This document shows positions 1 to 47,843 of a stretch of 47,843 nucleotides of DNA, piece after piece; the first letter of the stretch is position 1, and each line of letters begins with the position of its first letter. The DNA lies in contig CAKZXA010000103.1 of NCBI GenBank assembly GCA_937922045.1, positions 1-47,843 on the forward strand. The letters are read 5' to 3'. Under the pieces are notes generated by a model that saw only the letters and a list, made by a program, of their open reading frames with translations, had not been told where the DNA came from and ran no database searches. The position numbers and the translations under genes were made by a program. This stretch comes from an uncultured Acidimicrobiales bacterium. GTDB taxonomy: Bacteria > Actinomycetota > Acidimicrobiia > Acidimicrobiales > SZUA-35.

Positions 1-148
1 TGGTTTTTGGGTGAAAGCCCAATGCTGTAGGCTCTGAGAGGACCGGCAGGGGGTCGGTTCACTGGACGCATTCCGCCAAGCAGTTGTCGATGGTTGCGGC
101 AAACGCTAGGAAGACTGCCACAGAACGTATCTCTAGTCGGAGGACAAC

Positions 149-391
149 GTGTTACAAGCAATCATCGGATCGATCATTCTCGGCGGCATCGTCGGTGTCG
201 TCGGCCGGGCAATTCTGCCAGGCGGGCAAGACATTGGCATTCCCAAGACCGTAGGTCTGGGCATTGTCGCCAACCTGGTCGTTGGCTTGGTACTCGGCAG
301 CTTGAACTGGATCCTGGCCATCATCGTCGGTGGTGTGCTCGCCGCCGGTCTCTTGTGGCTCGGTATCCGTCAGGGCTTCCTGAAGGGCTAG
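149..391 (+). CDS. GlsB/YeaQ/YmgE-family small membrane protein
   Basis: An 80-residue, very hydrophobic protein with about three membrane segments (roughly residues 2-22, 33-52 and 55-73) and glycine-rich motifs such as GGIVGVVGRAILPGG near the N-terminus. That pattern is typical of the transglycosylase-associated (GlsB/YeaQ/YmgE) family, small integral membrane proteins linked to stress responses but without a proven biochemical activity. It starts with GTG at 149, preceded by a clean GGAGG at 139-143, five bases upstream. A strong hairpin follows the stop, so it is probably a single-gene unit. Family assignment is fairly secure; function is not known. Confidence 0.85.
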   Translation: MLQAIIGSIILGGIVGVVGRAILPGGQDIGIPKTVGLGIVANLVVGLVLGSLNWILAIIVGGVLAAGLLWLGIRQGFLKG

Positions 392-413
392 CGCCAGACA
401 CAATTCGCAAAAA

Positions 414-447
414 CGAAAGCGGTCGGCCCTCGGGCCGACCGCTTTCG
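414..447. terminator. Bidirectional rho-independent terminator
   Basis: A perfect 16-bp stem (CGAAAGCGGTCGGCCC and its complement) with a two-base loop. It is preceded by an A-run and followed by CGTTTTCG, so it can work in both directions: for the small membrane protein on the left and for tRNA-Pro on the minus strand. Confidence 0.85.
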
Positions 448-464
448 TCGTTTTCGTACGTGTG

Positions 465-538
465 TCGGGTTGGGGAGATTTGAACTCCCGACCTCCTCGT
501 CCCGAACGAGGCGCGCTACCAACCTGCGCTACAACCCG
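465..538 (-). tRNA. tRNA-Pro (anticodon CGG)
   Basis: Reading the minus strand gives a complete cloverleaf: 7-bp acceptor stem CGGGTTG/CAACCCG, D-stem GCGC/GCGC, anticodon stem CCTCG/CGAGG closing the loop TTCGGGA (anticodon CGG), T-stem GGGAG/CTCCC with loop TTCAAAT, and discriminator A. The 3' CCA is not encoded, as is common in actinobacteria. The length of 74 nt is normal. Bases C1 and G72 fit proline identity. Confidence 0.96.
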
Positions 539-553
539 TAGTTGCTAAGTGAA

Positions 554-587
554 CGATCTTAGCGGGTCATGTACCCGCTTACGATCG
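554..587 (-). terminator. Hairpin downstream of the response regulator
   Basis: An imperfect inverted repeat: core AGCGGGT (561-567) and ACCCGCT (573-579), with outer arms CGATC (554-558) and GATCG (583-587). It lies between the response-regulator stop and tRNA-Pro. There is no clear U-run on the minus strand, so termination is only suggested. Confidence 0.4.
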
Positions 588-624
588 GATTATTGCCTCG
601 ATCCCACTGGATATGCAGGCCTGC

Positions 625-1029
625 TCAGGAGGCAGTTTCGAGGTTGCCGTCGTAGTAGGTGCCTTGTGCTAGCAAGGTGCGGTAAAGCTTCCGCAGTCGC
701 AAAGAATCCACCGGCTTCAGAAGCCAGCCTTCGGCGCGGGACTCGGCGGCGAGGTGGGCATCAACCTCACGATCCAGCAGCAAGGCGGTGGGACGATGCC
801 TCAATCGAAGCGCCCCCTCTTCCTGACGGATGGCGATACAGGTGGCGATGCCACCCATCGAACCGATCTGCATATCGAGGAGGACGAGTTGGGGTTCAAC
901 CGCCTCCAAGACAGGTAGAACATCGCTACCTTGGCGAACCCGGAGGACCTGACAGTCGTCCCCAGCGAGGGTCGCGTCTACCTCCGCGGCGAGATGGTCG
1001 GAGTCGGTTGCGAGTAACACGGTTGACAC
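625..1029 (-). CDS. Single-domain response regulator (CheY-like receiver)
   Basis: A 134-residue protein that is almost only a receiver domain. It has an acidic pair near the N-terminus (ATDSD), a phosphorylatable Asp at about residue 52 (LVLLDMQ) and the conserved Lys-Pro at about residue 105 (WLLKPVD). No DNA-binding or enzyme domain follows, so output must go through a partner protein. A longer reading frame runs upstream, but GTG at 1029 is preferred: TAGGAT sits on the minus strand at 1042-1037, seven bases before it, the spacing seen at many probable leaderless starts here. The STAS protein gene is divergent. A role in a phosphorelay or partner-switching circuit is inference; no histidine kinase is in the window. 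Confidence 0.85.
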   Translation of the reverse strand: MSTVLLATDSDHLAAEVDATLAGDDCQVLRVRQGSDVLPVLEAVEPQLVLLDMQIGSMGGIATCIAIRQEEGALRLRHRPTALLLDREVDAHLAAESRAEGWLLKPVDSLRLRKLYRTLLAQGTYYDGNLETAS

Positions 1030-1046
1030 GCCCCTCATCCTACAGT

Positions 1047-1098
1047 GAATTCGTTGGAGGAATTCGCGGCAGGAATTCGCTGTAGTAATTCCGTTGTG
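1047..1098. repeat. Four tandem 13-bp repeats upstream of the response regulator
   Basis: GAATTCG begins at 1047, 1060 and 1073, and a degenerate TAATTCC at 1086, giving an exact 13-bp period with shared sequence GAATTCGnnGnAG. The array lies immediately upstream of the proposed -10 box (1037-1042) of the minus-strand response regulator, where an activator or repressor would bind. Confidence 0.85.
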
Positions 1099-1137
1099 AA
1101 TCTTAGGAAGGATTCTTGGGGCTATCCTTCTGTACGC

Positions 1138-1161
1138 CCTCGTAACGTCGACGTTACGAGG
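1138..1161. promoter_or_regulatory. 24-bp perfect palindrome (candidate operator)
   Basis: A perfect palindrome centred between 1149 and 1150, with core GTAACGTCGACGTTAC. It lies in the divergent space between the response regulator and the STAS gene, about 100 bp from each start. There is no flanking U-run, so a protein-binding site is more likely than a terminator. Confidence 0.6.
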
Positions 1162-1214
1162 CGATTCTCCGAGACCTAAGCCAACCTGGTAGTTCACGGA
1201 CCAACTTTTAGCGC

Positions 1215-1220
1215 TACTAT
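1215..1220 (+). promoter_or_regulatory. Putative -10 box of the STAS gene
   Basis: TACTAT lies 44 bp upstream of the ATG. A weak GTTCAC at 1192-1197 gives a 17-bp spacing. No strong -35 is seen, so this is only a candidate. Confidence 0.3.
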
Positions 1221-1264
1221 CCGGTCTGTCGATCTTTGCACCGACGGAAAGGGAACGTATCCCG

Positions 1265-1618
1265 ATGTTAGAAATCCATGTAGAGGAAACCGAGAACTAC
1301 ACGCTATGTCGCCCGTCGGGCGAATTAGACGCGTACACGGTTGGGGCGTTCCGCGAGGCCTTGTCGAAGCTCGCCGGCCATAGCAATCTGCTTATTGATC
1401 TGTCAGAGGTTCCTTTTATGGATTCTGCCGGTCTTGGCGCTCTCATCGGTGGTATCCGACGAGCCCGCGAAGCTGATGGTGCAGTCGCTGTTGCATGCAC
1501 CCGTCCAGCACTCACTCGGCTTCTCCACACGACCGGGTTTGATCGCATCGTCCCCGTCACCGAGTCTCTTGATGAGGCTGTCGAGGCTCTCCTCGAGGGC
1601 CAAGCCACCGCCGACTAG
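1265..1618 (+). CDS. STAS-domain anti-sigma factor antagonist
   Basis: A 117-residue protein covering one STAS domain. The hallmark segment LLIDLSEVPFMDSAGLGAL holds the Ser (residue 54 in DSAGLG) that a serine kinase anti-sigma factor phosphorylates in SpoIIAA/RsbV proteins. Unphosphorylated antagonists bind the anti-sigma factor and free the sigma factor. The start ATG has a purine-rich GGAAAGGGA upstream. No cognate RsbW/SpoIIAB kinase is encoded nearby, so its partner lies elsewhere. It is convergent with the ArsA-like pair, with a 10-bp gap. Confidence 0.9.
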   Translation: MLEIHVEETENYTLCRPSGELDAYTVGAFREALSKLAGHSNLLIDLSEVPFMDSAGLGALIGGIRRAREADGAVAVACTRPALTRLLHTTGFDRIVPVTESLDEAVEALLEGQATAD

Positions 1619-1628
1619 GGCTGCTCTT

Positions 1629-2693
1629 TCAGCTGTCGAGCGCGGCGGCCAACGCCTCGAGGTCGGCAAACTGGCGAACAGGCGTCGTCCGTTCCGATAC
1701 CCAGCACACCGGAACCTCGGGTGCGAGGAGTTCTTCGACCAGCCGTCGCTCGCTGATCGCTAGGTTTTCGAAGTCGTTGAGGTTCTGGGCTATCAGGCCG
1801 CGGCGCGGCCGGTTGGAGCCGCTGGGGACGACGGGGCAGGCCCGATTCACGATGGCTGCCGACAGGGTGCGCCCTCGCTCGTCGAGCTTTGAGGAAATCC
1901 ATCGAGATTCGAGCAACGGGTCACGACGCGGTGCCGTCACCAGCACGTAGCCGGTTTGGGGCCCGGCTAAGAGTTCGTCGAGCTCGCTGGCTCGTTGGCG
2001 AAAGCCAGCGTCCATGGTTTCGAAGTCGGAGAAGAAGCGTACGACCTCGTCGACCAGTCCACCGCCGACCATCTGGCCGAGCACTCGCAAGATCATCCGA
2101 GTTCCAAGCGAGGCCGTACGAGCAAGCCCTTTGGGAGCAAAGACCGTCCGGTAGATGCGATGATCGACGAACCGAACGAGTTGCGATGGGGCGTCGAGGA
2201 AATCGAAGGCGTGGCGTGACGGTGGTGTATCCACGACCACTCGGTCGAAACGTTCGTCGTTCAGGAGGCGATGGAGGCGTTCAGCGGCCATGTATTCACT
2301 GGTGCCGGAGAGCGAGCGTGTCAGGTTGCGAAAGAGAGGGTTGGACAGGATGCGTTCGGCTTGGGCATCGCTGTTGGCCTCAGCCCTGACCAGATCGGTG
2401 AAGGTCTCGGATGCATCGAGCATGGTGGCCCACAGCTCGCCGGTCGGCTTCCCCTTCTTCGGTGCTGGCGGGAATGAACGGAGCAGGGTTGGCTCATTCG
2501 ACCCTTCAACGGTGAACCCGAGCACCTCGGCCAGGCGGCGGGCCGGGTCGATCGTCAAGACAACCACCCGTTCACCGCGTTGAGCGAAGCCGATGGCGAC
2601 CGTGGCGGCCACCGTTGTCTTGCCAACGCCACCCGAGCCGAGACAGAGGACGACCGGCTTGTCGGTGACGAGGGTGTACAGGTTCTCGCTCAT
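1629..2693 (-). CDS. ArsA/Get3-like ATPase, second subunit (BagB-like)
   Basis: A 354-residue P-loop ATPase of the ArsA/Get3 type. It carries a Walker A (GSGGVGKTT, residues 19-27), a switch region (TIDPARRLAEVLG) and a DTPPSRHAFDFLDAP segment like the family's DTAPTGH motif. The first Gly-Lys of the usual deviant Walker A (GKGGVGKT) is Gly-Ser here, so the signature lysine that contacts the partner's nucleotide is missing. Its start overlaps the stop of the upstream paralogue by four bases (ATGA), implying translational coupling and a heterodimer. The arrangement resembles mycobacterial Rv3679-Rv3680 (BagA/BagB) near whiB4. The substrate is unknown; no ars genes are present. Confidence 0.87.
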   Translation of the reverse strand: MSENLYTLVTDKPVVLCLGSGGVGKTTVAATVAIGFAQRGERVVVLTIDPARRLAEVLGFTVEGSNEPTLLRSFPPAPKKGKPTGELWATMLDASETFTDLVRAEANSDAQAERILSNPLFRNLTRSLSGTSEYMAAERLHRLLNDERFDRVVVDTPPSRHAFDFLDAPSQLVRFVDHRIYRTVFAPKGLARTASLGTRMILRVLGQMVGGGLVDEVVRFFSDFETMDAGFRQRASELDELLAGPQTGYVLVTAPRRDPLLESRWISSKLDERGRTLSAAIVNRACPVVPSGSNRPRRGLIAQNLNDFENLAISERRLVEELLAPEVPVCWVSERTTPVRQFADLEALAAALDS

Positions 2694-3646
2694 CGATCGC
2701 CAGGTCCTGGTTTGCCTGCGCCCGCTGTCGTGAGGTCGATCAATTCATCGGCCAGGGCTTCAAGGTCATGGCGGTCCAGGTCGGCGGTGAACAGGTAAGG
2801 CAGGTGGATCTGGTCGAGTGGAAGCTCAGCGGCCAGGCGTTCGATCTCGCCCTGTTGATCGGCGACGCGGGCTTGTCGGAACTCGGCTGCCGACCGTGCC
2901 TTTTCGTCGAGGTCAGACGATGCTCGGGCGAGCGACCGGGCCAGGCCAGGAAGTGGCGGCCAGACGCTGTTGACGATCACGGGCCCCAGCTTGATGTCGA
3001 CTCGTTCCTCAAGCTCGAAGGCGGTTTCGATGGTCTCGGTAACCGGGGTTTCCTCGGCCAGCGTGACGAGCAGCACCTGGCAGCGGGTTGGGTCGGCGAA
3101 CATTTCCAAGATTTGATCGGCTTGGTCCCGGATCCGGCCGGACTCGGCGGAATCGGCCATCGCTCTCGGTGTGGTGAGCAAGGATCGGGCGTGGCCACTG
3201 GCGGGGGCATCGACGATGATGAGATCGGCCGCCTTGGTCTGTTCCAGCTGGCGGACTTTGCCGAGGGTTACGAGATCGCGAATGCCGGGCGTTGCTGCGG
3301 CCACGACATCGACCGCTCCTGTTCGGGAGAGACGCCTAACCAACAAGCCCAGCCCCGCGTCGTCGAGGTAGCGTTCGAGCACGTCGTCGGGCCGGAATTG
3401 GGCGAGTCTGAGGCGGCCGTTTGCCACCTCTACCTCGACGGGTTCGTAGCCCAAGTCGTCGGTGTCGAACAGGGATGCGAGGCTGCTGTAGCCCTCGAGT
3501 TCGACAAGAAGAACGTCATAGCCGAGTTTCGTGGCCGCTAACGCTAAACATGCCCCTACCGTGGTCTTTCCAACCCCGCCTTTTCCGGCCACAAGAAGGA
3601 CATTGGATGCGGCGAAGAAGTCTTCACTCGGCACAGCGTCGGACAC
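2690..3646 (-). CDS. ArsA/Get3-like ATPase, first subunit (BagA-like)
   Basis: A P-loop ATPase paralogous to the next gene. It keeps the complete deviant Walker A GKGGVGKTT, with the signature Lys, followed by an ArsA-like LLVELEGYSSLASLFD switch and VDAPASGHARSLL. An ATG at 3667 would add seven residues, but GTG at 3646 is preceded by TACCGT eight bases upstream, matching other probable leaderless starts here. The choice is tentative. Related bacterial pairs in actinobacteria form a heterodimer with a role in redox or nutrient tolerance, not arsenic export. Both possible starts overlap the 5' end of the divergent NfeD-like gene, which is unusual. Confidence 0.85.
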   Translation of the reverse strand: MSDAVPSEDFFAASNVLLVAGKGGVGKTTVGACLALAATKLGYDVLLVELEGYSSLASLFDTDDLGYEPVEVEVANGRLRLAQFRPDDVLERYLDDAGLGLLVRRLSRTGAVDVVAAATPGIRDLVTLGKVRQLEQTKAADLIIVDAPASGHARSLLTTPRAMADSAESGRIRDQADQILEMFADPTRCQVLLVTLAEETPVTETIETAFELEERVDIKLGPVIVNSVWPPLPGLARSLARASSDLDEKARSAAEFRQARVADQQGEIERLAAELPLDQIHLPYLFTADLDRHDLEALADELIDLTTAGAGKPGPGDR

Positions 3647-5031
3647 AGAATCGAACGGTAGCGCCATACCGGCAGCGATCGGGGGTCGCCCGGCGAGCCA
3701 TCGGTCTCGCTTTGGTTGCGGTTTCGGTGCTCGGTGCGGTCTCCGGCCTTATTCTTGGGGCGCTGGCGACTCCAGCCGCGGCCCATGATGACAATAGCGA
3801 GGCACATCATCCGTGTCCCGATGCGGACCTGATCCCAGCCGACGACAGCACCGTGCGGGTGGTGAAGGTCGCTGGCCTTATCGACCCGGTCGTGACCGAC
3901 TATGTGCTCGATGAGCTCGACGCCGCCGAGGCCGACCCCAATACGTTCTGGTTCGTGCTTTGGGTCAATAGCAAGGGCGACACCCTCGACGATGACGAGT
4001 TCGTCGCTTTCGCCCAGCGACTGCGCGAATCCGAGCTCCAGGTGGCTCTCTGGGTCGGCCAGCCAGGCTCGACCGCTCAAGGTGGCGCCGCCGAGCTGGC
4101 CACGGTCGTCAGCCTCATCGGTGTAACCCCGAACTCAACGATTGGTAACACCGGCCCCCTGCGCCTTCCGCCTGAGTGGGGAATGCCCTTCCATGACGCC
4201 ACCGACCGGTTGAAGACCTCCACCTTCACCGCCGAAGAGGCCATCGAGGCTCAGCTTTCTGTCGGGCCGGTTGAGAACACGATCCCCATCCCCTCCTTCG
4301 AAACCTACCTGGCTGGCTTTGTCGTCTACCGGTGTTTTGGTGAGGATGGTTCGGTGCTGACCTTTCCTCAAACGAGGACCGTCATCTCCGGGCTTCCCCT
4401 CACGTCTCAGTTGTTCCACACGATCTCCAGCCCTGAAGTTGCCTACCTGTTCTTCGTAATGGGACTAGGAATCATGCTCTTTGAGCTCTTCGTCGCCGGC
4501 GTTGGCGTAGCCGGAATCATCGGCGCGGTCTTCGTGCTGCTCGGAAGCTATGGTCTGGCCTCCTTGCCAACGCGGTGGTGGGCGATCGCCCTCCTGTTGT
4601 TGGCTTTCTTCTTCCTGGCTATAGACATCCAAACCAACGTGCCGAGGGCGTACACGATTCTGGGTGTTGCCGCCTTCGCCATCGGAACCTTGCTGCTCTA
4701 CGACCGCGTCTCCATGTCGTGGGTCACGATGGTGGCCGGCATCATCGGTATTCTGCTCTATGCCTATACCGGCATGCCGTCGATGGTGCGTACGAGGTTC
4801 TCAACACCAACGATCGGGCGCAAGTGGATGATTGGTGAGATAGGGGAAGCGCTCACCGACATTTCGCCTGAAGGCACCGTCCAGATTCGTGATGCCTCAT
4901 GGCAGGCCATCACCAATCGAGCGACTCCGGTGTCCAAGGGCGGTTCGGTGCGGGTGGTCGGTATCGATCGTCTGGTCTTGGAAATCGAGCCTGAAGAGGG
5001 TGGCGCCAAAGACTATCGGGAGCGCAAGTAG
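3607..5031 (+). CDS. NfeD-like membrane protein with degenerate ClpP-type domain
   Basis: About 474 residues in three parts: a signal sequence (residues 31-59, ending ATPAAA), an extracytoplasmic ClpP-like domain (about 80-260), four membrane segments (about 285-410), and a C-terminal OB-fold NfeD domain (GEIGEALTDISPEGTVQI onward). In active NfeD1b proteases a Ser-containing ASAG motif follows the PPG segment. Here the equivalent stretch reads QPGSTAQGGAAEL, so the nucleophile appears lost. ATG 3607 has AAGGA six bases upstream and is preferred, although it lies inside the divergent ATPase gene. No stomatin/SPFH partner is adjacent. Likely a membrane scaffold, not a protease (inference). Confidence 0.82.
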   Translation: MRRRSLHSAQRRTQNRTVAPYRQRSGVARRAIGLALVAVSVLGAVSGLILGALATPAAAHDDNSEAHHPCPDADLIPADDSTVRVVKVAGLIDPVVTDYVLDELDAAEADPNTFWFVLWVNSKGDTLDDDEFVAFAQRLRESELQVALWVGQPGSTAQGGAAELATVVSLIGVTPNSTIGNTGPLRLPPEWGMPFHDATDRLKTSTFTAEEAIEAQLSVGPVENTIPIPSFETYLAGFVVYRCFGEDGSVLTFPQTRTVISGLPLTSQLFHTISSPEVAYLFFVMGLGIMLFELFVAGVGVAGIIGAVFVLLGSYGLASLPTRWWAIALLLLAFFFLAIDIQTNVPRAYTILGVAAFAIGTLLLYDRVSMSWVTMVAGIIGILLYAYTGMPSMVRTRFSTPTIGRKWMIGEIGEALTDISPEGTVQIRDASWQAITNRATPVSKGGSVRVVGIDRLVLEIEPEEGGAKDYRERK

Positions 5032-5114
5032 GCCTCAGGCCTCCCTGATTCCCTTCGATAATTCGCCTAGATCCTCCTAATTCTCGCTACGTTCGGTCAC
5101 AACTCGCAGATGAT

Positions 5115-5146
5115 GCTTGTCTAACAAGCTCAAAGGGCTCTAAAGT
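5115..5146 (+). promoter_or_regulatory. whiB promoter with an inverted repeat over the -35 region
   Basis: TAAAGT at 5141-5146 is a likely -10 box. The inverted repeat GCTTGT-CTA-ACAAGC at 5115-5129 covers the expected -35 region. This is a candidate operator, possibly for WhiB autoregulation (inference). Confidence 0.45.
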
Positions 5147-5167
5147 CGCGGGGATGAGGGGGAACTC

Positions 5168-5428
5168 ATGAAATACCAGACTCGACGCTCGATGCAGGCG
5201 TGGTATATCGACGCAGCCTGTCGTGGACCACATCAGCAGATCTTCTACCCACCGGCTCGCCTCGAGCGGAGAACCGACAAGCGATTACGTGAACAGCGGG
5301 CCAAACAGATTTGCAGCAGTTGCAAGGTCTTGACCGAATGTCGCGGCTATGCGCTTGAGCTCAAGGAGCAGCATGGCATCTGGGGAGGGCTCACCGAGAA
5401 GGAACGGCGCGCCGCGGTCGACGCTTAG
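5168..5428 (+). CDS. WhiB-family Fe-S transcription factor
   Basis: An 86-residue protein with the four conserved cysteines (C18, C49, C52, C58) that hold a [4Fe-4S] cluster, followed by the turn GIWGGLTEKERR. Wbl proteins are restricted to actinobacteria and their phages and act as redox-responsive transcription factors or sigma-factor partners. The start ATG has AGGGGGAA upstream. Its closeness to the Get3-like ATPase pair recalls whiB4 in mycobacteria, but the NfeD-like gene lies between and assigning it to WhiB4 is inference. The C-terminus is short, with no AT-hook. Confidence 0.95.
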   Translation: MKYQTRRSMQAWYIDAACRGPHQQIFYPPARLERRTDKRLREQRAKQICSSCKVLTECRGYALELKEQHGIWGGLTEKERRAAVDA

Positions 5429-5448
5429 ACTGCGGCGACCCACTCCAG

Positions 5449-6678
5449 CTAGCTGCTCAGAAGAGCGACACCGAGAGCGGCGGCGGAGGTGATCGCCCCG
5501 AACCACGCCACCCACCAGGGAGCGGCGAACCCGGAGGTGGATTCTTGGCGGCGGATGCGTATCAGGGCTACATTTACGGTCAGGAACACCACCAGCAGGG
5601 TGAGCGACGTCAACCTGGCGAGGCGTTCGAGATCGACGGTGGACGCGGTCACGGCCACGAGAGCCCCGACGAGCAAGGTGGCCCGAACCGGTGTGCCGAA
5701 TCGGGGATGCACGTGATGAAGAGCGGAAACAAACGAGAGCCGACGCCCTAGTCCGAACAGCACCCGAGAAGCCATCACGATCTGGGCCAAGACCCCGTTG
5801 AGGGTGGCGAAGACGGCGATCAAACCCAGCATCCAGCCAGCTCGGGTCGTTAGTGTCTCAACCACTAACACCAACGGCTCGTCGCTGGCCGATAGTTCCG
5901 CCACGCCGACCGATCGGATGGCCGCTACGGAAACCGCCCCATAGAGCAGGGTGGTAATGACCAACGCCGAAATGATGGCGAGAGGCAGCGTATGGCTCGG
6001 GCGACGGACCTCCTCAGCCAGATTTACCATGTCCTCGAAGCCGATGAAGGCAAAGAAGGCGAGCATCGTGGCCAAGGCCAAGCCCGACCACGGAACGGAC
6101 CCGGAATAGCCTGCGGACCAGTCGGCCGAGGGTTCTGCCCGAATCCCGGCGACGATCACGAGAATCAGGCCAGCGACCTCGACCAGCGTCAGGGTGCCAG
6201 CCACGGTTAACGACTCGATGACGCCGAAGATGGCGAGGGCGACGAGAAGTATCGCCACCGGCCACAGCAGGGCGGACGGGGATAGAGCGATGAAGCCGGT
6301 GAGATAGCCGATCCCGCCCTGGAGAACGGCGGCTGCCGAGGTTATGCCGACGCCGACGATGGCTAGCCCGACCGCGCCGGCCGCCACCGTTGAGCCCGTG
6401 GCTCGCTCAACGTAGGCCGCTTCGCCAGCGCTCACCGGTATCCGCACGACGAGTTCGGCGTAGGTGAGGGCGGTTGGGGCGGCGATTATGCCCGCTACTG
6501 CGAACACGACGGGGGAGAGCAGTCCCGCTCCTCCCGCCACCTCGCCGATCAGGACATAAATCCCGGCGCCAACCATCACCCCGATGCCGTAAAGCGTGAG
6601 CAGCACTGGCCCGATTTGCCGTTCGAGCATGGGCGACCCTGGGCTGGTGCCTGGCGGTGCTCCGTGCTGGAGGGTCAT
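5449..6678 (-). CDS. APC-family amino acid permease
   Basis: A 409-residue integral membrane protein with about 12 helices. The first begins IGVMVGAGIYVLIGEVAG, the APC-superfamily TM1 signature whose GAGIY unwinds to bind the substrate amino group, and TM6 holds AFFAFIGFEDMVNLAEE. The reading frame extends 49 codons further upstream, but that part lacks family resemblance. ATG 6678 has AGAGGAGCC in front and is chosen. The substrate cannot be told from sequence; cationic or small neutral amino acids are typical. A roughly 180-base leader separates it from the next minus-strand gene, and I saw no known riboswitch there. Confidence 0.9.
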   Translation of the reverse strand: MTLQHGAPPGTSPGSPMLERQIGPVLLTLYGIGVMVGAGIYVLIGEVAGGAGLLSPVVFAVAGIIAAPTALTYAELVVRIPVSAGEAAYVERATGSTVAAGAVGLAIVGVGITSAAAVLQGGIGYLTGFIALSPSALLWPVAILLVALAIFGVIESLTVAGTLTLVEVAGLILVIVAGIRAEPSADWSAGYSGSVPWSGLALATMLAFFAFIGFEDMVNLAEEVRRPSHTLPLAIISALVITTLLYGAVSVAAIRSVGVAELSASDEPLVLVVETLTTRAGWMLGLIAVFATLNGVLAQIVMASRVLFGLGRRLSFVSALHHVHPRFGTPVRATLLVGALVAVTASTVDLERLARLTSLTLLVVFLTVNVALIRIRRQESTSGFAAPWWVAWFGAITSAAALGVALLSS

Positions 6679-6858
6679 CAGTGGCTCCTCTGTGGCTCGA
6701 CAGCTGCGCCCGGGAAGGGAACGACCCGAGTGAGCCCAGTCTGGTCGAGACCGAAACCGGCCGGTACGGTCTTTTGGCCCTAACCGTCCACGACCCAGCA
6801 TCGAATCGCTGCTTATTCCTTTCACCGCGGTCGGCGATGTGTGTCGAATCGATCCTCG

Positions 6859-7155
6859 CTAGGAGTCGAGATCGTCGGTGTGAGGGAACAGAACCCGGAC
6901 CACGGAGGCCTCCCAGATGCTGCCGTCTTCGGGCACGGAGCTTGCGGTAGACGAAGACGTTGCCGCCGTCGAAACGGATGGAAACACCCCCTGCGCCTTG
7001 GCGCCGTCGTTTTGTATCACGATCACCATGGCCAAGACGAGAATGATGAGCAACAAGGCGGCCACCGCTGCCATGAACCAGCCCGGGACAGCCGATGGGT
7101 GCCGACGTCTCACCGGAACGCTGCGGTCGGCGGGGTGGTCTTCGACGTTACTCAT
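6859..7155 (-). CDS. Small single-pass membrane protein, unknown function
   Basis: A 98-residue protein with a basic N-terminus (RSVPVRRRHP), one strong membrane segment (about residues 26-48, rich in L/I/V/M), then a Ser/Thr/Ala-rich stretch and an acidic end. By the positive-inside rule the N-terminus is cytoplasmic and the tail outside. GAGGTGA precedes the ATG. I do not recognise a family. It is downstream of selB and upstream of the permease on the same strand, but with gaps of over 100 bp on each side. Confidence 0.65.
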   Translation of the reverse strand: MSNVEDHPADRSVPVRRRHPSAVPGWFMAAVAALLLIILVLAMVIVIQNDGAKAQGVFPSVSTAATSSSTASSVPEDGSIWEASVVRVLFPHTDDLDS

Positions 7156-7272
7156 CTCGCATCACCTCGGACGTAGAGGCGGATCTCTCTAGATCCTCTT
7201 CGTCTATGGTCGCTCGTCTCTTGCTGTACTCCCAGAGTCGAAGGTCCCACAAGGTTGATTTCTCAGGGGAGG

Positions 7273-8976
7273 TTAGAGGCGGGGCCCTGGGATGCGTAGG
7301 TCTTCGCGCCTTCGCGTTACGCCGGAGCCGTCGAAGTGAGCCAGGATGGCGAGAACGTATTTGCGGCTCGTGCCGAGCCGATCGCGGATCTCGGCCACGG
7401 TCATGCCATCAGGTTTGGCGGCGAAGCCGTCGCGCAGCACCTGTTTAGCCTGTTCGATTGCAGCGTGGGCGAAGTAGACGCCTTCGTGTTCGACCACAAG
7501 CCCTCGTCGCACCAGCTCGCGCACTTCCTGGCGATCGACACCATCGGGGCCGGGTGGGGCGAAAGGCTCGGCTTCCAACGCTGCTACCCACGGATGCCCT
7601 GCCAGCGGATCGACAACAGGTCCGATGGTGGCCCGTCCGGCCTCCACCGTGACGTCGTCGAGCGCAACGACGACAGCGCGTTGGCGTTCATCGAGCGCGG
7701 CCAGGTCGAGCCCGAGTGGGCCGGCCTCTTCGATTGCGGTTCTAACCTCGGCCGTCGTAGCGGTGAGGGCGGCATCTGCCACCACCCATCGGTCGACCGT
7801 GGGCTCTACCTCGATGCCGGTCAGGCGTCGGAGGCGGTCGGCTTCGATCCATCCCCGTTCGGCCACCACCCGCTCGACCGAACGATCCGGCTCGGCCACC
7901 GAGGCCGGTCGTAAGGGGTCGATGTCGAGGATTTCGCCCCCACCGACGGTCTCGTTTCGTCCGCTCTCGCGCAGAATGAAGCGGTCGCCAGGGAGCAGGG
8001 GTATCGAACGGGCGAGATAGAGGCGGACCGCAGCGGTGGCGCCCGGCTCGATCTCCGAACGGCCGATCACTCGCATCCGGACCGGGAACTCGCCTGAACC
8101 GACATAGGCCACATAGGCGCCCCGCCGAGAGATCGGATGGCTCAGGGCGGTGAGCGCTTGAAGTTCGGCGTCGACCATCGAGGTGAAGTGCCAGTCGCCA
8201 GCCCGAACGAGAGCATCGCCTCGGCCGAGTTGGCTGTGGCCGATGCCGGTGAGGTTCACCGCAACCCGGTTGCGCGGCTGTGCGACCTGAAGATCTTGGT
8301 GGTGAGATTGAAGCCCTCGTACCCGCACCCGCTGCCCCGCGGTCTCCAGTTCGTCGCCAACGCTCAGAGCGGCCCCGGTCAAGGTGCCGGTAACCACGGT
8401 GCCAGCACCAGCTGGCGCAAACGACCGATCGACCCAGAGTCGTGGGCTGGTCACGCGATGCTGATCTTCGATATCGGTCACGAGCTGGTCGAGGGCGAGG
8501 CCAAGCTCCTCGAGGCCGATGCGATCTGGCGCCGCCACCGAAACGACGGGCGCCCCTTCGAGGAAGGTGCCCTCCACGTGTTCTTCGACGTCGAGCATGG
8601 CCAGCTCATGGAGATCGTCGTCGACCTGGTCGATCTTGGTTAGTGCAATCACGCCGCGCTTGAGGCCGAGCAGGTTGAGAATCCGCAGATGCTCCTCAGA
8701 CTGCGGCTTCCACCCTTCGGTGGCGGCAACGACGAACAGGCATCCATCTACTGCGCCGACGCCGGAGAGCATGTTGCGCAGGAAGCGGGTGTGGCCAGGC
8801 ACGTCGATGAACGACAATGGCTGACCCGATGGGAGCGTGATGTTGGCGAAGCCGAGGTCGATCGTGAGGCCTCGCTGCTTCTCCTCGTCCAAACGATCAG
8901 GGTCGGTGCCGGTTAGGGCCAAGACCAGGGTGGACTTGCCGTGGTCGACGTGGCCGGCAGTGGCGACGACGGTCAT
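7273..8976 (-). CDS. selB: Selenocysteine-specific elongation factor SelB
   Basis: A 567-residue GTPase with G1 GHVDHGKST, switch residues RGLTIDLGF, DVPGH and the TKID guanine motif, then EF-Tu-like beta-barrel domains. The C-terminus has winged-helix repeats, the last reading TVAEIRDRLGTSRKYV with RRREDLRI, the segment that grips the SECIS hairpin of the mRNA. SelB carries Sec-tRNA to UGA codons placed before a SECIS element. It overlaps selA by four bases, so the two are translationally coupled. Neither selD nor tRNA-Sec is in this window. Confidence 0.96.
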   Translation of the reverse strand: MTVVATAGHVDHGKSTLVLALTGTDPDRLDEEKQRGLTIDLGFANITLPSGQPLSFIDVPGHTRFLRNMLSGVGAVDGCLFVVAATEGWKPQSEEHLRILNLLGLKRGVIALTKIDQVDDDLHELAMLDVEEHVEGTFLEGAPVVSVAAPDRIGLEELGLALDQLVTDIEDQHRVTSPRLWVDRSFAPAGAGTVVTGTLTGAALSVGDELETAGQRVRVRGLQSHHQDLQVAQPRNRVAVNLTGIGHSQLGRGDALVRAGDWHFTSMVDAELQALTALSHPISRRGAYVAYVGSGEFPVRMRVIGRSEIEPGATAAVRLYLARSIPLLPGDRFILRESGRNETVGGGEILDIDPLRPASVAEPDRSVERVVAERGWIEADRLRRLTGIEVEPTVDRWVVADAALTATTAEVRTAIEEAGPLGLDLAALDERQRAVVVALDDVTVEAGRATIGPVVDPLAGHPWVAALEAEPFAPPGPDGVDRQEVRELVRRGLVVEHEGVYFAHAAIEQAKQVLRDGFAAKPDGMTVAEIRDRLGTSRKYVLAILAHFDGSGVTRRREDLRIPGPRL

Positions 8977-10268
8977 GTGTTCTCTGGATCCGGTGGAGCC
9001 AGCGCTGAGCGGAGGCCCGCCGCGATCATCGGGTCGTCGTCGGGGTGAACGGTGCGAAGATCGAGCGTGGTGCCACCTTCTTCGACCCGAGCGATGATGG
9101 GCCGAGCGGCTGCTCGAAGCGCTGTGGTCACATCGCGACCAACCCGGAGACCGGCGGAAGGGAAGGTCACGGTCGGCAGCGTGCCGCCACCGGGCACGGC
9201 CTCGGTTCCGATCACCTTGGCGCCAGGAACCTCGGCCGCGATGGCCTCGGCTCGCGCGGTCAAGGTTTCAACCGTCGTCGACACCATGGCCCAGAAGGGG
9301 ATGTCGGCGCCGCGCCGCTCCAAATAGGCGAGGGTGGTCTCGCCCACGGCAGCCATCACGAGCGAACCTGGTCGCACCGCTCGGGCCAGGGGGTGCTTGG
9401 CACAGCGCTCAACCAGGTCGGCCCGCCCGGCGATGATGCCAGCTTGAGGGCCGCCAAAGAGCTTGTCGCCACTAAACATCACGAGGTCGGCCCCTCCGTC
9501 GAGGGTTTGGCGTACCGCCGGTTCCTCCGAAAGCCATGAGGGGGGCACCCCGTCGAGCCAGGGACAGGCCGCATCGAGAAGGCCTGAACCGAGGTCGACG
9601 ACGACAGGCACACCTACCGTTGCGAGCTCAGCGATCGGGGCCTCCTCGGTGAAGCCGATGACCTTGTAGTTCGAGCGGTGCACCTTCAGCACCATGGCCA
9701 GCTCCTTGCCCGCCTCTTTTTCGGCGTCGGCGGCGCTGGTGTAGTCCGACAGGCGTGAACGGTTCGTGGTGCCGACCTCGACGAGTCGAGCACCTGATTG
9801 GCGCATCACATCGGGGATGCGAAAACCGCCCCCGATTTCGACCATCTCTCCTCGGCTGACCGCAACCCCCCGTCCTGCTCCCAAGGCAGCGAGCGTCAGC
9901 AGTACGGCGCTGGCGCAATTGTTGACCACGATCGCAGCCTCGGCGCCGCAGGCAGTGGCCAGAAGTGAACCGATGGTCTGCTGGCGGCTGCCCCGCTGAC
10001 CGGTTTCGACGTTCAGTTCGAGATTGCTGTAGCTAGCTGTTTGGGAGAAGCTAAGCGGAGCGCGCCCGAGGTTGGTATGGAGCAGAACACCCGTTGCATT
10101 GATGACGGAGGTGAGCATCTGACGTTTACGTTGCTCCGCCAGGTCGTCGATGCTGTCGACCTGATCGGTTGCGATCGCGTGGCGCGCCACCTCGACTGCA
10201 AGCGGGTGGGGAAGACCAGAACCGACGATCGATCGGGCCAGCCTGTCGACCGAAGGTGGACGAGTCAC
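8973..10268 (-). CDS. selA: L-seryl-tRNA(Sec) selenium transferase SelA
   Basis: A 431-residue PLP enzyme that converts Ser-tRNA(Sec) to selenocysteinyl-tRNA using selenophosphate. The N-terminal tRNA-binding region (SVDRLARSIVG) is followed by TGVLLHTNLGRAPLS and the PLP-lysine motif MFSGDKLFGGPQAG. The start is GTG 10268, with TAGTCT six bases upstream and no Shine-Dalgarno, a probable leaderless start. It is the first gene of the selA-selB operon and divergent from fxsA. Its presence implies the organism makes selenoproteins; none is obvious in the window. Confidence 0.96.
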   Translation of the reverse strand: MTRPPSVDRLARSIVGSGLPHPLAVEVARHAIATDQVDSIDDLAEQRKRQMLTSVINATGVLLHTNLGRAPLSFSQTASYSNLELNVETGQRGSRQQTIGSLLATACGAEAAIVVNNCASAVLLTLAALGAGRGVAVSRGEMVEIGGGFRIPDVMRQSGARLVEVGTTNRSRLSDYTSAADAEKEAGKELAMVLKVHRSNYKVIGFTEEAPIAELATVGVPVVVDLGSGLLDAACPWLDGVPPSWLSEEPAVRQTLDGGADLVMFSGDKLFGGPQAGIIAGRADLVERCAKHPLARAVRPGSLVMAAVGETTLAYLERRGADIPFWAMVSTTVETLTARAEAIAAEVPGAKVIGTEAVPGGGTLPTVTFPSAGLRVGRDVTTALRAAARPIIARVEEGGTTLDLRTVHPDDDPMIAAGLRSALAPPDPENT

Positions 10269-10274
10269 GACACC

Positions 10275-10318
10275 AGACTAACCACCGCTGTCACGCACAC
10301 CACGCGTGGCCCACGTGG
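10275..10318. promoter_or_regulatory. selA promoter and paired palindromes
   Basis: On the minus strand TAGTCT (10280-10275) is a probable -10 box. Twenty bases upstream are two adjacent perfect palindromes separated by one base: CCACGCGTGG (10300-10309) and CCACGTGG (10311-10318). They cover the expected -35 region and are a candidate operator. Confidence 0.5.
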
Positions 10319-10419
10319 ACGTGCCCGGGGGGCTGTGGCCACACCATCGAGGCCGATCGGGGCTGCCTTGAAGGGGTTTTGGTCTGGGTTGGTTGTGAAG
10401 TCGGATAGAATGGAGGGCG

Positions 10420-10902
10420 ATGATTACGAAGTCGGCAAAGATCCTCTCAGGATTGGCCCTTGCCGAACTCGGTGTTTTCGTATTTGCCGCCAACCGCTTC
10501 GGTGTGTTTGGCTTGTTGTTGGTGGTAGCGGCATTATCGGCGGTCGGCGTTATGTATTTGGTGCGTTTAGCACCCTCCTTGGTGCGCTCGTCCATCGACG
10601 AAGGCCTTTCGGGCCAGCTCGTGGGTGATCGTGCGCTAAAGATCTTTGGTGGCTTCCTGCTCGCTTTTCCTGGTCTCTTGACCGGGATTGTGGGAGCTTT
10701 ACTCTTCGTCAGCCCCGTTCGTTCCGCTCTTCGTCCGCTTGCGGCCTCACGGCTAGGCAAGTTCGTCCCATCCGATCTATCCGAGTCTTTCGGGAGCTTG
10801 TTCGGAGCGTCTCGTCGCCGCGATGTCGTCGACGTAACCGCAACGACCAAACCTCCCTCCCGAGACAATGCGCCAACAGGCACTCGGCCAGAGTTGCCCT
10901 AG
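10420..10902 (+). CDS. fxsA: FxsA-family membrane protein
   Basis: A 160-residue membrane protein with the FxsA core: GDRALKIFGGFLLAFPGLLTGIVG followed by LLFVSPVRSALRP. It has two N-terminal membrane segments, then a third hairpin, and a polar Arg/Thr-rich tail. In E. coli, FxsA modulates exclusion of phage T7 by F plasmids; its ordinary role is unknown. TAGAAT at 10406-10411 lies eight bases before ATG, with GGAGGG between, so it could be leaderless or very short-leadered. It is followed after 27 bases by the MBL-fold gene, probably co-transcribed. Confidence 0.8.
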   Translation: MITKSAKILSGLALAELGVFVFAANRFGVFGLLLVVAALSAVGVMYLVRLAPSLVRSSIDEGLSGQLVGDRALKIFGGFLLAFPGLLTGIVGALLFVSPVRSALRPLAASRLGKFVPSDLSESFGSLFGASRRRDVVDVTATTKPPSRDNAPTGTRPELP

Positions 10903-10929
10903 CGCCCCGTCTGAACACAGGAGAAGCTT

Positions 10930-11511
10930 GTGTCGATAACCGAAGAACCAGTACCACCGCCGCCAATTACGCCGGGTGTGGCGCGAGCGCTAAGTCCGCT
11001 TGTACGCCGAATCGCGGCTGAAAGTTCCGACGAGGGGCCCGGTCTCAACACCTACCTCGTTGGAATCGACGAGATTGTGATCATCGACCCCGGGCCCGAA
11101 GACGCAGGGCACCTCGACGTGTTGTGCGGCTGCGGTGGAGACCGGATCCGCTGGATTGTGTTGACCAATACCGACGCGGCCTACTCGGCCGGTGCCCAGG
11201 TGCTCAAAGAGCGAACCGGTGCAGAGCTGGTTGCTCCCGCCGGGTTTGATGGCGCCGACGAGATTCTTGGCGACGGCTACAAGATAGATGCGACCGAGTT
11301 CCGGATCACCGCGGTTGCGGTCGAAGACGGTTCCGATGGGCGCTTCTCCTTCGTCTTGGAGCAGGAGCGTACCCTCCTGGCTGGTGACCATGTCACCGAG
11401 GCCGGCGAGATCGCAGCCACATTGCCGGAGAAGGTGAAGTCATACCGGATCAAGTCGATTGCTCCAGGGCACGGCCAGTACATCGAGAACGCAAGCTCGG
11501 TTCTGAAATAG
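10930..11511 (+). CDS. Degenerate metallo-beta-lactamase-fold protein
   Basis: A 193-residue protein with MBL-fold landmarks: NTYLVGIDEIVIIDPGPE, IRWIVLTNTDAAYSAGA, LLAGDHV and SIAPGHGQYI. The HxHxDH metal-binding motif expected after IVLT is replaced by NTDAAY (residues 80-85), so the first metal site is absent, while the later GDH and PGHG are kept. It is therefore probably not an active dinuclear hydrolase (inference). GTG 10930 has AGGAGAAG upstream. It resembles the small hydrolase family seen near ridA and BagAB genes in mycobacteria (Rv3677c-like), though such an orthology call needs an alignment. Confidence 0.8.
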   Translation: MSITEEPVPPPPITPGVARALSPLVRRIAAESSDEGPGLNTYLVGIDEIVIIDPGPEDAGHLDVLCGCGGDRIRWIVLTNTDAAYSAGAQVLKERTGAELVAPAGFDGADEILGDGYKIDATEFRITAVAVEDGSDGRFSFVLEQERTLLAGDHVTEAGEIAATLPEKVKSYRIKSIAPGHGQYIENASSVLK

Positions 11512-11532
11512 CGCCAGAAGAATCGTAGAAAC

Positions 11533-11566
11533 AGAAAGGGCCGCCCCTTCGGGGGCGGCCCCTTCT
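11533..11566. terminator. Bidirectional terminator between convergent genes
   Basis: Stem GGGCCGCCCC (11538-11547) and GGGGCGGCCC (11552-11561) around a TTCG loop. It extends through a mismatch to AGAA/TTCT. It serves both the MBL-fold gene and erpA. Confidence 0.85.
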
Positions 11567-11591
11567 GATTACCTTTTACGTTCGTGGTGTT

Positions 11592-11912
11592 CTAGGAGAA
11601 CGACTGTCCACAGCCACAGGTGCGCTGGGCGTTGGGGTTGTCGATCGAGAACCCGGTCTGTTGGAGACCGTCCTTGTAGTCGAGGGTGGCGCCAACCAGA
11701 AGCTGGGCGCTTGTCGGATCGACCACAACGCGCACCTTGCCGAATTCCACGGCCTGGTCGGTGTCGTCCATCTCACCATCAAAGAACATTTCGTAGCTAA
11801 AGCCCGAGCAGCCGCCGGGGCGGACAGCCACCCGCAGGGCGAGACTCTCGTCGCCTTCTTCATCAAGCAGTTGCTTAACCTTGCCAGCAGCGGCTTCGGT
11901 TACGGTGATCAC
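11592..11912 (-). CDS. erpA: Iron-sulfur cluster insertion protein ErpA/IscA-type
   Basis: A 106-residue A-type carrier with its three conserved cysteines: C35 (PGGCSGFSY) and C99/C101 (RTCGCGQSF at the C-terminus). These proteins receive Fe-S clusters from the assembly scaffold and pass them to target enzymes. The GTG at 11912 follows AGGAGGT with a five-base gap. The gene is divergent from the Mrp-type ATPase, another Fe-S maturation factor. Whether it is ErpA or SufA in function cannot be settled from sequence. Confidence 0.93.
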   Translation of the reverse strand: MITVTEAAAGKVKQLLDEEGDESLALRVAVRPGGCSGFSYEMFFDGEMDDTDQAVEFGKVRVVVDPTSAQLLVGATLDYKDGLQQTGFSIDNPNAQRTCGCGQSFS

Positions 11913-12091
11913 GGCATACCTCCTGGTAGAACGCTCGGCGGCCTCTCCGAGGGCCCGCTCATGATTTGAGTACTTCTTCTAGCGTACTCCTCTGCTTGGG
12001 TACAACCATCATCAACCCTCTCTACATTCCCACTACCCGTTTTAGCCGCTTGCTTTCGTTCGCGTTTCGCAGCAAGGTATAGCCTGAAGCC

Positions 12092-13342
12092 ATGAGCGAC
12101 ACCGCTTCACAACCAAACCCCGATAGCGCCTTCGACGCTGAGGTGGTGCGCAATGTGTTGCAGGGCGTTATCGACCCTGAGTTGGGTGCCAACATCGTTG
12201 AGCTGGGCATGGTCCAGAACGTTGTCGTCGGCGAGCCAGCCGACGATGGCGCCTCCGAAGTGCGACTTACGGTTGCCCTTACAACCCGGGGTTGCCCGCT
12301 ACGGGGCCAGATCCAACGAGACATCAAGGCTCGGTTGGAGTCGTTCCCTGAGGTCGCAAAGGTAAAGATCGACTGGGGTGAGCTCGACACCGCGGGCAAG
12401 GCAGCAGCTATGAGCTTGGCCCGCAAGCGCGTCGTTGACGCTGCCCCGGAGACAGCGGTGGCGGCCACTACCCGGGTGTTGGCCATTGCTTCAGGCAAGG
12501 GTGGTGTCGGCAAATCGTCCGTCACCGCCAACCTGGCCACTGGTTTGGCCCTTCTCGGAAAGAATGTCGGCGTTATCGATGCCGACATTTGGGGATTCTC
12601 CATCCCACGGATGTTGGGACTCGACGGTCGTTTAGAGGCCACCAAGCAAGGCGACAAGAACGTGATCAAACCTCACACGATCGAGATGGCACCGGGGCGC
12701 CTCGACGTGGTGTCGATGGGCTTTCTGGTCGACAACGAGGATGACGCACTGCTGTGGCGGGGGCTGATGCTGAATCGGGCCGTCCAGCACTTTCTTGAAG
12801 ATGTCGAATGGCCCGACGATCTCGACTATCTCGTGATCGACATGCCGCCGGGAACGGGCGACGTGGCCATGGGCCTGGCCCGAATGATTCCCCGCAGCGA
12901 ACTGCTGATCGTCACAACGCCAGCGACAGCGGCTCAGAAGGTGGCGTCACGGGCCGTGACCATGGCTCGAAAGTGTTACCTGCGAGTGGCAGGAGTCATC
13001 GAGAACATGTCGGTCTACGTCGCGCCCGACGGCACACACCATGAGGTCTTTGGATCAGGTGGAGGGCAGGCCTTGGCCAGCGAGGCCGGTGTGCCCTTGC
13101 TCGCACAAATCCCGATCGAACCATCGGTGGCATCCGGTGGTGACGCCGGACGCCCAGTCGTGCTCGACGGAGGTCCTGCGGCTGAGGCCATCATGGCCCT
13201 CGCCCAGCTCGTGATCGACGAGGTGGCGCCACCGCTCGAGGTGGAAAGCTGCACGGCGCACATGTTCGACCTCATCGATGAGGCGTTGGCCGACCACGAT
13301 GCTGGGGTCGACGGCGCTGGGCTAGACGGCGCGTCAGTGTAA
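12092..13342 (+). CDS. mrp: Mrp/ApbC-family Fe-S carrier ATPase
   Basis: A 416-residue protein: an N-terminal MIP18-type domain (VLQGVIDPELGANIVELGMV and TTRGCPLRGQI) fused to a P-loop ATPase with SGKGGVGKSS, DADIWGFSIPRMLG and DMPPGTGD. Mrp/NBP35 proteins bind and transfer Fe-S clusters as dimers. The CxxC found after ENMS in many homologues is absent (ENMSVYVAPDG), which may be a lineage feature. TAGCCT lies six bases before ATG with no Shine-Dalgarno, so it is probably leaderless. It has a polar C-terminal extension of about 50 residues. Confidence 0.93.
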   Translation: MSDTASQPNPDSAFDAEVVRNVLQGVIDPELGANIVELGMVQNVVVGEPADDGASEVRLTVALTTRGCPLRGQIQRDIKARLESFPEVAKVKIDWGELDTAGKAAAMSLARKRVVDAAPETAVAATTRVLAIASGKGGVGKSSVTANLATGLALLGKNVGVIDADIWGFSIPRMLGLDGRLEATKQGDKNVIKPHTIEMAPGRLDVVSMGFLVDNEDDALLWRGLMLNRAVQHFLEDVEWPDDLDYLVIDMPPGTGDVAMGLARMIPRSELLIVTTPATAAQKVASRAVTMARKCYLRVAGVIENMSVYVAPDGTHHEVFGSGGGQALASEAGVPLLAQIPIEPSVASGGDAGRPVVLDGGPAAEAIMALAQLVIDEVAPPLEVESCTAHMFDLIDEALADHDAGVDGAGLDGASV

Positions 13343-13400
13343 ACCGACGGGCTGAGAGCCAGCCTCTATGTCCCGCTGGAAGTGCCGCTGAGCGTTGAAC

Positions 13401-14147
13401 TCAGACCGTCATCGGCTCGGCGCCGGCCGGAACGTCGGTCCGTTCGATAGTGACGGTCGTGTTGATGAACGTCGATGAGGGCACGAGCACCGTCTCGCCG
13501 TCTTTCGCCGCGATTTCGACTGCGGTGGGATGCACCGCGCGGACCACACCAGACACACCGCCGACGGTAATCGCGTCACCCTGGCTGATCAGACGTTTAA
13601 GGGCTCGTGTGGAAGCAACCTCGCGGGCAACACTGTTGCCGCCGAGGCCGACGAGCAAGGTAAGGCTCGCCGCCATACCGAAGAACACAGCGCCGAGCGC
13701 CATGTTGACCACTTCGGTGTCAACGCCGAGTTGGGAGACGGCCAGTAGGGCGGCCATGATGAAGATGAACGCCTTGACCACGAGGCTGGCTTGGCGTTGT
13801 ACCTGAAGCGGCATTCTGCCCAAAGCCTGATCGAGCGCTGCGGTGGCGAACGTTACAAGGACGTTGGCCACGATGATGATGATGGCGGCCATCAACACCT
13901 TGGGCACGAAGGCCACGACGTCTCGAGGGAGATCATCGAGCGATCCGGGAGCCAGGATGCCGACAGCAGCGATGAGGCCGAGTACAACGCCGACTGCGAA
14001 GGCCAGGCTGGACAAGGGCCTAGCCACTTGCTGCAGGGCTTCGGGCCGTTTGGGGGAACCGACGATGGAATGAACGATTCGTGAGAGGATCGTTCCGAGT
14101 AGAAAGCCGCCCAAGATAAAAATCGGGACCAGCAGCCACTTATCCAT
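13401..14147 (-). CDS. Small MscS-type mechanosensitive channel family protein
   Basis: A 248-residue protein with about five membrane helices. One pore-like segment is rich in Gly/Ala (ALGAVFFGMAASLTLLVGLGGNSVAREVAS), and an MscS-type beta domain follows (RLISQGDAITVGGVSGVVRAVH, then VLVPSSTFINTTV). MscS-like channels release solutes on osmotic downshock. Its start overlaps the end of the anti-sigma gene by eight bases, so it is the third gene of the sigma/anti-sigma operon. That suggests an envelope- or osmotic-stress circuit (inference). It lacks the large cytoplasmic vestibule of canonical MscS. Confidence 0.82.
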   Translation of the reverse strand: MDKWLLVPIFILGGFLLGTILSRIVHSIVGSPKRPEALQQVARPLSSLAFAVGVVLGLIAAVGILAPGSLDDLPRDVVAFVPKVLMAAIIIIVANVLVTFATAALDQALGRMPLQVQRQASLVVKAFIFIMAALLAVSQLGVDTEVVNMALGAVFFGMAASLTLLVGLGGNSVAREVASTRALKRLISQGDAITVGGVSGVVRAVHPTAVEIAAKDGETVLVPSSTFINTTVTIERTDVPAGAEPMTV

Positions 14148-14457
14148 CAGGTTGTTCCTCCGTGAGTAGCAGTTTCGTCGCTTCGAAGCCGGCTCCGAAA
14201 AGATCGGAGACGACGTTGAGCATCATCTTCGAGTCGAGACGATCGGTGACCTTCTGTTCTAGCCGCACCGAGAGGTCGGCCGGTGGCACGAAGAAGGCGG
14301 CGAGAACATCGGCGATCGGTGCTTCGGCTTCAGCGTCTAACGATTCAAGCGTCGAAGCGCATCGTTGGCAGCTGTCGAGGTGGTCGTCGAGATCACTATC
14401 CACCTCGCCTGTCAGCCAGGCGCGGAGAGCTTTCTTGGAAGGGTGGCGCAGAATCAT
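14140..14457 (-). CDS. Zinc-finger (ZAS) anti-sigma factor
   Basis: A 105-residue protein from the ATG that forms ATGA with the sigma-factor stop; a GTG two codons upstream is also possible. The N-terminal zinc-binding anti-sigma motif H-x3-C-x2-C (DDHLDSCQRC) and the position right after an ECF sigma gene identify it. There is no membrane segment, so it is a cytoplasmic anti-sigma factor, of the kind that often responds to redox or to a separate signal. It overlaps both neighbours, so sigma factor, anti-sigma factor and channel are made together. Confidence 0.87.
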   Translation of the reverse strand: MILRHPSKKALRAWLTGEVDSDLDDHLDSCQRCASTLESLDAEAEAPIADVLAAFFVPPADLSVRLEQKVTDRLDSKMMLNVVSDLFGAGFEATKLLLTEEQPDG

Positions 14458-15149
14458 GCCCACTCCCGCAACGCATTACCCAGCTTGCGTCGAGCGCGCA
14501 GCAGGCGCGTCTTCACCGTCGGCATCGGAACGTTGAGTACTTCCGCAATCTCGTCGTAGGCCATGCCCTCCAGCTCTCTCAGCACCACGATACTTCGAGA
14601 TAGTTCATCAAGCATGTCGAGGGCTTCGGTGAACTCTTCCATCACCGCTTCGCTCTGAACGCTAGCCTCAACCGATTTCTCCGGTTGCTGAAGGCGTTCC
14701 GGTAGATCGTGAGGGTCCACGACCACGGCCCGACGGCTGCGAAGCGTTGAGATAGCTGTGTTGTGGGCGATACGCAGCACCCAGCCGCGCAATGACGAAT
14801 CGCCTCTGAAGCTCGGAAGGGCCAGCCAGGCCTTTACAAGGGTCTCTTGGGCTACATCTTCGGCTAGTGAGCGATCGCGTACAACCGAGAGGGCGAGCCT
14901 AAAAATGGCATCGCCGTGATCGACGACGAGATTGTGCAGATCTTCAGGATCGCTTTGCTTTACATCGCCCTCTATCGGTGCGGCCCCGGTGGCGGTGTTC
15001 ACAGCATCGCCTACGACCGATCTAGCGGTCGTAGTGCCCGGCCTGTGAGACCACAGACGGGGAACAATGCGAAGTGTCATCGTCACCATTGAAGTAGTGA
15101 CGTCTGAACCTCTAGAGATGTCGCGGTGAACACCGCTGAATACCGACAT
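14454..15149 (-). CDS. ECF-type RNA polymerase sigma factor
   Basis: A 231-residue sigma-70-family protein. Region 2 is at about residues 70-140 (DAIFRLALSVVRDRSLAEDVAQETLVKAW, then RGWVLRIAHNTAI), and region 4 at about 165-225 (LRELEGMAYDEIAEVLNVPMPTVKTRLLRARRKL). The first 60 residues match nothing obvious. ATG 15149 has GGAAGG eight bases upstream and is kept, though internal ATGs at 15089 and 15080 are possible. It is followed directly by a ZAS anti-sigma factor and a channel. I could not find a convincing GGAAC-type autoregulatory promoter. Confidence 0.9.
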   Translation of the reverse strand: MSVFSGVHRDISRGSDVTTSMVTMTLRIVPRLWSHRPGTTTARSVVGDAVNTATGAAPIEGDVKQSDPEDLHNLVVDHGDAIFRLALSVVRDRSLAEDVAQETLVKAWLALPSFRGDSSLRGWVLRIAHNTAISTLRSRRAVVVDPHDLPERLQQPEKSVEASVQSEAVMEEFTEALDMLDELSRSIVVLRELEGMAYDEIAEVLNVPMPTVKTRLLRARRKLGNALREWA

Positions 15150-15164
15150 TTAGTTAGCCTTCCG

Positions 15165-15182
15165 GCTTGGTGGAAACCAAGC
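15165..15182. promoter_or_regulatory. Inverted repeat upstream of the ECF sigma gene
   Basis: A perfect 7-bp inverted repeat, GCTTGGT-GGAA-ACCAAGC, 16 bp from the sigma start codon. A second one, GCGGTG-AA-CACCGC, lies at 15123-15136 inside the start of the gene. Either could be an operator or a leader hairpin. Confidence 0.35.
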
Positions 15183-15334
15183 TCGCCCTCAGCGACGACC
15201 TCGTTGATGAGGTCACTTACTCCTATGGTGGCGGAGATTTGGCCGTTCCGCGCTTTTTTCGGGATTTTTCGCGACCAACTGGCGACTCAAGTCGTCAGTC
15301 TTCGTGAATCAAGCACAAAGGGAGTAGTGAAATT

Positions 15335-16066
15335 ATGGAAGATGAGGCTTGGAGCATCGTTGATGCCCTACAGGACGCGCTTAGCTCGTTCCTGAACACC
15401 CTTGGGGATGCACTCCCCAAGCTCATCGGTTTCCTGTTGATCCTGTTCATCGGTTGGTTTGTCGCCAAGTTCGTCGCCCGCATTGTCGGGCGGCTGTTCA
15501 AGGCCGTCAATATCGACCGCTATCTCGATCGAGCTGGAATCGGCGGTCCTCTTGAAAGGGCCGGTTATGCAGACAGTGGCCGTTTCGTAACGAAGATCAT
15601 GTACTACCTAATGATGCTTTTCGTTCTGAAGGCGGCGTTTGGGTTCCTCGATATCGATGCACTCAACCAGCCGTTTGACGCACTGATCCTCTGGATCCCG
15701 AAGGCACTCGTGGCCTTGATCCTGATCGTTATCGGCGGAATCGTGGCCAATGTTGTCCGCGACCTCGTTGCCGGTATCACTGCAGGACAGAGCTACAGCA
15801 ACATGGCAACCAATGCAGCTGGACTCGGCGTTTGGATGATCTTTGGCCTCGCAGCCTTGGATCAGGCTCAGATCGCTGGCGATCTGATCGACACGCTTAC
15901 CACAACCATCCTTGCCAGCCTTGGTGCCATCTTGGTCATCAAGTACGGCGTCGGTGGCATCTGGTCAGCACGTGATCGGTTCTGGCCGAAGGTGTACGAC
16001 AGCGTTGGATCAGCAACAGCTTCGGGTGCCCCTCAGCAGGCACCAGCCCCTCAGCCCCGGGTCTAA
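15335..16066 (+). CDS. TM-helix-repeat (CmpX/MscS-related) membrane protein
   Basis: A 243-residue protein with an N-terminal amphipathic region, four to five membrane helices and two copies of the conserved TM-helix repeat: LPKLIGFLLILFIGWFVAKFVARIVGRL near residue 28 and IPKALVALILIVIGGIVANVVRDLV near residue 128. This repeat is found in CmpX and in some mechanosensitive channel proteins. No MscS beta domain follows, and the tail is Ala/Pro-rich. GGGAG lies upstream of ATG. It is divergent from the ECF sigma operon, whose last gene is also channel-like, so a shared regulon is plausible. Confidence 0.8.
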   Translation: MEDEAWSIVDALQDALSSFLNTLGDALPKLIGFLLILFIGWFVAKFVARIVGRLFKAVNIDRYLDRAGIGGPLERAGYADSGRFVTKIMYYLMMLFVLKAAFGFLDIDALNQPFDALILWIPKALVALILIVIGGIVANVVRDLVAGITAGQSYSNMATNAAGLGVWMIFGLAALDQAQIAGDLIDTLTTTILASLGAILVIKYGVGGIWSARDRFWPKVYDSVGSATASGAPQQAPAPQPRV

Positions 16067-16082
16067 GGCCCGAGAGTTGAAA

Positions 16083-16199
16083 CGGTGATTGTGGCCTAGG
16101 CGACAGGCCATGATTACCGGGCGACGACAGTTCTCCTGGGTGGGGCCCTCAGCCACCTAGGAACCGGGGCAGGCTCGTAAGGGCGATTCGAGCCTGCCC
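16083..16199 (+). ncRNA. Structured 3' region: two hairpins plus terminator
   Basis: Three strong hairpins follow the stop of the TM-helix-repeat gene. First, 16083-16119: 15 continuous base pairs including G-U pairs and a 7-base loop. Second, 16130-16164: about 13 pairs with one bulge. Third, 16167-16199: a perfect 11-bp stem ending GGGCAGGCTCG/CGAGCCTGCCC, followed by TTCTCTCTC, a plus-strand terminator. The wobble pairs argue for RNA structure, not a DNA-binding site. It could be a 3' UTR element or a small RNA. I match no known Rfam class by eye. Confidence 0.5.
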
Positions 16200-16215
16200 T
16201 TCTCTCTCAAAAAGT

Positions 16216-16367
16216 CTTCTCTTTGCCTTGGAAGCTCCTTAACCGGATGTCTTCCCTCCGCCGCAAGGCTTCGGGCGACAAAGAGAAGCGATTCTCACAA
16301 GGGCGATGTGGGCGACATATCTTTATGAGAATCGACAAGAGCCGACTCCCTCAGGGTCGGCTCTTGT
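16216..16367 (+). ncRNA. Candidate small RNA with three abutting stems
   Basis: Stem A pairs 16216-16225 (CTTCTCTTTG) with 16279-16288, with further nested pairing CCTTG/CAAGG inside. Stem B pairs 16289-16297 (CGATTCTCA) with 16326-16334. Stem C pairs 16335-16346 with 16356-16367 and is followed by AGTTTTC, like a terminator. The three stems touch with no linker, as in coaxially stacked RNAs. It sits after one complete terminator and before a convergent gene, so a second plus-strand transcript may end here. The motif GGGCGA recurs five times across 16118-16316. Confidence 0.45.
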
Positions 16368-16405
16368 AGTTTTCGGACATCGCTGCTGGCGGAGCGAAGA
16401 GGACG

Positions 16406-17341
16406 CTAGGCCAGAGCGGCGAGAGCTTCATTGACCTCGACGAGGTCGAAGACATTGTCCAGCCGGTCGAGGATCACGCCGTCGGCGGTGATGAGAAACA
16501 ACGATGGCTCGAACAACAGGCCCAATGCTTCGACGGCAGGAGCAAGACGGATAGCGGGATCGTTGAAGTCGCCACCAACTTCGTTTGGATTGGCGTAGAC
16601 CTCAACGTGCACGGCCTCCACCGGGCTGTCGTCGGGGAGGGAAGCCACCGCCTCGACCAGGGTGTCAACCACCGGACCGCAGTAAGCGGTCTGGCAGAAG
16701 GCCGGTGTGGCTATGAGGAGGGCAAAGGGCCGACCGGTCTCGAGCAGGGTGGCCGTATCGTGCTCATGCAGCGGGCAGGGTTCGAACCGGGTGCAGAGCT
16801 GGTCGACGCCGTCAGGTTTGGCGAAGGTCGGTGTGGTAAGTGCGGGAAACCGATCACCAGCGAGCGGAACGGTGATGTCGCTTGGATCGAAGGCCTGGAT
16901 TGGCACCGACGCAGTCTGGCCGTCGACGACGAGTTCGAGGTCGTAGATACCCGGATCGGGCAGTGTGGTACGGAGCGGGTAGTAGCGTTGCACATCGCTG
17001 TGCTGGTGATCGGGGCTCGACCCCTCGACATGGTCATGGTTGATGATGTGACCAACCATCTCGGCTCGATCGATCTCAACACCCTTGTTCAGCACCCGGA
17101 GTAGAACGGGCTGGTCGTCGGCGATCGACACCGAGGTCGCCGTGGTGACCAAGCCGAGCGGGATACGTTGAGGCCGACCTGCGGCCAAGACGCGGTCGGG
17201 TGAGCCGAGCGGAACAAGGAGAGGCGGGTCGAGCTTGGCGCCGACGCCCAACCGTGAACAGCTGCTCATGGCCGCTGCCGTCCCGACCATCGTCGCTGAA
17301 GCGGCGAGAAAACGGCGACGGCTGATGGCTCCTGCGGTCAT
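16406..17341 (-). CDS. Tat-exported thioredoxin-like protein
   Basis: A 311-residue protein with a twin-arginine signal (SRRRFLAASATMVG), followed by AAMSSC, which could be a lipobox with C28. The middle has a beta-rich region with several His residues (HIINHDHVEGSSPDHQHSD). The C-terminal third looks like a thioredoxin fold with C-x4-C (TPAFCQTAYCGPVVD) and an LFLITADGVI strand. The Cys spacing differs from CxxC thioredoxins and suggests metal handling or a SCO/peroxiredoxin-like role (inference). TAGCGT lies eight bases before ATG. It is divergent from the 2Fe-2S fusion gene, 43 bp apart. Confidence 0.78.
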   Translation of the reverse strand: MTAGAISRRRFLAASATMVGTAAAMSSCSRLGVGAKLDPPLLVPLGSPDRVLAAGRPQRIPLGLVTTATSVSIADDQPVLLRVLNKGVEIDRAEMVGHIINHDHVEGSSPDHQHSDVQRYYPLRTTLPDPGIYDLELVVDGQTASVPIQAFDPSDITVPLAGDRFPALTTPTFAKPDGVDQLCTRFEPCPLHEHDTATLLETGRPFALLIATPAFCQTAYCGPVVDTLVEAVASLPDDSPVEAVHVEVYANPNEVGGDFNDPAIRLAPAVEALGLLFEPSLFLITADGVILDRLDNVFDLVEVNEALAALA

Positions 17342-17384
17342 CAGTCCCGACGCTACCGGGGAAGGCGGCCTCTATGCTCCAACT

Positions 17385-19016
17385 GTGTCAGATGTACCTG
17401 TGCCCGCTTCCACCCGACAGACGAGCCTTGAGCTCACGGTGAACGGAACGCCGGTCTCGATCGCCGATCGAGCCCAGTCGTTGATGTCACTTTTGCGCGA
17501 AGACCTTCAACTGCGCTCGGTGAAAGATGGCTGTAGCCCGCAAGGCCAGTGTGGATGCTGCACCGTACTGGTCGATGGCAAGCCTCGGGTGGCCTGCGTG
17601 ACGCCGGCCCGGCGCGTGCGCGGTAGGCACATCACCACCATTGAAGGACTCGATGAATCGACTCGCTCGGCCTGGGGTGATGCGTTCTGTGCAGCCGGTG
17701 CCAGTCAGTGTGGCTTTTGTACCCCCGGTATCGTCATGCGGCTTCAGAGTCTGAGCGGCCCCGATGATCCCGCCGACACCGAACCTGCCGGCGGCGCAGC
17801 TCGGAGCGAGCAGGTTGACCAGGCGCTGCTGGCGCATCTTTGTCGATGCACAGGCTGGCAAACCATTCATGAAGCGTGGGATCTCGTGCGCCGCGGCGAG
17901 GCTTCGCCGGAGGGCCGCGACCTCGATGCCGCCGGACGACGGGCGACGCTCGAAGGCCGAGCGAACCAGCGGGTTGCGCCAGAGATAGCCCTCGGGCATG
18001 GTGGATTCGTCGCCGACACAGCGCCTGAGTATGCGCTCATCGCTCTGGCCGACGCCGACGGCAACTGGCAGGTGAGCGAAAGTCTCGACGAGGCCCGAGC
18101 GATGGCCGGGAAAGTCCAAGGCCGCCGTACCACCATCAGCCACGGCTGGCCGCTCAACCTGCCCGAGGGAAGGTGGGCCACGACCCTTCGAACCACCTGG
18201 GTCGAGCCCGGCTATGTCGAGCCCGATGCGGCCTGGTGTGAACCTGGCGCTGAGCCGGTTGCAGCAGCCGCCAACGGTGGAGCCTTTGGGGCAAAGAATG
18301 CGTCGAACGAATTCAGCATCGAGCTGGCCCGGGTTTCCCGAGAGCTGGCCGATAAGCATGGGCGAGCGGTGCTTGTGCTTGCCTCACGTGAGGACGTTAC
18401 TCGCAGGGGAGCGAAGCGCCCACCGGTGGCTGGCGGTATGAACGCCGATGGCTCGGGCGTGCTGCGAGTGGTGCGAACCCCGGGGATAGCCGACATCATC
18501 GCGGCCGTCGCCCCCGGACTCACCGTTGAGGAGGTCGACGTGGCCGGGCCGCCGACCTCGAGCTTGGTACGTGCCGCAGGCTGGGCCGAAGCGCTCGTGC
18601 TCGCAGCTGGTGCCACCGGCGTCGTGGGCCAGGCTGGGATGGTTGAGGCCCCGAACGGGTCCCGCGCCACCGCCACGATCAACCTCGACAACCCAGCCCA
18701 GCCCGTCATCTCGATTCATGTGGCCTGCGGAGACCCGCTCGACGAGATCGTCGTCCGCTCCTACTGCATCGGCGCCGCCCACATGGCCTGGTCGTGGCTT
18801 ACCAGCGAGGCCCTCACCGTCGACGCAGAGGGTGTTGTGCACGACTTGACGGTTCGTAGTTTCGGCATTCTGCGAGCGGTTGATACGCCGCTTATCGAGG
18901 TTGCGATCGAAGCGTCTGACAATGAACCCGTCAACGGTTCCGACGTCGTTTTCGCCGCTGTGGCCGCCTCGGGCTGGCTGGCGCGAGGTTGTCCACCCGA
19001 TCTACCAGCCGGTTAA
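17385..19016 (+). CDS. 2Fe-2S protein fused to a xanthine-dehydrogenase-like domain
   Basis: A 543-residue protein. Residues 1-150 are a complete small subunit of molybdenum hydroxylases: plant-type 2Fe-2S cysteines (GCSPQGQCGCC plus a later C) and the helical 2Fe-2S pair (SQCGFCTPG, HLCRCTGW). The remainder matches pieces of the molybdopterin subunit (AAANGGAFGAKN, REDVTRRGAKRPP, HMAWSWLTSEALTVDAEG) but is only about 370 residues, and the catalytic Gly-Val-Gly-Glu near the end is missing. It is therefore likely an electron carrier or a remodelled subunit. GTG 17385 is chosen because TATGCT lies six bases upstream. RidA follows after nine bases. Confidence 0.78.
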   Translation: MSDVPVPASTRQTSLELTVNGTPVSIADRAQSLMSLLREDLQLRSVKDGCSPQGQCGCCTVLVDGKPRVACVTPARRVRGRHITTIEGLDESTRSAWGDAFCAAGASQCGFCTPGIVMRLQSLSGPDDPADTEPAGGAARSEQVDQALLAHLCRCTGWQTIHEAWDLVRRGEASPEGRDLDAAGRRATLEGRANQRVAPEIALGHGGFVADTAPEYALIALADADGNWQVSESLDEARAMAGKVQGRRTTISHGWPLNLPEGRWATTLRTTWVEPGYVEPDAAWCEPGAEPVAAAANGGAFGAKNASNEFSIELARVSRELADKHGRAVLVLASREDVTRRGAKRPPVAGGMNADGSGVLRVVRTPGIADIIAAVAPGLTVEEVDVAGPPTSSLVRAAGWAEALVLAAGATGVVGQAGMVEAPNGSRATATINLDNPAQPVISIHVACGDPLDEIVVRSYCIGAAHMAWSWLTSEALTVDAEGVVHDLTVRSFGILRAVDTPLIEVAIEASDNEPVNGSDVVFAAVAASGWLARGCPPDLPAG

Positions 19017-19025
19017 GCTGGCGCC

Positions 19026-19373
19026 ATGAGCAAACCCGTAGGTCCCTACACCCCGATCGTTAAGGCTGGCCCGTGGCTGGTAGCGTCCGGCCAGGTTGGC
19101 ATCGCCGACGGCGCCCTGGTGCCTGGAGGCATGGGGGCCGAGCTCCGTCAGGCTATGGCCAACCTGAAGGGCCTGCTCGAAAGTCAAGGTGCCTCGATGG
19201 CGGACGTGACCAAGACCACCGTCTTTCTCACCAGCATGTCCGACTATGGCGAGATGAACGAGATCTACTGTGAGCTGTTCGGCGATCATCGCCCGGCCCG
19301 CTCCGCGGTTGCGGTTGCCGAGTTGCCGATCGGCGCTGTCGTCGAAATCGAGGCCTGGTCTTACGTCGGTTAG
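19026..19373 (+). CDS. ridA: RidA-family enamine/imine deaminase
   Basis: A 115-residue protein covering one YjgF/YER057c/UK114 domain: GPYTPIVKAGPWLVASGQVG at the N-terminus, LLESQGASMADVTKTTVFLTSM in the middle, and the substrate Arg in RPARSAVAVAELPIGAVVEIEA. RidA hydrolyses reactive 2-aminoacrylate and related enamines formed by PLP enzymes. ATG 19026 has TAAGCT six bases upstream, suggesting its own leaderless transcript despite the nine-base gap from the upstream gene. Confidence 0.93.
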   Translation: MSKPVGPYTPIVKAGPWLVASGQVGIADGALVPGGMGAELRQAMANLKGLLESQGASMADVTKTTVFLTSMSDYGEMNEIYCELFGDHRPARSAVAVAELPIGAVVEIEAWSYVG

Positions 19374-19407
19374 TCGTCGGGCCGCCTTCAAGCGCTAGGA
19401 TCACCTC

Positions 19408-19566
19408 ATGGTTGGACCGATCATCATGGTCATTGCTCTCGTTGTGCTGATACCCGTCGGCTTCTTGATGAGTACGACGATTGCGGCCTGGCTGCTGGGT
19501 GCCCTGCTCAAAGACAATGCGGAGAAGACCAATGCGGGCAGCGAGCTGATCGCCACCAACCGCTGA
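19408..19566 (+). CDS. 52-residue single-pass membrane protein
   Basis: A short frame beginning MVGPIIMVIALVVLIPVGF, with one or two adjoining membrane segments (residues 2-34), then a polar tail KDNAEKTNAGSELIATNR. TAGGAT lies exactly six bases before ATG, the same arrangement as at many starts here, and there is no competing frame. Similar tiny proteins ending in GSEL-x4-NR occur widely in actinobacteria, as I recall, without known function. The short length is the main uncertainty. Confidence 0.75.
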   Translation: MVGPIIMVIALVVLIPVGFLMSTTIAAWLLGALLKDNAEKTNAGSELIATNR

Positions 19567-19612
19567 TCGTGCAGCCATGACCGTGCAGCCATGACGTTGC
19601 TACCCAACGCCG

Positions 19613-20119
19613 ATGGCTGAGACAACGACAAGGTTTCGCCCGGCCCGCATCGGAGACGAAGCCGAGATCGCTCGCATCTGGTTTGAAGGCTGGCGCGATG
19701 GCCACGTTGGGCATGTGCCGGTCGAGGTTGAACAGGAACGCTCGCTCGACTCCTTCCAAGCGCGCACACCCGGCCGCCTGGCCACTACGACCGTGGCCGA
19801 AGTGGCCAGCCTCGGCGCCGGGTTTGTGATGGCCGGTTTTGTCATGGTTGTCGATGATGAGCTGGAACAGGTCTATGTCGACCGCAACTTTCGAGGCCTA
19901 GGAGTAGCCACCGCAGTTCTGGCTGAAGGCGTGCGCCGCGTCGCTGCTGGCGGCTATTCCAGCGCCTGGTTGGCTGTGGTAGCTGGCAATGCTCGCGCCC
20001 GTCGCTTCTATGAACGCGAGGGATGGCACGATGAGGGCAACGTCGACTACGAAGCTGGCATCGCAGGCGGCGGTTCGATCGTTGTGGCCAGTCGTCGCTA
20101 CCGACGCCAGATCGTTTGA
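19613..20119 (+). CDS. GNAT-family N-acetyltransferase
   Basis: A 168-residue protein with one GNAT domain. FRPARIGDEAEIARIWFEGW forms the first helix region, and VDDELEQVYVDRNFRGLGVATAVLAE contains the acetyl-CoA pyrophosphate loop (R-x-x-G-x-G/A form). NARARRFYEREGWHDEG is the conserved C-terminal helix and strand. GNAT enzymes acetylate amines; the substrate is not predictable. TACCCA lies six bases before ATG, a weaker version of the local leaderless box. It is followed by serS with a 71-bp gap. Confidence 0.87.
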   Translation: MAETTTRFRPARIGDEAEIARIWFEGWRDGHVGHVPVEVEQERSLDSFQARTPGRLATTTVAEVASLGAGFVMAGFVMVVDDELEQVYVDRNFRGLGVATAVLAEGVRRVAAGGYSSAWLAVVAGNARARRFYEREGWHDEGNVDYEAGIAGGGSIVVASRRYRRQIV

Positions 20120-20190
20120 GCCAATGCGTCACCAGCAATTCGGCCCTAGTAGGGCCACAATCGCGTCGGGTTTCGCCTAGCGTTTAGATC

Positions 20191-21450
20191 GTGATTGATC
20201 TACGACGCCTCCGAGACGAAGAGGGCTATCGCCAAGCGGCGATTGCTAAAGGCATCGACGCGGCTCACATCGACCGTGTCCTGAAGCTCGACGAGGCCGC
20301 CCGAAAGTCGCGGACCGAGACCGAAGCGTTGCGGGCCGAGTCGAATGTGGCATCGAAGGACATAGGTCGAGCTGCACCCGAAGAGCGGGAAGCTAAGATC
20401 GCGGCCGCTGGCGAGCTCAAACAACGATTGGGCGCGGCCGAAGCCGAGCTGAGCACGGTTGAGGATGAGCTGAACGGCGCTGCCCTCGTCGTGCCGAACC
20501 CAGCTCATGAATCGGTTCCGATCGGCGATGAGGACGACTACCGGGTTGAGACCGTCGTCGGCGAACAGATACCGGCTCCTGCCTTGGACCACGGCGCCAT
20601 TGGCGAGAAGCTTGGCCTGGTCGATACTGAACGGGCGGTCCGAATGTCGGGCAGCCGGTTCGCCTACGTCATGGGCGACGCGGTTCGGCTCCAGTTCGCC
20701 CTGGTCCAGTACGCGCTGGCCAAGGTGTCAGCACACGGCTTCATTCCGGTCGTCACCCCGGTGCTGGTGAGGGAGGAGATGATGGAGCTGGCTGGCTTCT
20801 TCCCCACCGACCGCAACCAGGTCTACGCCCTCGAAGCCGATGAGCTCTACCTCATCGGTACCTCCGAGGTGGCTCTGGCTGGCATGCATCGCGGAGAACG
20901 CCTTGAGGGTGATCAGTTGCCGGTCCGATACGCCGGCTATTCGAGCTGTTTCCGCCGAGAGGCTGGAACCTACGGCAAGGACACGACGGGCCTCTTCCGC
21001 GTGCACCAGTTCGACAAGGTGGAGATGTTTGTCTACTGCCACCCGGATCGTTCATGGGAAGAGCTTGAACTTCTGCGCGAGATTCAGGAAGACATCGTGT
21101 CCGGGCTTGAGCTGCCGTATCGGGTGATTACGGTGGCCAGCGGCGATCTCGGCGCCCCGGCGGCCAAGAAGTACGACTTGGAGGTCTGGCTGCCGTCGGA
21201 GCAGCGTTACCGCGAGGTTACGTCGTGCTCGAACTACACCGACTTCTCGGCCCGTCGTATGAACACGCGCATCAAGACCGACGATGGCAACGTGCTCGCC
21301 CACACGCTTAATGGAACAGCGTGCGCTATCGGTCGAACCCTCCTGTACATTTTTGAGAACCACCAGCAAGGCGACGGAACGATTAATGTGCCTGAAGCGT
21401 TGAGGCCGTATTGCGGTCTCGATGTGATCGGTGCGGCCGAAGCCAGCTGA
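20191..21450 (+). CDS. serS: Seryl-tRNA synthetase
   Basis: A 419-residue class II synthetase. The N-terminal 110 residues form the antiparallel coiled-coil arm that reaches the long variable arm of tRNA-Ser. The catalytic core follows, with the class II motifs: motif 2 CFRREAGTYGKDTTGLFRVHQF and motif 3 LNGTACAIGRTLLYIFENHQ. It charges tRNA-Ser and also tRNA-Sec, so it supplies SelA's substrate. GTG 20191 has TAGCGT seven bases upstream and no Shine-Dalgarno. Length and motifs are complete. Confidence 0.97.
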   Translation: MIDLRRLRDEEGYRQAAIAKGIDAAHIDRVLKLDEAARKSRTETEALRAESNVASKDIGRAAPEEREAKIAAAGELKQRLGAAEAELSTVEDELNGAALVVPNPAHESVPIGDEDDYRVETVVGEQIPAPALDHGAIGEKLGLVDTERAVRMSGSRFAYVMGDAVRLQFALVQYALAKVSAHGFIPVVTPVLVREEMMELAGFFPTDRNQVYALEADELYLIGTSEVALAGMHRGERLEGDQLPVRYAGYSSCFRREAGTYGKDTTGLFRVHQFDKVEMFVYCHPDRSWEELELLREIQEDIVSGLELPYRVITVASGDLGAPAAKKYDLEVWLPSEQRYREVTSCSNYTDFSARRMNTRIKTDDGNVLAHTLNGTACAIGRTLLYIFENHQQGDGTINVPEALRPYCGLDVIGAAEAS

Positions 21451-21499
21451 TTTTCATACAGTCCTCAAATCCATAGAAGCCGACCCGACAGGAAAGACC

Positions 21500-22768
21500 A
21501 TGAGTGACGTGGGGCAACGGAGCCTTCACCAAGCCGCGGTTGAACAGTTTCAGCGAGCTGCTGATCTGATCGATCTCGATCCCAGGTATCGGGAAATTCT
21601 CACCTACCCGAAGAACGAGATCATCGTGAACTTTCCGGTGACGCTCGACGACGGGAGTTTGCAAGTCTTCACCGGCTATCGCATCCAGCACAGCAACATT
21701 CTTGGTCCCTACAAGGGCGGGCTGCGGTTCAACCCGAACGTCGACCTCGATGAGGTGCGGGCTCTGGCTGCTTGGATGACGTTCAAGACCGCCCTGGTTG
21801 GCGTGCCCTTTGGTGGAGCCAAAGGTGGCGTGACCATCGACCCTGGCGATTACTCGGAGCGTGAGATGAGGGCCGTCGTGCGGCGCTTCACCCACGCGCT
21901 CGGCTCGAACATCGGTCCCGATCACGACATTCCAGCTCCCGACATGGGCACCAACGCTCAGACCATGGACTGGGTGATGGACACCTACGCCAACATCTCA
22001 CCTCCCGGCTTCCGCCAGAGCGTGAAGGGCGTGGTCACCGGCAAGTCGGTCGAATGCGGCGGTTCGGTCGGGCGTGAAGAAGCGACCGGTCGGGGTGTGC
22101 TCTACAGCCTTCGCCATTGGTGTGGCGAGACCGAGACCCGCCTCGACGAACTTTCGATAGGCGTGCAGGGCTTCGGTAACGTCGGCAGCTTCTTCGCCGT
22201 CCAAGCGGCCGAGCAGGGATGCACGATCAAGGCTGTGGGCGACCACACCGGAACGATCATCAACAACGACGGCCTCGATGTGGTCAAGCTCTTCGATTGG
22301 GTGCGTGAGAAGGGTGGGGTCGCCGGGTTCCCGTCAGCCGACACCGCTGACACCGAAGACCTGTTCACCGCCGACATCGACGTGTTTGTTCCGGCTGCCT
22401 TGGAGAATCAGATCACCGCCGAGCGAGCTAAGGTCATGAAGGCCCACCTGGTGATCGAGGCGGCCAACGGACCCACCACCCCTGAAGGCGAGCTTGTGCT
22501 GGCTGAGCGGGGCGTGCAGGTTGTGCCCGACATTCTGGCCAACGCCGGCGGTGTCGCCGTCTCTTACTTTGAGTGGCTTCAGAACAAGTCGGCCCAGGCC
22601 TGGTCCTACGAAGAGGTGGACGAACGTCTACGCGAGCTGATGTGGCAGGCCCACGACCGCGTCGTGCAGGTACGCGACGAATTAGGCTGCAGCCGTCGAG
22701 ATGCGGCCTACATCGTTGCCCTACGCCGCATCACCAAGGTGTACGACCGGCGAGACATCTTCCCCTAG
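21500..22768 (+). CDS. gdhA: Glutamate dehydrogenase (Glu/Leu/Phe/Val family)
   Basis: A 422-residue enzyme. It carries the substrate motif GPYKGGLRFNP, the catalytic Lys region VPFGGAKGGVTIDP, and the Rossmann-fold motif GVQGFGNVGS, which marks the cofactor domain. It interconverts glutamate with 2-oxoglutarate plus ammonia. The length matches hexameric 45-kDa enzymes. ATG 21500 has AGGAAAG upstream; an earlier in-frame ATG lies inside serS and is not used. The 3' end overlaps the convergent BASS transporter by 48 bp. It fits the nitrogen theme of the region. Confidence 0.93.
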   Translation: MSDVGQRSLHQAAVEQFQRAADLIDLDPRYREILTYPKNEIIVNFPVTLDDGSLQVFTGYRIQHSNILGPYKGGLRFNPNVDLDEVRALAAWMTFKTALVGVPFGGAKGGVTIDPGDYSEREMRAVVRRFTHALGSNIGPDHDIPAPDMGTNAQTMDWVMDTYANISPPGFRQSVKGVVTGKSVECGGSVGREEATGRGVLYSLRHWCGETETRLDELSIGVQGFGNVGSFFAVQAAEQGCTIKAVGDHTGTIINNDGLDVVKLFDWVREKGGVAGFPSADTADTEDLFTADIDVFVPAALENQITAERAKVMKAHLVIEAANGPTTPEGELVLAERGVQVVPDILANAGGVAVSYFEWLQNKSAQAWSYEEVDERLRELMWQAHDRVVQVRDELGCSRRDAAYIVALRRITKVYDRRDIFP

Positions 22769-23623
22769 AGCCTTCCCGGCCGCCCCTGCCGGGCGGTGCA
22801 GAAGGCCGGCCAGGCGTTTGCCTACCAGACCGGCGAGCACCGGCAAGACGAGCATCCAGAAGGCGCAGACCAGGATCGCAACTTCCACATCGGTGTCGTC
22901 GAAGAAGTTGGCAGCCAAGAGCAAGGCCACCGAGATGTTGCGCACAGCGGTGACGGTGGCCAACCCCCGTAGAACGGGGGAAGCGGACGGCATGAACATG
23001 GGCGCAAGGAGCAAGAGCATGGCTCCAACCAGGGCGGCGTGAACGAGGGGTGAAACCTCGATCAGGGCTGAACCGCGCCCGGCGGCCAGGCCGACGACGA
23101 TGGCTGCAAGCAGCACGTTGCTGAGCAGTCGAGCCGGGTGGGCGAGGCGTCGAGCCGCTCGTGGCGCTAGATGACGGAACACCATGGCGACAACCAACGG
23201 CAGAATCTGGAAGACCAGCAGCGACGAGAACATGGGCCAGAAGAGCCCGTCGCCACCGCTGGCTCCGAGAGCTCGTGACACGGTGAGAGGGGCCGACACC
23301 AGCCCGACAACGCCGAGCAGCACCATCAGGCCGGTTGAGAAGCCAAGGTCGGCACCGCCCAGGCGGCCGAGCACCGGACCGACTGGCCCGCCGGGAGCTG
23401 CCGCCAGGAGAACCATGCCGGCCGTCCAGCCACTGCTGATGTCGAGTTGCTCGGCCAAGGCCCAGGCCCCCAAGGGGACGATGAGCAGGTTGATGGCGAT
23501 GGCCGCAGCGAACCAGCCGGCCCGGCGTGGAGCGGCGGCGAGGTCGGTGACGGTCAGCTCAAGCCCGACCGCCAGCATCATCACCACCACGAGAAGCTGT
23601 AGCGCTAGTCCTTGCATGTCCAA
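22721..23623 (-). CDS. Bile acid:sodium symporter-family (BASS) transporter
   Basis: A 300-residue membrane protein with nine to ten helices. The second helix region reads MMLAVGLELTVTDL, and the crossover region has AAPGGPVGPVLGRLGG, typical of the BASS/SBF fold. Prokaryotic members carry organic anions with sodium; the substrate here is unknown. It begins at ATG 23623 (a second ATG follows two codons later) and has a repeat-bearing leader. The 3' overlap with gdhA is convergent, so antisense effects are possible. Confidence 0.85.
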   Translation of the reverse strand: MDMQGLALQLLVVVMMLAVGLELTVTDLAAAPRRAGWFAAAIAINLLIVPLGAWALAEQLDISSGWTAGMVLLAAAPGGPVGPVLGRLGGADLGFSTGLMVLLGVVGLVSAPLTVSRALGASGGDGLFWPMFSSLLVFQILPLVVAMVFRHLAPRAARRLAHPARLLSNVLLAAIVVGLAAGRGSALIEVSPLVHAALVGAMLLLLAPMFMPSASPVLRGLATVTAVRNISVALLLAANFFDDTDVEVAILVCAFWMLVLPVLAGLVGKRLAGLLHRPAGAAGKALGEDVSPVVHLGDAA

Positions 23624-23628
23624 CTCTT

Positions 23629-23676
23629 CCTTCGTTTGGTCTTTCGTTCGGTCTTTCGTTCGGTATGTGGCTCGGT
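23629..23676. repeat. 12-bp tandem repeats between sulfotransferase and BASS genes
   Basis: CTTTCGTTCGGT occurs at 23641-23652 and 23653-23664. A near copy CCTTCGTTTGGT is at 23629-23640 and a degenerate fourth at 23665-23676. The array sits just upstream of the BASS start codon, in its leader. Confidence 0.8.
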
Positions 23677-23689
23677 GTGGATCTTGGGT

Positions 23690-24742
23690 TTAGTCCCAGG
23701 TCAGGCCGCGAGCGGCGAGCGCCTCGAACCCGGGGCGACAGGCATCGTGCAGTTCGCTCCGCTGATCATCAGGAAGGTCGGGCCAGCGGGCAGGCCGCGG
23801 GTCGACCAGGCGAGCGGAGTGTTCCACCCAGGTCGAATCGACCTCGCCGGTCATGAACTCGTCGAGGCGTTTGATCGACTCTGTAGGTGCAGCTAGCAGG
23901 TCTTCGTAGCGCATCGTCAGCAGCCGACCCTCGGAGAGTTGGTCGAGCACGTTGAGTCCAACCCCTATCTCTCCTGCCCAGTAGTGGCCACACAAGGCAG
24001 GGTCGAGCCGGAACGCCTTGAACGCGGCTTGGGAGAAGTTCTCTGGAAGGAGGCTGCTCAGGTCGGCGGTCAGGTCGTCCTCCTCGGAACGATCAGCGCT
24101 TTCGTAGGGATCAGTGCCGAGAAGCTCGGCCTGCATGCCGCAGAGCAAGGCCATACGGAACCCGATGTGACGACTCATGGAGATCGATGTGTCACGCCCG
24201 TCGCGCACAAGGTGCACGATGCGGGCATGGGGAAAGGCCTTGAGTAATCGTTCGGCCACCCGCAACGAACCACCTGAACGCTCGACCCAGAACGATGCGG
24301 CAAACCGTTCGGCGAGAAAGGCGAAGAGCGCTTGATAGTGCTCCTCGACCGGAGCGAAAGGCCGCCTTGTCATCGCCGCTCCGATGGCGTCGAAGAGCTC
24401 ATCGGGTCGTTCGGGAGCAAGGTGGGGAACCAGGCCCGCCATGATGGGAGGTAGGCCGCCATCAGGGGTGTAGCTCCCCTTCGACCAGGGATAGGTCACC
24501 TCAGGCATCTGAAGGTCGTGACGTAGCAGTATCGATTGGCGCGGTTGGGGGTCGGACAGAAGCTTCCAGAACGCAGGCCCGTCGATTGGCTGAGGGGGAA
24601 AGGCACCCTCGATGCGCATGCCGAGATCGGTCACGAAGGAGAACAACTCGGACACGCTTACCGCTTCTGGGTGCAGCCGGATCATCTGTGAAAGCAGCGT
24701 GCTGCCGCAACGACCGGTCCCCAGCACCAGGACCGGCCTCAC
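23690..24742 (-). CDS. PAPS-dependent sulfotransferase family protein
   Basis: A 350-residue protein with the 5'-phosphosulfate loop VLGTGRCGSTLLSQM at its start and the 3'-phosphate motif ARIVHLVRDGRDTSISMSRHIG near residue 180. These bind the donor 3'-phosphoadenosine 5'-phosphosulfate. The acceptor is unknown. Its ATG overlaps the stop of the upstream dehydrogenase by four bases, so the two are translationally coupled. The partner makes an alcohol or acts on a lipid-like substrate if its family assignment is right, so sulfation of a fatty alcohol or glycolipid is a reasonable guess. Confidence 0.85.
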   Translation of the reverse strand: MRPVLVLGTGRCGSTLLSQMIRLHPEAVSVSELFSFVTDLGMRIEGAFPPQPIDGPAFWKLLSDPQPRQSILLRHDLQMPEVTYPWSKGSYTPDGGLPPIMAGLVPHLAPERPDELFDAIGAAMTRRPFAPVEEHYQALFAFLAERFAASFWVERSGGSLRVAERLLKAFPHARIVHLVRDGRDTSISMSRHIGFRMALLCGMQAELLGTDPYESADRSEEDDLTADLSSLLPENFSQAAFKAFRLDPALCGHYWAGEIGVGLNVLDQLSEGRLLTMRYEDLLAAPTESIKRLDEFMTGEVDSTWVEHSARLVDPRPARWPDLPDDQRSELHDACRPGFEALAARGLTWD

Positions 24743-25881
24743 CGGACGGCCTGCAAACCGGTTCGAGTCCGCTCGAAATCGTCGAGGTACCAGCGGCAGA
24801 AGCTGCCGAGTACAGGGCTGTCGAGAACGCAGCCTTTCTTGGCCTCGTCGCCCAGCACCGCCTCGACGGCCGAACGATCGAACCGTTTGGCGTTAACAAT
24901 GTAGGAGTTGTAGTAGTCGACGCGCTCGCTCAGCTTGGTATCGGTCGAGGTGAAACCTTCCCGGCTCTTCACCACAAGAGGTGGGCGAAGTCCGGCCGCA
25001 TCGAAGGCAGCACCGATAGCGTCGCCGATGTTGGGGGCGGTCGGATTGCTCAGGTGGTAGTGGCCGGTCGGGGCGTCGGCCAAACTCAGACCAACGGCGT
25101 CGGCCACCACATGATCAATGGGGACGAGATCGATGCTTCCTTCGGCGTGGGCCAACATGCGCACCCGCAGTTCGTCGGCGAGGCCGGGGCTGGTGCGATC
25201 GAGCACTGCTCGGAACTTACGGAGACCTCGCAAGAAGCCATACAGCCCATCTGAACTGGTCGTGTGCCGGGTAACCGAGTGGCCGATAACAACGCTCGGG
25301 CGCATTATCCGGTAGACCAGATCGCGATCACGTACCTGCTGCTCGGCGACGACCTTGGAACGCTCGTAGAGGTTGTTGACCAGATCCAGTTCGCCAGGGA
25401 TCGCCTTGATTATGCCACGCTGTGAGCCAGCCACATAGGCGGTGCTGACCATGTTGAAGCGCCGAGCTCGAATCGTCTCAGCCAGGTCGAGAGCGTTGGC
25501 CGTTCCGCCGATGTTGGTTCGGTCGATCGCCTCCTGATGGCGGTCCTGGTATTGCAGAGAGGCAGCGCAGTGCCAGAACTCGGCGTCGACGAGATTCGGT
25601 GTATCCGATTCGAATCGGGTGGGGCGCCGATCGAGCCCACAATGGGGCTGTTCCAGATCACCAGGAAGGGCCGTCACCCTCTGTTCGATAGCGTCGAGCA
25701 GGCCTGCCGGCAGTTCGTAGCCTTCGACCAGCGGTGCGAGCACCTGTTGCAATCGGGCGGTCGCCGTCGTTCCCTCGCGAGGGCGGACGATGCCGATAAC
25801 CGGTTCGTCGGTGCGTAGCAACAACTCAAGCGTGAGGGCGGATCCAACAAAGCCGGTGGCTCCGGTGACGATATGTGTCAT
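24739..25881 (-). CDS. NAD-binding-4 (thioester-reductase-like) dehydrogenase
   Basis: A 380-residue extended SDR. The Rossmann motif TGATGFVGS is at residues 6-14, and the catalytic Tyr-x3-Lys appears as YERSKVVAE near residue 170. The sequence around FNMVSTAYVAGSQRG resembles thioester-reductase and fatty acyl-CoA reductase domains (NAD_binding_4). These reduce acyl thioesters to aldehydes or alcohols with NAD(P)H. Epimerase activity is the main alternative. TACTCT lies eight bases before ATG. It is coupled to the sulfotransferase downstream. Confidence 0.8.
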   Translation of the reverse strand: MTHIVTGATGFVGSALTLELLLRTDEPVIGIVRPREGTTATARLQQVLAPLVEGYELPAGLLDAIEQRVTALPGDLEQPHCGLDRRPTRFESDTPNLVDAEFWHCAASLQYQDRHQEAIDRTNIGGTANALDLAETIRARRFNMVSTAYVAGSQRGIIKAIPGELDLVNNLYERSKVVAEQQVRDRDLVYRIMRPSVVIGHSVTRHTTSSDGLYGFLRGLRKFRAVLDRTSPGLADELRVRMLAHAEGSIDLVPIDHVVADAVGLSLADAPTGHYHLSNPTAPNIGDAIGAAFDAAGLRPPLVVKSREGFTSTDTKLSERVDYYNSYIVNAKRFDRSAVEAVLGDEAKKGCVLDSPVLGSFCRWYLDDFERTRTGLQAVR

Positions 25882-25947
25882 GGCTCAACAGAGTATCCGC
25901 CATGTCTCTTGATACACCAGCGTCGCGATTTCGTTCTCGGTCGGCTG

Positions 25948-25970
25948 CTCGTGGCGATCTAAATCACGAG
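25948..25970 (-). terminator. Weak hairpin after the glnR-like gene
   Basis: CTCGTG (25948-25953) and CACGAG (25965-25970) can pair across an 11-base loop, just past the end of the regulator. There is no clear U-run. Confidence 0.3.
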
Positions 25971-25977
25971 AATCGTT

Positions 25978-26661
25978 CTAGCTGTTACGGCGGCTCTGAC
26001 CCAGCTTGTAGCCAACACCGCGCACGGTGGAAATCATCGATGCGTGCTCCTCGCCCATCTTGGCTCGGAGCCTGCGGATATGAACATCGACCGTGCGGGC
26101 ACCGCCGAAGTACTCATAGCCCCACACCTGGCTAAGCAACACCTCACGGGTGAAGACTTGTCCGGGACTCTCGGCGAGGAATCGAAGGAGCTCGTATTCC
26201 ATGAAGGTGAGGTCGAGGTGACGACCACCGATTTCGGCCTGGTAGTTCTCGATGTTCAACGACAGTTGCCCGTAGCTGATCAACTCGGGTCGGACCCCTT
26301 TGCCAACCCGCCAGAGCAGATGCTGGATACGGGCGCTCAGCTCCTGTGGGTGAAAGGGGGTGATGATGAAGTCGTCGAAGAGGTCGCCGCGAGATGTCAG
26401 CTCATCAAGCTGGCCACCGCCGATGAGAACCAGCAGTGGCTCGACAATGACATCGCCTGAGCGCAGATCTCGGCAGAACTTCCAGGCCGACTCCGCGTCA
26501 TTGTTTACGTCGACGATGGCGCCACTCCACTCGGTTTCAATCTCCTTGGCACCGATGACCTTGGTCGCCTCATCGACCGCCTTCCACGGGTGACCCTCGA
26601 GATCGAGGAAGCGCACGAGTTCCGGCGGCGGGTTCGACGGAAAGAGGGCGAAGGTAGTCAA
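25978..26661 (-). CDS. glnR: GlnR-like orphan OmpR-family regulator
   Basis: A 227-residue protein. The C-terminal OmpR winged helix is complete (LTFMEYELLRFLAESPGQVFTREVLLSQVWG, then RTVDVHIRRLRAKM and ISTVRGVGYKLG). The receiver half is atypical: no acidic pair at the N-terminus, a possible Asp at 51, and Thr-Pro (IITPF) where Lys-Pro is usual. That fits GlnR, the phosphorylation-independent nitrogen regulator of actinobacteria, as does its place 23 bp after glnA. The start is TTG 26661; no in-frame ATG or GTG exists before an upstream stop. Orthology is inferred from context and domain state. Confidence 0.75.
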   Translation of the reverse strand: MTTFALFPSNPPPELVRFLDLEGHPWKAVDEATKVIGAKEIETEWSGAIVDVNNDAESAWKFCRDLRSGDVIVEPLLVLIGGGQLDELTSRGDLFDDFIITPFHPQELSARIQHLLWRVGKGVRPELISYGQLSLNIENYQAEIGGRHLDLTFMEYELLRFLAESPGQVFTREVLLSQVWGYEYFGGARTVDVHIRRLRAKMGEEHASMISTVRGVGYKLGQSRRNS

Positions 26662-26684
26662 GAGCGGACCACGAGGCTACGCGC

Positions 26685-28031
26685 CTACCAGGACGGTAGG
26701 TAGCGCTCCATCTCCCAGCGGCTCACATGAAGCTTGTAGCTACTCCACTCGGCCCGCTTGTTTCGCATGAACCACTCAAAGATGTGTTCACCGAGAGCGT
26801 CGAACACAAGCTTGGAATTCTCCATCTCGTCCAAGGCCTCGGCCAGCGAGCGCGGCAGGGGTTTAACCCCCATGCTCTCAGCCTCCTCCACCGTCATTTC
26901 AAACAGGTTCTGCGCCGTCTCGGCCGGAAGTTCGTAGTCGCCGTCAATCCCGGCTTGGCCTGCGGCCAAGATCACAGCGAAGGCGAGATAGGGATTGCAG
27001 GCCGGGTCGGGGGAGCGGAACTCAATGCGGGTCGAGGAGGTCTTTTCCGGCTTGGTAACCGGAACACGGATCAGGGCCGACCGATTGTTGCGGGCCCACG
27101 AAACCCAGGCCGGTGCTTCATAACCGACGACGAGGCGTTTGTAGGAGTTGACGAGCTGGTTGGTTACGGCGGTGATTTCCCTGGCATGGTGCAACAGGCC
27201 GGCCATGAACTTTTGTCCGGTCGGTGACAACTCTTGGGGCCCCGCACCATCGCTGGGGTGGAAGGTGTTGCCGATCTCGTCGAAGAGTGAGAGATGAAGA
27301 TGCATTCCCGAACCTTGTAGGCCTTCGATCGGTTTGGGCATGAAGGAAGCGAATCGCCCCTGCTCCATGGCCAGCTCTCGCACTACCAGCCGGAAGGTCA
27401 TGATCTGATCGGCCATGGTGAGGGCATCGGTGTAGCGCAGATCGATCTCGTGCTGCGAAGGGGCGTCCTCATGGAACGAATACTCGATGGGGATACCCAT
27501 GGCTTCGAGCACCGAGAGGGTGCGGCGACGCAGATCGGAGGCGACATCGGAAGTGGTGAGATCGAAGTAGGAGCCCGAGTCGAGCGGGGTTGGGGGTTTC
27601 GACGGATCACCATCGGCGAAATAGAAGAACTCCATCTCGGGGGCGACCATGAAATCGAGACCGCGGTCGTGGGCGCTGCGGAGGTTGCGTCGCAGCACGT
27701 TGCGAGGATCACCCTCAAATGGCTCACCGCCCGGCAGGTGGATGTCGCAGAACATGCGGGCTGTGGTGCCGCTGTCAGTCCAGGGGAGGAGTTCGAAGGT
27801 TGAAGGATCGGGCTTGGCTAGAACGTCGGATTCTTGAATGCGGCTGAACCCATCGATGGCGGAGCCGTCGAAGTGGATGCCTTCGGAGAAGGCGGTTTCC
27901 AGCTCGACTGGGGAGATCGCCACCGATTTCAGCTGGCCGACGACGTCGGTGAACCACAGCCGAATCAGTTTGACGTTGCGTTCCTCAACCGATCGGAGGA
28001 CGTATTCCTGCTCACGTTGCACCTCGTCCAT
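26685..28031 (-). CDS. glnA: Glutamine synthetase, type I
   Basis: A 448-residue GSI-type enzyme. It shows the beta-grasp N-terminus, FDGSAIDGFSRIQESD, the metal-site motif APEMEFFYF, GSGMHLHLSLF, the NNRSALIRVP loop and the EFRSPDPACNPYLAFAVILAAG segment. It makes glutamine from glutamate, ammonia and ATP. The length and the lack of an obvious adenylylation-site insert (the NLYDLPP-type motif) suggest the GSI-alpha class or a GlnA2-like enzyme, not the adenylylated GlnA1. It is co-oriented with the GlnR-like regulator, 23 bp downstream, likely one operon. Confidence 0.95.
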   Translation of the reverse strand: MDEVQREQEYVLRSVEERNVKLIRLWFTDVVGQLKSVAISPVELETAFSEGIHFDGSAIDGFSRIQESDVLAKPDPSTFELLPWTDSGTTARMFCDIHLPGGEPFEGDPRNVLRRNLRSAHDRGLDFMVAPEMEFFYFADGDPSKPPTPLDSGSYFDLTTSDVASDLRRRTLSVLEAMGIPIEYSFHEDAPSQHEIDLRYTDALTMADQIMTFRLVVRELAMEQGRFASFMPKPIEGLQGSGMHLHLSLFDEIGNTFHPSDGAGPQELSPTGQKFMAGLLHHAREITAVTNQLVNSYKRLVVGYEAPAWVSWARNNRSALIRVPVTKPEKTSSTRIEFRSPDPACNPYLAFAVILAAGQAGIDGDYELPAETAQNLFEMTVEEAESMGVKPLPRSLAEALDEMENSKLVFDALGEHIFEWFMRNKRAEWSSYKLHVSRWEMERYLPSW

Positions 28032-28155
28032 GGTACGGCATCGAGACGAACCGCGTCAGCCCCCAGAGCGGAGGGAAGAGCCCATTTGCCGTGATTCGCG
28101 GTGGTTGAATGATGCCTGGGCAGCACCTCAATGTGTGTCGATGTAGCGTTGTTTC

Positions 28156-28767
28156 ATGCACACCGTGGCCCGGCGGCTCCGTCATCAGATCGATCCGGTC
28201 AAGGGCTCTCGATTCATAGCGACCCTCGCTCCGGTGAGCTCCGAAGCGGAGGCGAAGGCGTTGGTAGGCGACGTGGCGGCCGAGATGTCCGATGCCTCAC
28301 ATCACTGCACCGCATGGCGCATCGCCCGGCCGGTCATCGACCGTTGTAGCGACGACGGTGAACCGAGCGGCTCGGCCGGTCGCCCCATCCTGGCCCAGCT
28401 TGTCGGGCGGGACCTCATCGATGTTGCCGTGGTCGTAACCCGCTATTTCGGTGGGGTTAGGCTCGGTGTCGGCGGCTTGGTGCGGGCTTATGGATCAGCG
28501 ACCGCCGCCGCTCTCGACGAGATCGAACCGGTTGCCTACACCCCGATGGGATCGCTCGACGTCGCTCTCGATTACAGCGACGTCGATCGGGTTTTGCGGG
28601 CACTGGCCGCCGCTGATGCCACGGTGGAGGGCACCGACTATGGCGCACTCGTTACCTTCAAGGTGGCTGCTCCCGCGGCGCGGCTCGACGTGATCGTTGC
28701 CGCCGTCGCCGACGCCACCGCGGGCCGAGCCGTGATCACGATCGACCCTGGGCAACCACCTGGCTGA
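28156..28767 (+). CDS. IMPACT/YigZ-family protein
   Basis: A 203-residue protein with the UPF0029 N-terminal domain: KGSRFIATLAPVSSEAEAKALV, then DDGEPSGSAGRPILAQLVGRDLIDVAVVVTRYFGG and RLGVGGLVRAYGSA. The smaller C-terminal domain has an EF-G domain IV-like fold. The YigZ family is implicated in translation or stress regulation, but the bacterial role is not settled. TAGCGT lies exactly six bases before ATG and there is no Shine-Dalgarno, a strong leaderless candidate. Confidence 0.9.
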   Translation: MHTVARRLRHQIDPVKGSRFIATLAPVSSEAEAKALVGDVAAEMSDASHHCTAWRIARPVIDRCSDDGEPSGSAGRPILAQLVGRDLIDVAVVVTRYFGGVRLGVGGLVRAYGSATAAALDEIEPVAYTPMGSLDVALDYSDVDRVLRALAAADATVEGTDYGALVTFKVAAPAARLDVIVAAVADATAGRAVITIDPGQPPG

Positions 28768-28802
28768 CTGCCCGGTTGACGCCCTGGTCCCCTTCTCTGC
28801 TT

Positions 28803-28850
28803 GTTCACGCGGTGTTAACACTGAGCCGCTACGAGTTCACACGAGTTAAC
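28803..28850. promoter_or_regulatory. Paired GTTCAC/GTTAAC elements upstream of glnII (candidate GlnR sites)
   Basis: GTTCAC (28803-28808) is followed by GTTAAC (28814-28819), and GTTCAC (28835-28840) by GTTAAC (28845-28850), with 5- and 4-base gaps. Known GlnR boxes contain AC pairs about nine bases apart, which the first unit fits. GlnR binding is inference. Confidence 0.5.
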
Positions 28851-28919
28851 AGTCAAAATCTTGTGTCTGGAGCCGTTGGGAGGTTAAGTGGATGAAGCGG
28901 CGCAAACGTGCCGCGCCCA

Positions 28920-28948
28920 GTCCTAAACCAGGATGTCCTAAACCAGGA
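28920..28948 (+). repeat. Duplicated 14-bp ribosome-binding segment before glnII
   Basis: GTCCTAAACCAGGA occurs twice (28920-28933 and 28935-28948). Each copy carries AGGA; the second lies ten bases upstream of GTG 28959 and is the likely Shine-Dalgarno. Confidence 0.75.
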
Positions 28949-28958
28949 GCAGACCGAC

Positions 28959-29972
28959 GTGACCTACAGGGCCGAATACATCTGGATCGACGGCACCGAG
29001 CCAACGGCTGAGATCCGATCAAAAACCAAAGTCCTTGCCGATGGAGAAAAGCCCGGAACCTGGGGTTTCGATGGTTCGAGCACCAATCAGGCCCCGGGCG
29101 ACAACTCCGATGTCGTCTTGGAGCCGGTGTTCCAGTGCCCGGACCCGATCCGCGGTGGGGACAACATCCTCGTGTTGTGCGAGACGTTCATCCCTGAGGA
29201 CATGTCGCCGCACCCCACGAATACTCGAGCCTTGGCCCGAGCCGCCATGGACAAGTACGGTGCCCAGGAGCCCATTTTCGGCCTCGAGCAGGAATACACC
29301 ATGCTCGATCCGGTCACCGCTTGGCCCGCCGGCTTTCCCGATCACGGCTACCCCCGCCCTCAGGGCCCGTACTACTGCGGCGTTGGCGCCGTTCGAATTC
29401 ACGGCCGCGACCTGGTCGAGCGACACACGACGTACTGCATCGAAGCCGGGCTTGCCATCTCCGGGACCAACGCTGAGGTCATGCCCGGCCAGTGGGAGTT
29501 CCAGATCGGCCCGGTCGACACGCTCACGGTCGGCGATCACATGTGGATGGCCCGCTACCTCCTGTTCCGGATCGGTGAGGAATATGGTGTTGAGCTCTCG
29601 ATCGAGGCCAAGCCAATGAAGGGCGACTGGAATGGCGCAGGCATGCACTCGAACTTCTCGACCAAAGCAATGCGCGAGAATTACGACGCCATCATCACCG
29701 CCTGCGAGTCGCTCGGAGCGCCTGGCAAGCCCGAGGAACACATCAAGGGCTACGGAAGCGGTATCCAGGATCGTCTGACCGGTGCTCACGAGACCCAGCG
29801 GTTCGACACCTTCTCCTACGGTGTTTCCGACCGTGGCGCCTCGGTCCGTATCCCATGGCAGGTTGCCCGTGACAAGCAGGGCTACATCGAGGACCGTCGG
29901 CCCAACGCCAACGCTGATCCCTATGTGGTTGCAGCCCTGATTACGAACACGTGTTGTGAGGCCCTGGCCTAG
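28959..29972 (+). CDS. glnII: Glutamine synthetase, type II (eukaryotic-like)
   Basis: A 337-residue GSII enzyme: AEYIWIDGTEPTAEIRSKTK at the N-terminus, WGFDGSSTNQAPGDNSDV, the metal ligands in FGLEQEYTM, QWEFQIGP, GDWNGAGMHSNFS, and the C-terminal DRGASVRIPWQV. GSII occurs in Streptomyces, Frankia and rhizobia alongside GSI, usually under nitrogen control and without adenylylation. GTG 28959 is preferred over ATG 28908 because it begins at the family's start and has AGGAGC upstream. The likely nitrogen-control elements lie about 110-155 bp upstream. Confidence 0.95.
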   Translation: MTYRAEYIWIDGTEPTAEIRSKTKVLADGEKPGTWGFDGSSTNQAPGDNSDVVLEPVFQCPDPIRGGDNILVLCETFIPEDMSPHPTNTRALARAAMDKYGAQEPIFGLEQEYTMLDPVTAWPAGFPDHGYPRPQGPYYCGVGAVRIHGRDLVERHTTYCIEAGLAISGTNAEVMPGQWEFQIGPVDTLTVGDHMWMARYLLFRIGEEYGVELSIEAKPMKGDWNGAGMHSNFSTKAMRENYDAIITACESLGAPGKPEEHIKGYGSGIQDRLTGAHETQRFDTFSYGVSDRGASVRIPWQVARDKQGYIEDRRPNANADPYVVAALITNTCCEALA

Positions 29973-30011
29973 TCCAGTACGAACGCGAATCTACTAACGG
30001 CGGTTGGACAG

Positions 30012-30043
30012 GGTCTGTGGAGCGTCTCGGCGCTTCACAGACC
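30012..30043 (+). terminator. glnII terminator
   Basis: A 13-bp stem (GGTCTGTGGAGCG with CGCTTCACAGACC, one G-U pair), a 6-base loop, then TTCTGTCGTTTT. It overlaps the 3' end of the convergent gene by nine bases. Confidence 0.85.
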
Positions 30044-31126
30044 TTCTGTCGTTTTCGGCTCCTGCTGCTCGGCGAACCCGGTCAGTTTGTTCTGCTGCTC
30101 GGCGAACCCGGCCAGTGGGAAATAGCCCGGCACGGCATGATGCGGTGTGTCTAGGTAGATCTTTGCCTCGGGGTTCCCGCCGAACTTGCCGTGGCTCCAG
30201 CGGACTTCGACATGTCCGTCGATCGAGGTGTCGTCATCGGCTTCTCTATCGCGCACGTCGGCTCGCCATCGAACCAGCGGCTGCCCAACAGCATCGCCCC
30301 AGGCGTCGAAGGCTTTCAACTCGAAACGCTGGCGGAAGTCCCAGGGGGTGGCTACACGGTACGAGAGTGGGTTCTTGTCGGCCGAACTACCCAGCACGAA
30401 GTAGGGGGCAGGAGCGAACCGGAGCAGACGCCACACCATCTCCTCTTGTTGTCGTGCCTGGCGAGGTAGGTTGCTCATCCACCGGCTGGCCGACCGGTTG
30501 GAGACGTCGGCGGCAAGCCATCGGTACGCTTCAGCCGCTTCCTCGCACGGCCAGCCGCCTCTTAACCCTTTGAGTTCAGCCTTGATCACCTGTCGCTCGT
30601 CGGTCCCTAAAGCTTCGACCTTCTCCGGAAGGTCGGCGGCGCTGAGCGCTGCTCGACACGCCGACCACAGCTCTTGGTGCGCGGCCGGTGAAACCTCGTG
30701 GTACCAGTCGGCCGAATCGCCCGACCGAATTGCGAGCAGCCGATCGAAGAGGTGGGCAGGGCTGGCGTTCATCAGGATGTTCGAGCCGTACTTACAGCTG
30801 ATGAGATAGACGTGGTCGACGCGCAGGTCTGCCGGTACCTGCTCGTAGGCCGGAGGTCGATGCGGGCCCTTCCACTCAACCCACCACGGTGCTCGGCCTC
30901 GAAGTCCGTCCTCGGCGTAGGCGAAACACTGACCGTTGTGCCACGCTGTTTCGAACTCTTCCCGGTTTACCCCGTTGTCCCAGGCCTCGCTCAGACGGTC
31001 GAAGTGGGCTTCGGTCACGCCGCTCACCATCCGCGGGCGAACGCCAAGTGCGTGTTCGAGCTCGCGATACCCGAGCAGGGCCAAGCCGGTGACGATCTCG
31101 GTTATCTCCGTGCGGATACCTGCCAT
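30035..31126 (-). CDS. Unrecognised protein with a possible nuclease-like D-x(n)-SCK motif
   Basis: A 363-residue soluble protein I cannot assign to a named family. It begins IRTEITEIVTGLALLGYRELEHALG and has a conserved-looking core WVEWKGPHRPPAYEQVPADLRVDHVYLISCKYGSN, where Asp followed by a strand and Ser-Cys-Lys resembles a PD-(D/E)XK arrangement. The idea is weak without a fold prediction. A Trp/Arg-rich C-terminal region includes DGHVEVRWSHGKFGG. The C-terminus holds a 10-residue tandem duplication (GFAEQQNKLT / GFAEQQEPKT). The YdhR-like gene upstream ends three bases before its ATG, so the two form an operon. Confidence 0.8.
   Translation of the reverse strand: MAGIRTEITEIVTGLALLGYRELEHALGVRPRMVSGVTEAHFDRLSEAWDNGVNREEFETAWHNGQCFAYAEDGLRGRAPWWVEWKGPHRPPAYEQVPADLRVDHVYLISCKYGSNILMNASPAHLFDRLLAIRSGDSADWYHEVSPAAHQELWSACRAALSAADLPEKVEALGTDERQVIKAELKGLRGGWPCEEAAEAYRWLAADVSNRSASRWMSNLPRQARQQEEMVWRLLRFAPAPYFVLGSSADKNPLSYRVATPWDFRQRFELKAFDAWGDAVGQPLVRWRADVRDREADDDTSIDGHVEVRWSHGKFGGNPEAKIYLDTPHHAVPGYFPLAGFAEQQNKLTGFAEQQEPKTTEGL
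30062..30111. repeat. In-frame 30-bp duplication
   Basis: A 20-bp exact repeat (CTGCTGCTCGGCGAACCCGG) occurs at 30062-30081 and 30092-30111. The period of 30 bp adds ten residues to the C-terminus of the 363-residue protein. Confidence 0.9.
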
Positions 31127-31129
31127 CGA

Positions 31130-31507
31130 CTACTCAGCCGACGTTGCTTTGGTAACCCGGTCGCCGACGCTGGCGTCGGGCGCAGCCGTGCGCACCATGT
31201 CGAAACGAACGTCGACGACGACCGGAGCCTCGAACCATTCGATCTCTGGTGGTGCGCCATACTTTTCGGTGACGCCCGCTTTCCACCCATCGTTGAATTT
31301 GGCTTCGGCGCTAGCTCGGTCGCTCCACCAGTAGGTGCCGCCCACCGTCGTGCCATCGGCTGAGAGTAGGTAGGCCTTCCAGAGCAATCCTGGAACGTTG
31401 AGGTAGGCCGTGGCGTTCTGCCCAAAGCTTTGCCGGGCTTGTTCGACGGTGGGGGGAGCGCCGTCCGCATTCAGCGGCGCAGGGAATCGGACGACAGTTA
31501 CGAACAT
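31130..31507 (-). CDS. YdhR/ABM-like dimeric alpha-beta barrel protein
   Basis: A 125-residue protein: FVTVVRFPAP at the start, a helix TVEQARQSFGQNATAYLNVPGLLWKAYLLSADG, then VGGTYWWSDRASAEAKFNDGW and VVVDVRFDMV. This matches the YdhR/monooxygenase-like ferredoxin fold, whose members bind small aromatic or unknown ligands. No catalytic residue can be assigned. It is the first gene of a two-gene unit with the unrecognised 363-residue protein. Confidence 0.75.
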   Translation of the reverse strand: MFVTVVRFPAPLNADGAPPTVEQARQSFGQNATAYLNVPGLLWKAYLLSADGTTVGGTYWWSDRASAEAKFNDGWKAGVTEKYGAPPEIEWFEAPVVVDVRFDMVRTAAPDASVGDRVTKATSAE

Positions 31508-31648
31508 GACTGCCTGTTGTAGCCGGTTTTAGGCTCCTTTTCCTTCGTTAACCCTACTGTTTCCCTATCAGAGCCTTAACACGAGCACGAGAAGCTGTAG
31601 TCATCCGAAACGAGTCTGATTGAGAACATCTCCAAGGAGACTGCAGAA

Positions 31649-32413
31649 ATGAGCGAACCAATGAGTGATCCCACAACCAGTGATCGATTGAAGCGCTATG
31701 GCATACCGGCCGCTTTGCTCGTCGGTGGCATGGCCGTGGGCTCACTGTTCGCCCCGATCGGCTTGGCTTCGGCCCAAGAGTCTGACGGCGCAGAATCCGA
31801 TGCCACCACCGACACCGACACCGACACCGGTGAGACCGATGGCGCCAAGTCGTTGGCGGAGATCGCCGAGAGCCTAGAAGTCGACGACGAAGCGGTAAGA
31901 GCTGCACTAAGCTCGGCGGCTGAAACCCATCTGGATGCGGCGGTCGAAGCTGGTCGTCTCAGCCAGGAAGAAGCTGATGAGAAGCTGGCCGAGATGACGG
32001 AGCGTCTCGATGACAAGATCAACGAGGTCCGCGGCGAAGGTGAAGGCGTCGGTCGCCAGCGCGGTCATCGCAAGCACCATCGCTCACACCGGGCTGAGAT
32101 GAGCGAGTTCCTCGGGCTGAGCGGTGCCGACATTCACGAAGGCCTGGCCGAAGGCAAGAACATCGCCGAGCTTGCCGCCGAGCAGGGCATCAGCGAAGAC
32201 GAACTCGTCGACCACATTGTCTCGAATATCGAGACCCACATGAACGAAGCCGTTCAAGCCGGCAAGATCGAGGCCGACGACGCTGCCCAGAAGCTGGAGC
32301 AGGTCGAAGAGCATGTCACCGACATGGTGAACGGTGAACTCCCAACGTTTGATGGAAAACGGGGAATGCGCAACCATGCTGATCGGTTTCATAAAAGCGC
32401 TGACGGAGCGTAA
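31649..32413 (+). CDS. Exported or anchored protein with two helical repeats
   Basis: A 254-residue acidic protein with a signal-like segment (residues 20-42, ending LASA), an Asp/Thr-rich linker with DTDTDTDT, and two related units of about 59 residues. Unit 1 (68-126) starts SLAEIAESLEVDDEAV and unit 2 (171-229) starts NIAELAAEQGISEDELV. Both then carry an ETHLDAAVEAG- or ETHMNEAVQAG-type helix and an EEADEKL-like turn. A His/Arg-rich stretch (RGHRKHHRSHR) joins them. AAGGAGACT precedes ATG. I do not know its function; adhesion or metal binding are guesses. Confidence 0.8.
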   Translation: MSEPMSDPTTSDRLKRYGIPAALLVGGMAVGSLFAPIGLASAQESDGAESDATTDTDTDTGETDGAKSLAEIAESLEVDDEAVRAALSSAAETHLDAAVEAGRLSQEEADEKLAEMTERLDDKINEVRGEGEGVGRQRGHRKHHRSHRAEMSEFLGLSGADIHEGLAEGKNIAELAAEQGISEDELVDHIVSNIETHMNEAVQAGKIEADDAAQKLEQVEEHVTDMVNGELPTFDGKRGMRNHADRFHKSADGA

Positions 32414-32502
32414 TCAACGCTCCAACATCGGTGCAACCAAATAACCCATAGCACCAAACCCAACTGCGCAATACTCCCCCTTAAGTAGAGCGCAGTCTCC
32501 CG

Positions 32503-32535
32503 CCACGGCTCCGGATTCCCTCCCCGGAGCTGTGG
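32503..32535 (+). terminator. Terminator of the helical-repeat gene
   Basis: A 12-bp stem (CCACGGCTCCGG with CCGGAGCTGTGG, one G-U pair), followed by TTCGTTTTG. A weaker stem, ACTGCGC/GCGCAGT, lies just before it (32463-32496). Confidence 0.8.
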
Positions 32536-32557
32536 TTCGTTTTGACGCTCTCGCCGC

Positions 32558-34255
32558 TCAGCTAGAGCTGCCGCCTCGATACAGGTTCGTGATCGGCATG
32601 CGCCGGTCTTTACCGAAGGCTCGCTTGCTGATACGGGTGCCGAGCGGGCTTTGCTGGCGCTTGAATTCGGCGATGTCGACCAGGCGAGCGATACGACGGA
32701 CGACCGCCTCGTCCCCGCCTGCCTCGATGAGGTCGTGAGCGGTTCGATTCTGCTCAACGAGCTGAATCAACATGGGGTCCAACTCCTCGTAGGGAGGCAG
32801 GCTCTGGTCGTCGCGTTGGTCGGGGCGCAGCTCGGCCGACGGGGCTTTCGTCAGAATGTTCTCGGGGATGATTTCTCGCCCCGCCCGTCGGTTGTAGTCG
32901 CGTGACAGCTCGTAGACCTGGAGTTTCCAGATGTCCTTGATGACGGCGTAGGCCCCAGCGGTGTCGCCGTAGAGGGTTGAATAGCCAACTGCTGTTTCGC
33001 TCTTGTTGCCTGTCGTGAGCACCAGCCAACCAAACTTGTTGGCCAAGGCCATGAGCACAACACCGCGGATGCGACTCTGCAGGTTCTCTTCGGTGAGCCC
33101 CCACGGCTCGGTTCCCAGCGAAGGGGTGAGCATGTCCATGAAGCCGTGGTGGGCGGCCTCGATCGGCACCACCCGTCCGTCGATGCCCAGGTTCTGCACG
33201 AGCTTCTCTGAATCAGATACCGAGTGGTTTGAGGAGTAGCGGGACGGCATCATGACCGCATGCACGTTTTCGGGCCCGAAGGCGTCGGCGGCGAGACAGG
33301 CGGTGATGGCTGAATCGATGCCGCCCGAGAGGCCGAAACACACCTCGGTAAACCCGTTGTTGTTCACGTAATCTTTGACGCCGAGAACAAGAGCGGCCCA
33401 GATCTCCTCCAGCGGGTCGAGCAGGGGTTCGAGCACGGGCGGAAGGCCAGCCCGAGACTGCGACGCGCGATTGGTCACCTCGGTTAGCGGCAGCGTTACC
33501 GGCTTGCGGTCCGTCACGGCGAAGTCGGCGATCTGGACTTGCTCGACGAACTGCCCGGCCCGGGCGATGATTTCACCGTTCACATCGACGACGACAGAGG
33601 CCCCGTCAAACACGAGTTCGTCCTGGCCGCCGACGAGGTTCACATAGGCGATCGGTGTGGCGCACTCGGCGAACCGATCGTCGAGCATGGCGTCACGCTC
33701 CTCCACCTTGTCCTTATGGTAGGGGGATGCATTGATGTTGACGATGATCTGAGCGCCACCGTCGGCCAAGGCCTTGCAAGGTCCGTCGGCGATCCAAAGA
33801 TCTTCACAGATGGCAACACCGACGTTGACGCCGGCGATCGACCACAGTGGAAAGTCGGAGCCGGGGGTGAAGTAGCGCTTCTCGTCGAACACGTTGTAGT
33901 TGGGCAGGGCCTGCTTTGTGAACGAGCCCTTCACCTCGCCTCCGGCGCAGATCGCGGCCCGGTTGTAGATGAGTTCGGGGTTCTCCGGGTCTCGATCGGC
34001 ATAGCCAACGATCACGGCACAGTTACCGGTGGCGGCCGCAACCCGTGCCAACGCAGCCTTGTTGTCAGCGATGAAACGAGGCTTGTACAGCAAGTCTTCC
34101 GGTGGGTAGCCACAGATCGAGAGCTCGCCGAAGACGGCGAGGTCACAATCGGCGGCTTCCGCCTGGGTGAGGGCCTCGATGATGAGGTCCGCATTGTGAT
34201 CGAGGGCGCCGACGATAATGTCGATCTGGCACAGCGCGATTCGCAGAGTTGGCAC
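32558..34255 (-). CDS. nadE: Glutamine-dependent NAD+ synthetase
   Basis: A 565-residue two-domain enzyme. The N-terminal nitrilase-type glutaminase has ELSICGYPPEDLLYKP (catalytic Glu), a Lys in KQALPNYNVFDEKRYF, and the nucleophile Cys in VAICEDLW. The C-terminal synthetase has the ATP motif GLSGGIDSAITACLA. It amidates nicotinic acid adenine dinucleotide with glutamine nitrogen. The two-domain form is usual in actinobacteria. The start is GTG 34255 with TAGAGT seven bases upstream and no Shine-Dalgarno. Confidence 0.96.
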   Translation of the reverse strand: MPTLRIALCQIDIIVGALDHNADLIIEALTQAEAADCDLAVFGELSICGYPPEDLLYKPRFIADNKAALARVAAATGNCAVIVGYADRDPENPELIYNRAAICAGGEVKGSFTKQALPNYNVFDEKRYFTPGSDFPLWSIAGVNVGVAICEDLWIADGPCKALADGGAQIIVNINASPYHKDKVEERDAMLDDRFAECATPIAYVNLVGGQDELVFDGASVVVDVNGEIIARAGQFVEQVQIADFAVTDRKPVTLPLTEVTNRASQSRAGLPPVLEPLLDPLEEIWAALVLGVKDYVNNNGFTEVCFGLSGGIDSAITACLAADAFGPENVHAVMMPSRYSSNHSVSDSEKLVQNLGIDGRVVPIEAAHHGFMDMLTPSLGTEPWGLTEENLQSRIRGVVLMALANKFGWLVLTTGNKSETAVGYSTLYGDTAGAYAVIKDIWKLQVYELSRDYNRRAGREIIPENILTKAPSAELRPDQRDDQSLPPYEELDPMLIQLVEQNRTAHDLIEAGGDEAVVRRIARLVDIAEFKRQQSPLGTRISKRAFGKDRRMPITNLYRGGSSS

Positions 34256-34408
34256 GGGTTCAACTCTATGCGTCCAGCTAGGGCGTTTGGCCCCAGTTTC
34301 GCCCTAGGGCTGGGCGATGGTTCATGAACAGCGATTTTTTCGGCCGGGATGCACCACCCTAGAGAAATGCCTGAGCTAGTATCTCAACGGCGAGGCGGTA
34401 GGACTCAA

Positions 34409-35698
34409 ATGCGTGTTTTTCGTGCCCGTACTTCCAAAACCTCGTTTGTTCAAGACGGCAAGTTTGATGGTGACCGGCCTTCTTCGCCTGCCATCGGCCG
34501 AACCCGGCTTGCGCTAGCTGTTTTCTGTTTCCTCGCCCTGCTTGGGGCCACGATGCCGTCGGCGGCCGCCGATCTCGACGACGAGATCAAGGAACTCGAA
34601 GAGCAGCAAGCTGAGTTGAAGCGACAGCGCGAGCAGCAGGCGTCCGAGATCGATGTAGCCACGGTCGAGACCGAGGAGCTGACGCAGGCTCTGGAGGTTT
34701 GGAACCTCAAGGTCAACGAGAAGGAATCGGATCTAGGCATGGCTCAGGCCAAGCTCGACGCGGCCGAGGTCCGTTATAAGAAGGCCAGTGCCGAGGTCGC
34801 CATCGCCGAAGCCAAGATGGCGGATCTGAAAGACAAGGTCGCCGACCGTGCGGTCAACGCCTTTGTCGGACGAGATCTGGGCGCGGTGAAGTCGCTCAAC
34901 AATCGGGAACCCAAAGAGTCGACGCGGATGAAGACGATGGTGGGTGAAGCCACCGATCAGGACTTCGACATCGCCGAGGAGCTTCGAGCGACGAGGTCGG
35001 ACCTCGCGGTTAAGCAGGCTCAAACCGATGCGGCCAAACAGCAGGCCGACGAGCAGCGAGCCATCATCGAAGCCGATCTGATCGAGGTCGAGAAGGCTCG
35101 CGATCGCCAGGCCGAGCTCGCCAACGAGGCTGAGGTCCGCTTGGAAGCCGAGCTCTACGAACTGGCCATCCTCGAAGAGCGCGACGCCGAGGTAGCCGAG
35201 CAGCACAAGGCGAAGACCCAAGAGCGGGCCCGACGCATCGCCGCAGCCAGGGTTCGCAACAACCCTGCGCCGTCGACCCAGGGCAGCACGAAGTATCCGA
35301 CCGCCGATCAGATAACCAGCATTGGCGGCTTCTGGGTTCACGTCGAAATCGCCGACAACCTTGAAAAAATGCTGGCGGCGGCAAAAGCCGATGGCATCAC
35401 CTTCGGAGGCTGGGCCTACCGCGATCATGCGGCCCAGATTCGACTGCGCAAGGCCCACTGCGGCGGCAGCAGCAACTATGCCGTCTATCAGAAGCCATCA
35501 TCGCAATGCAGCCCGCCAACGGCCCGTCCTGGACGCTCCCAGCACGAGCTTGGCAAGGCGATCGACTTCACCTACGGCGGACGTACGATCGGGTCTCGAT
35601 CGAACACGGGCTACAAATGGCTGGCCAAGAACGCTGCAAACTATGGCTTCTACAACCTGCCGAGCGAACCGTGGCACTGGTCGGTCAACGGCCGCTAG
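34409..35698 (+). CDS. Secreted coiled-coil M15 (VanY-like) peptidase, copy 1
   Basis: A 429-residue protein. A signal segment (LALAVFCFLALLGATMPSAAA) is followed by a long heptad-rich coiled coil (about 60-280) and a C-terminal M15 D-Ala-D-Ala carboxypeptidase domain. The zinc ligands are visible: SQHELGKAID (H379, D386) and EPWHW (E420 catalytic, H423). The layout recalls coiled-coil peptidoglycan hydrolases such as EnvC or RipA-type proteins, but with an M15 domain. TAGTAT at 34377-34382 is a likely -10 box. The second copy follows in the same direction. Confidence 0.87.
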   Translation: MRVFRARTSKTSFVQDGKFDGDRPSSPAIGRTRLALAVFCFLALLGATMPSAAADLDDEIKELEEQQAELKRQREQQASEIDVATVETEELTQALEVWNLKVNEKESDLGMAQAKLDAAEVRYKKASAEVAIAEAKMADLKDKVADRAVNAFVGRDLGAVKSLNNREPKESTRMKTMVGEATDQDFDIAEELRATRSDLAVKQAQTDAAKQQADEQRAIIEADLIEVEKARDRQAELANEAEVRLEAELYELAILEERDAEVAEQHKAKTQERARRIAAARVRNNPAPSTQGSTKYPTADQITSIGGFWVHVEIADNLEKMLAAAKADGITFGGWAYRDHAAQIRLRKAHCGGSSNYAVYQKPSSQCSPPTARPGRSQHELGKAIDFTYGGRTIGSRSNTGYKWLAKNAANYGFYNLPSEPWHWSVNGR

Positions 35699-35808
35699 AA
35701 CGGCCCTGTATCGATCGTCTGCCGATGTGTTGCGCTAACCAACTGCACGTTTGTTGATTCTTGTCCAAATTCATGAAGATCTGTGTCCGGTTCGGCGATC
35801 GACTCCAC

Positions 35809-35814
35809 TAGTAT
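35809..35814 (+). promoter_or_regulatory. -10 box of the second M15 gene
   Basis: TAGTAT here and at 34377-34382 precede the two paralogous peptidase genes, each within CTAGTATC. That suggests separate but similarly controlled promoters. Confidence 0.45.
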
Positions 35815-35892
35815 CGTCCAAAGAGCGATTGTTACGGTAGTGTTTCGGTCGCAGTTTGATTCGGTTCGGCGGCAGAACCGGTGTGGAGTCTC

Positions 35893-37170
35893 ATGTCTCA
35901 TTTGCGGACACAGCTAGGAATTCGGCGACAGTGGGCCATGGCGCTCAGCTTTCTGGCGGTCGCCCTCGTCGCCGGTCTCGCTGGCTTTCCATCTGGAGCC
36001 CAGGAAACGTCGACCACCACGAGTTCAACGCAACCAGAGTCGACCACAACCACTGCAGCCTCGACCACCTCGAGCGAGTCGACCACAACGACGGCAGCCT
36101 CGACCACCTCGAGCGCTTCGACCACGACGACGACGGCTGCGTCCAGTACGACGACGGCTGTTTCGTCGAGCACCACTGCGGCCCAAAAAACGACGACGGT
36201 GGCCGAATCCACCACGAGCTCGACGACCGCTCCGCCCGGCACCGTGCCCGAAGAGGAAGCGGGATCTGACGCAGCCCCAACCGGCAGCGTGTCTGAGGAT
36301 CTTGCTGGCGCCCTCACGGTATGGAATCAGCGGGTTCGGAAGAAGGAAGCGGAGCTGGAGAAAGCCAACGCCGCCCTGGAAGAAGCCGAGAAGCGATCGA
36401 CCGCAACCAGAGCCGAGATCGAGCAGGCCCGTGTCGACCTGATCGACCTTGAAGCCGATATCACCGTGCAGGCGGTCAACGCGTTTCGCGAGCCGGATCT
36501 GTTCACCCTCAACTACCTCAGCAAGCCAAACATGAACGACTCGCTGCGCATGCGCACCGTGCTCGGCCAGTTCGTGGATCAAGACTTCGATGGGGCCGAG
36601 GAACTGCGTATGGCCAAAGAAGATCTGGCCATTCAGGAAGCTCGAGCCAACCGGGCTCGCGAGGATGCCGATGAGGTGGCCGAGCGCATCAAGGCCGAGC
36701 TGGTGGAGCTTGAGAAGGCTCGAGATATGAAGGCCAGCCTTACCGCCAAAGCGGCCGCCAGCCTTGGCGTGGTGACCGCCGATGACATCGTCAAAGTAGG
36801 TGTCTTCGAAGTTCACAAGGATGTCGCCGACGCGGTCAGAGGCATGCTGGCCCAGGCCGAGTCTGAAGGCATCGTCTACTCCGGTGGCGGCTACCGCTCC
36901 TTCGAGAGGCAGGTAGAGATCCGCAAGAGCAACTGTGGCACGTCGTACTATGCCGTTTGGCAGATGCCGTCGTCTCGTTGCCGCCCCCCAACCGCTCGCC
37001 CCGGAGCATCACAGCACGAGAGGGGCATGGCGCTCGACCTTGTCTGTGACGGCGCCCTTATTCGCAGCCGATCCGGTCGCTGTTTCAAGTGGCTGGCCGA
37101 CAACGCTGGCGACTTCGGCTTCTACAATCTTCCCAGTGAGCCGTGGCACTGGTCGGTCAACGGCCGCTAG
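35893..37170 (+). CDS. Secreted coiled-coil M15 peptidase, copy 2, with Ser/Thr-rich linker
   Basis: A 425-residue paralogue of the previous gene. After a signal segment (MALSFLAVALVAGLAG) comes a low-complexity Ser/Thr linker of about 90 residues, then a coiled coil (about 135-285) and an M15 domain with QHERGMALD (H375, D382) and EPWHW (E416, H419). The linker could be O-glycosylated and span the wall. Both copies end with the same 16 residues, FYNLPSEPWHWSVNGR, and the DNA there is nearly identical. A GTG four codons upstream is possible; ATG 35893 is kept. Confidence 0.87.
   Translation: MSHLRTQLGIRRQWAMALSFLAVALVAGLAGFPSGAQETSTTTSSTQPESTTTTAASTTSSESTTTTAASTTSSASTTTTTAASSTTTAVSSSTTAAQKTTTVAESTTSSTTAPPGTVPEEEAGSDAAPTGSVSEDLAGALTVWNQRVRKKEAELEKANAALEEAEKRSTATRAEIEQARVDLIDLEADITVQAVNAFREPDLFTLNYLSKPNMNDSLRMRTVLGQFVDQDFDGAEELRMAKEDLAIQEARANRAREDADEVAERIKAELVELEKARDMKASLTAKAAASLGVVTADDIVKVGVFEVHKDVADAVRGMLAQAESEGIVYSGGGYRSFERQVEIRKSNCGTSYYAVWQMPSSRCRPPTARPGASQHERGMALDLVCDGALIRSRSGRCFKWLADNAGDFGFYNLPSEPWHWSVNGR
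36037..36153 (+). repeat. 39-bp tandem repeats coding the Ser/Thr linker
   Basis: Units starting at 36037 and 36076 both encode ESTTTTAASTTSS and differ at only a few bases. A third, diverged unit starts at 36115. Copy number could vary between strains. Confidence 0.85.
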
Positions 37171-37438
37171 GCGCCTCGCCTCCTCCCTCCCAGAGGATCA
37201 GCATCGTCGCCCAGTGATCTTTGGGGGATTCCCAGGATTCAGCCGAATCGCCTTCTGGCTCAGAATGACCTCAGGAGATCGAGGCTCGGCCGGTGGTTTC
37301 CAAAGGACGAAGGCATCCTGTGATACGTCTGAGGGAGTGGAGGGATTGCCTAGTTTTGGGTGTCGTCTTTTGGTCGCTCGCGCTGGCCTGGCCTCGGTCC
37401 CCGAGCCTCGTTCGGCTCCGATCTGCTAGAAAGAGCGT
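37171..37438. other. Intergenic region without a recognised gene
   Basis: 268 bp between the second M15 gene and the amidase. I see no frame with convincing coding character. The only signal is TAGAAA at 37427-37432, six bases before the amidase GTG. Confidence 0.6.
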
Positions 37439-38911
37439 GTGGCTGCGCCAAATGAACTGACGGCCCTCGACGCTCGATCGGCGTTGATCGACGGCTCGCT
37501 GTCGGCTGTCGAGCTGCTGGAGTCGTGCCTGGGACGCATCGATGAGGTCGATGGTCAGCTGAACGCGATGGTGATCCGGGCCGACGAACGAGCTCGTAGC
37601 GAAGCAGCAGCGGTGGATGGAGCGCTGGCCGCCACGACCGACGTTGGTGAACGGGAGGCCTTGTTCGCCGAGCGACCACTGCTCGGGCTTCCGATCGGGA
37701 TCAAGGACCTTCACGCCACCGAAGGTATTCGCACCACGTTGGGCAGCGAACAGTTCGCCGACAATGTGCCGAACACTGATGCTGGCATTGTGGCCAACGT
37801 TCGTGCCGCCGGCGCCATCGTGGTTGGCAAGACCAATATCCCCGAGCGTTCGATCGGGGCCAACACCGTCAACCGGTTGTTCGGGGCGACGGGCAACCCG
37901 TTCGATCCGACCAAGACATGTGGCGGTTCTTCCGGAGGATCAGCCGTTGCGCTGGCGGCTGAAATGGTGCCTCTGGCCACCGGCTCGGACCATGGCGGCA
38001 GCCTCCGGATTCCGGCCTGTTTCTGCGGTGTCGTTGGGCATCGGGCCACGCCCGGCATCGTGCCGTTCGAGGAACGCACAACACCCCAAACCTTCTACAG
38101 CGTGCAAGGACCAATGGCCCGGACGGTGGCCGACACGGCACTGTTGCTGTCGGTGGTGAGCTCGCGACGACGGCGCGCTGGAGGACGACTAGATCCGATG
38201 GCCTTTCCTTTCCCGACCGAAACCTTGGCCCGGCTCGACGCTCTCAACCCGACCGAACTGAGGATCGGGGTCAGCGAGGATCTCGGGGGTGTACTGGTTT
38301 CACAGTCCATTCGAGGAGAGTTCGGTCGCCGGGTCGACGCCCTAGCCGATCAGGGTGTGCGGATGGTGCCGGTTCCGGTCGATCTGGCCTCTGCTGCCGA
38401 GGTGGACTGGAAGGTGCGAGCCGACATCTTTGTAACCCAGTACCACGCCGAAGCATCAACCTGGGACGAGGGTTTCAACCCCAATATTCGCTCCAGCTAC
38501 GACTCAGCCCTGACCACGCCGATGGCTGAGATCGCTATTGCCCGCTCCCAGCAGATGGACCTGATCCAGAAGTTCCAGTCACTGTTCGTCGACTACGAGT
38601 TGGACGCCATCTGCTGTCCCGGTGTCAGCGTTAGCCCCTTTCCGTGGGCTGAGCTCTATCCCCAAGAGGTCGACGGCCAACCCGTGGAAAACTACATGGC
38701 GTGGCTTGCGCTTACCGCTGCCATCACGGTCGTCGGGCACCCGGTGACCGCCCTCCCCGCCGGACTCGACGCGTTCGGTATGCCGTTTGGTATTCAGCTC
38801 GTCGGACCGATGTATGAGGATCGCCGCCTGCTGTCGGTAGCTCAGACCATCGAGACATGTTGGTCCACATCGCCGTTCGCTCGACCGCGCCCGTCGGTAA
38901 GAGAGCGCTAG
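37439..38911 (+). CDS. Amidase-signature family enzyme
   Basis: A 490-residue amidase with the Ser-cisSer-Lys triad: Lys in GLPIGIKDLH, the cis-Ser region CGGSSGGSAVALAA, and the nucleophile Ser in GSDHGGSLRIPA, where the more usual Thr is His. It hydrolyses an amide bond; the substrate is unknown. A GatA role is unlikely because gatB/gatC are absent and the C-terminus differs. GTG 37439 has TAGAAA six bases upstream. The DUF72 gene starts three bases after its stop. Confidence 0.88.
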   Translation: MAAPNELTALDARSALIDGSLSAVELLESCLGRIDEVDGQLNAMVIRADERARSEAAAVDGALAATTDVGEREALFAERPLLGLPIGIKDLHATEGIRTTLGSEQFADNVPNTDAGIVANVRAAGAIVVGKTNIPERSIGANTVNRLFGATGNPFDPTKTCGGSSGGSAVALAAEMVPLATGSDHGGSLRIPACFCGVVGHRATPGIVPFEERTTPQTFYSVQGPMARTVADTALLLSVVSSRRRRAGGRLDPMAFPFPTETLARLDALNPTELRIGVSEDLGGVLVSQSIRGEFGRRVDALADQGVRMVPVPVDLASAAEVDWKVRADIFVTQYHAEASTWDEGFNPNIRSSYDSALTTPMAEIAIARSQQMDLIQKFQSLFVDYELDAICCPGVSVSPFPWAELYPQEVDGQPVENYMAWLALTAAITVVGHPVTALPAGLDAFGMPFGIQLVGPMYEDRRLLSVAQTIETCWSTSPFARPRPSVRER

Positions 38912-38914
38912 CTG

Positions 38915-39772
38915 ATGCTACGGGTCGGTGCTCCAATGTGGGCTCACCCCCCTTGGTTGGGGACCTTGTTTCCCGCTGACAGTGACCCACTGTCGTGTTA
39001 CGCGACCTGGTGCACGGCGGTGGAGGGCAACACCACGTTCTACGCCACGCCGTCGCCGAAGACCGTCGATCGGTGGCTCGCGTCGATCGCCGAGCATCCC
39101 GGGTTCCGTTTCTGCTTCAAGCTGCCGCGCACCATCACCCACGAGCGTCGCCTACGTCGAGGGGACGTGGAGCTCTCACAATTCTTGGATGTCATCAGCC
39201 CACTCCTTCCATGGCTTGGGCCAGTCCAGATCCAGCTGCCTCCCTCGTTTGGTCCCGACGATCTCAGCGCTCTAGGCATCTTCCTCGATGGGCTGCCGCG
39301 GATGGAACACGACTGGGCGGTCGAGGTTCGCAATCCCGCCTTCTTTCCCGGAGGTTCACACGAACGAGTCCTCAATGACCAGCTGGCTGGCCGTGGGGTC
39401 AATCGTGTCCTGCTCGATAGTCGTCCCCTGTTCGCGGGCCCTTGCCGCACGCCGGGAGAGATCGACGCATTCAAGGCCAAACCGCGGGTGCCGGTGCGGC
39501 CGGTGGTAACCGGCGGCCAGCCCATCGTTCGGTTGATAGGTCAGACCGATCCGTCGGCCACCGAAGCCGGCTGGCAGCAATGGCTGCCCAAGGTCACCGA
39601 GTGGCTCGCTCAAGGACTGAGCCCTTACGTGTTCATCCATACCCCTGACAACGTTGAGTCGCCTGCGCTGAATCGGCACTTTTATCGCCAGGCCCAGGCT
39701 GCATCGCCCGGGCTTCCGGATCTGCCCGAACCGATAGAAGCCGACATCCAGCTCGACCTTTTCGGATCGTAG
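38915..39772 (+). CDS. DUF72-family protein
   Basis: A 285-residue TIM-barrel-like protein of the YecE/DUF72 family. It has VEGNTTFYATPSPKTVDRW near the start, FRFCFKLPRTITHERRL, and WAVEVRNPAFF in the middle. The family's activity is not known; a nuclease-like or metal-dependent fold has been suggested. It lies three bases after the amidase gene, so they are co-transcribed. A hairpin follows. Confidence 0.9.
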   Translation: MLRVGAPMWAHPPWLGTLFPADSDPLSCYATWCTAVEGNTTFYATPSPKTVDRWLASIAEHPGFRFCFKLPRTITHERRLRRGDVELSQFLDVISPLLPWLGPVQIQLPPSFGPDDLSALGIFLDGLPRMEHDWAVEVRNPAFFPGGSHERVLNDQLAGRGVNRVLLDSRPLFAGPCRTPGEIDAFKAKPRVPVRPVVTGGQPIVRLIGQTDPSATEAGWQQWLPKVTEWLAQGLSPYVFIHTPDNVESPALNRHFYRQAQAASPGLPDLPEPIEADIQLDLFGS

Positions 39773-39784
39773 CTTCAGAGCTCA

Positions 39785-39813
39785 GGGTGGCTGAATCCCA
39801 CCGACAGCCACCC
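39785..39813. terminator. Hairpin after the DUF72 gene
   Basis: GGGTGGCTG (39785-39793) and CAGCCACCC (39805-39813) form a 9-bp stem. It lies between convergent genes. The downstream T-rich stretch is loose, so confidence is moderate. Confidence 0.55.
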
Positions 39814-39893
39814 CGAGGCTCGCTTTCATTGGTACTAACTCATGAGGCATCGTCGCGTTACGAAAGTTCTCGATTTGGTTTCGTCGCCGAGGG

Positions 39894-40745
39894 TCAGCCA
39901 GACCAGATCGTGGCCGGATCGGCCTGATCGGTGAGGCGGGCTGCCGCCGTGCCGCGGTCGATATTCAGATTCACGCCATTGATATACGACGCCGATGCTT
40001 CGTCGGCAAGGAAGAGCATGGCTGGTGCCATCTCCTCGGGTCGGGCGAAGCGCCCGGCCACAGCGGCCGCGTGGTCGATGGCCGCGTCGCCGATCCCTCG
40101 ACGGAAGTCGGCGATGATCGCTGTGTCGGTTATCCCGGGGCACACACTGTTCATACGGATACCCGACGGAAGAAGCTGGGTGGCTCGCCACATCGTGTAG
40201 TACTGCACCGCCTCCTTGGACAGCACGTAGCCATCACCAACATCGCCTAGGTTCTCACCGACCCATCCCAGACCGTCGTCAAAGCCTGACGCCTTCATCA
40301 AGGCTTCGTGGGTCGCAACCCGGTCTGACCAGGCGCGTCCGGCCGTCGAAGCGATGTGCACAATCGACGAGCCGGAAGGCATGCGGCTGATGACCGACTC
40401 GGTGAGGTAGCGAAGGCCAAGCCAGTTGACCCTCATCACCTCCTCGGGGCTGAATCGGCCGCCGTTGGGAACACCGGCACAGTTCAGCAAGACGTCGATC
40501 TGGCGAGGTAGCTCGCCCAATGCCGCATCGATTGAGCGAGCCGAGCCAATATCGCAATGCAGAAGTGTGGGCCGATCACCGGTGGATGGCTCGGTCGTTT
40601 GCTGGTCATAGGTGCGATCGAGCGCATACACCTCGGCCCCTGCTTCCAAGAGGGCGGCGAGAACCGCAGCGCCAATGCCGGAGGCGGTACCGGTGGCGAC
40701 GACTGTGCGCCCAGCGAAATGTTCGGTGAATCGCGGAGTGGTCAT
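39894..40745 (-). CDS. Short-chain dehydrogenase/reductase
   Basis: A 283-residue classical SDR: TGTASGIGAAV cofactor loop near residue 18, LNCAGVPNGG, a catalytic Ser in IVHIASTAG, and Tyr-x3-Lys in YVLSKEAV, with an insert of about 30 residues between Ser and Tyr. The layout resembles coniferyl-alcohol or 3-alpha-hydroxysteroid dehydrogenases that contain this insert. ATG 40745 has TAGTGT six bases upstream. It is divergent from the acyl-CoA dehydrogenase, which may suggest a shared catabolic pathway. Confidence 0.88.
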   Translation of the reverse strand: MTTPRFTEHFAGRTVVATGTASGIGAAVLAALLEAGAEVYALDRTYDQQTTEPSTGDRPTLLHCDIGSARSIDAALGELPRQIDVLLNCAGVPNGGRFSPEEVMRVNWLGLRYLTESVISRMPSGSSIVHIASTAGRAWSDRVATHEALMKASGFDDGLGWVGENLGDVGDGYVLSKEAVQYYTMWRATQLLPSGIRMNSVCPGITDTAIIADFRRGIGDAAIDHAAAVAGRFARPEEMAPAMLFLADEASASYINGVNLNIDRGTAAARLTDQADPATIWSG

Positions 40746-40829
40746 CGATCCACACTATCCCGCGGTGGAGGAGCGTCTTCACGCCGCAACATTTGTGCTC
40801 TCTATCGGGGGGTGCGAACATCGAAGGCG

Positions 40830-41993
40830 ATGGACTTCACGCCAAACCCCGATCACGAGGCGATCATCGAGGGCGTCGACCGTGTGTGTAGCGATTTCGA
40901 CGACGCCTACTGGGCGGCCTGTGATCAGAACCACGAGTTTCCGTGGGCGTTCTACACCAAGATGGCCGAGGGGGGCTGGATCGGTATCGCCCTGCCCGAA
41001 GAGTATGGCGGTGGGGGACAAGGCATCGCCGAGGGTGCTCTCGTGCTGAACCGAGTAGCGGCCTCCGGTGCTGCGATGAACGGGTCGACCGCTCTGCATC
41101 TGACGATGTTTGGGCTGCAACCCGTGGTGAAGTTCGGGAACGACCAACTCAAGCAGACCTTTCTCCCTCGGGCTGCCGCTGGCGACCTTCATGTCGCCTT
41201 CGGCGTGACCGAGCCTGATGCCGGCACCGACACGAGTCGCATCGCCACGCGCGCCGTGCCCGACGGGATGGGGGGCTGGATCATTAGCGGTCGTAAGATC
41301 TGGACGTCCAAGGCCCTCGAGTCCGAGGTGTGCCTGCTCCTGGCCCGCACCGACGGTGAACCAGGAGAAGGCTTCGGTGGCCTTTCCCTGTTTCTCGTCG
41401 ACCTCGACCCCGAGCATTGCGACATCGTTCCCATTCCCAAGGTGGGTAGAAACGCAGTCGCCTCGTGTGAGGTGGCCTATGACGAGCTTCCGGTTGAAGG
41501 CTGGCGGCTTGTCGGCGATCGCGGTCGAGGATTTCACCACATCCTGCATGGGTTGAATCCCGAACGAATCCTCCTGGCCGCTATGGCCTGTGGCATCGGC
41601 GAGGTAGCGCTACGTCGAGCCGTCGGTTACGCCAACGAACGGTCGGTCTTCGACCGACTCATCGGCGCTAATCAGGCCATTTCTCACCCTCTAGCACGAG
41701 CCCACATGGAGCTGAACGCGGCGCTCACCCTGGCGATGAAAGCAGCCTGGATGTATGACAACGGCCATGAGGCTGGAGAGCTGGCCAATACGGCGAAGTA
41801 TCTCGCGGCTGAAGCGAGCTACTTCGCTGCTGATCAGGCAGTGCAGACGCACGGTGGTCTGGGGTATGCCACCGAGTACCACGTTGAGCGGTACTGGCGT
41901 GAGGCTCGCCTTCAACGACTCGCGCCGGTTAGCCAGGAAATGACGCTGAACTACATTGCCCAAAAGGTGCTTGGTCTTCCTCGTAGTTACTAG
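40830..41993 (+). CDS. Acyl-CoA dehydrogenase
   Basis: A 387-residue flavoprotein with the full ACAD fold: the FAD motif VAFGVTEPDAGTDTSRI, the IWTSKALESE strand, and the C-terminal HGGLGYATEYHVERYWREAR with the substrate and FAD motifs. It introduces a trans-2,3 double bond into an acyl-CoA. The reading frame continues upstream for 91 codons, but that stretch overlaps the SDR and has no ACAD resemblance; ATG 40830 has GAAGG in front. Chain-length specificity is not predictable. Confidence 0.92.
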   Translation: MDFTPNPDHEAIIEGVDRVCSDFDDAYWAACDQNHEFPWAFYTKMAEGGWIGIALPEEYGGGGQGIAEGALVLNRVAASGAAMNGSTALHLTMFGLQPVVKFGNDQLKQTFLPRAAAGDLHVAFGVTEPDAGTDTSRIATRAVPDGMGGWIISGRKIWTSKALESEVCLLLARTDGEPGEGFGGLSLFLVDLDPEHCDIVPIPKVGRNAVASCEVAYDELPVEGWRLVGDRGRGFHHILHGLNPERILLAAMACGIGEVALRRAVGYANERSVFDRLIGANQAISHPLARAHMELNAALTLAMKAAWMYDNGHEAGELANTAKYLAAEASYFAADQAVQTHGGLGYATEYHVERYWREARLQRLAPVSQEMTLNYIAQKVLGLPRSY

Positions 41994-42085
41994 GCTGCGG
42001 CTGAATGGGCCGTTCTTCGGAACCAACACGAACCAGATAGATCTCGCGGCGGAGAGCCTCGAAGAAAAGGGAGACCGACTAGCTC

Positions 42086-42727
42086 ATGGCAGATCCGACG
42101 AAGCCACGTACACCCTTTGCCCCTTGGGATCGGCGAGAGCTGCCAGGGAGCTTCACGGTTGAAGAGACAGCGAAGCGAGTCGGCCACTACAAGTGGTTGG
42201 AGATGCGCATTTTTGAGCTGATGGGTGGTTGGGTGGCTACGGTGCCCGAACTCGACATCAAACTTCGGCTCGGCACCCACTGCTACCACCACGCTTTTCA
42301 CTCCGAACTCTGGCACAAGCGGCTTCCCGAGCTGCGCGAGATAAACCCGGACAAGATGACGGTTGCGCCCAGTCCTGAGATCGAAACGTTCATCGAGGCG
42401 CTGGGGGAACCCGAGCGGGCGGAGTTGACGATCGAGAAGCTCGTTGGGCTCTATCGCGTGTTTCTGCCCCATCTCATCGCCGCCTACACCTACCACATGA
42501 ACAACACGAGCAAGATCACCGACGCTCCGACGATTCGCTCGTTGAACTTCTGCTTGCAGGACGACATGGAGGAGTGGCGCGAGGGCGAGATGATTCTCCA
42601 ATCACTGATCGAATCGCCCGAAGACATTGAGCGTGCTACCGCTCACCAGGCCACATTGACTACGCTCGTTGTCAAGGCCGGTGGAATTGTTGGACCGGGA
42701 TCGATCGGAAGCTTTAGCACCGAATGA
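42086..42727 (+). CDS. Ferritin-like protein of unknown function
   Basis: A 213-residue protein, largely helical. Carboxylate/His pairs LEMRIFELMGGW, GTHCYHHAFHSELWHKRLPEL and DDMEEWREGEMILQSL look like the helices of a ferritin-like diiron fold, though I cannot confirm the ligands. The next gene starts inside its stop (ATGA), so the two are coupled. It follows the acyl-CoA dehydrogenase by about 90 bp in the same direction. AAAGGGAGA lies upstream of the ATG. The function is unknown; oxidation or iron storage are guesses. Confidence 0.8.
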   Translation: MADPTKPRTPFAPWDRRELPGSFTVEETAKRVGHYKWLEMRIFELMGGWVATVPELDIKLRLGTHCYHHAFHSELWHKRLPELREINPDKMTVAPSPEIETFIEALGEPERAELTIEKLVGLYRVFLPHLIAAYTYHMNNTSKITDAPTIRSLNFCLQDDMEEWREGEMILQSLIESPEDIERATAHQATLTTLVVKAGGIVGPGSIGSFSTE

Positions 42728-43290
42728 TTGTGATCAAGCCTTCTACCTTTGACAAGGTCGAGTTCGATGCAGAACGCATCGCCAGCTACGCCGATCAGGC
42801 GCGCCTGCTCGTCGACAAAGGCCTGAGCGATGACGAGTCCATCGAGATCGATGTGGACGAAACGCTTTCGACCAGCCGGGTGCGTATCAAATCGATCGAG
42901 CCGATCCGGATCGAGGTTGAAAGCGGTGCCCTCGAGGACTACAAGTTTCCTCGAACGCTCAGCGAGCTAGATTCGCTGGTGGCCTTTAGCCGGCTGTTCT
43001 TGGAGGTCGCCGATCGTCGGCGTAGTGATTTCGCCGCCCCCGAGCTCGATGCGCAGCTCGGTCGGGCTGAGCGCATGGCCTGGGACGTCAATCTCTACGG
43101 CAGGGTTGGTCGGCTTGGCCTGCGGGTGCATATGCCTCGGTTCCGCTACGACTTTCGCAACCGACATGGTTTCAGCGACCTAGCGGACCGCACCTTCGAC
43201 ACGCTGTGGAGCGATAGCAAGCTGACGTGGCCGGAAATCGCCGACTTGTCGAAAAGGGCTCAGGATTCGGTCAACGCTGACCACTTCTAG
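42724..43290 (+). CDS. Unrecognised protein coupled to the ferritin-like gene
   Basis: A 188-residue acidic protein. The middle has an alternating strand pattern (ESIEIDVDETLSTSRVRIKSIEPIRIEVESGALED), and the second half has the basic stretch RHGFSDLADRTFDTLWSDSKLTWPEIADL. No signal peptide or membrane segment is seen. The start overlaps the upstream stop by four bases, which suggests a protein complex or a shared pathway. I do not recognise a family. Confidence 0.78.
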   Translation: MIVIKPSTFDKVEFDAERIASYADQARLLVDKGLSDDESIEIDVDETLSTSRVRIKSIEPIRIEVESGALEDYKFPRTLSELDSLVAFSRLFLEVADRRRSDFAAPELDAQLGRAERMAWDVNLYGRVGRLGLRVHMPRFRYDFRNRHGFSDLADRTFDTLWSDSKLTWPEIADLSKRAQDSVNADHF

Positions 43291-43358
43291 TTTGGTCTCC
43301 CTGCGGCTTTCTGCCGTCGGCTAGCGGTCGGGCAGTGTCGGCTGGTTACGCTGATGTC

Positions 43359-43637
43359 GTGATTCTCACCGAGCTAACCGAGGTGTTGCGCGAGCGAGCT
43401 TCAGCCGATCCGTCCGAGTCCTATACGGCTCGGCTGTTGGCCGACGATGCCTTGATACGACGAAAGATCATGGAGGAGGCCTTCGAGGTCTGCCTTGAGA
43501 TCGAACGGGCGGAAGTGGACGCCGACGCCTTGGCCGCGGAAGCGGCAGATTTGTTGTACCACCTGATGGTTGGGTTGGTCGGTGCCGGTGTGAGCCTTGA
43601 TGATGTGTTTGCCGTGCTGGAAGCGAGGCGAGCATGA
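43359..43637 (+). CDS. hisE: Phosphoribosyl-ATP pyrophosphatase
   Basis: A 92-residue protein of the MazG-like HisE family. It has SYTARLL, the metal-binding KIMEEAFEVCLEIE helix and EAADLLYHLMVGLVGAG. It hydrolyses PRATP to PRAMP in the second histidine step. Of two possible starts (GTG 43335 and GTG 43359), the second is preferred because TACGCT lies six bases upstream. It overlaps hisG by four bases, the hisE-hisG order known from mycobacteria. Confidence 0.93.
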   Translation: MILTELTEVLRERASADPSESYTARLLADDALIRRKIMEEAFEVCLEIERAEVDADALAAEAADLLYHLMVGLVGAGVSLDDVFAVLEARRA

Positions 43638-44488
43638 ACATCCTGACCACGCCGACGGTGGCCGTGCCATCCAAAGGGCGGTTGCGTGAACAGGTTCTCG
43701 ACCTGCTCTCACACGCCGGCTACTCGACGCGGGCTTTTTCCCGAGCTGATGCGTCGGCCACCGTTGAGCAGATCGACTTTATTGAGATGCGTCCCCGTGA
43801 TGCCGCCGCATGGTTGAGGGCGGGGCGCCTTTCCGCCGCCTTCATCTCGACCGACACAGCCCTTGAGAACGAGGTGGAGACATGGGAGCACCTCGATCTC
43901 GGGTTTGCTCGAAGCGATCTGGTGGTCGCCTGTCGTGAGTCGGCCACGTTCCAGACTATGGCCGACCTTGACGGCACCACGATTGCTACCCATCTCCCGC
44001 AGTGGACCCGGCGTTGGCTCGATCTCGAAGGGATCGCGGCCAACGTGGTGACCATGGGGGGATCGCTCGAAGGCGTGTGCGCGGCCGGTATGGCCGACGC
44101 CATCGTCGATCTTCGGGAGACGGGCGGCAGCCTCATCCGCAACCGCCTCCGGGTGCTGGCCCAAGGCCATAGTTGTGAGGCCAGGTTTAGCTGGGCTGCC
44201 GATGCGGCTGAACCCATTCGCGGGCTTACGCTTCGGTTGGAGGCGGCCTTGGAGGCCTCTGCCACCCAGTACCTGATGTTGCATATTCACCCCGATCGGG
44301 TGGATGGCTTGTCTGAAGTATTTCCCGGGTTGGCCGCTCCGACCGTTCTACCGCTCGCCGGCCGGACCGACCTGGTGGCCGCTCATCTGGTGGTCAAGCG
44401 GTCTGAACTTTGGAGCCGGCTTTCATCGCTGCGTGAACTGGGGGCCACCGGTATCGTGGCCCTGCCAACGGGTGCCATCCTGCCCTAG
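43634..44488 (+). CDS. hisG: ATP phosphoribosyltransferase (long form)
   Basis: A 284-residue HisG. It has VAVPSKGRLREQVLDLL at the start, DLGFARSDLVVACRE, and the DAIVDLRETGGSL phosphate loop, then a C-terminal domain of about 70 residues ending LRELGATGIVALPTGAIL. That domain binds the feedback inhibitor histidine. It catalyses the first committed step of histidine synthesis. It does not need HisZ because it is the long form. It is coupled to hisE. No other his genes are nearby. Confidence 0.95.
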   Translation: MNILTTPTVAVPSKGRLREQVLDLLSHAGYSTRAFSRADASATVEQIDFIEMRPRDAAAWLRAGRLSAAFISTDTALENEVETWEHLDLGFARSDLVVACRESATFQTMADLDGTTIATHLPQWTRRWLDLEGIAANVVTMGGSLEGVCAAGMADAIVDLRETGGSLIRNRLRVLAQGHSCEARFSWAADAAEPIRGLTLRLEAALEASATQYLMLHIHPDRVDGLSEVFPGLAAPTVLPLAGRTDLVAAHLVVKRSELWSRLSSLRELGATGIVALPTGAILP

Positions 44489-44516
44489 CTCGTCGCCCAG
44501 GGCTTGCGCTCGCCGT

Positions 44517-44870
44517 TTAGGCGAGGTCGTGCATGGACACACCGTCGAAGAGATCGATGTCGGGTGACCGGCGAAGCAGCGGCACGGTGGCTGTGGCCAT
44601 GGCCACCATGTTCGCGCTGTCGAAGTGGGCCTGTTGCGTCTCAACCGAGTCCCACTTTTCGACCACGACCACGCGGCCCTCACGGGTGCTCGAAACAACA
44701 AGATCGATGTTGCGGCAGCCAGGCTCACCTCGCGTGGCGACAACATAGCGGGCCAGCACGTCGAGTAAATCTCCGAGATGGTCGGACTCAAAGTCCAGAA
44801 TTACCATAAGCGGTTCGATCTCCTCGACCGCTTCCTGACTACTGTTTCCATCTGTATTTGAGTTGGTCAT
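44517..44870 (-). CDS. Antibiotic-biosynthesis-monooxygenase (ABM) domain protein
   Basis: A 117-residue protein with one ABM fold: MVILDFESDHLGDLLDVLARYVVATRGEPGCRNIDLVV, then REGRVVVVEKWDSVETQQAHFDS. The first 19 residues are polar and probably disordered. ABM proteins include quinol monooxygenases and small stress-related enzymes; no specific substrate is evident. AGAGGAAA lies upstream of ATG. It is divergent from the sigma factor gene. Confidence 0.82.
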   Translation of the reverse strand: MTNSNTDGNSSQEAVEEIEPLMVILDFESDHLGDLLDVLARYVVATRGEPGCRNIDLVVSSTREGRVVVVEKWDSVETQQAHFDSANMVAMATATVPLLRRSPDIDLFDGVSMHDLA

Positions 44871-44999
44871 TGGGTTTCCTCTCGCTCAAGGCGATAGCGA
44901 CTGTTGCCGAGAAGGGGGTATAGAGTCGTTGCACCCAAGATCTGCACGTAAATCGGCGGTGGAAGGCCGCAGTAGGCGAATAGACTTGGAATACGACAT

Positions 45000-45010
45000 C
45001 ATGAGTCATG
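45000..45010. promoter_or_regulatory. Palindrome upstream of the sigma factor gene
   Basis: CATGAGTCATG is an 11-bp odd-centred palindrome in the divergent space between the ABM and sigma genes. It is small, so chance is possible. Confidence 0.25.
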
Positions 45011-45103
45011 TCTGCGATGCAAGCCGCATTGCCAGAAGAAGGTCTGGGAACGGCGGCAAGCTGATCGTGGGACCTGGCCCATACGAGACGAGAGGCAGGA
45101 TCC

Positions 45104-46039
45104 TTGGCTAAGGAGCGCGTCGAGCGAGACGAGGAAGACCTCGTAAGGCTGTACCTCACTGATATCGGTCAGTATCCGCTGCTGACAAAGGAAGACGAAG
45201 TTCGCCTCGCCCAGGCTATCGAGGAAGGCAAGGCCGCTGCGGCCGAGCTCGAAGAAGATGCCAACGTCACAATGCCGCGCAAACGCGAACTGCGGCGTCT
45301 TGTGCGAAAGGGCCGCTCGGCCGAACGCACCTTTGTTCAGTCCAACCTTCGGCTCGTCGTCTCCATCGCCAAGAAGTACCAGGCCTCCGGTCTGCCCCTG
45401 CTCGACCTGATCCAGGAAGGCAACCTCGGTCTTATGCACGCCGTCGAGAAGTTCGATTGGCGTAAAGGCTTCAAGTTCTCGACCTACGCGACCTGGTGGA
45501 TCCGTCAAGCGATCACCCGCGGAATCGCGAACACCGGCCGAACGATTCGTCTACCGGTACACGCTGGCGACACTCTGGCTCGGCTGCAAAAGGCTCGTGC
45601 TCGTCTCGAGCTGAAGTACGGTCGGCCAGCCACACTCACCGAGCTTTCGGCCGAGGTCGAAATGCCGGAAGACAAGGTCACCGAAGCTCTTCGCTTCGCC
45701 GCCGAGCCTCTGTCACTCTCCGAGCCGCTTCGCGAAGATGGCGATGCTGAGCTTGGCGATGTGGTTGAGGATCGCTCCGCCGATTCACCGTTCGAGGTTG
45801 CCGCCACGGCACTCTTGCCCGATGAAATCTCCCGTCTGCTCGCCCCGCTCGACGAGCGTGAGCGTGAGATCCTCAAGCTTCGCTTCGGTCTCGACCGTGG
45901 TGAGCCCCGCACCCTTGAAGAGGTTGGCGAGTACTTCAACCTCACCCGTGAGCGGATCCGGCAGATCGAAGCCCGGGCGATGTCAAAGTTGCGTCACCCA
46001 TCTTCAGACACCGGCGCCCGAGACCTTCTCGCCGTCTAG
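45104..46039 (+). CDS. Sigma-70 group 2 (principal-like) sigma factor
   Basis: A 311-residue sigma factor with regions 1.2 (DLVRLYLTDIGQYPLLTKEDEVRLAQAIE), 2 (NLRLVVSIAKKYQASGLPLLDLIQEGNLGLMHAVEKFDWRKG and FSTYATWWIRQAITR), 3 and 4 (LDEREREILKLRFGL, then TLEEVGEYFNLTRERIRQIEARAMSKLRH). Region 1.1 is absent, so it is a SigB/HrdA-like group 2 factor and not the housekeeping one. The start is TTG 45104 with GAGGCAGGA in front. The STAS antagonist at 1265 could act on a different sigma factor. Confidence 0.93.
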   Translation: MAKERVERDEEDLVRLYLTDIGQYPLLTKEDEVRLAQAIEEGKAAAAELEEDANVTMPRKRELRRLVRKGRSAERTFVQSNLRLVVSIAKKYQASGLPLLDLIQEGNLGLMHAVEKFDWRKGFKFSTYATWWIRQAITRGIANTGRTIRLPVHAGDTLARLQKARARLELKYGRPATLTELSAEVEMPEDKVTEALRFAAEPLSLSEPLREDGDAELGDVVEDRSADSPFEVAATALLPDEISRLLAPLDEREREILKLRFGLDRGEPRTLEEVGEYFNLTRERIRQIEARAMSKLRHPSSDTGARDLLAV

Positions 46040-46064
46040 CCCCGCCCCGTCGGCGGCACGTCTG

Positions 46065-46643
46065 GTGATTTGGTACGCGGCCTTCGGGTCAAACCTTCTA
46101 CGCGCTCGGTTTCTGGCCTACCTTGAGGGTGGTCCGGTTCCCGGTGGAGGCACGCCACAGGCCGGTTCGTCGGACCCAACACCGCCGATCGCTGACCGCC
46201 CCTATCGGTTGCCCTATCCGATGCTGTTCGCCAACGAATCGGTTCGCTGGGGTGGGGGAGTCTGTTTCGTCGACACGACACGTCCGGCCGAACCTGCGCC
46301 AACGCTGGGCCGGGCCTGGCTCATCTCGCTGGAGCAAATGGCCGATGTTTGGGTCCAGGAGAACAGTGGCGTCAGCGCCGAGCTCGACCTTGATCGCCTC
46401 ATCGCCGAGGGCTTCATCGATGCCGAGTCGGGTTGGTATCGCAGACTTCACTATCTTGGAAGCCTCGATGGGTACCCGGTGGCCACGATCACCAATGCCG
46501 ATGAGGTGACCCCCAATCGGCCCACCGATGCCTACCTCAACATTGTTTCGGCCGGACTGAGCGAGACGTGGAACCTCGACGAACAAGCGATCGCCACCTA
46601 TCTCGATCAGCTGTATCCGGCACAAGGGATGGGCTGCGTGTGA
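46065..46643 (+). CDS. Gamma-glutamylcyclotransferase-like protein
   Basis: A 192-residue protein starting VIWYAAFGSNLLRARFLAYLEGG. The Tyr/Phe-Gly-Ser-Asn loop and following Arg are typical of the GGCT/AIG2 fold; some actinobacterial members are mislabelled histone deacetylase. The central part (ANESVRWGGGVCFVDTT) and TNADEVTPNRPTDAYLNIVSAGL fit the same group. The frame extends into the sigma gene; GTG 46065 is the first start after the sigma stop. Its stop overlaps the next gene by four bases (GTGA). Confidence 0.78.
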   Translation: MIWYAAFGSNLLRARFLAYLEGGPVPGGGTPQAGSSDPTPPIADRPYRLPYPMLFANESVRWGGGVCFVDTTRPAEPAPTLGRAWLISLEQMADVWVQENSGVSAELDLDRLIAEGFIDAESGWYRRLHYLGSLDGYPVATITNADEVTPNRPTDAYLNIVSAGLSETWNLDEQAIATYLDQLYPAQGMGCV

Positions 46644-47278
46644 CAACGCGACGGGCCGCATACCTGCTGGCTGCAGGTTCGGTTGGGGTTCTCGCTTTGG
46701 CCGCGCTGCTGAGTGTCGTTCAGGACGAACCCTTCTCGACCTACAGCCGTGACACCTTCATGACGGCCGAGGTGTCGGTGCTTACCGGTGTGCTGTCCAA
46801 CCTCGGGGTCTTCATCTGGATCAGTTCAGGCTGCATCGCCCTGTTTGCTGCCGCCGTCTGTTGGGCCATGAACCGTGATCGTCGACTATCGGGCTTCTTC
46901 GCCCTGGGCGGTGTGTTGTCGGGGGTGCTGGCGTTCGACGACTTCTTCATGCTCCACGAGTTGGGCTTCGGGGTCGGGATCAACGAACGGATCATCTTCG
47001 GCTTGTACGGGATGTTGCTTGCGATCTTTCTGTGGTGGTTTCGCCACGAGATCGTCGACCATGTGGTGCTCGGTCCGAGTCGCTGGCTACTCGCAGCATC
47101 GCTTGGCCTCGTCACAGGCTCACTGGTCGTCGATGCCCTCCAGGGGCAGCTGGAACCGTTGCTTGGGAACTGGCGGATCTTTTTCGAGGACGGCTTCAAG
47201 TTTCTCGGCATCGTGTGGTGGGCCGCCTACTTCACCAAGGCCGCCTTCGACATGATCCTTCACTCTCGGTCCAGCTGA
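46640..47278 (+). CDS. Multi-pass membrane protein of unknown function
   Basis: A 212-residue protein with about six membrane helices. The third to fourth helix region contains AFDDFFMLHELGFGVGINE, with two Asp, one His and two Glu in a membrane-embedded position, reminiscent of metal-dependent membrane hydrolases but not assignable. It starts at GTG 46640, overlapping the upstream stop (GTGA), so it is translationally coupled to the GGCT-like gene. The function is unknown. Confidence 0.8.
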   Translation: MTTRRAAYLLAAGSVGVLALAALLSVVQDEPFSTYSRDTFMTAEVSVLTGVLSNLGVFIWISSGCIALFAAAVCWAMNRDRRLSGFFALGGVLSGVLAFDDFFMLHELGFGVGINERIIFGLYGMLLAIFLWWFRHEIVDHVVLGPSRWLLAASLGLVTGSLVVDALQGQLEPLLGNWRIFFEDGFKFLGIVWWAAYFTKAAFDMILHSRSS

Positions 47279-47359
47279 GCATCGTCGCTGTTCGCCAGCG
47301 CTGCGTCTGCTCCTGCGCCAAGCAGACCATGAGCCCTTCGTCTGTGCCAGCTTGCTACG

Positions 47360-47843
47360 ATGATGGCGTTCATGTCGCTTCTGACTGGCTTGCTGCACGC
47401 TTTTCTTGTCGTCTTGGCAGCGAGCGGCAGCCTCAAGTTGCTTCGACCACAACCGACAGTCGACGCCATGCAGGCGGCGAAACTGTTGCGTCCTCGGCAA
47501 CGTCGCACCGCCATCACCGCGGCCAGAGCGATCGGTGGTGTTGAGCTCGCATTGAGTGTCTGGAGCCTGTGGGTTGGGTCGCCCTTGGCCTTGGCCGCCG
47601 CCGCCTTGTTGTTCGTCGCCTTCAACCTCTTCCTGGATCGCTTGACGAGGTTCGACGCAACCGCCTCCTGCGGCTGTCTGGGCTCGGCCTCGGGAGCTCC
47701 GGGTGTCGCCCACCGACTCGTCAACTGGATAGCGGTCGCAGTGCTCAGCCTTGCCTCTATGGCTGCGGTCGCGGGGAAAGCCCTGCCCACCATCGTCGAC
47801 ACGTTCGCCTTTGGTATCGAGACGACGCTGCCGTATCTGGTGA
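47360..47843 (+). CDS. MauE/DoxX-like membrane protein, truncated by the window edge
   Basis: An open frame of 161 codons running off the right edge. It has four membrane segments and a conserved cysteine loop ASCGCLGSASGAPGVAHRLVNW, typical of MauE-type proteins (methylamine utilisation family), which are thought to help disulfide formation in the periplasm. ATGs at 47360, 47363 and 47372 are all possible. No mau partner genes are visible. The end is missing. Confidence 0.75.
   Translation, partial: MMAFMSLLTGLLHAFLVVLAASGSLKLLRPQPTVDAMQAAKLLRPRQRRTAITAARAIGGVELALSVWSLWVGSPLALAAAALLFVAFNLFLDRLTRFDATASCGCLGSASGAPGVAHRLVNWIAVAVLSLASMAAVAGKALPTIVDTFAFGIETTLPYLV

Follow-up and report, generated by a model that had tools for sequence, protein, structure and literature searches.

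A family-restricted RNA with two conserved loop words lies downstream of an MscS-like membrane protein gene in uncultured Acidimicrobiales

Positions 16083–16367 of the window (the whole stretch of 47,843 nucleotides analysed here, from an uncultured Acidimicrobiales bacterium) hold an array of hairpins in which two fixed loop words, CCCUC(A/C) (the C loop) and GGGCGA(U/C) (the G loop), sit on stems of nearly free sequence. The structure is real, the plus-strand RNA is the form under selection, and the RNA is lineage-specific, restricted in the samples searched to one uncultured actinobacterial family. By analogy with known systems, we tentatively read 16083–16376 as the 3′ part of an ECF-controlled protein-plus-RNA operon whose RNA would act in trans like CcsR and ar14, a reading to which we assign a probability of roughly 0.45.

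The array lies between an ORF at 15335–16066 on the plus strand and a convergent ORF at 16406–17341 on the minus strand, the latter with no Pfam or NCBIfam family match. The minimum-energy fold of the plus strand of 16083–16367 contains six local helices, in the order G-like, C1, G, branched helix, G and C, where C1 and C2 are two types of C loop described below:

16083–16119, plus strand: hairpin 1, 15 pairs including wobbles, G-like loop AGGCGAC (fold, motif count)
16134–16162, plus strand: hairpin 2, C1 type, loop GGCCCUCAG (fold, alignment, covariance-model matches)
16166–16200, plus strand: hairpin 3, G type, loop UAAGGGCGAUU, followed by UUCUCUCUC with no U-tract (fold, alignment, covariance-model match)
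16216–16288, plus strand: helix 4, branched, with one GGGCGA (16273) near the 3′ side (fold, source genome only)
16289–16334, plus strand: hairpin 5, apical loop GGGCG(A) (fold, source genome only)
16335–16376, plus strand: hairpin 6, stem 16335–16367, C-type loop CCUCA, tail AGUUUUCGG; probable intrinsic terminator (fold, sequence)

An earlier note on this DNA had described a six-helix region between convergent genes, with one hairpin of 15 pairs including wobbles and three abutting stems. All of these were reproduced in the minimum-energy fold at the same coordinates, the 15-pair hairpin as 16083–16119 and the abutting stems as 16216–16288, 16289–16334 and 16335–16367. The fold has an energy of −144.3, compared with −107.1 ± 5.1 for dinucleotide shuffles (z = −7.28, none of 200 shuffles being as low), and the minus strand folds less well (z = −5.76). 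The raw fold energy is unexceptional in this GC-rich window, where two of 167 tiles of 285 nt are better and one is equal. The five copies of GGGCGA that the note had counted are present at 16119, 16181, 16273, 16301 and 16310, against 0.24 expected from the window rate (Poisson P of about 5 × 10−6).

A U-tract, AGTTTTCGG, comes directly after the hairpin 16335–16367, in agreement with the U-tailed hairpin ending at 16367 reported previously. The other terminator proposed at the time, at 16199, does not stand: the hairpin 16166–16200 is followed directly by TTCTCTCTC, without a U-tract. A consensus terminator scan listed neither hairpin. Because the hairpin ending at 16200 has no U-tract, and is thus no canonical terminator, the puzzle of two plus-strand terminators, which had seemed to require a second transcript or read-through, dissolves; a single transcript driven from the motif at 15270 and closing with the U-tailed hairpin at 16367 would explain the layout.

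When 61 genomes were searched at the nucleotide level, matches to part of the region, over hairpins 2 and 3, turned up in the source genome and in five of eleven same-genus genomes. The MscS-like protein encoded at 15335–16066 served as an anchor; it is present in 37 of the 61 genomes and gave 52 named loci, mostly from Acidimicrobiia MAGs, in which the DNA 3′ of the gene was read (the relatives are MAGs). In many of these loci the stems differ and the loops recur. C1 loops usually consist of GG, GA or AG followed by CCCUCAG, C2 loops read ACUCCCUCC or similar, and UCC variants of the C loop occur in L079 and L089. The base that follows GGGCGA in the G loops is U in 79% and C in 21% of cases. 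Arrays often begin with C1 and G, continue with two or three C2 and close with G (L077, L079, L080 and L105); L066 has G, several C and G, and seven loci carry G hairpins only (L083, L085, L088, L091, L092, L097 and L108).

The two words are concentrated on hairpins 3′ of the gene and on its strand. Among stems of at least nine pairs in 50 of the 52 loci (L062 and L106 omitted), GGGCGA is found on 31 of 125 hairpins and CCTC[AC] on 33 of 125 within 350 nt 3′ of the gene, compared with 0 and 2 of 95 on the opposite strand and with 2 and 8 of 266 across the remainder of these loci; the loci are related, and hairpin and locus counts are not independent. Reversed-motif controls gave 0 of 125 for G and 18 of 125 for C, the latter being unclean because C2 loops contain the reversed string. 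By a simple rule, 18 of 31 arrays have a U-tailed hairpin no farther than 520 nt from the gene, and in 10 of these 18, the window included, it carries a C or G loop; none was found in the other 13.

Compensatory changes in homologous regions, the check that the note had proposed, are present and favour an RNA: in an 18-sequence alignment of the C1–G pair of hairpins they occur in 18 of 23 base pairs. In this alignment 87.7% of cells are paired; 500 shuffles gave 76.4 ± 1.0%, and slid controls reached no more than 55.8%. The 18 rows are the window and 17 of 25 candidate stretches; L058, L062 (sequence identical to L059), the second stretch of L065, the first and third of L071, both of L094 and L098 were left out, and of these L058, L094 and L098 were later matched by the covariance model R1 described below. 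The invariance of the motifs is partly a matter of choice, since candidates were selected by motif and spacing and not by pairing. Among 14 G hairpins both sides vary at all 12 pairs; the percentage paired in this set is inflated, because only rows with 10 or more of the 12 pairs were admitted. Across 85 motif hairpins from 30 loci there are 81 G–U pairs and 33 A–C mismatches (binomial P of about 8 × 10−6). As these two classes are swapped when the hairpins are read as the other strand, the excess of G–U identifies the plus-strand RNA as the selected molecule.

R1, a covariance model of the C1 and G core, matches 26 of 39 family genomes and 8 of 11 genera at E up to 0.1. Searches of even samples of the order and the phylum were run with strict filters, which lose weak matches; R1 matched 6 of 198 genomes of the order sample, all within the family, and 1 of 198 of the phylum sample, which is the source genome, with no match in the other families of the former or the other genomes of the latter. 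A seventh family member in the order sample (G016) gave no R1 match under the stricter filters and a weak one in the family search. The models built on one hairpin alone, R2 for C1 and R3 for G, are matched in 24 of 39 family genomes apiece (E up to 0.3). Of their matches, 21 of 34 for R2 and at least 29 of 45 for R3 share a contig with the channel gene; many of the others are weak and may be due to chance, since both models were built from short hairpins. Applied to 48 channel loci, most of them without an array, R3 gave five clear matches, in the G-only loci L088, L091, L092, L097 and L108, and one weak match in L119, on the other strand (20.8 bits). All three genomes of genus g5 have the channel and no match to R1, R2 or R3, and neither channel gene nor array was found in G022, G030 and G034 of genus g2.

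The one R1 match and one R2 match in the source genome (R3 has none there) are not the many similar copies expected of intergenic repeats of the REP/BIME type. A genome-wide terminator or repeat class was likewise rejected: the loop pattern GGNCCCTCAGCC occurs six times in the source genome, against four for the reversed control, and a table of 61 genomes, taken unsummed, has no general excess of it. In approximately 380 kb of the source genome, GGGCGA or CCCTC is near the loop in 5 of 89 hairpins of at least 11 pairs, two of them in the array. Elsewhere in the window, a single plus-strand hairpin at 32502–32536 has a C2-type loop, ATTCCCTCC, and a tail, TTCGTTTT. It sits 3′ of an ORF at 31649–32413 (plus strand, assigned to no Pfam family), in convergent arrangement with an NAD synthase gene at 32558–34255 (minus strand). 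It is one of two non-array places where a long stem carries a CCCTC loop, besides 413–448 and one in L038. The hairpin at 413–448 has 16 pairs and a CTCG loop and adjoins a tRNA gene at 465–538 (minus strand).

In Rfam, the whole window has one match above the gathering threshold, a tRNA, and 15250–16450 gave chance-level matches only, with no ar14 at E up to 5. This bears out the earlier statement that the region resembles no known riboswitch or RNA class; a known family was set aside for lack of any match above threshold at the locus, and the similarity to ar14 is one of analogy. The ar14 model (RF02344, gathering threshold 58.8) scored 31.4 for the array of L105 and 25.2 for that of L077, with no score for L066 and L098, and the 6C model matched neither the window nor these four arrays.

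CcsR RNAs have C-rich loops, and we know of no counterpart of the G loops in the CcsR system. According to the available part of PMC10253847, ccaF1-CcsR1-4 of Rhodobacter sphaeroides (CIN1/cuckoo RNA) is a protein gene with tandem RNAs on one transcript, having an alternative-sigma promoter and an end terminator. The DNA here has a like layout and a promoter motif, and the proposed single transcript would make the two comparable. They differ in the protein, which there is a small DUF1127 RNA-binding protein and here an MscS-like membrane protein (the upstream protein matches MS_channel_1st_1 and has no DUF1127 match), and in the sigma factor, RpoHI/RpoHII there and an ECF-type motif here. The ar14/NfeR1 RNAs of Rhizobiales are described, in the portion of PMC10746234 at hand, as several hairpins with an identical C-rich loop on strongly differing stems, for which an anti-Shine-Dalgarno reading is given. 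The likeness lies in one C-rich loop word on divergent stems. Their loop is CCUCCUCCC, which was not found in the array loops; here it is CCCUCA or CUCCCUCC, with GGGCGA as a second word, and in another phylum. In the text available from PMC10470900, the mycobacterial 6C/B11 sRNA is an actinobacterial RNA acting via C-rich hairpin loops; it has two loops, in contrast to the arrays with two loop words considered here. A literature search over titles and abstract openings found no paper on an RNA of the present type.

The proposed operon and its likely controller comprise the following features:

14140–14463, minus strand: possible anti-sigma factor gene (the NCBIfam match is very weak, with 17 bits where the cut-off is 100)
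14454–15149, minus strand: divergent ECF sigma factor gene, likely controller (domain match)
15270–15296, plus strand: ECF-type promoter motif CGCGAC-N17-CGTC, 5′ of the channel gene (motif counts)
15335–16066, plus strand: gene for an MscS-like membrane protein (Pfam MS_channel_1st_1), which would open the proposed operon

A second MscS-like gene, with an MscS beta domain, is found at 13401–14147 (minus strand), beyond the sigma and anti-sigma-like genes. The promoter motif is conserved: of 47 loci, 42 have CGCGAC-N16/17-CGTC in the 260 nt that lie 5′ of the channel match, and among the loci with an array it is present in 29 of 30. In a first count it lay within 120 nt of the start, as assigned by simple rules, in 39 of 45 loci. 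The strict motif occurs three times in approximately 380 kb of the source genome and precedes one of 378 ORFs of at least 150 amino acids, the channel gene. Since it is also present at channel loci without an array, the motif by itself is no pointer to the RNA and may be older than it. We infer that the neighbouring ECF sigma factor reads the motif. In Pseudomonas aeruginosa, the ECF sigma factor SigX controls the MscS-type channel gene CmpX (PMC7641640); the cfrX-cmpX unit shares the pairing of ECF sigma factor and MscS-type channel gene, and differs in that an RNA array is not mentioned in the part of that source available.

One genome, G013 (96% complete), retains the promoter motif and an RNA module although no channel gene was found in it. 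At the locus the gene convergent in the window is missing as well, and the sigma gene, the promoter motif (L157, 1394–1420) and a module scoring 68.8 bits (1501–1569) are kept, the module standing directly before a [2Fe-2S] protein gene. Because promoter and module are retained there, the RNA can, in this one genome, outlive both neighbours. Tandem AACGTGACACGGC-like repeats lie between the promoter motif and the RNA module (L157, 1410–1500). Modules elsewhere are rare. In G006 and G008 they apparently flank a flavin monooxygenase-like gene on both sides, G017 has one upstream of a TetR-family gene, and there are weaker matches besides; the promoter motif is absent 5′ of the module copies checked in G006, G008 and G017. 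The C1–G modules of L166 (G008) and L167 (G006) stand upstream of the flavin monooxygenase-like gene, apparently downstream of it too, and on its strand.

In the trans-acting reading, the order would be promoter (15270), MscS-like membrane protein, hairpin array and intrinsic terminator (16335–16376), with the hairpins as scaffolds displaying CCCUC(A/C) and GGGCGA(U/C). Envelope or osmotic stress would free the sigma factor, so that channel protein and RNA are made together, and the array, intact or cut from the mRNA, would then act in trans. The C loops may pair with Shine-Dalgarno sequences of targets (GGGAG, GGAGG, GAGG) and block translation, as in ar14/NfeR1, CcsR and 6C/B11, and the G loops may have another role, most likely protein binding.

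The sequences upstream of starts bear on the pairing. With the first ATG taken as the start codon, the DNA before 256 starts of the source genome is enriched most strongly in the 5-mers GAGGA (12, 1.8 expected), GGGAG (13, 2.4 expected) and GGAGG (11, 2.0 expected). The C2 loop CUCCCUCC is complementary to GGGAG and GGAGG, which rank second and third. The C1 complement GAGGG is barely enriched (4 against 2.2 expected, rank 153), C1 sharing the CCUC core. Complementarity thus suggests that C2 loops are suited to Shine-Dalgarno pairing, and C1 loops less so. Pairing of C2 with the Shine-Dalgarno sequence of the channel gene itself is not supported, AAGGGAG being present also at loci without C2 loops. 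For the G loop, the complement TCGCC is not enriched before the 256 starts (5 against 7.0 expected), and a smaller count of 161 ORFs had no TCGCCC before starts; the G loops as anti-start elements are not supported. With TCGCC not enriched and GAGGG barely so, the pairing idea covers part of the array and the G loops need another partner; the seven G-only loci argue against a pure anti-Shine-Dalgarno role.

In an alternative that we consider less likely than not, an RNA-binding protein would recognise the G loops, and perhaps the C loops too, as recurring binding sites, and the array would be a 3′UTR sponge or stability element for the channel mRNA without mRNA pairing. CsrB and RsmZ, which act on CsrA as protein-binding RNA sponges, would be its model. 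The invariance of the G loop on varying stems fits (the motif was also the search key), as do its unenriched complement and the loci with G hairpins only; the match of the C2 loops to the Shine-Dalgarno complement tells against it, and the partner protein is only postulated. The protein-binding and the trans-acting readings are compatible, and both can hold. It is quite improbable that the hairpins are a cis-acting 3′ end only, which would guard the channel mRNA against 3′ exonucleases and stop transcription between the convergent genes, the loops being fixed by local turnover or folding needs. The position after the gene and the U-tailed hairpins (18 of 31 arrays, 10 of 18 with a C or G loop) agree with such a role. 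However, protection alone needs no two fixed loop words, other hairpins of the source genome rarely share them (the 5 of 89 above, two in the array), and the module, kept in G013 where no channel gene was found, precedes genes in G006, G008 and G017. Kissing between the GGG of the G loops and the CCC of the C loops, inside one molecule or from one molecule to another, which would fold or lock the array, appears very unlikely. Three G–C pairs are possible and the UCC variants of L079 and L089 would still allow one wobble, but only these three pairs are common, leaving the rest of both motifs unexplained, and G-only loci exist. The G motif is invariant in the set, and loop–loop covariation is therefore invisible.

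Returning to the trans-acting operon, an extension of it that we hold to be unlikely is that one sigma-controlled transcript repeatedly shows CCCUC to ribosome-binding sites and GGGCGA to another protein or RNA partner, with the channel gene as a passenger. If this is true, the array would be a lineage-invented riboregulator in which recognition lies wholly in the loops and the stems are free to drift. Operons that combine a protein gene with an sRNA array of fixed loops are known from Alphaproteobacteria; if an uncultured actinobacterial family uses a similar design, extended by a second conserved loop word, it would have reached this solution independently. Such an operon would link a channel of mechanosensitive type with an ECF sigma factor and with riboregulation, and the GGGCGA loop would offer a concrete handle on a putative RNA-binding factor.
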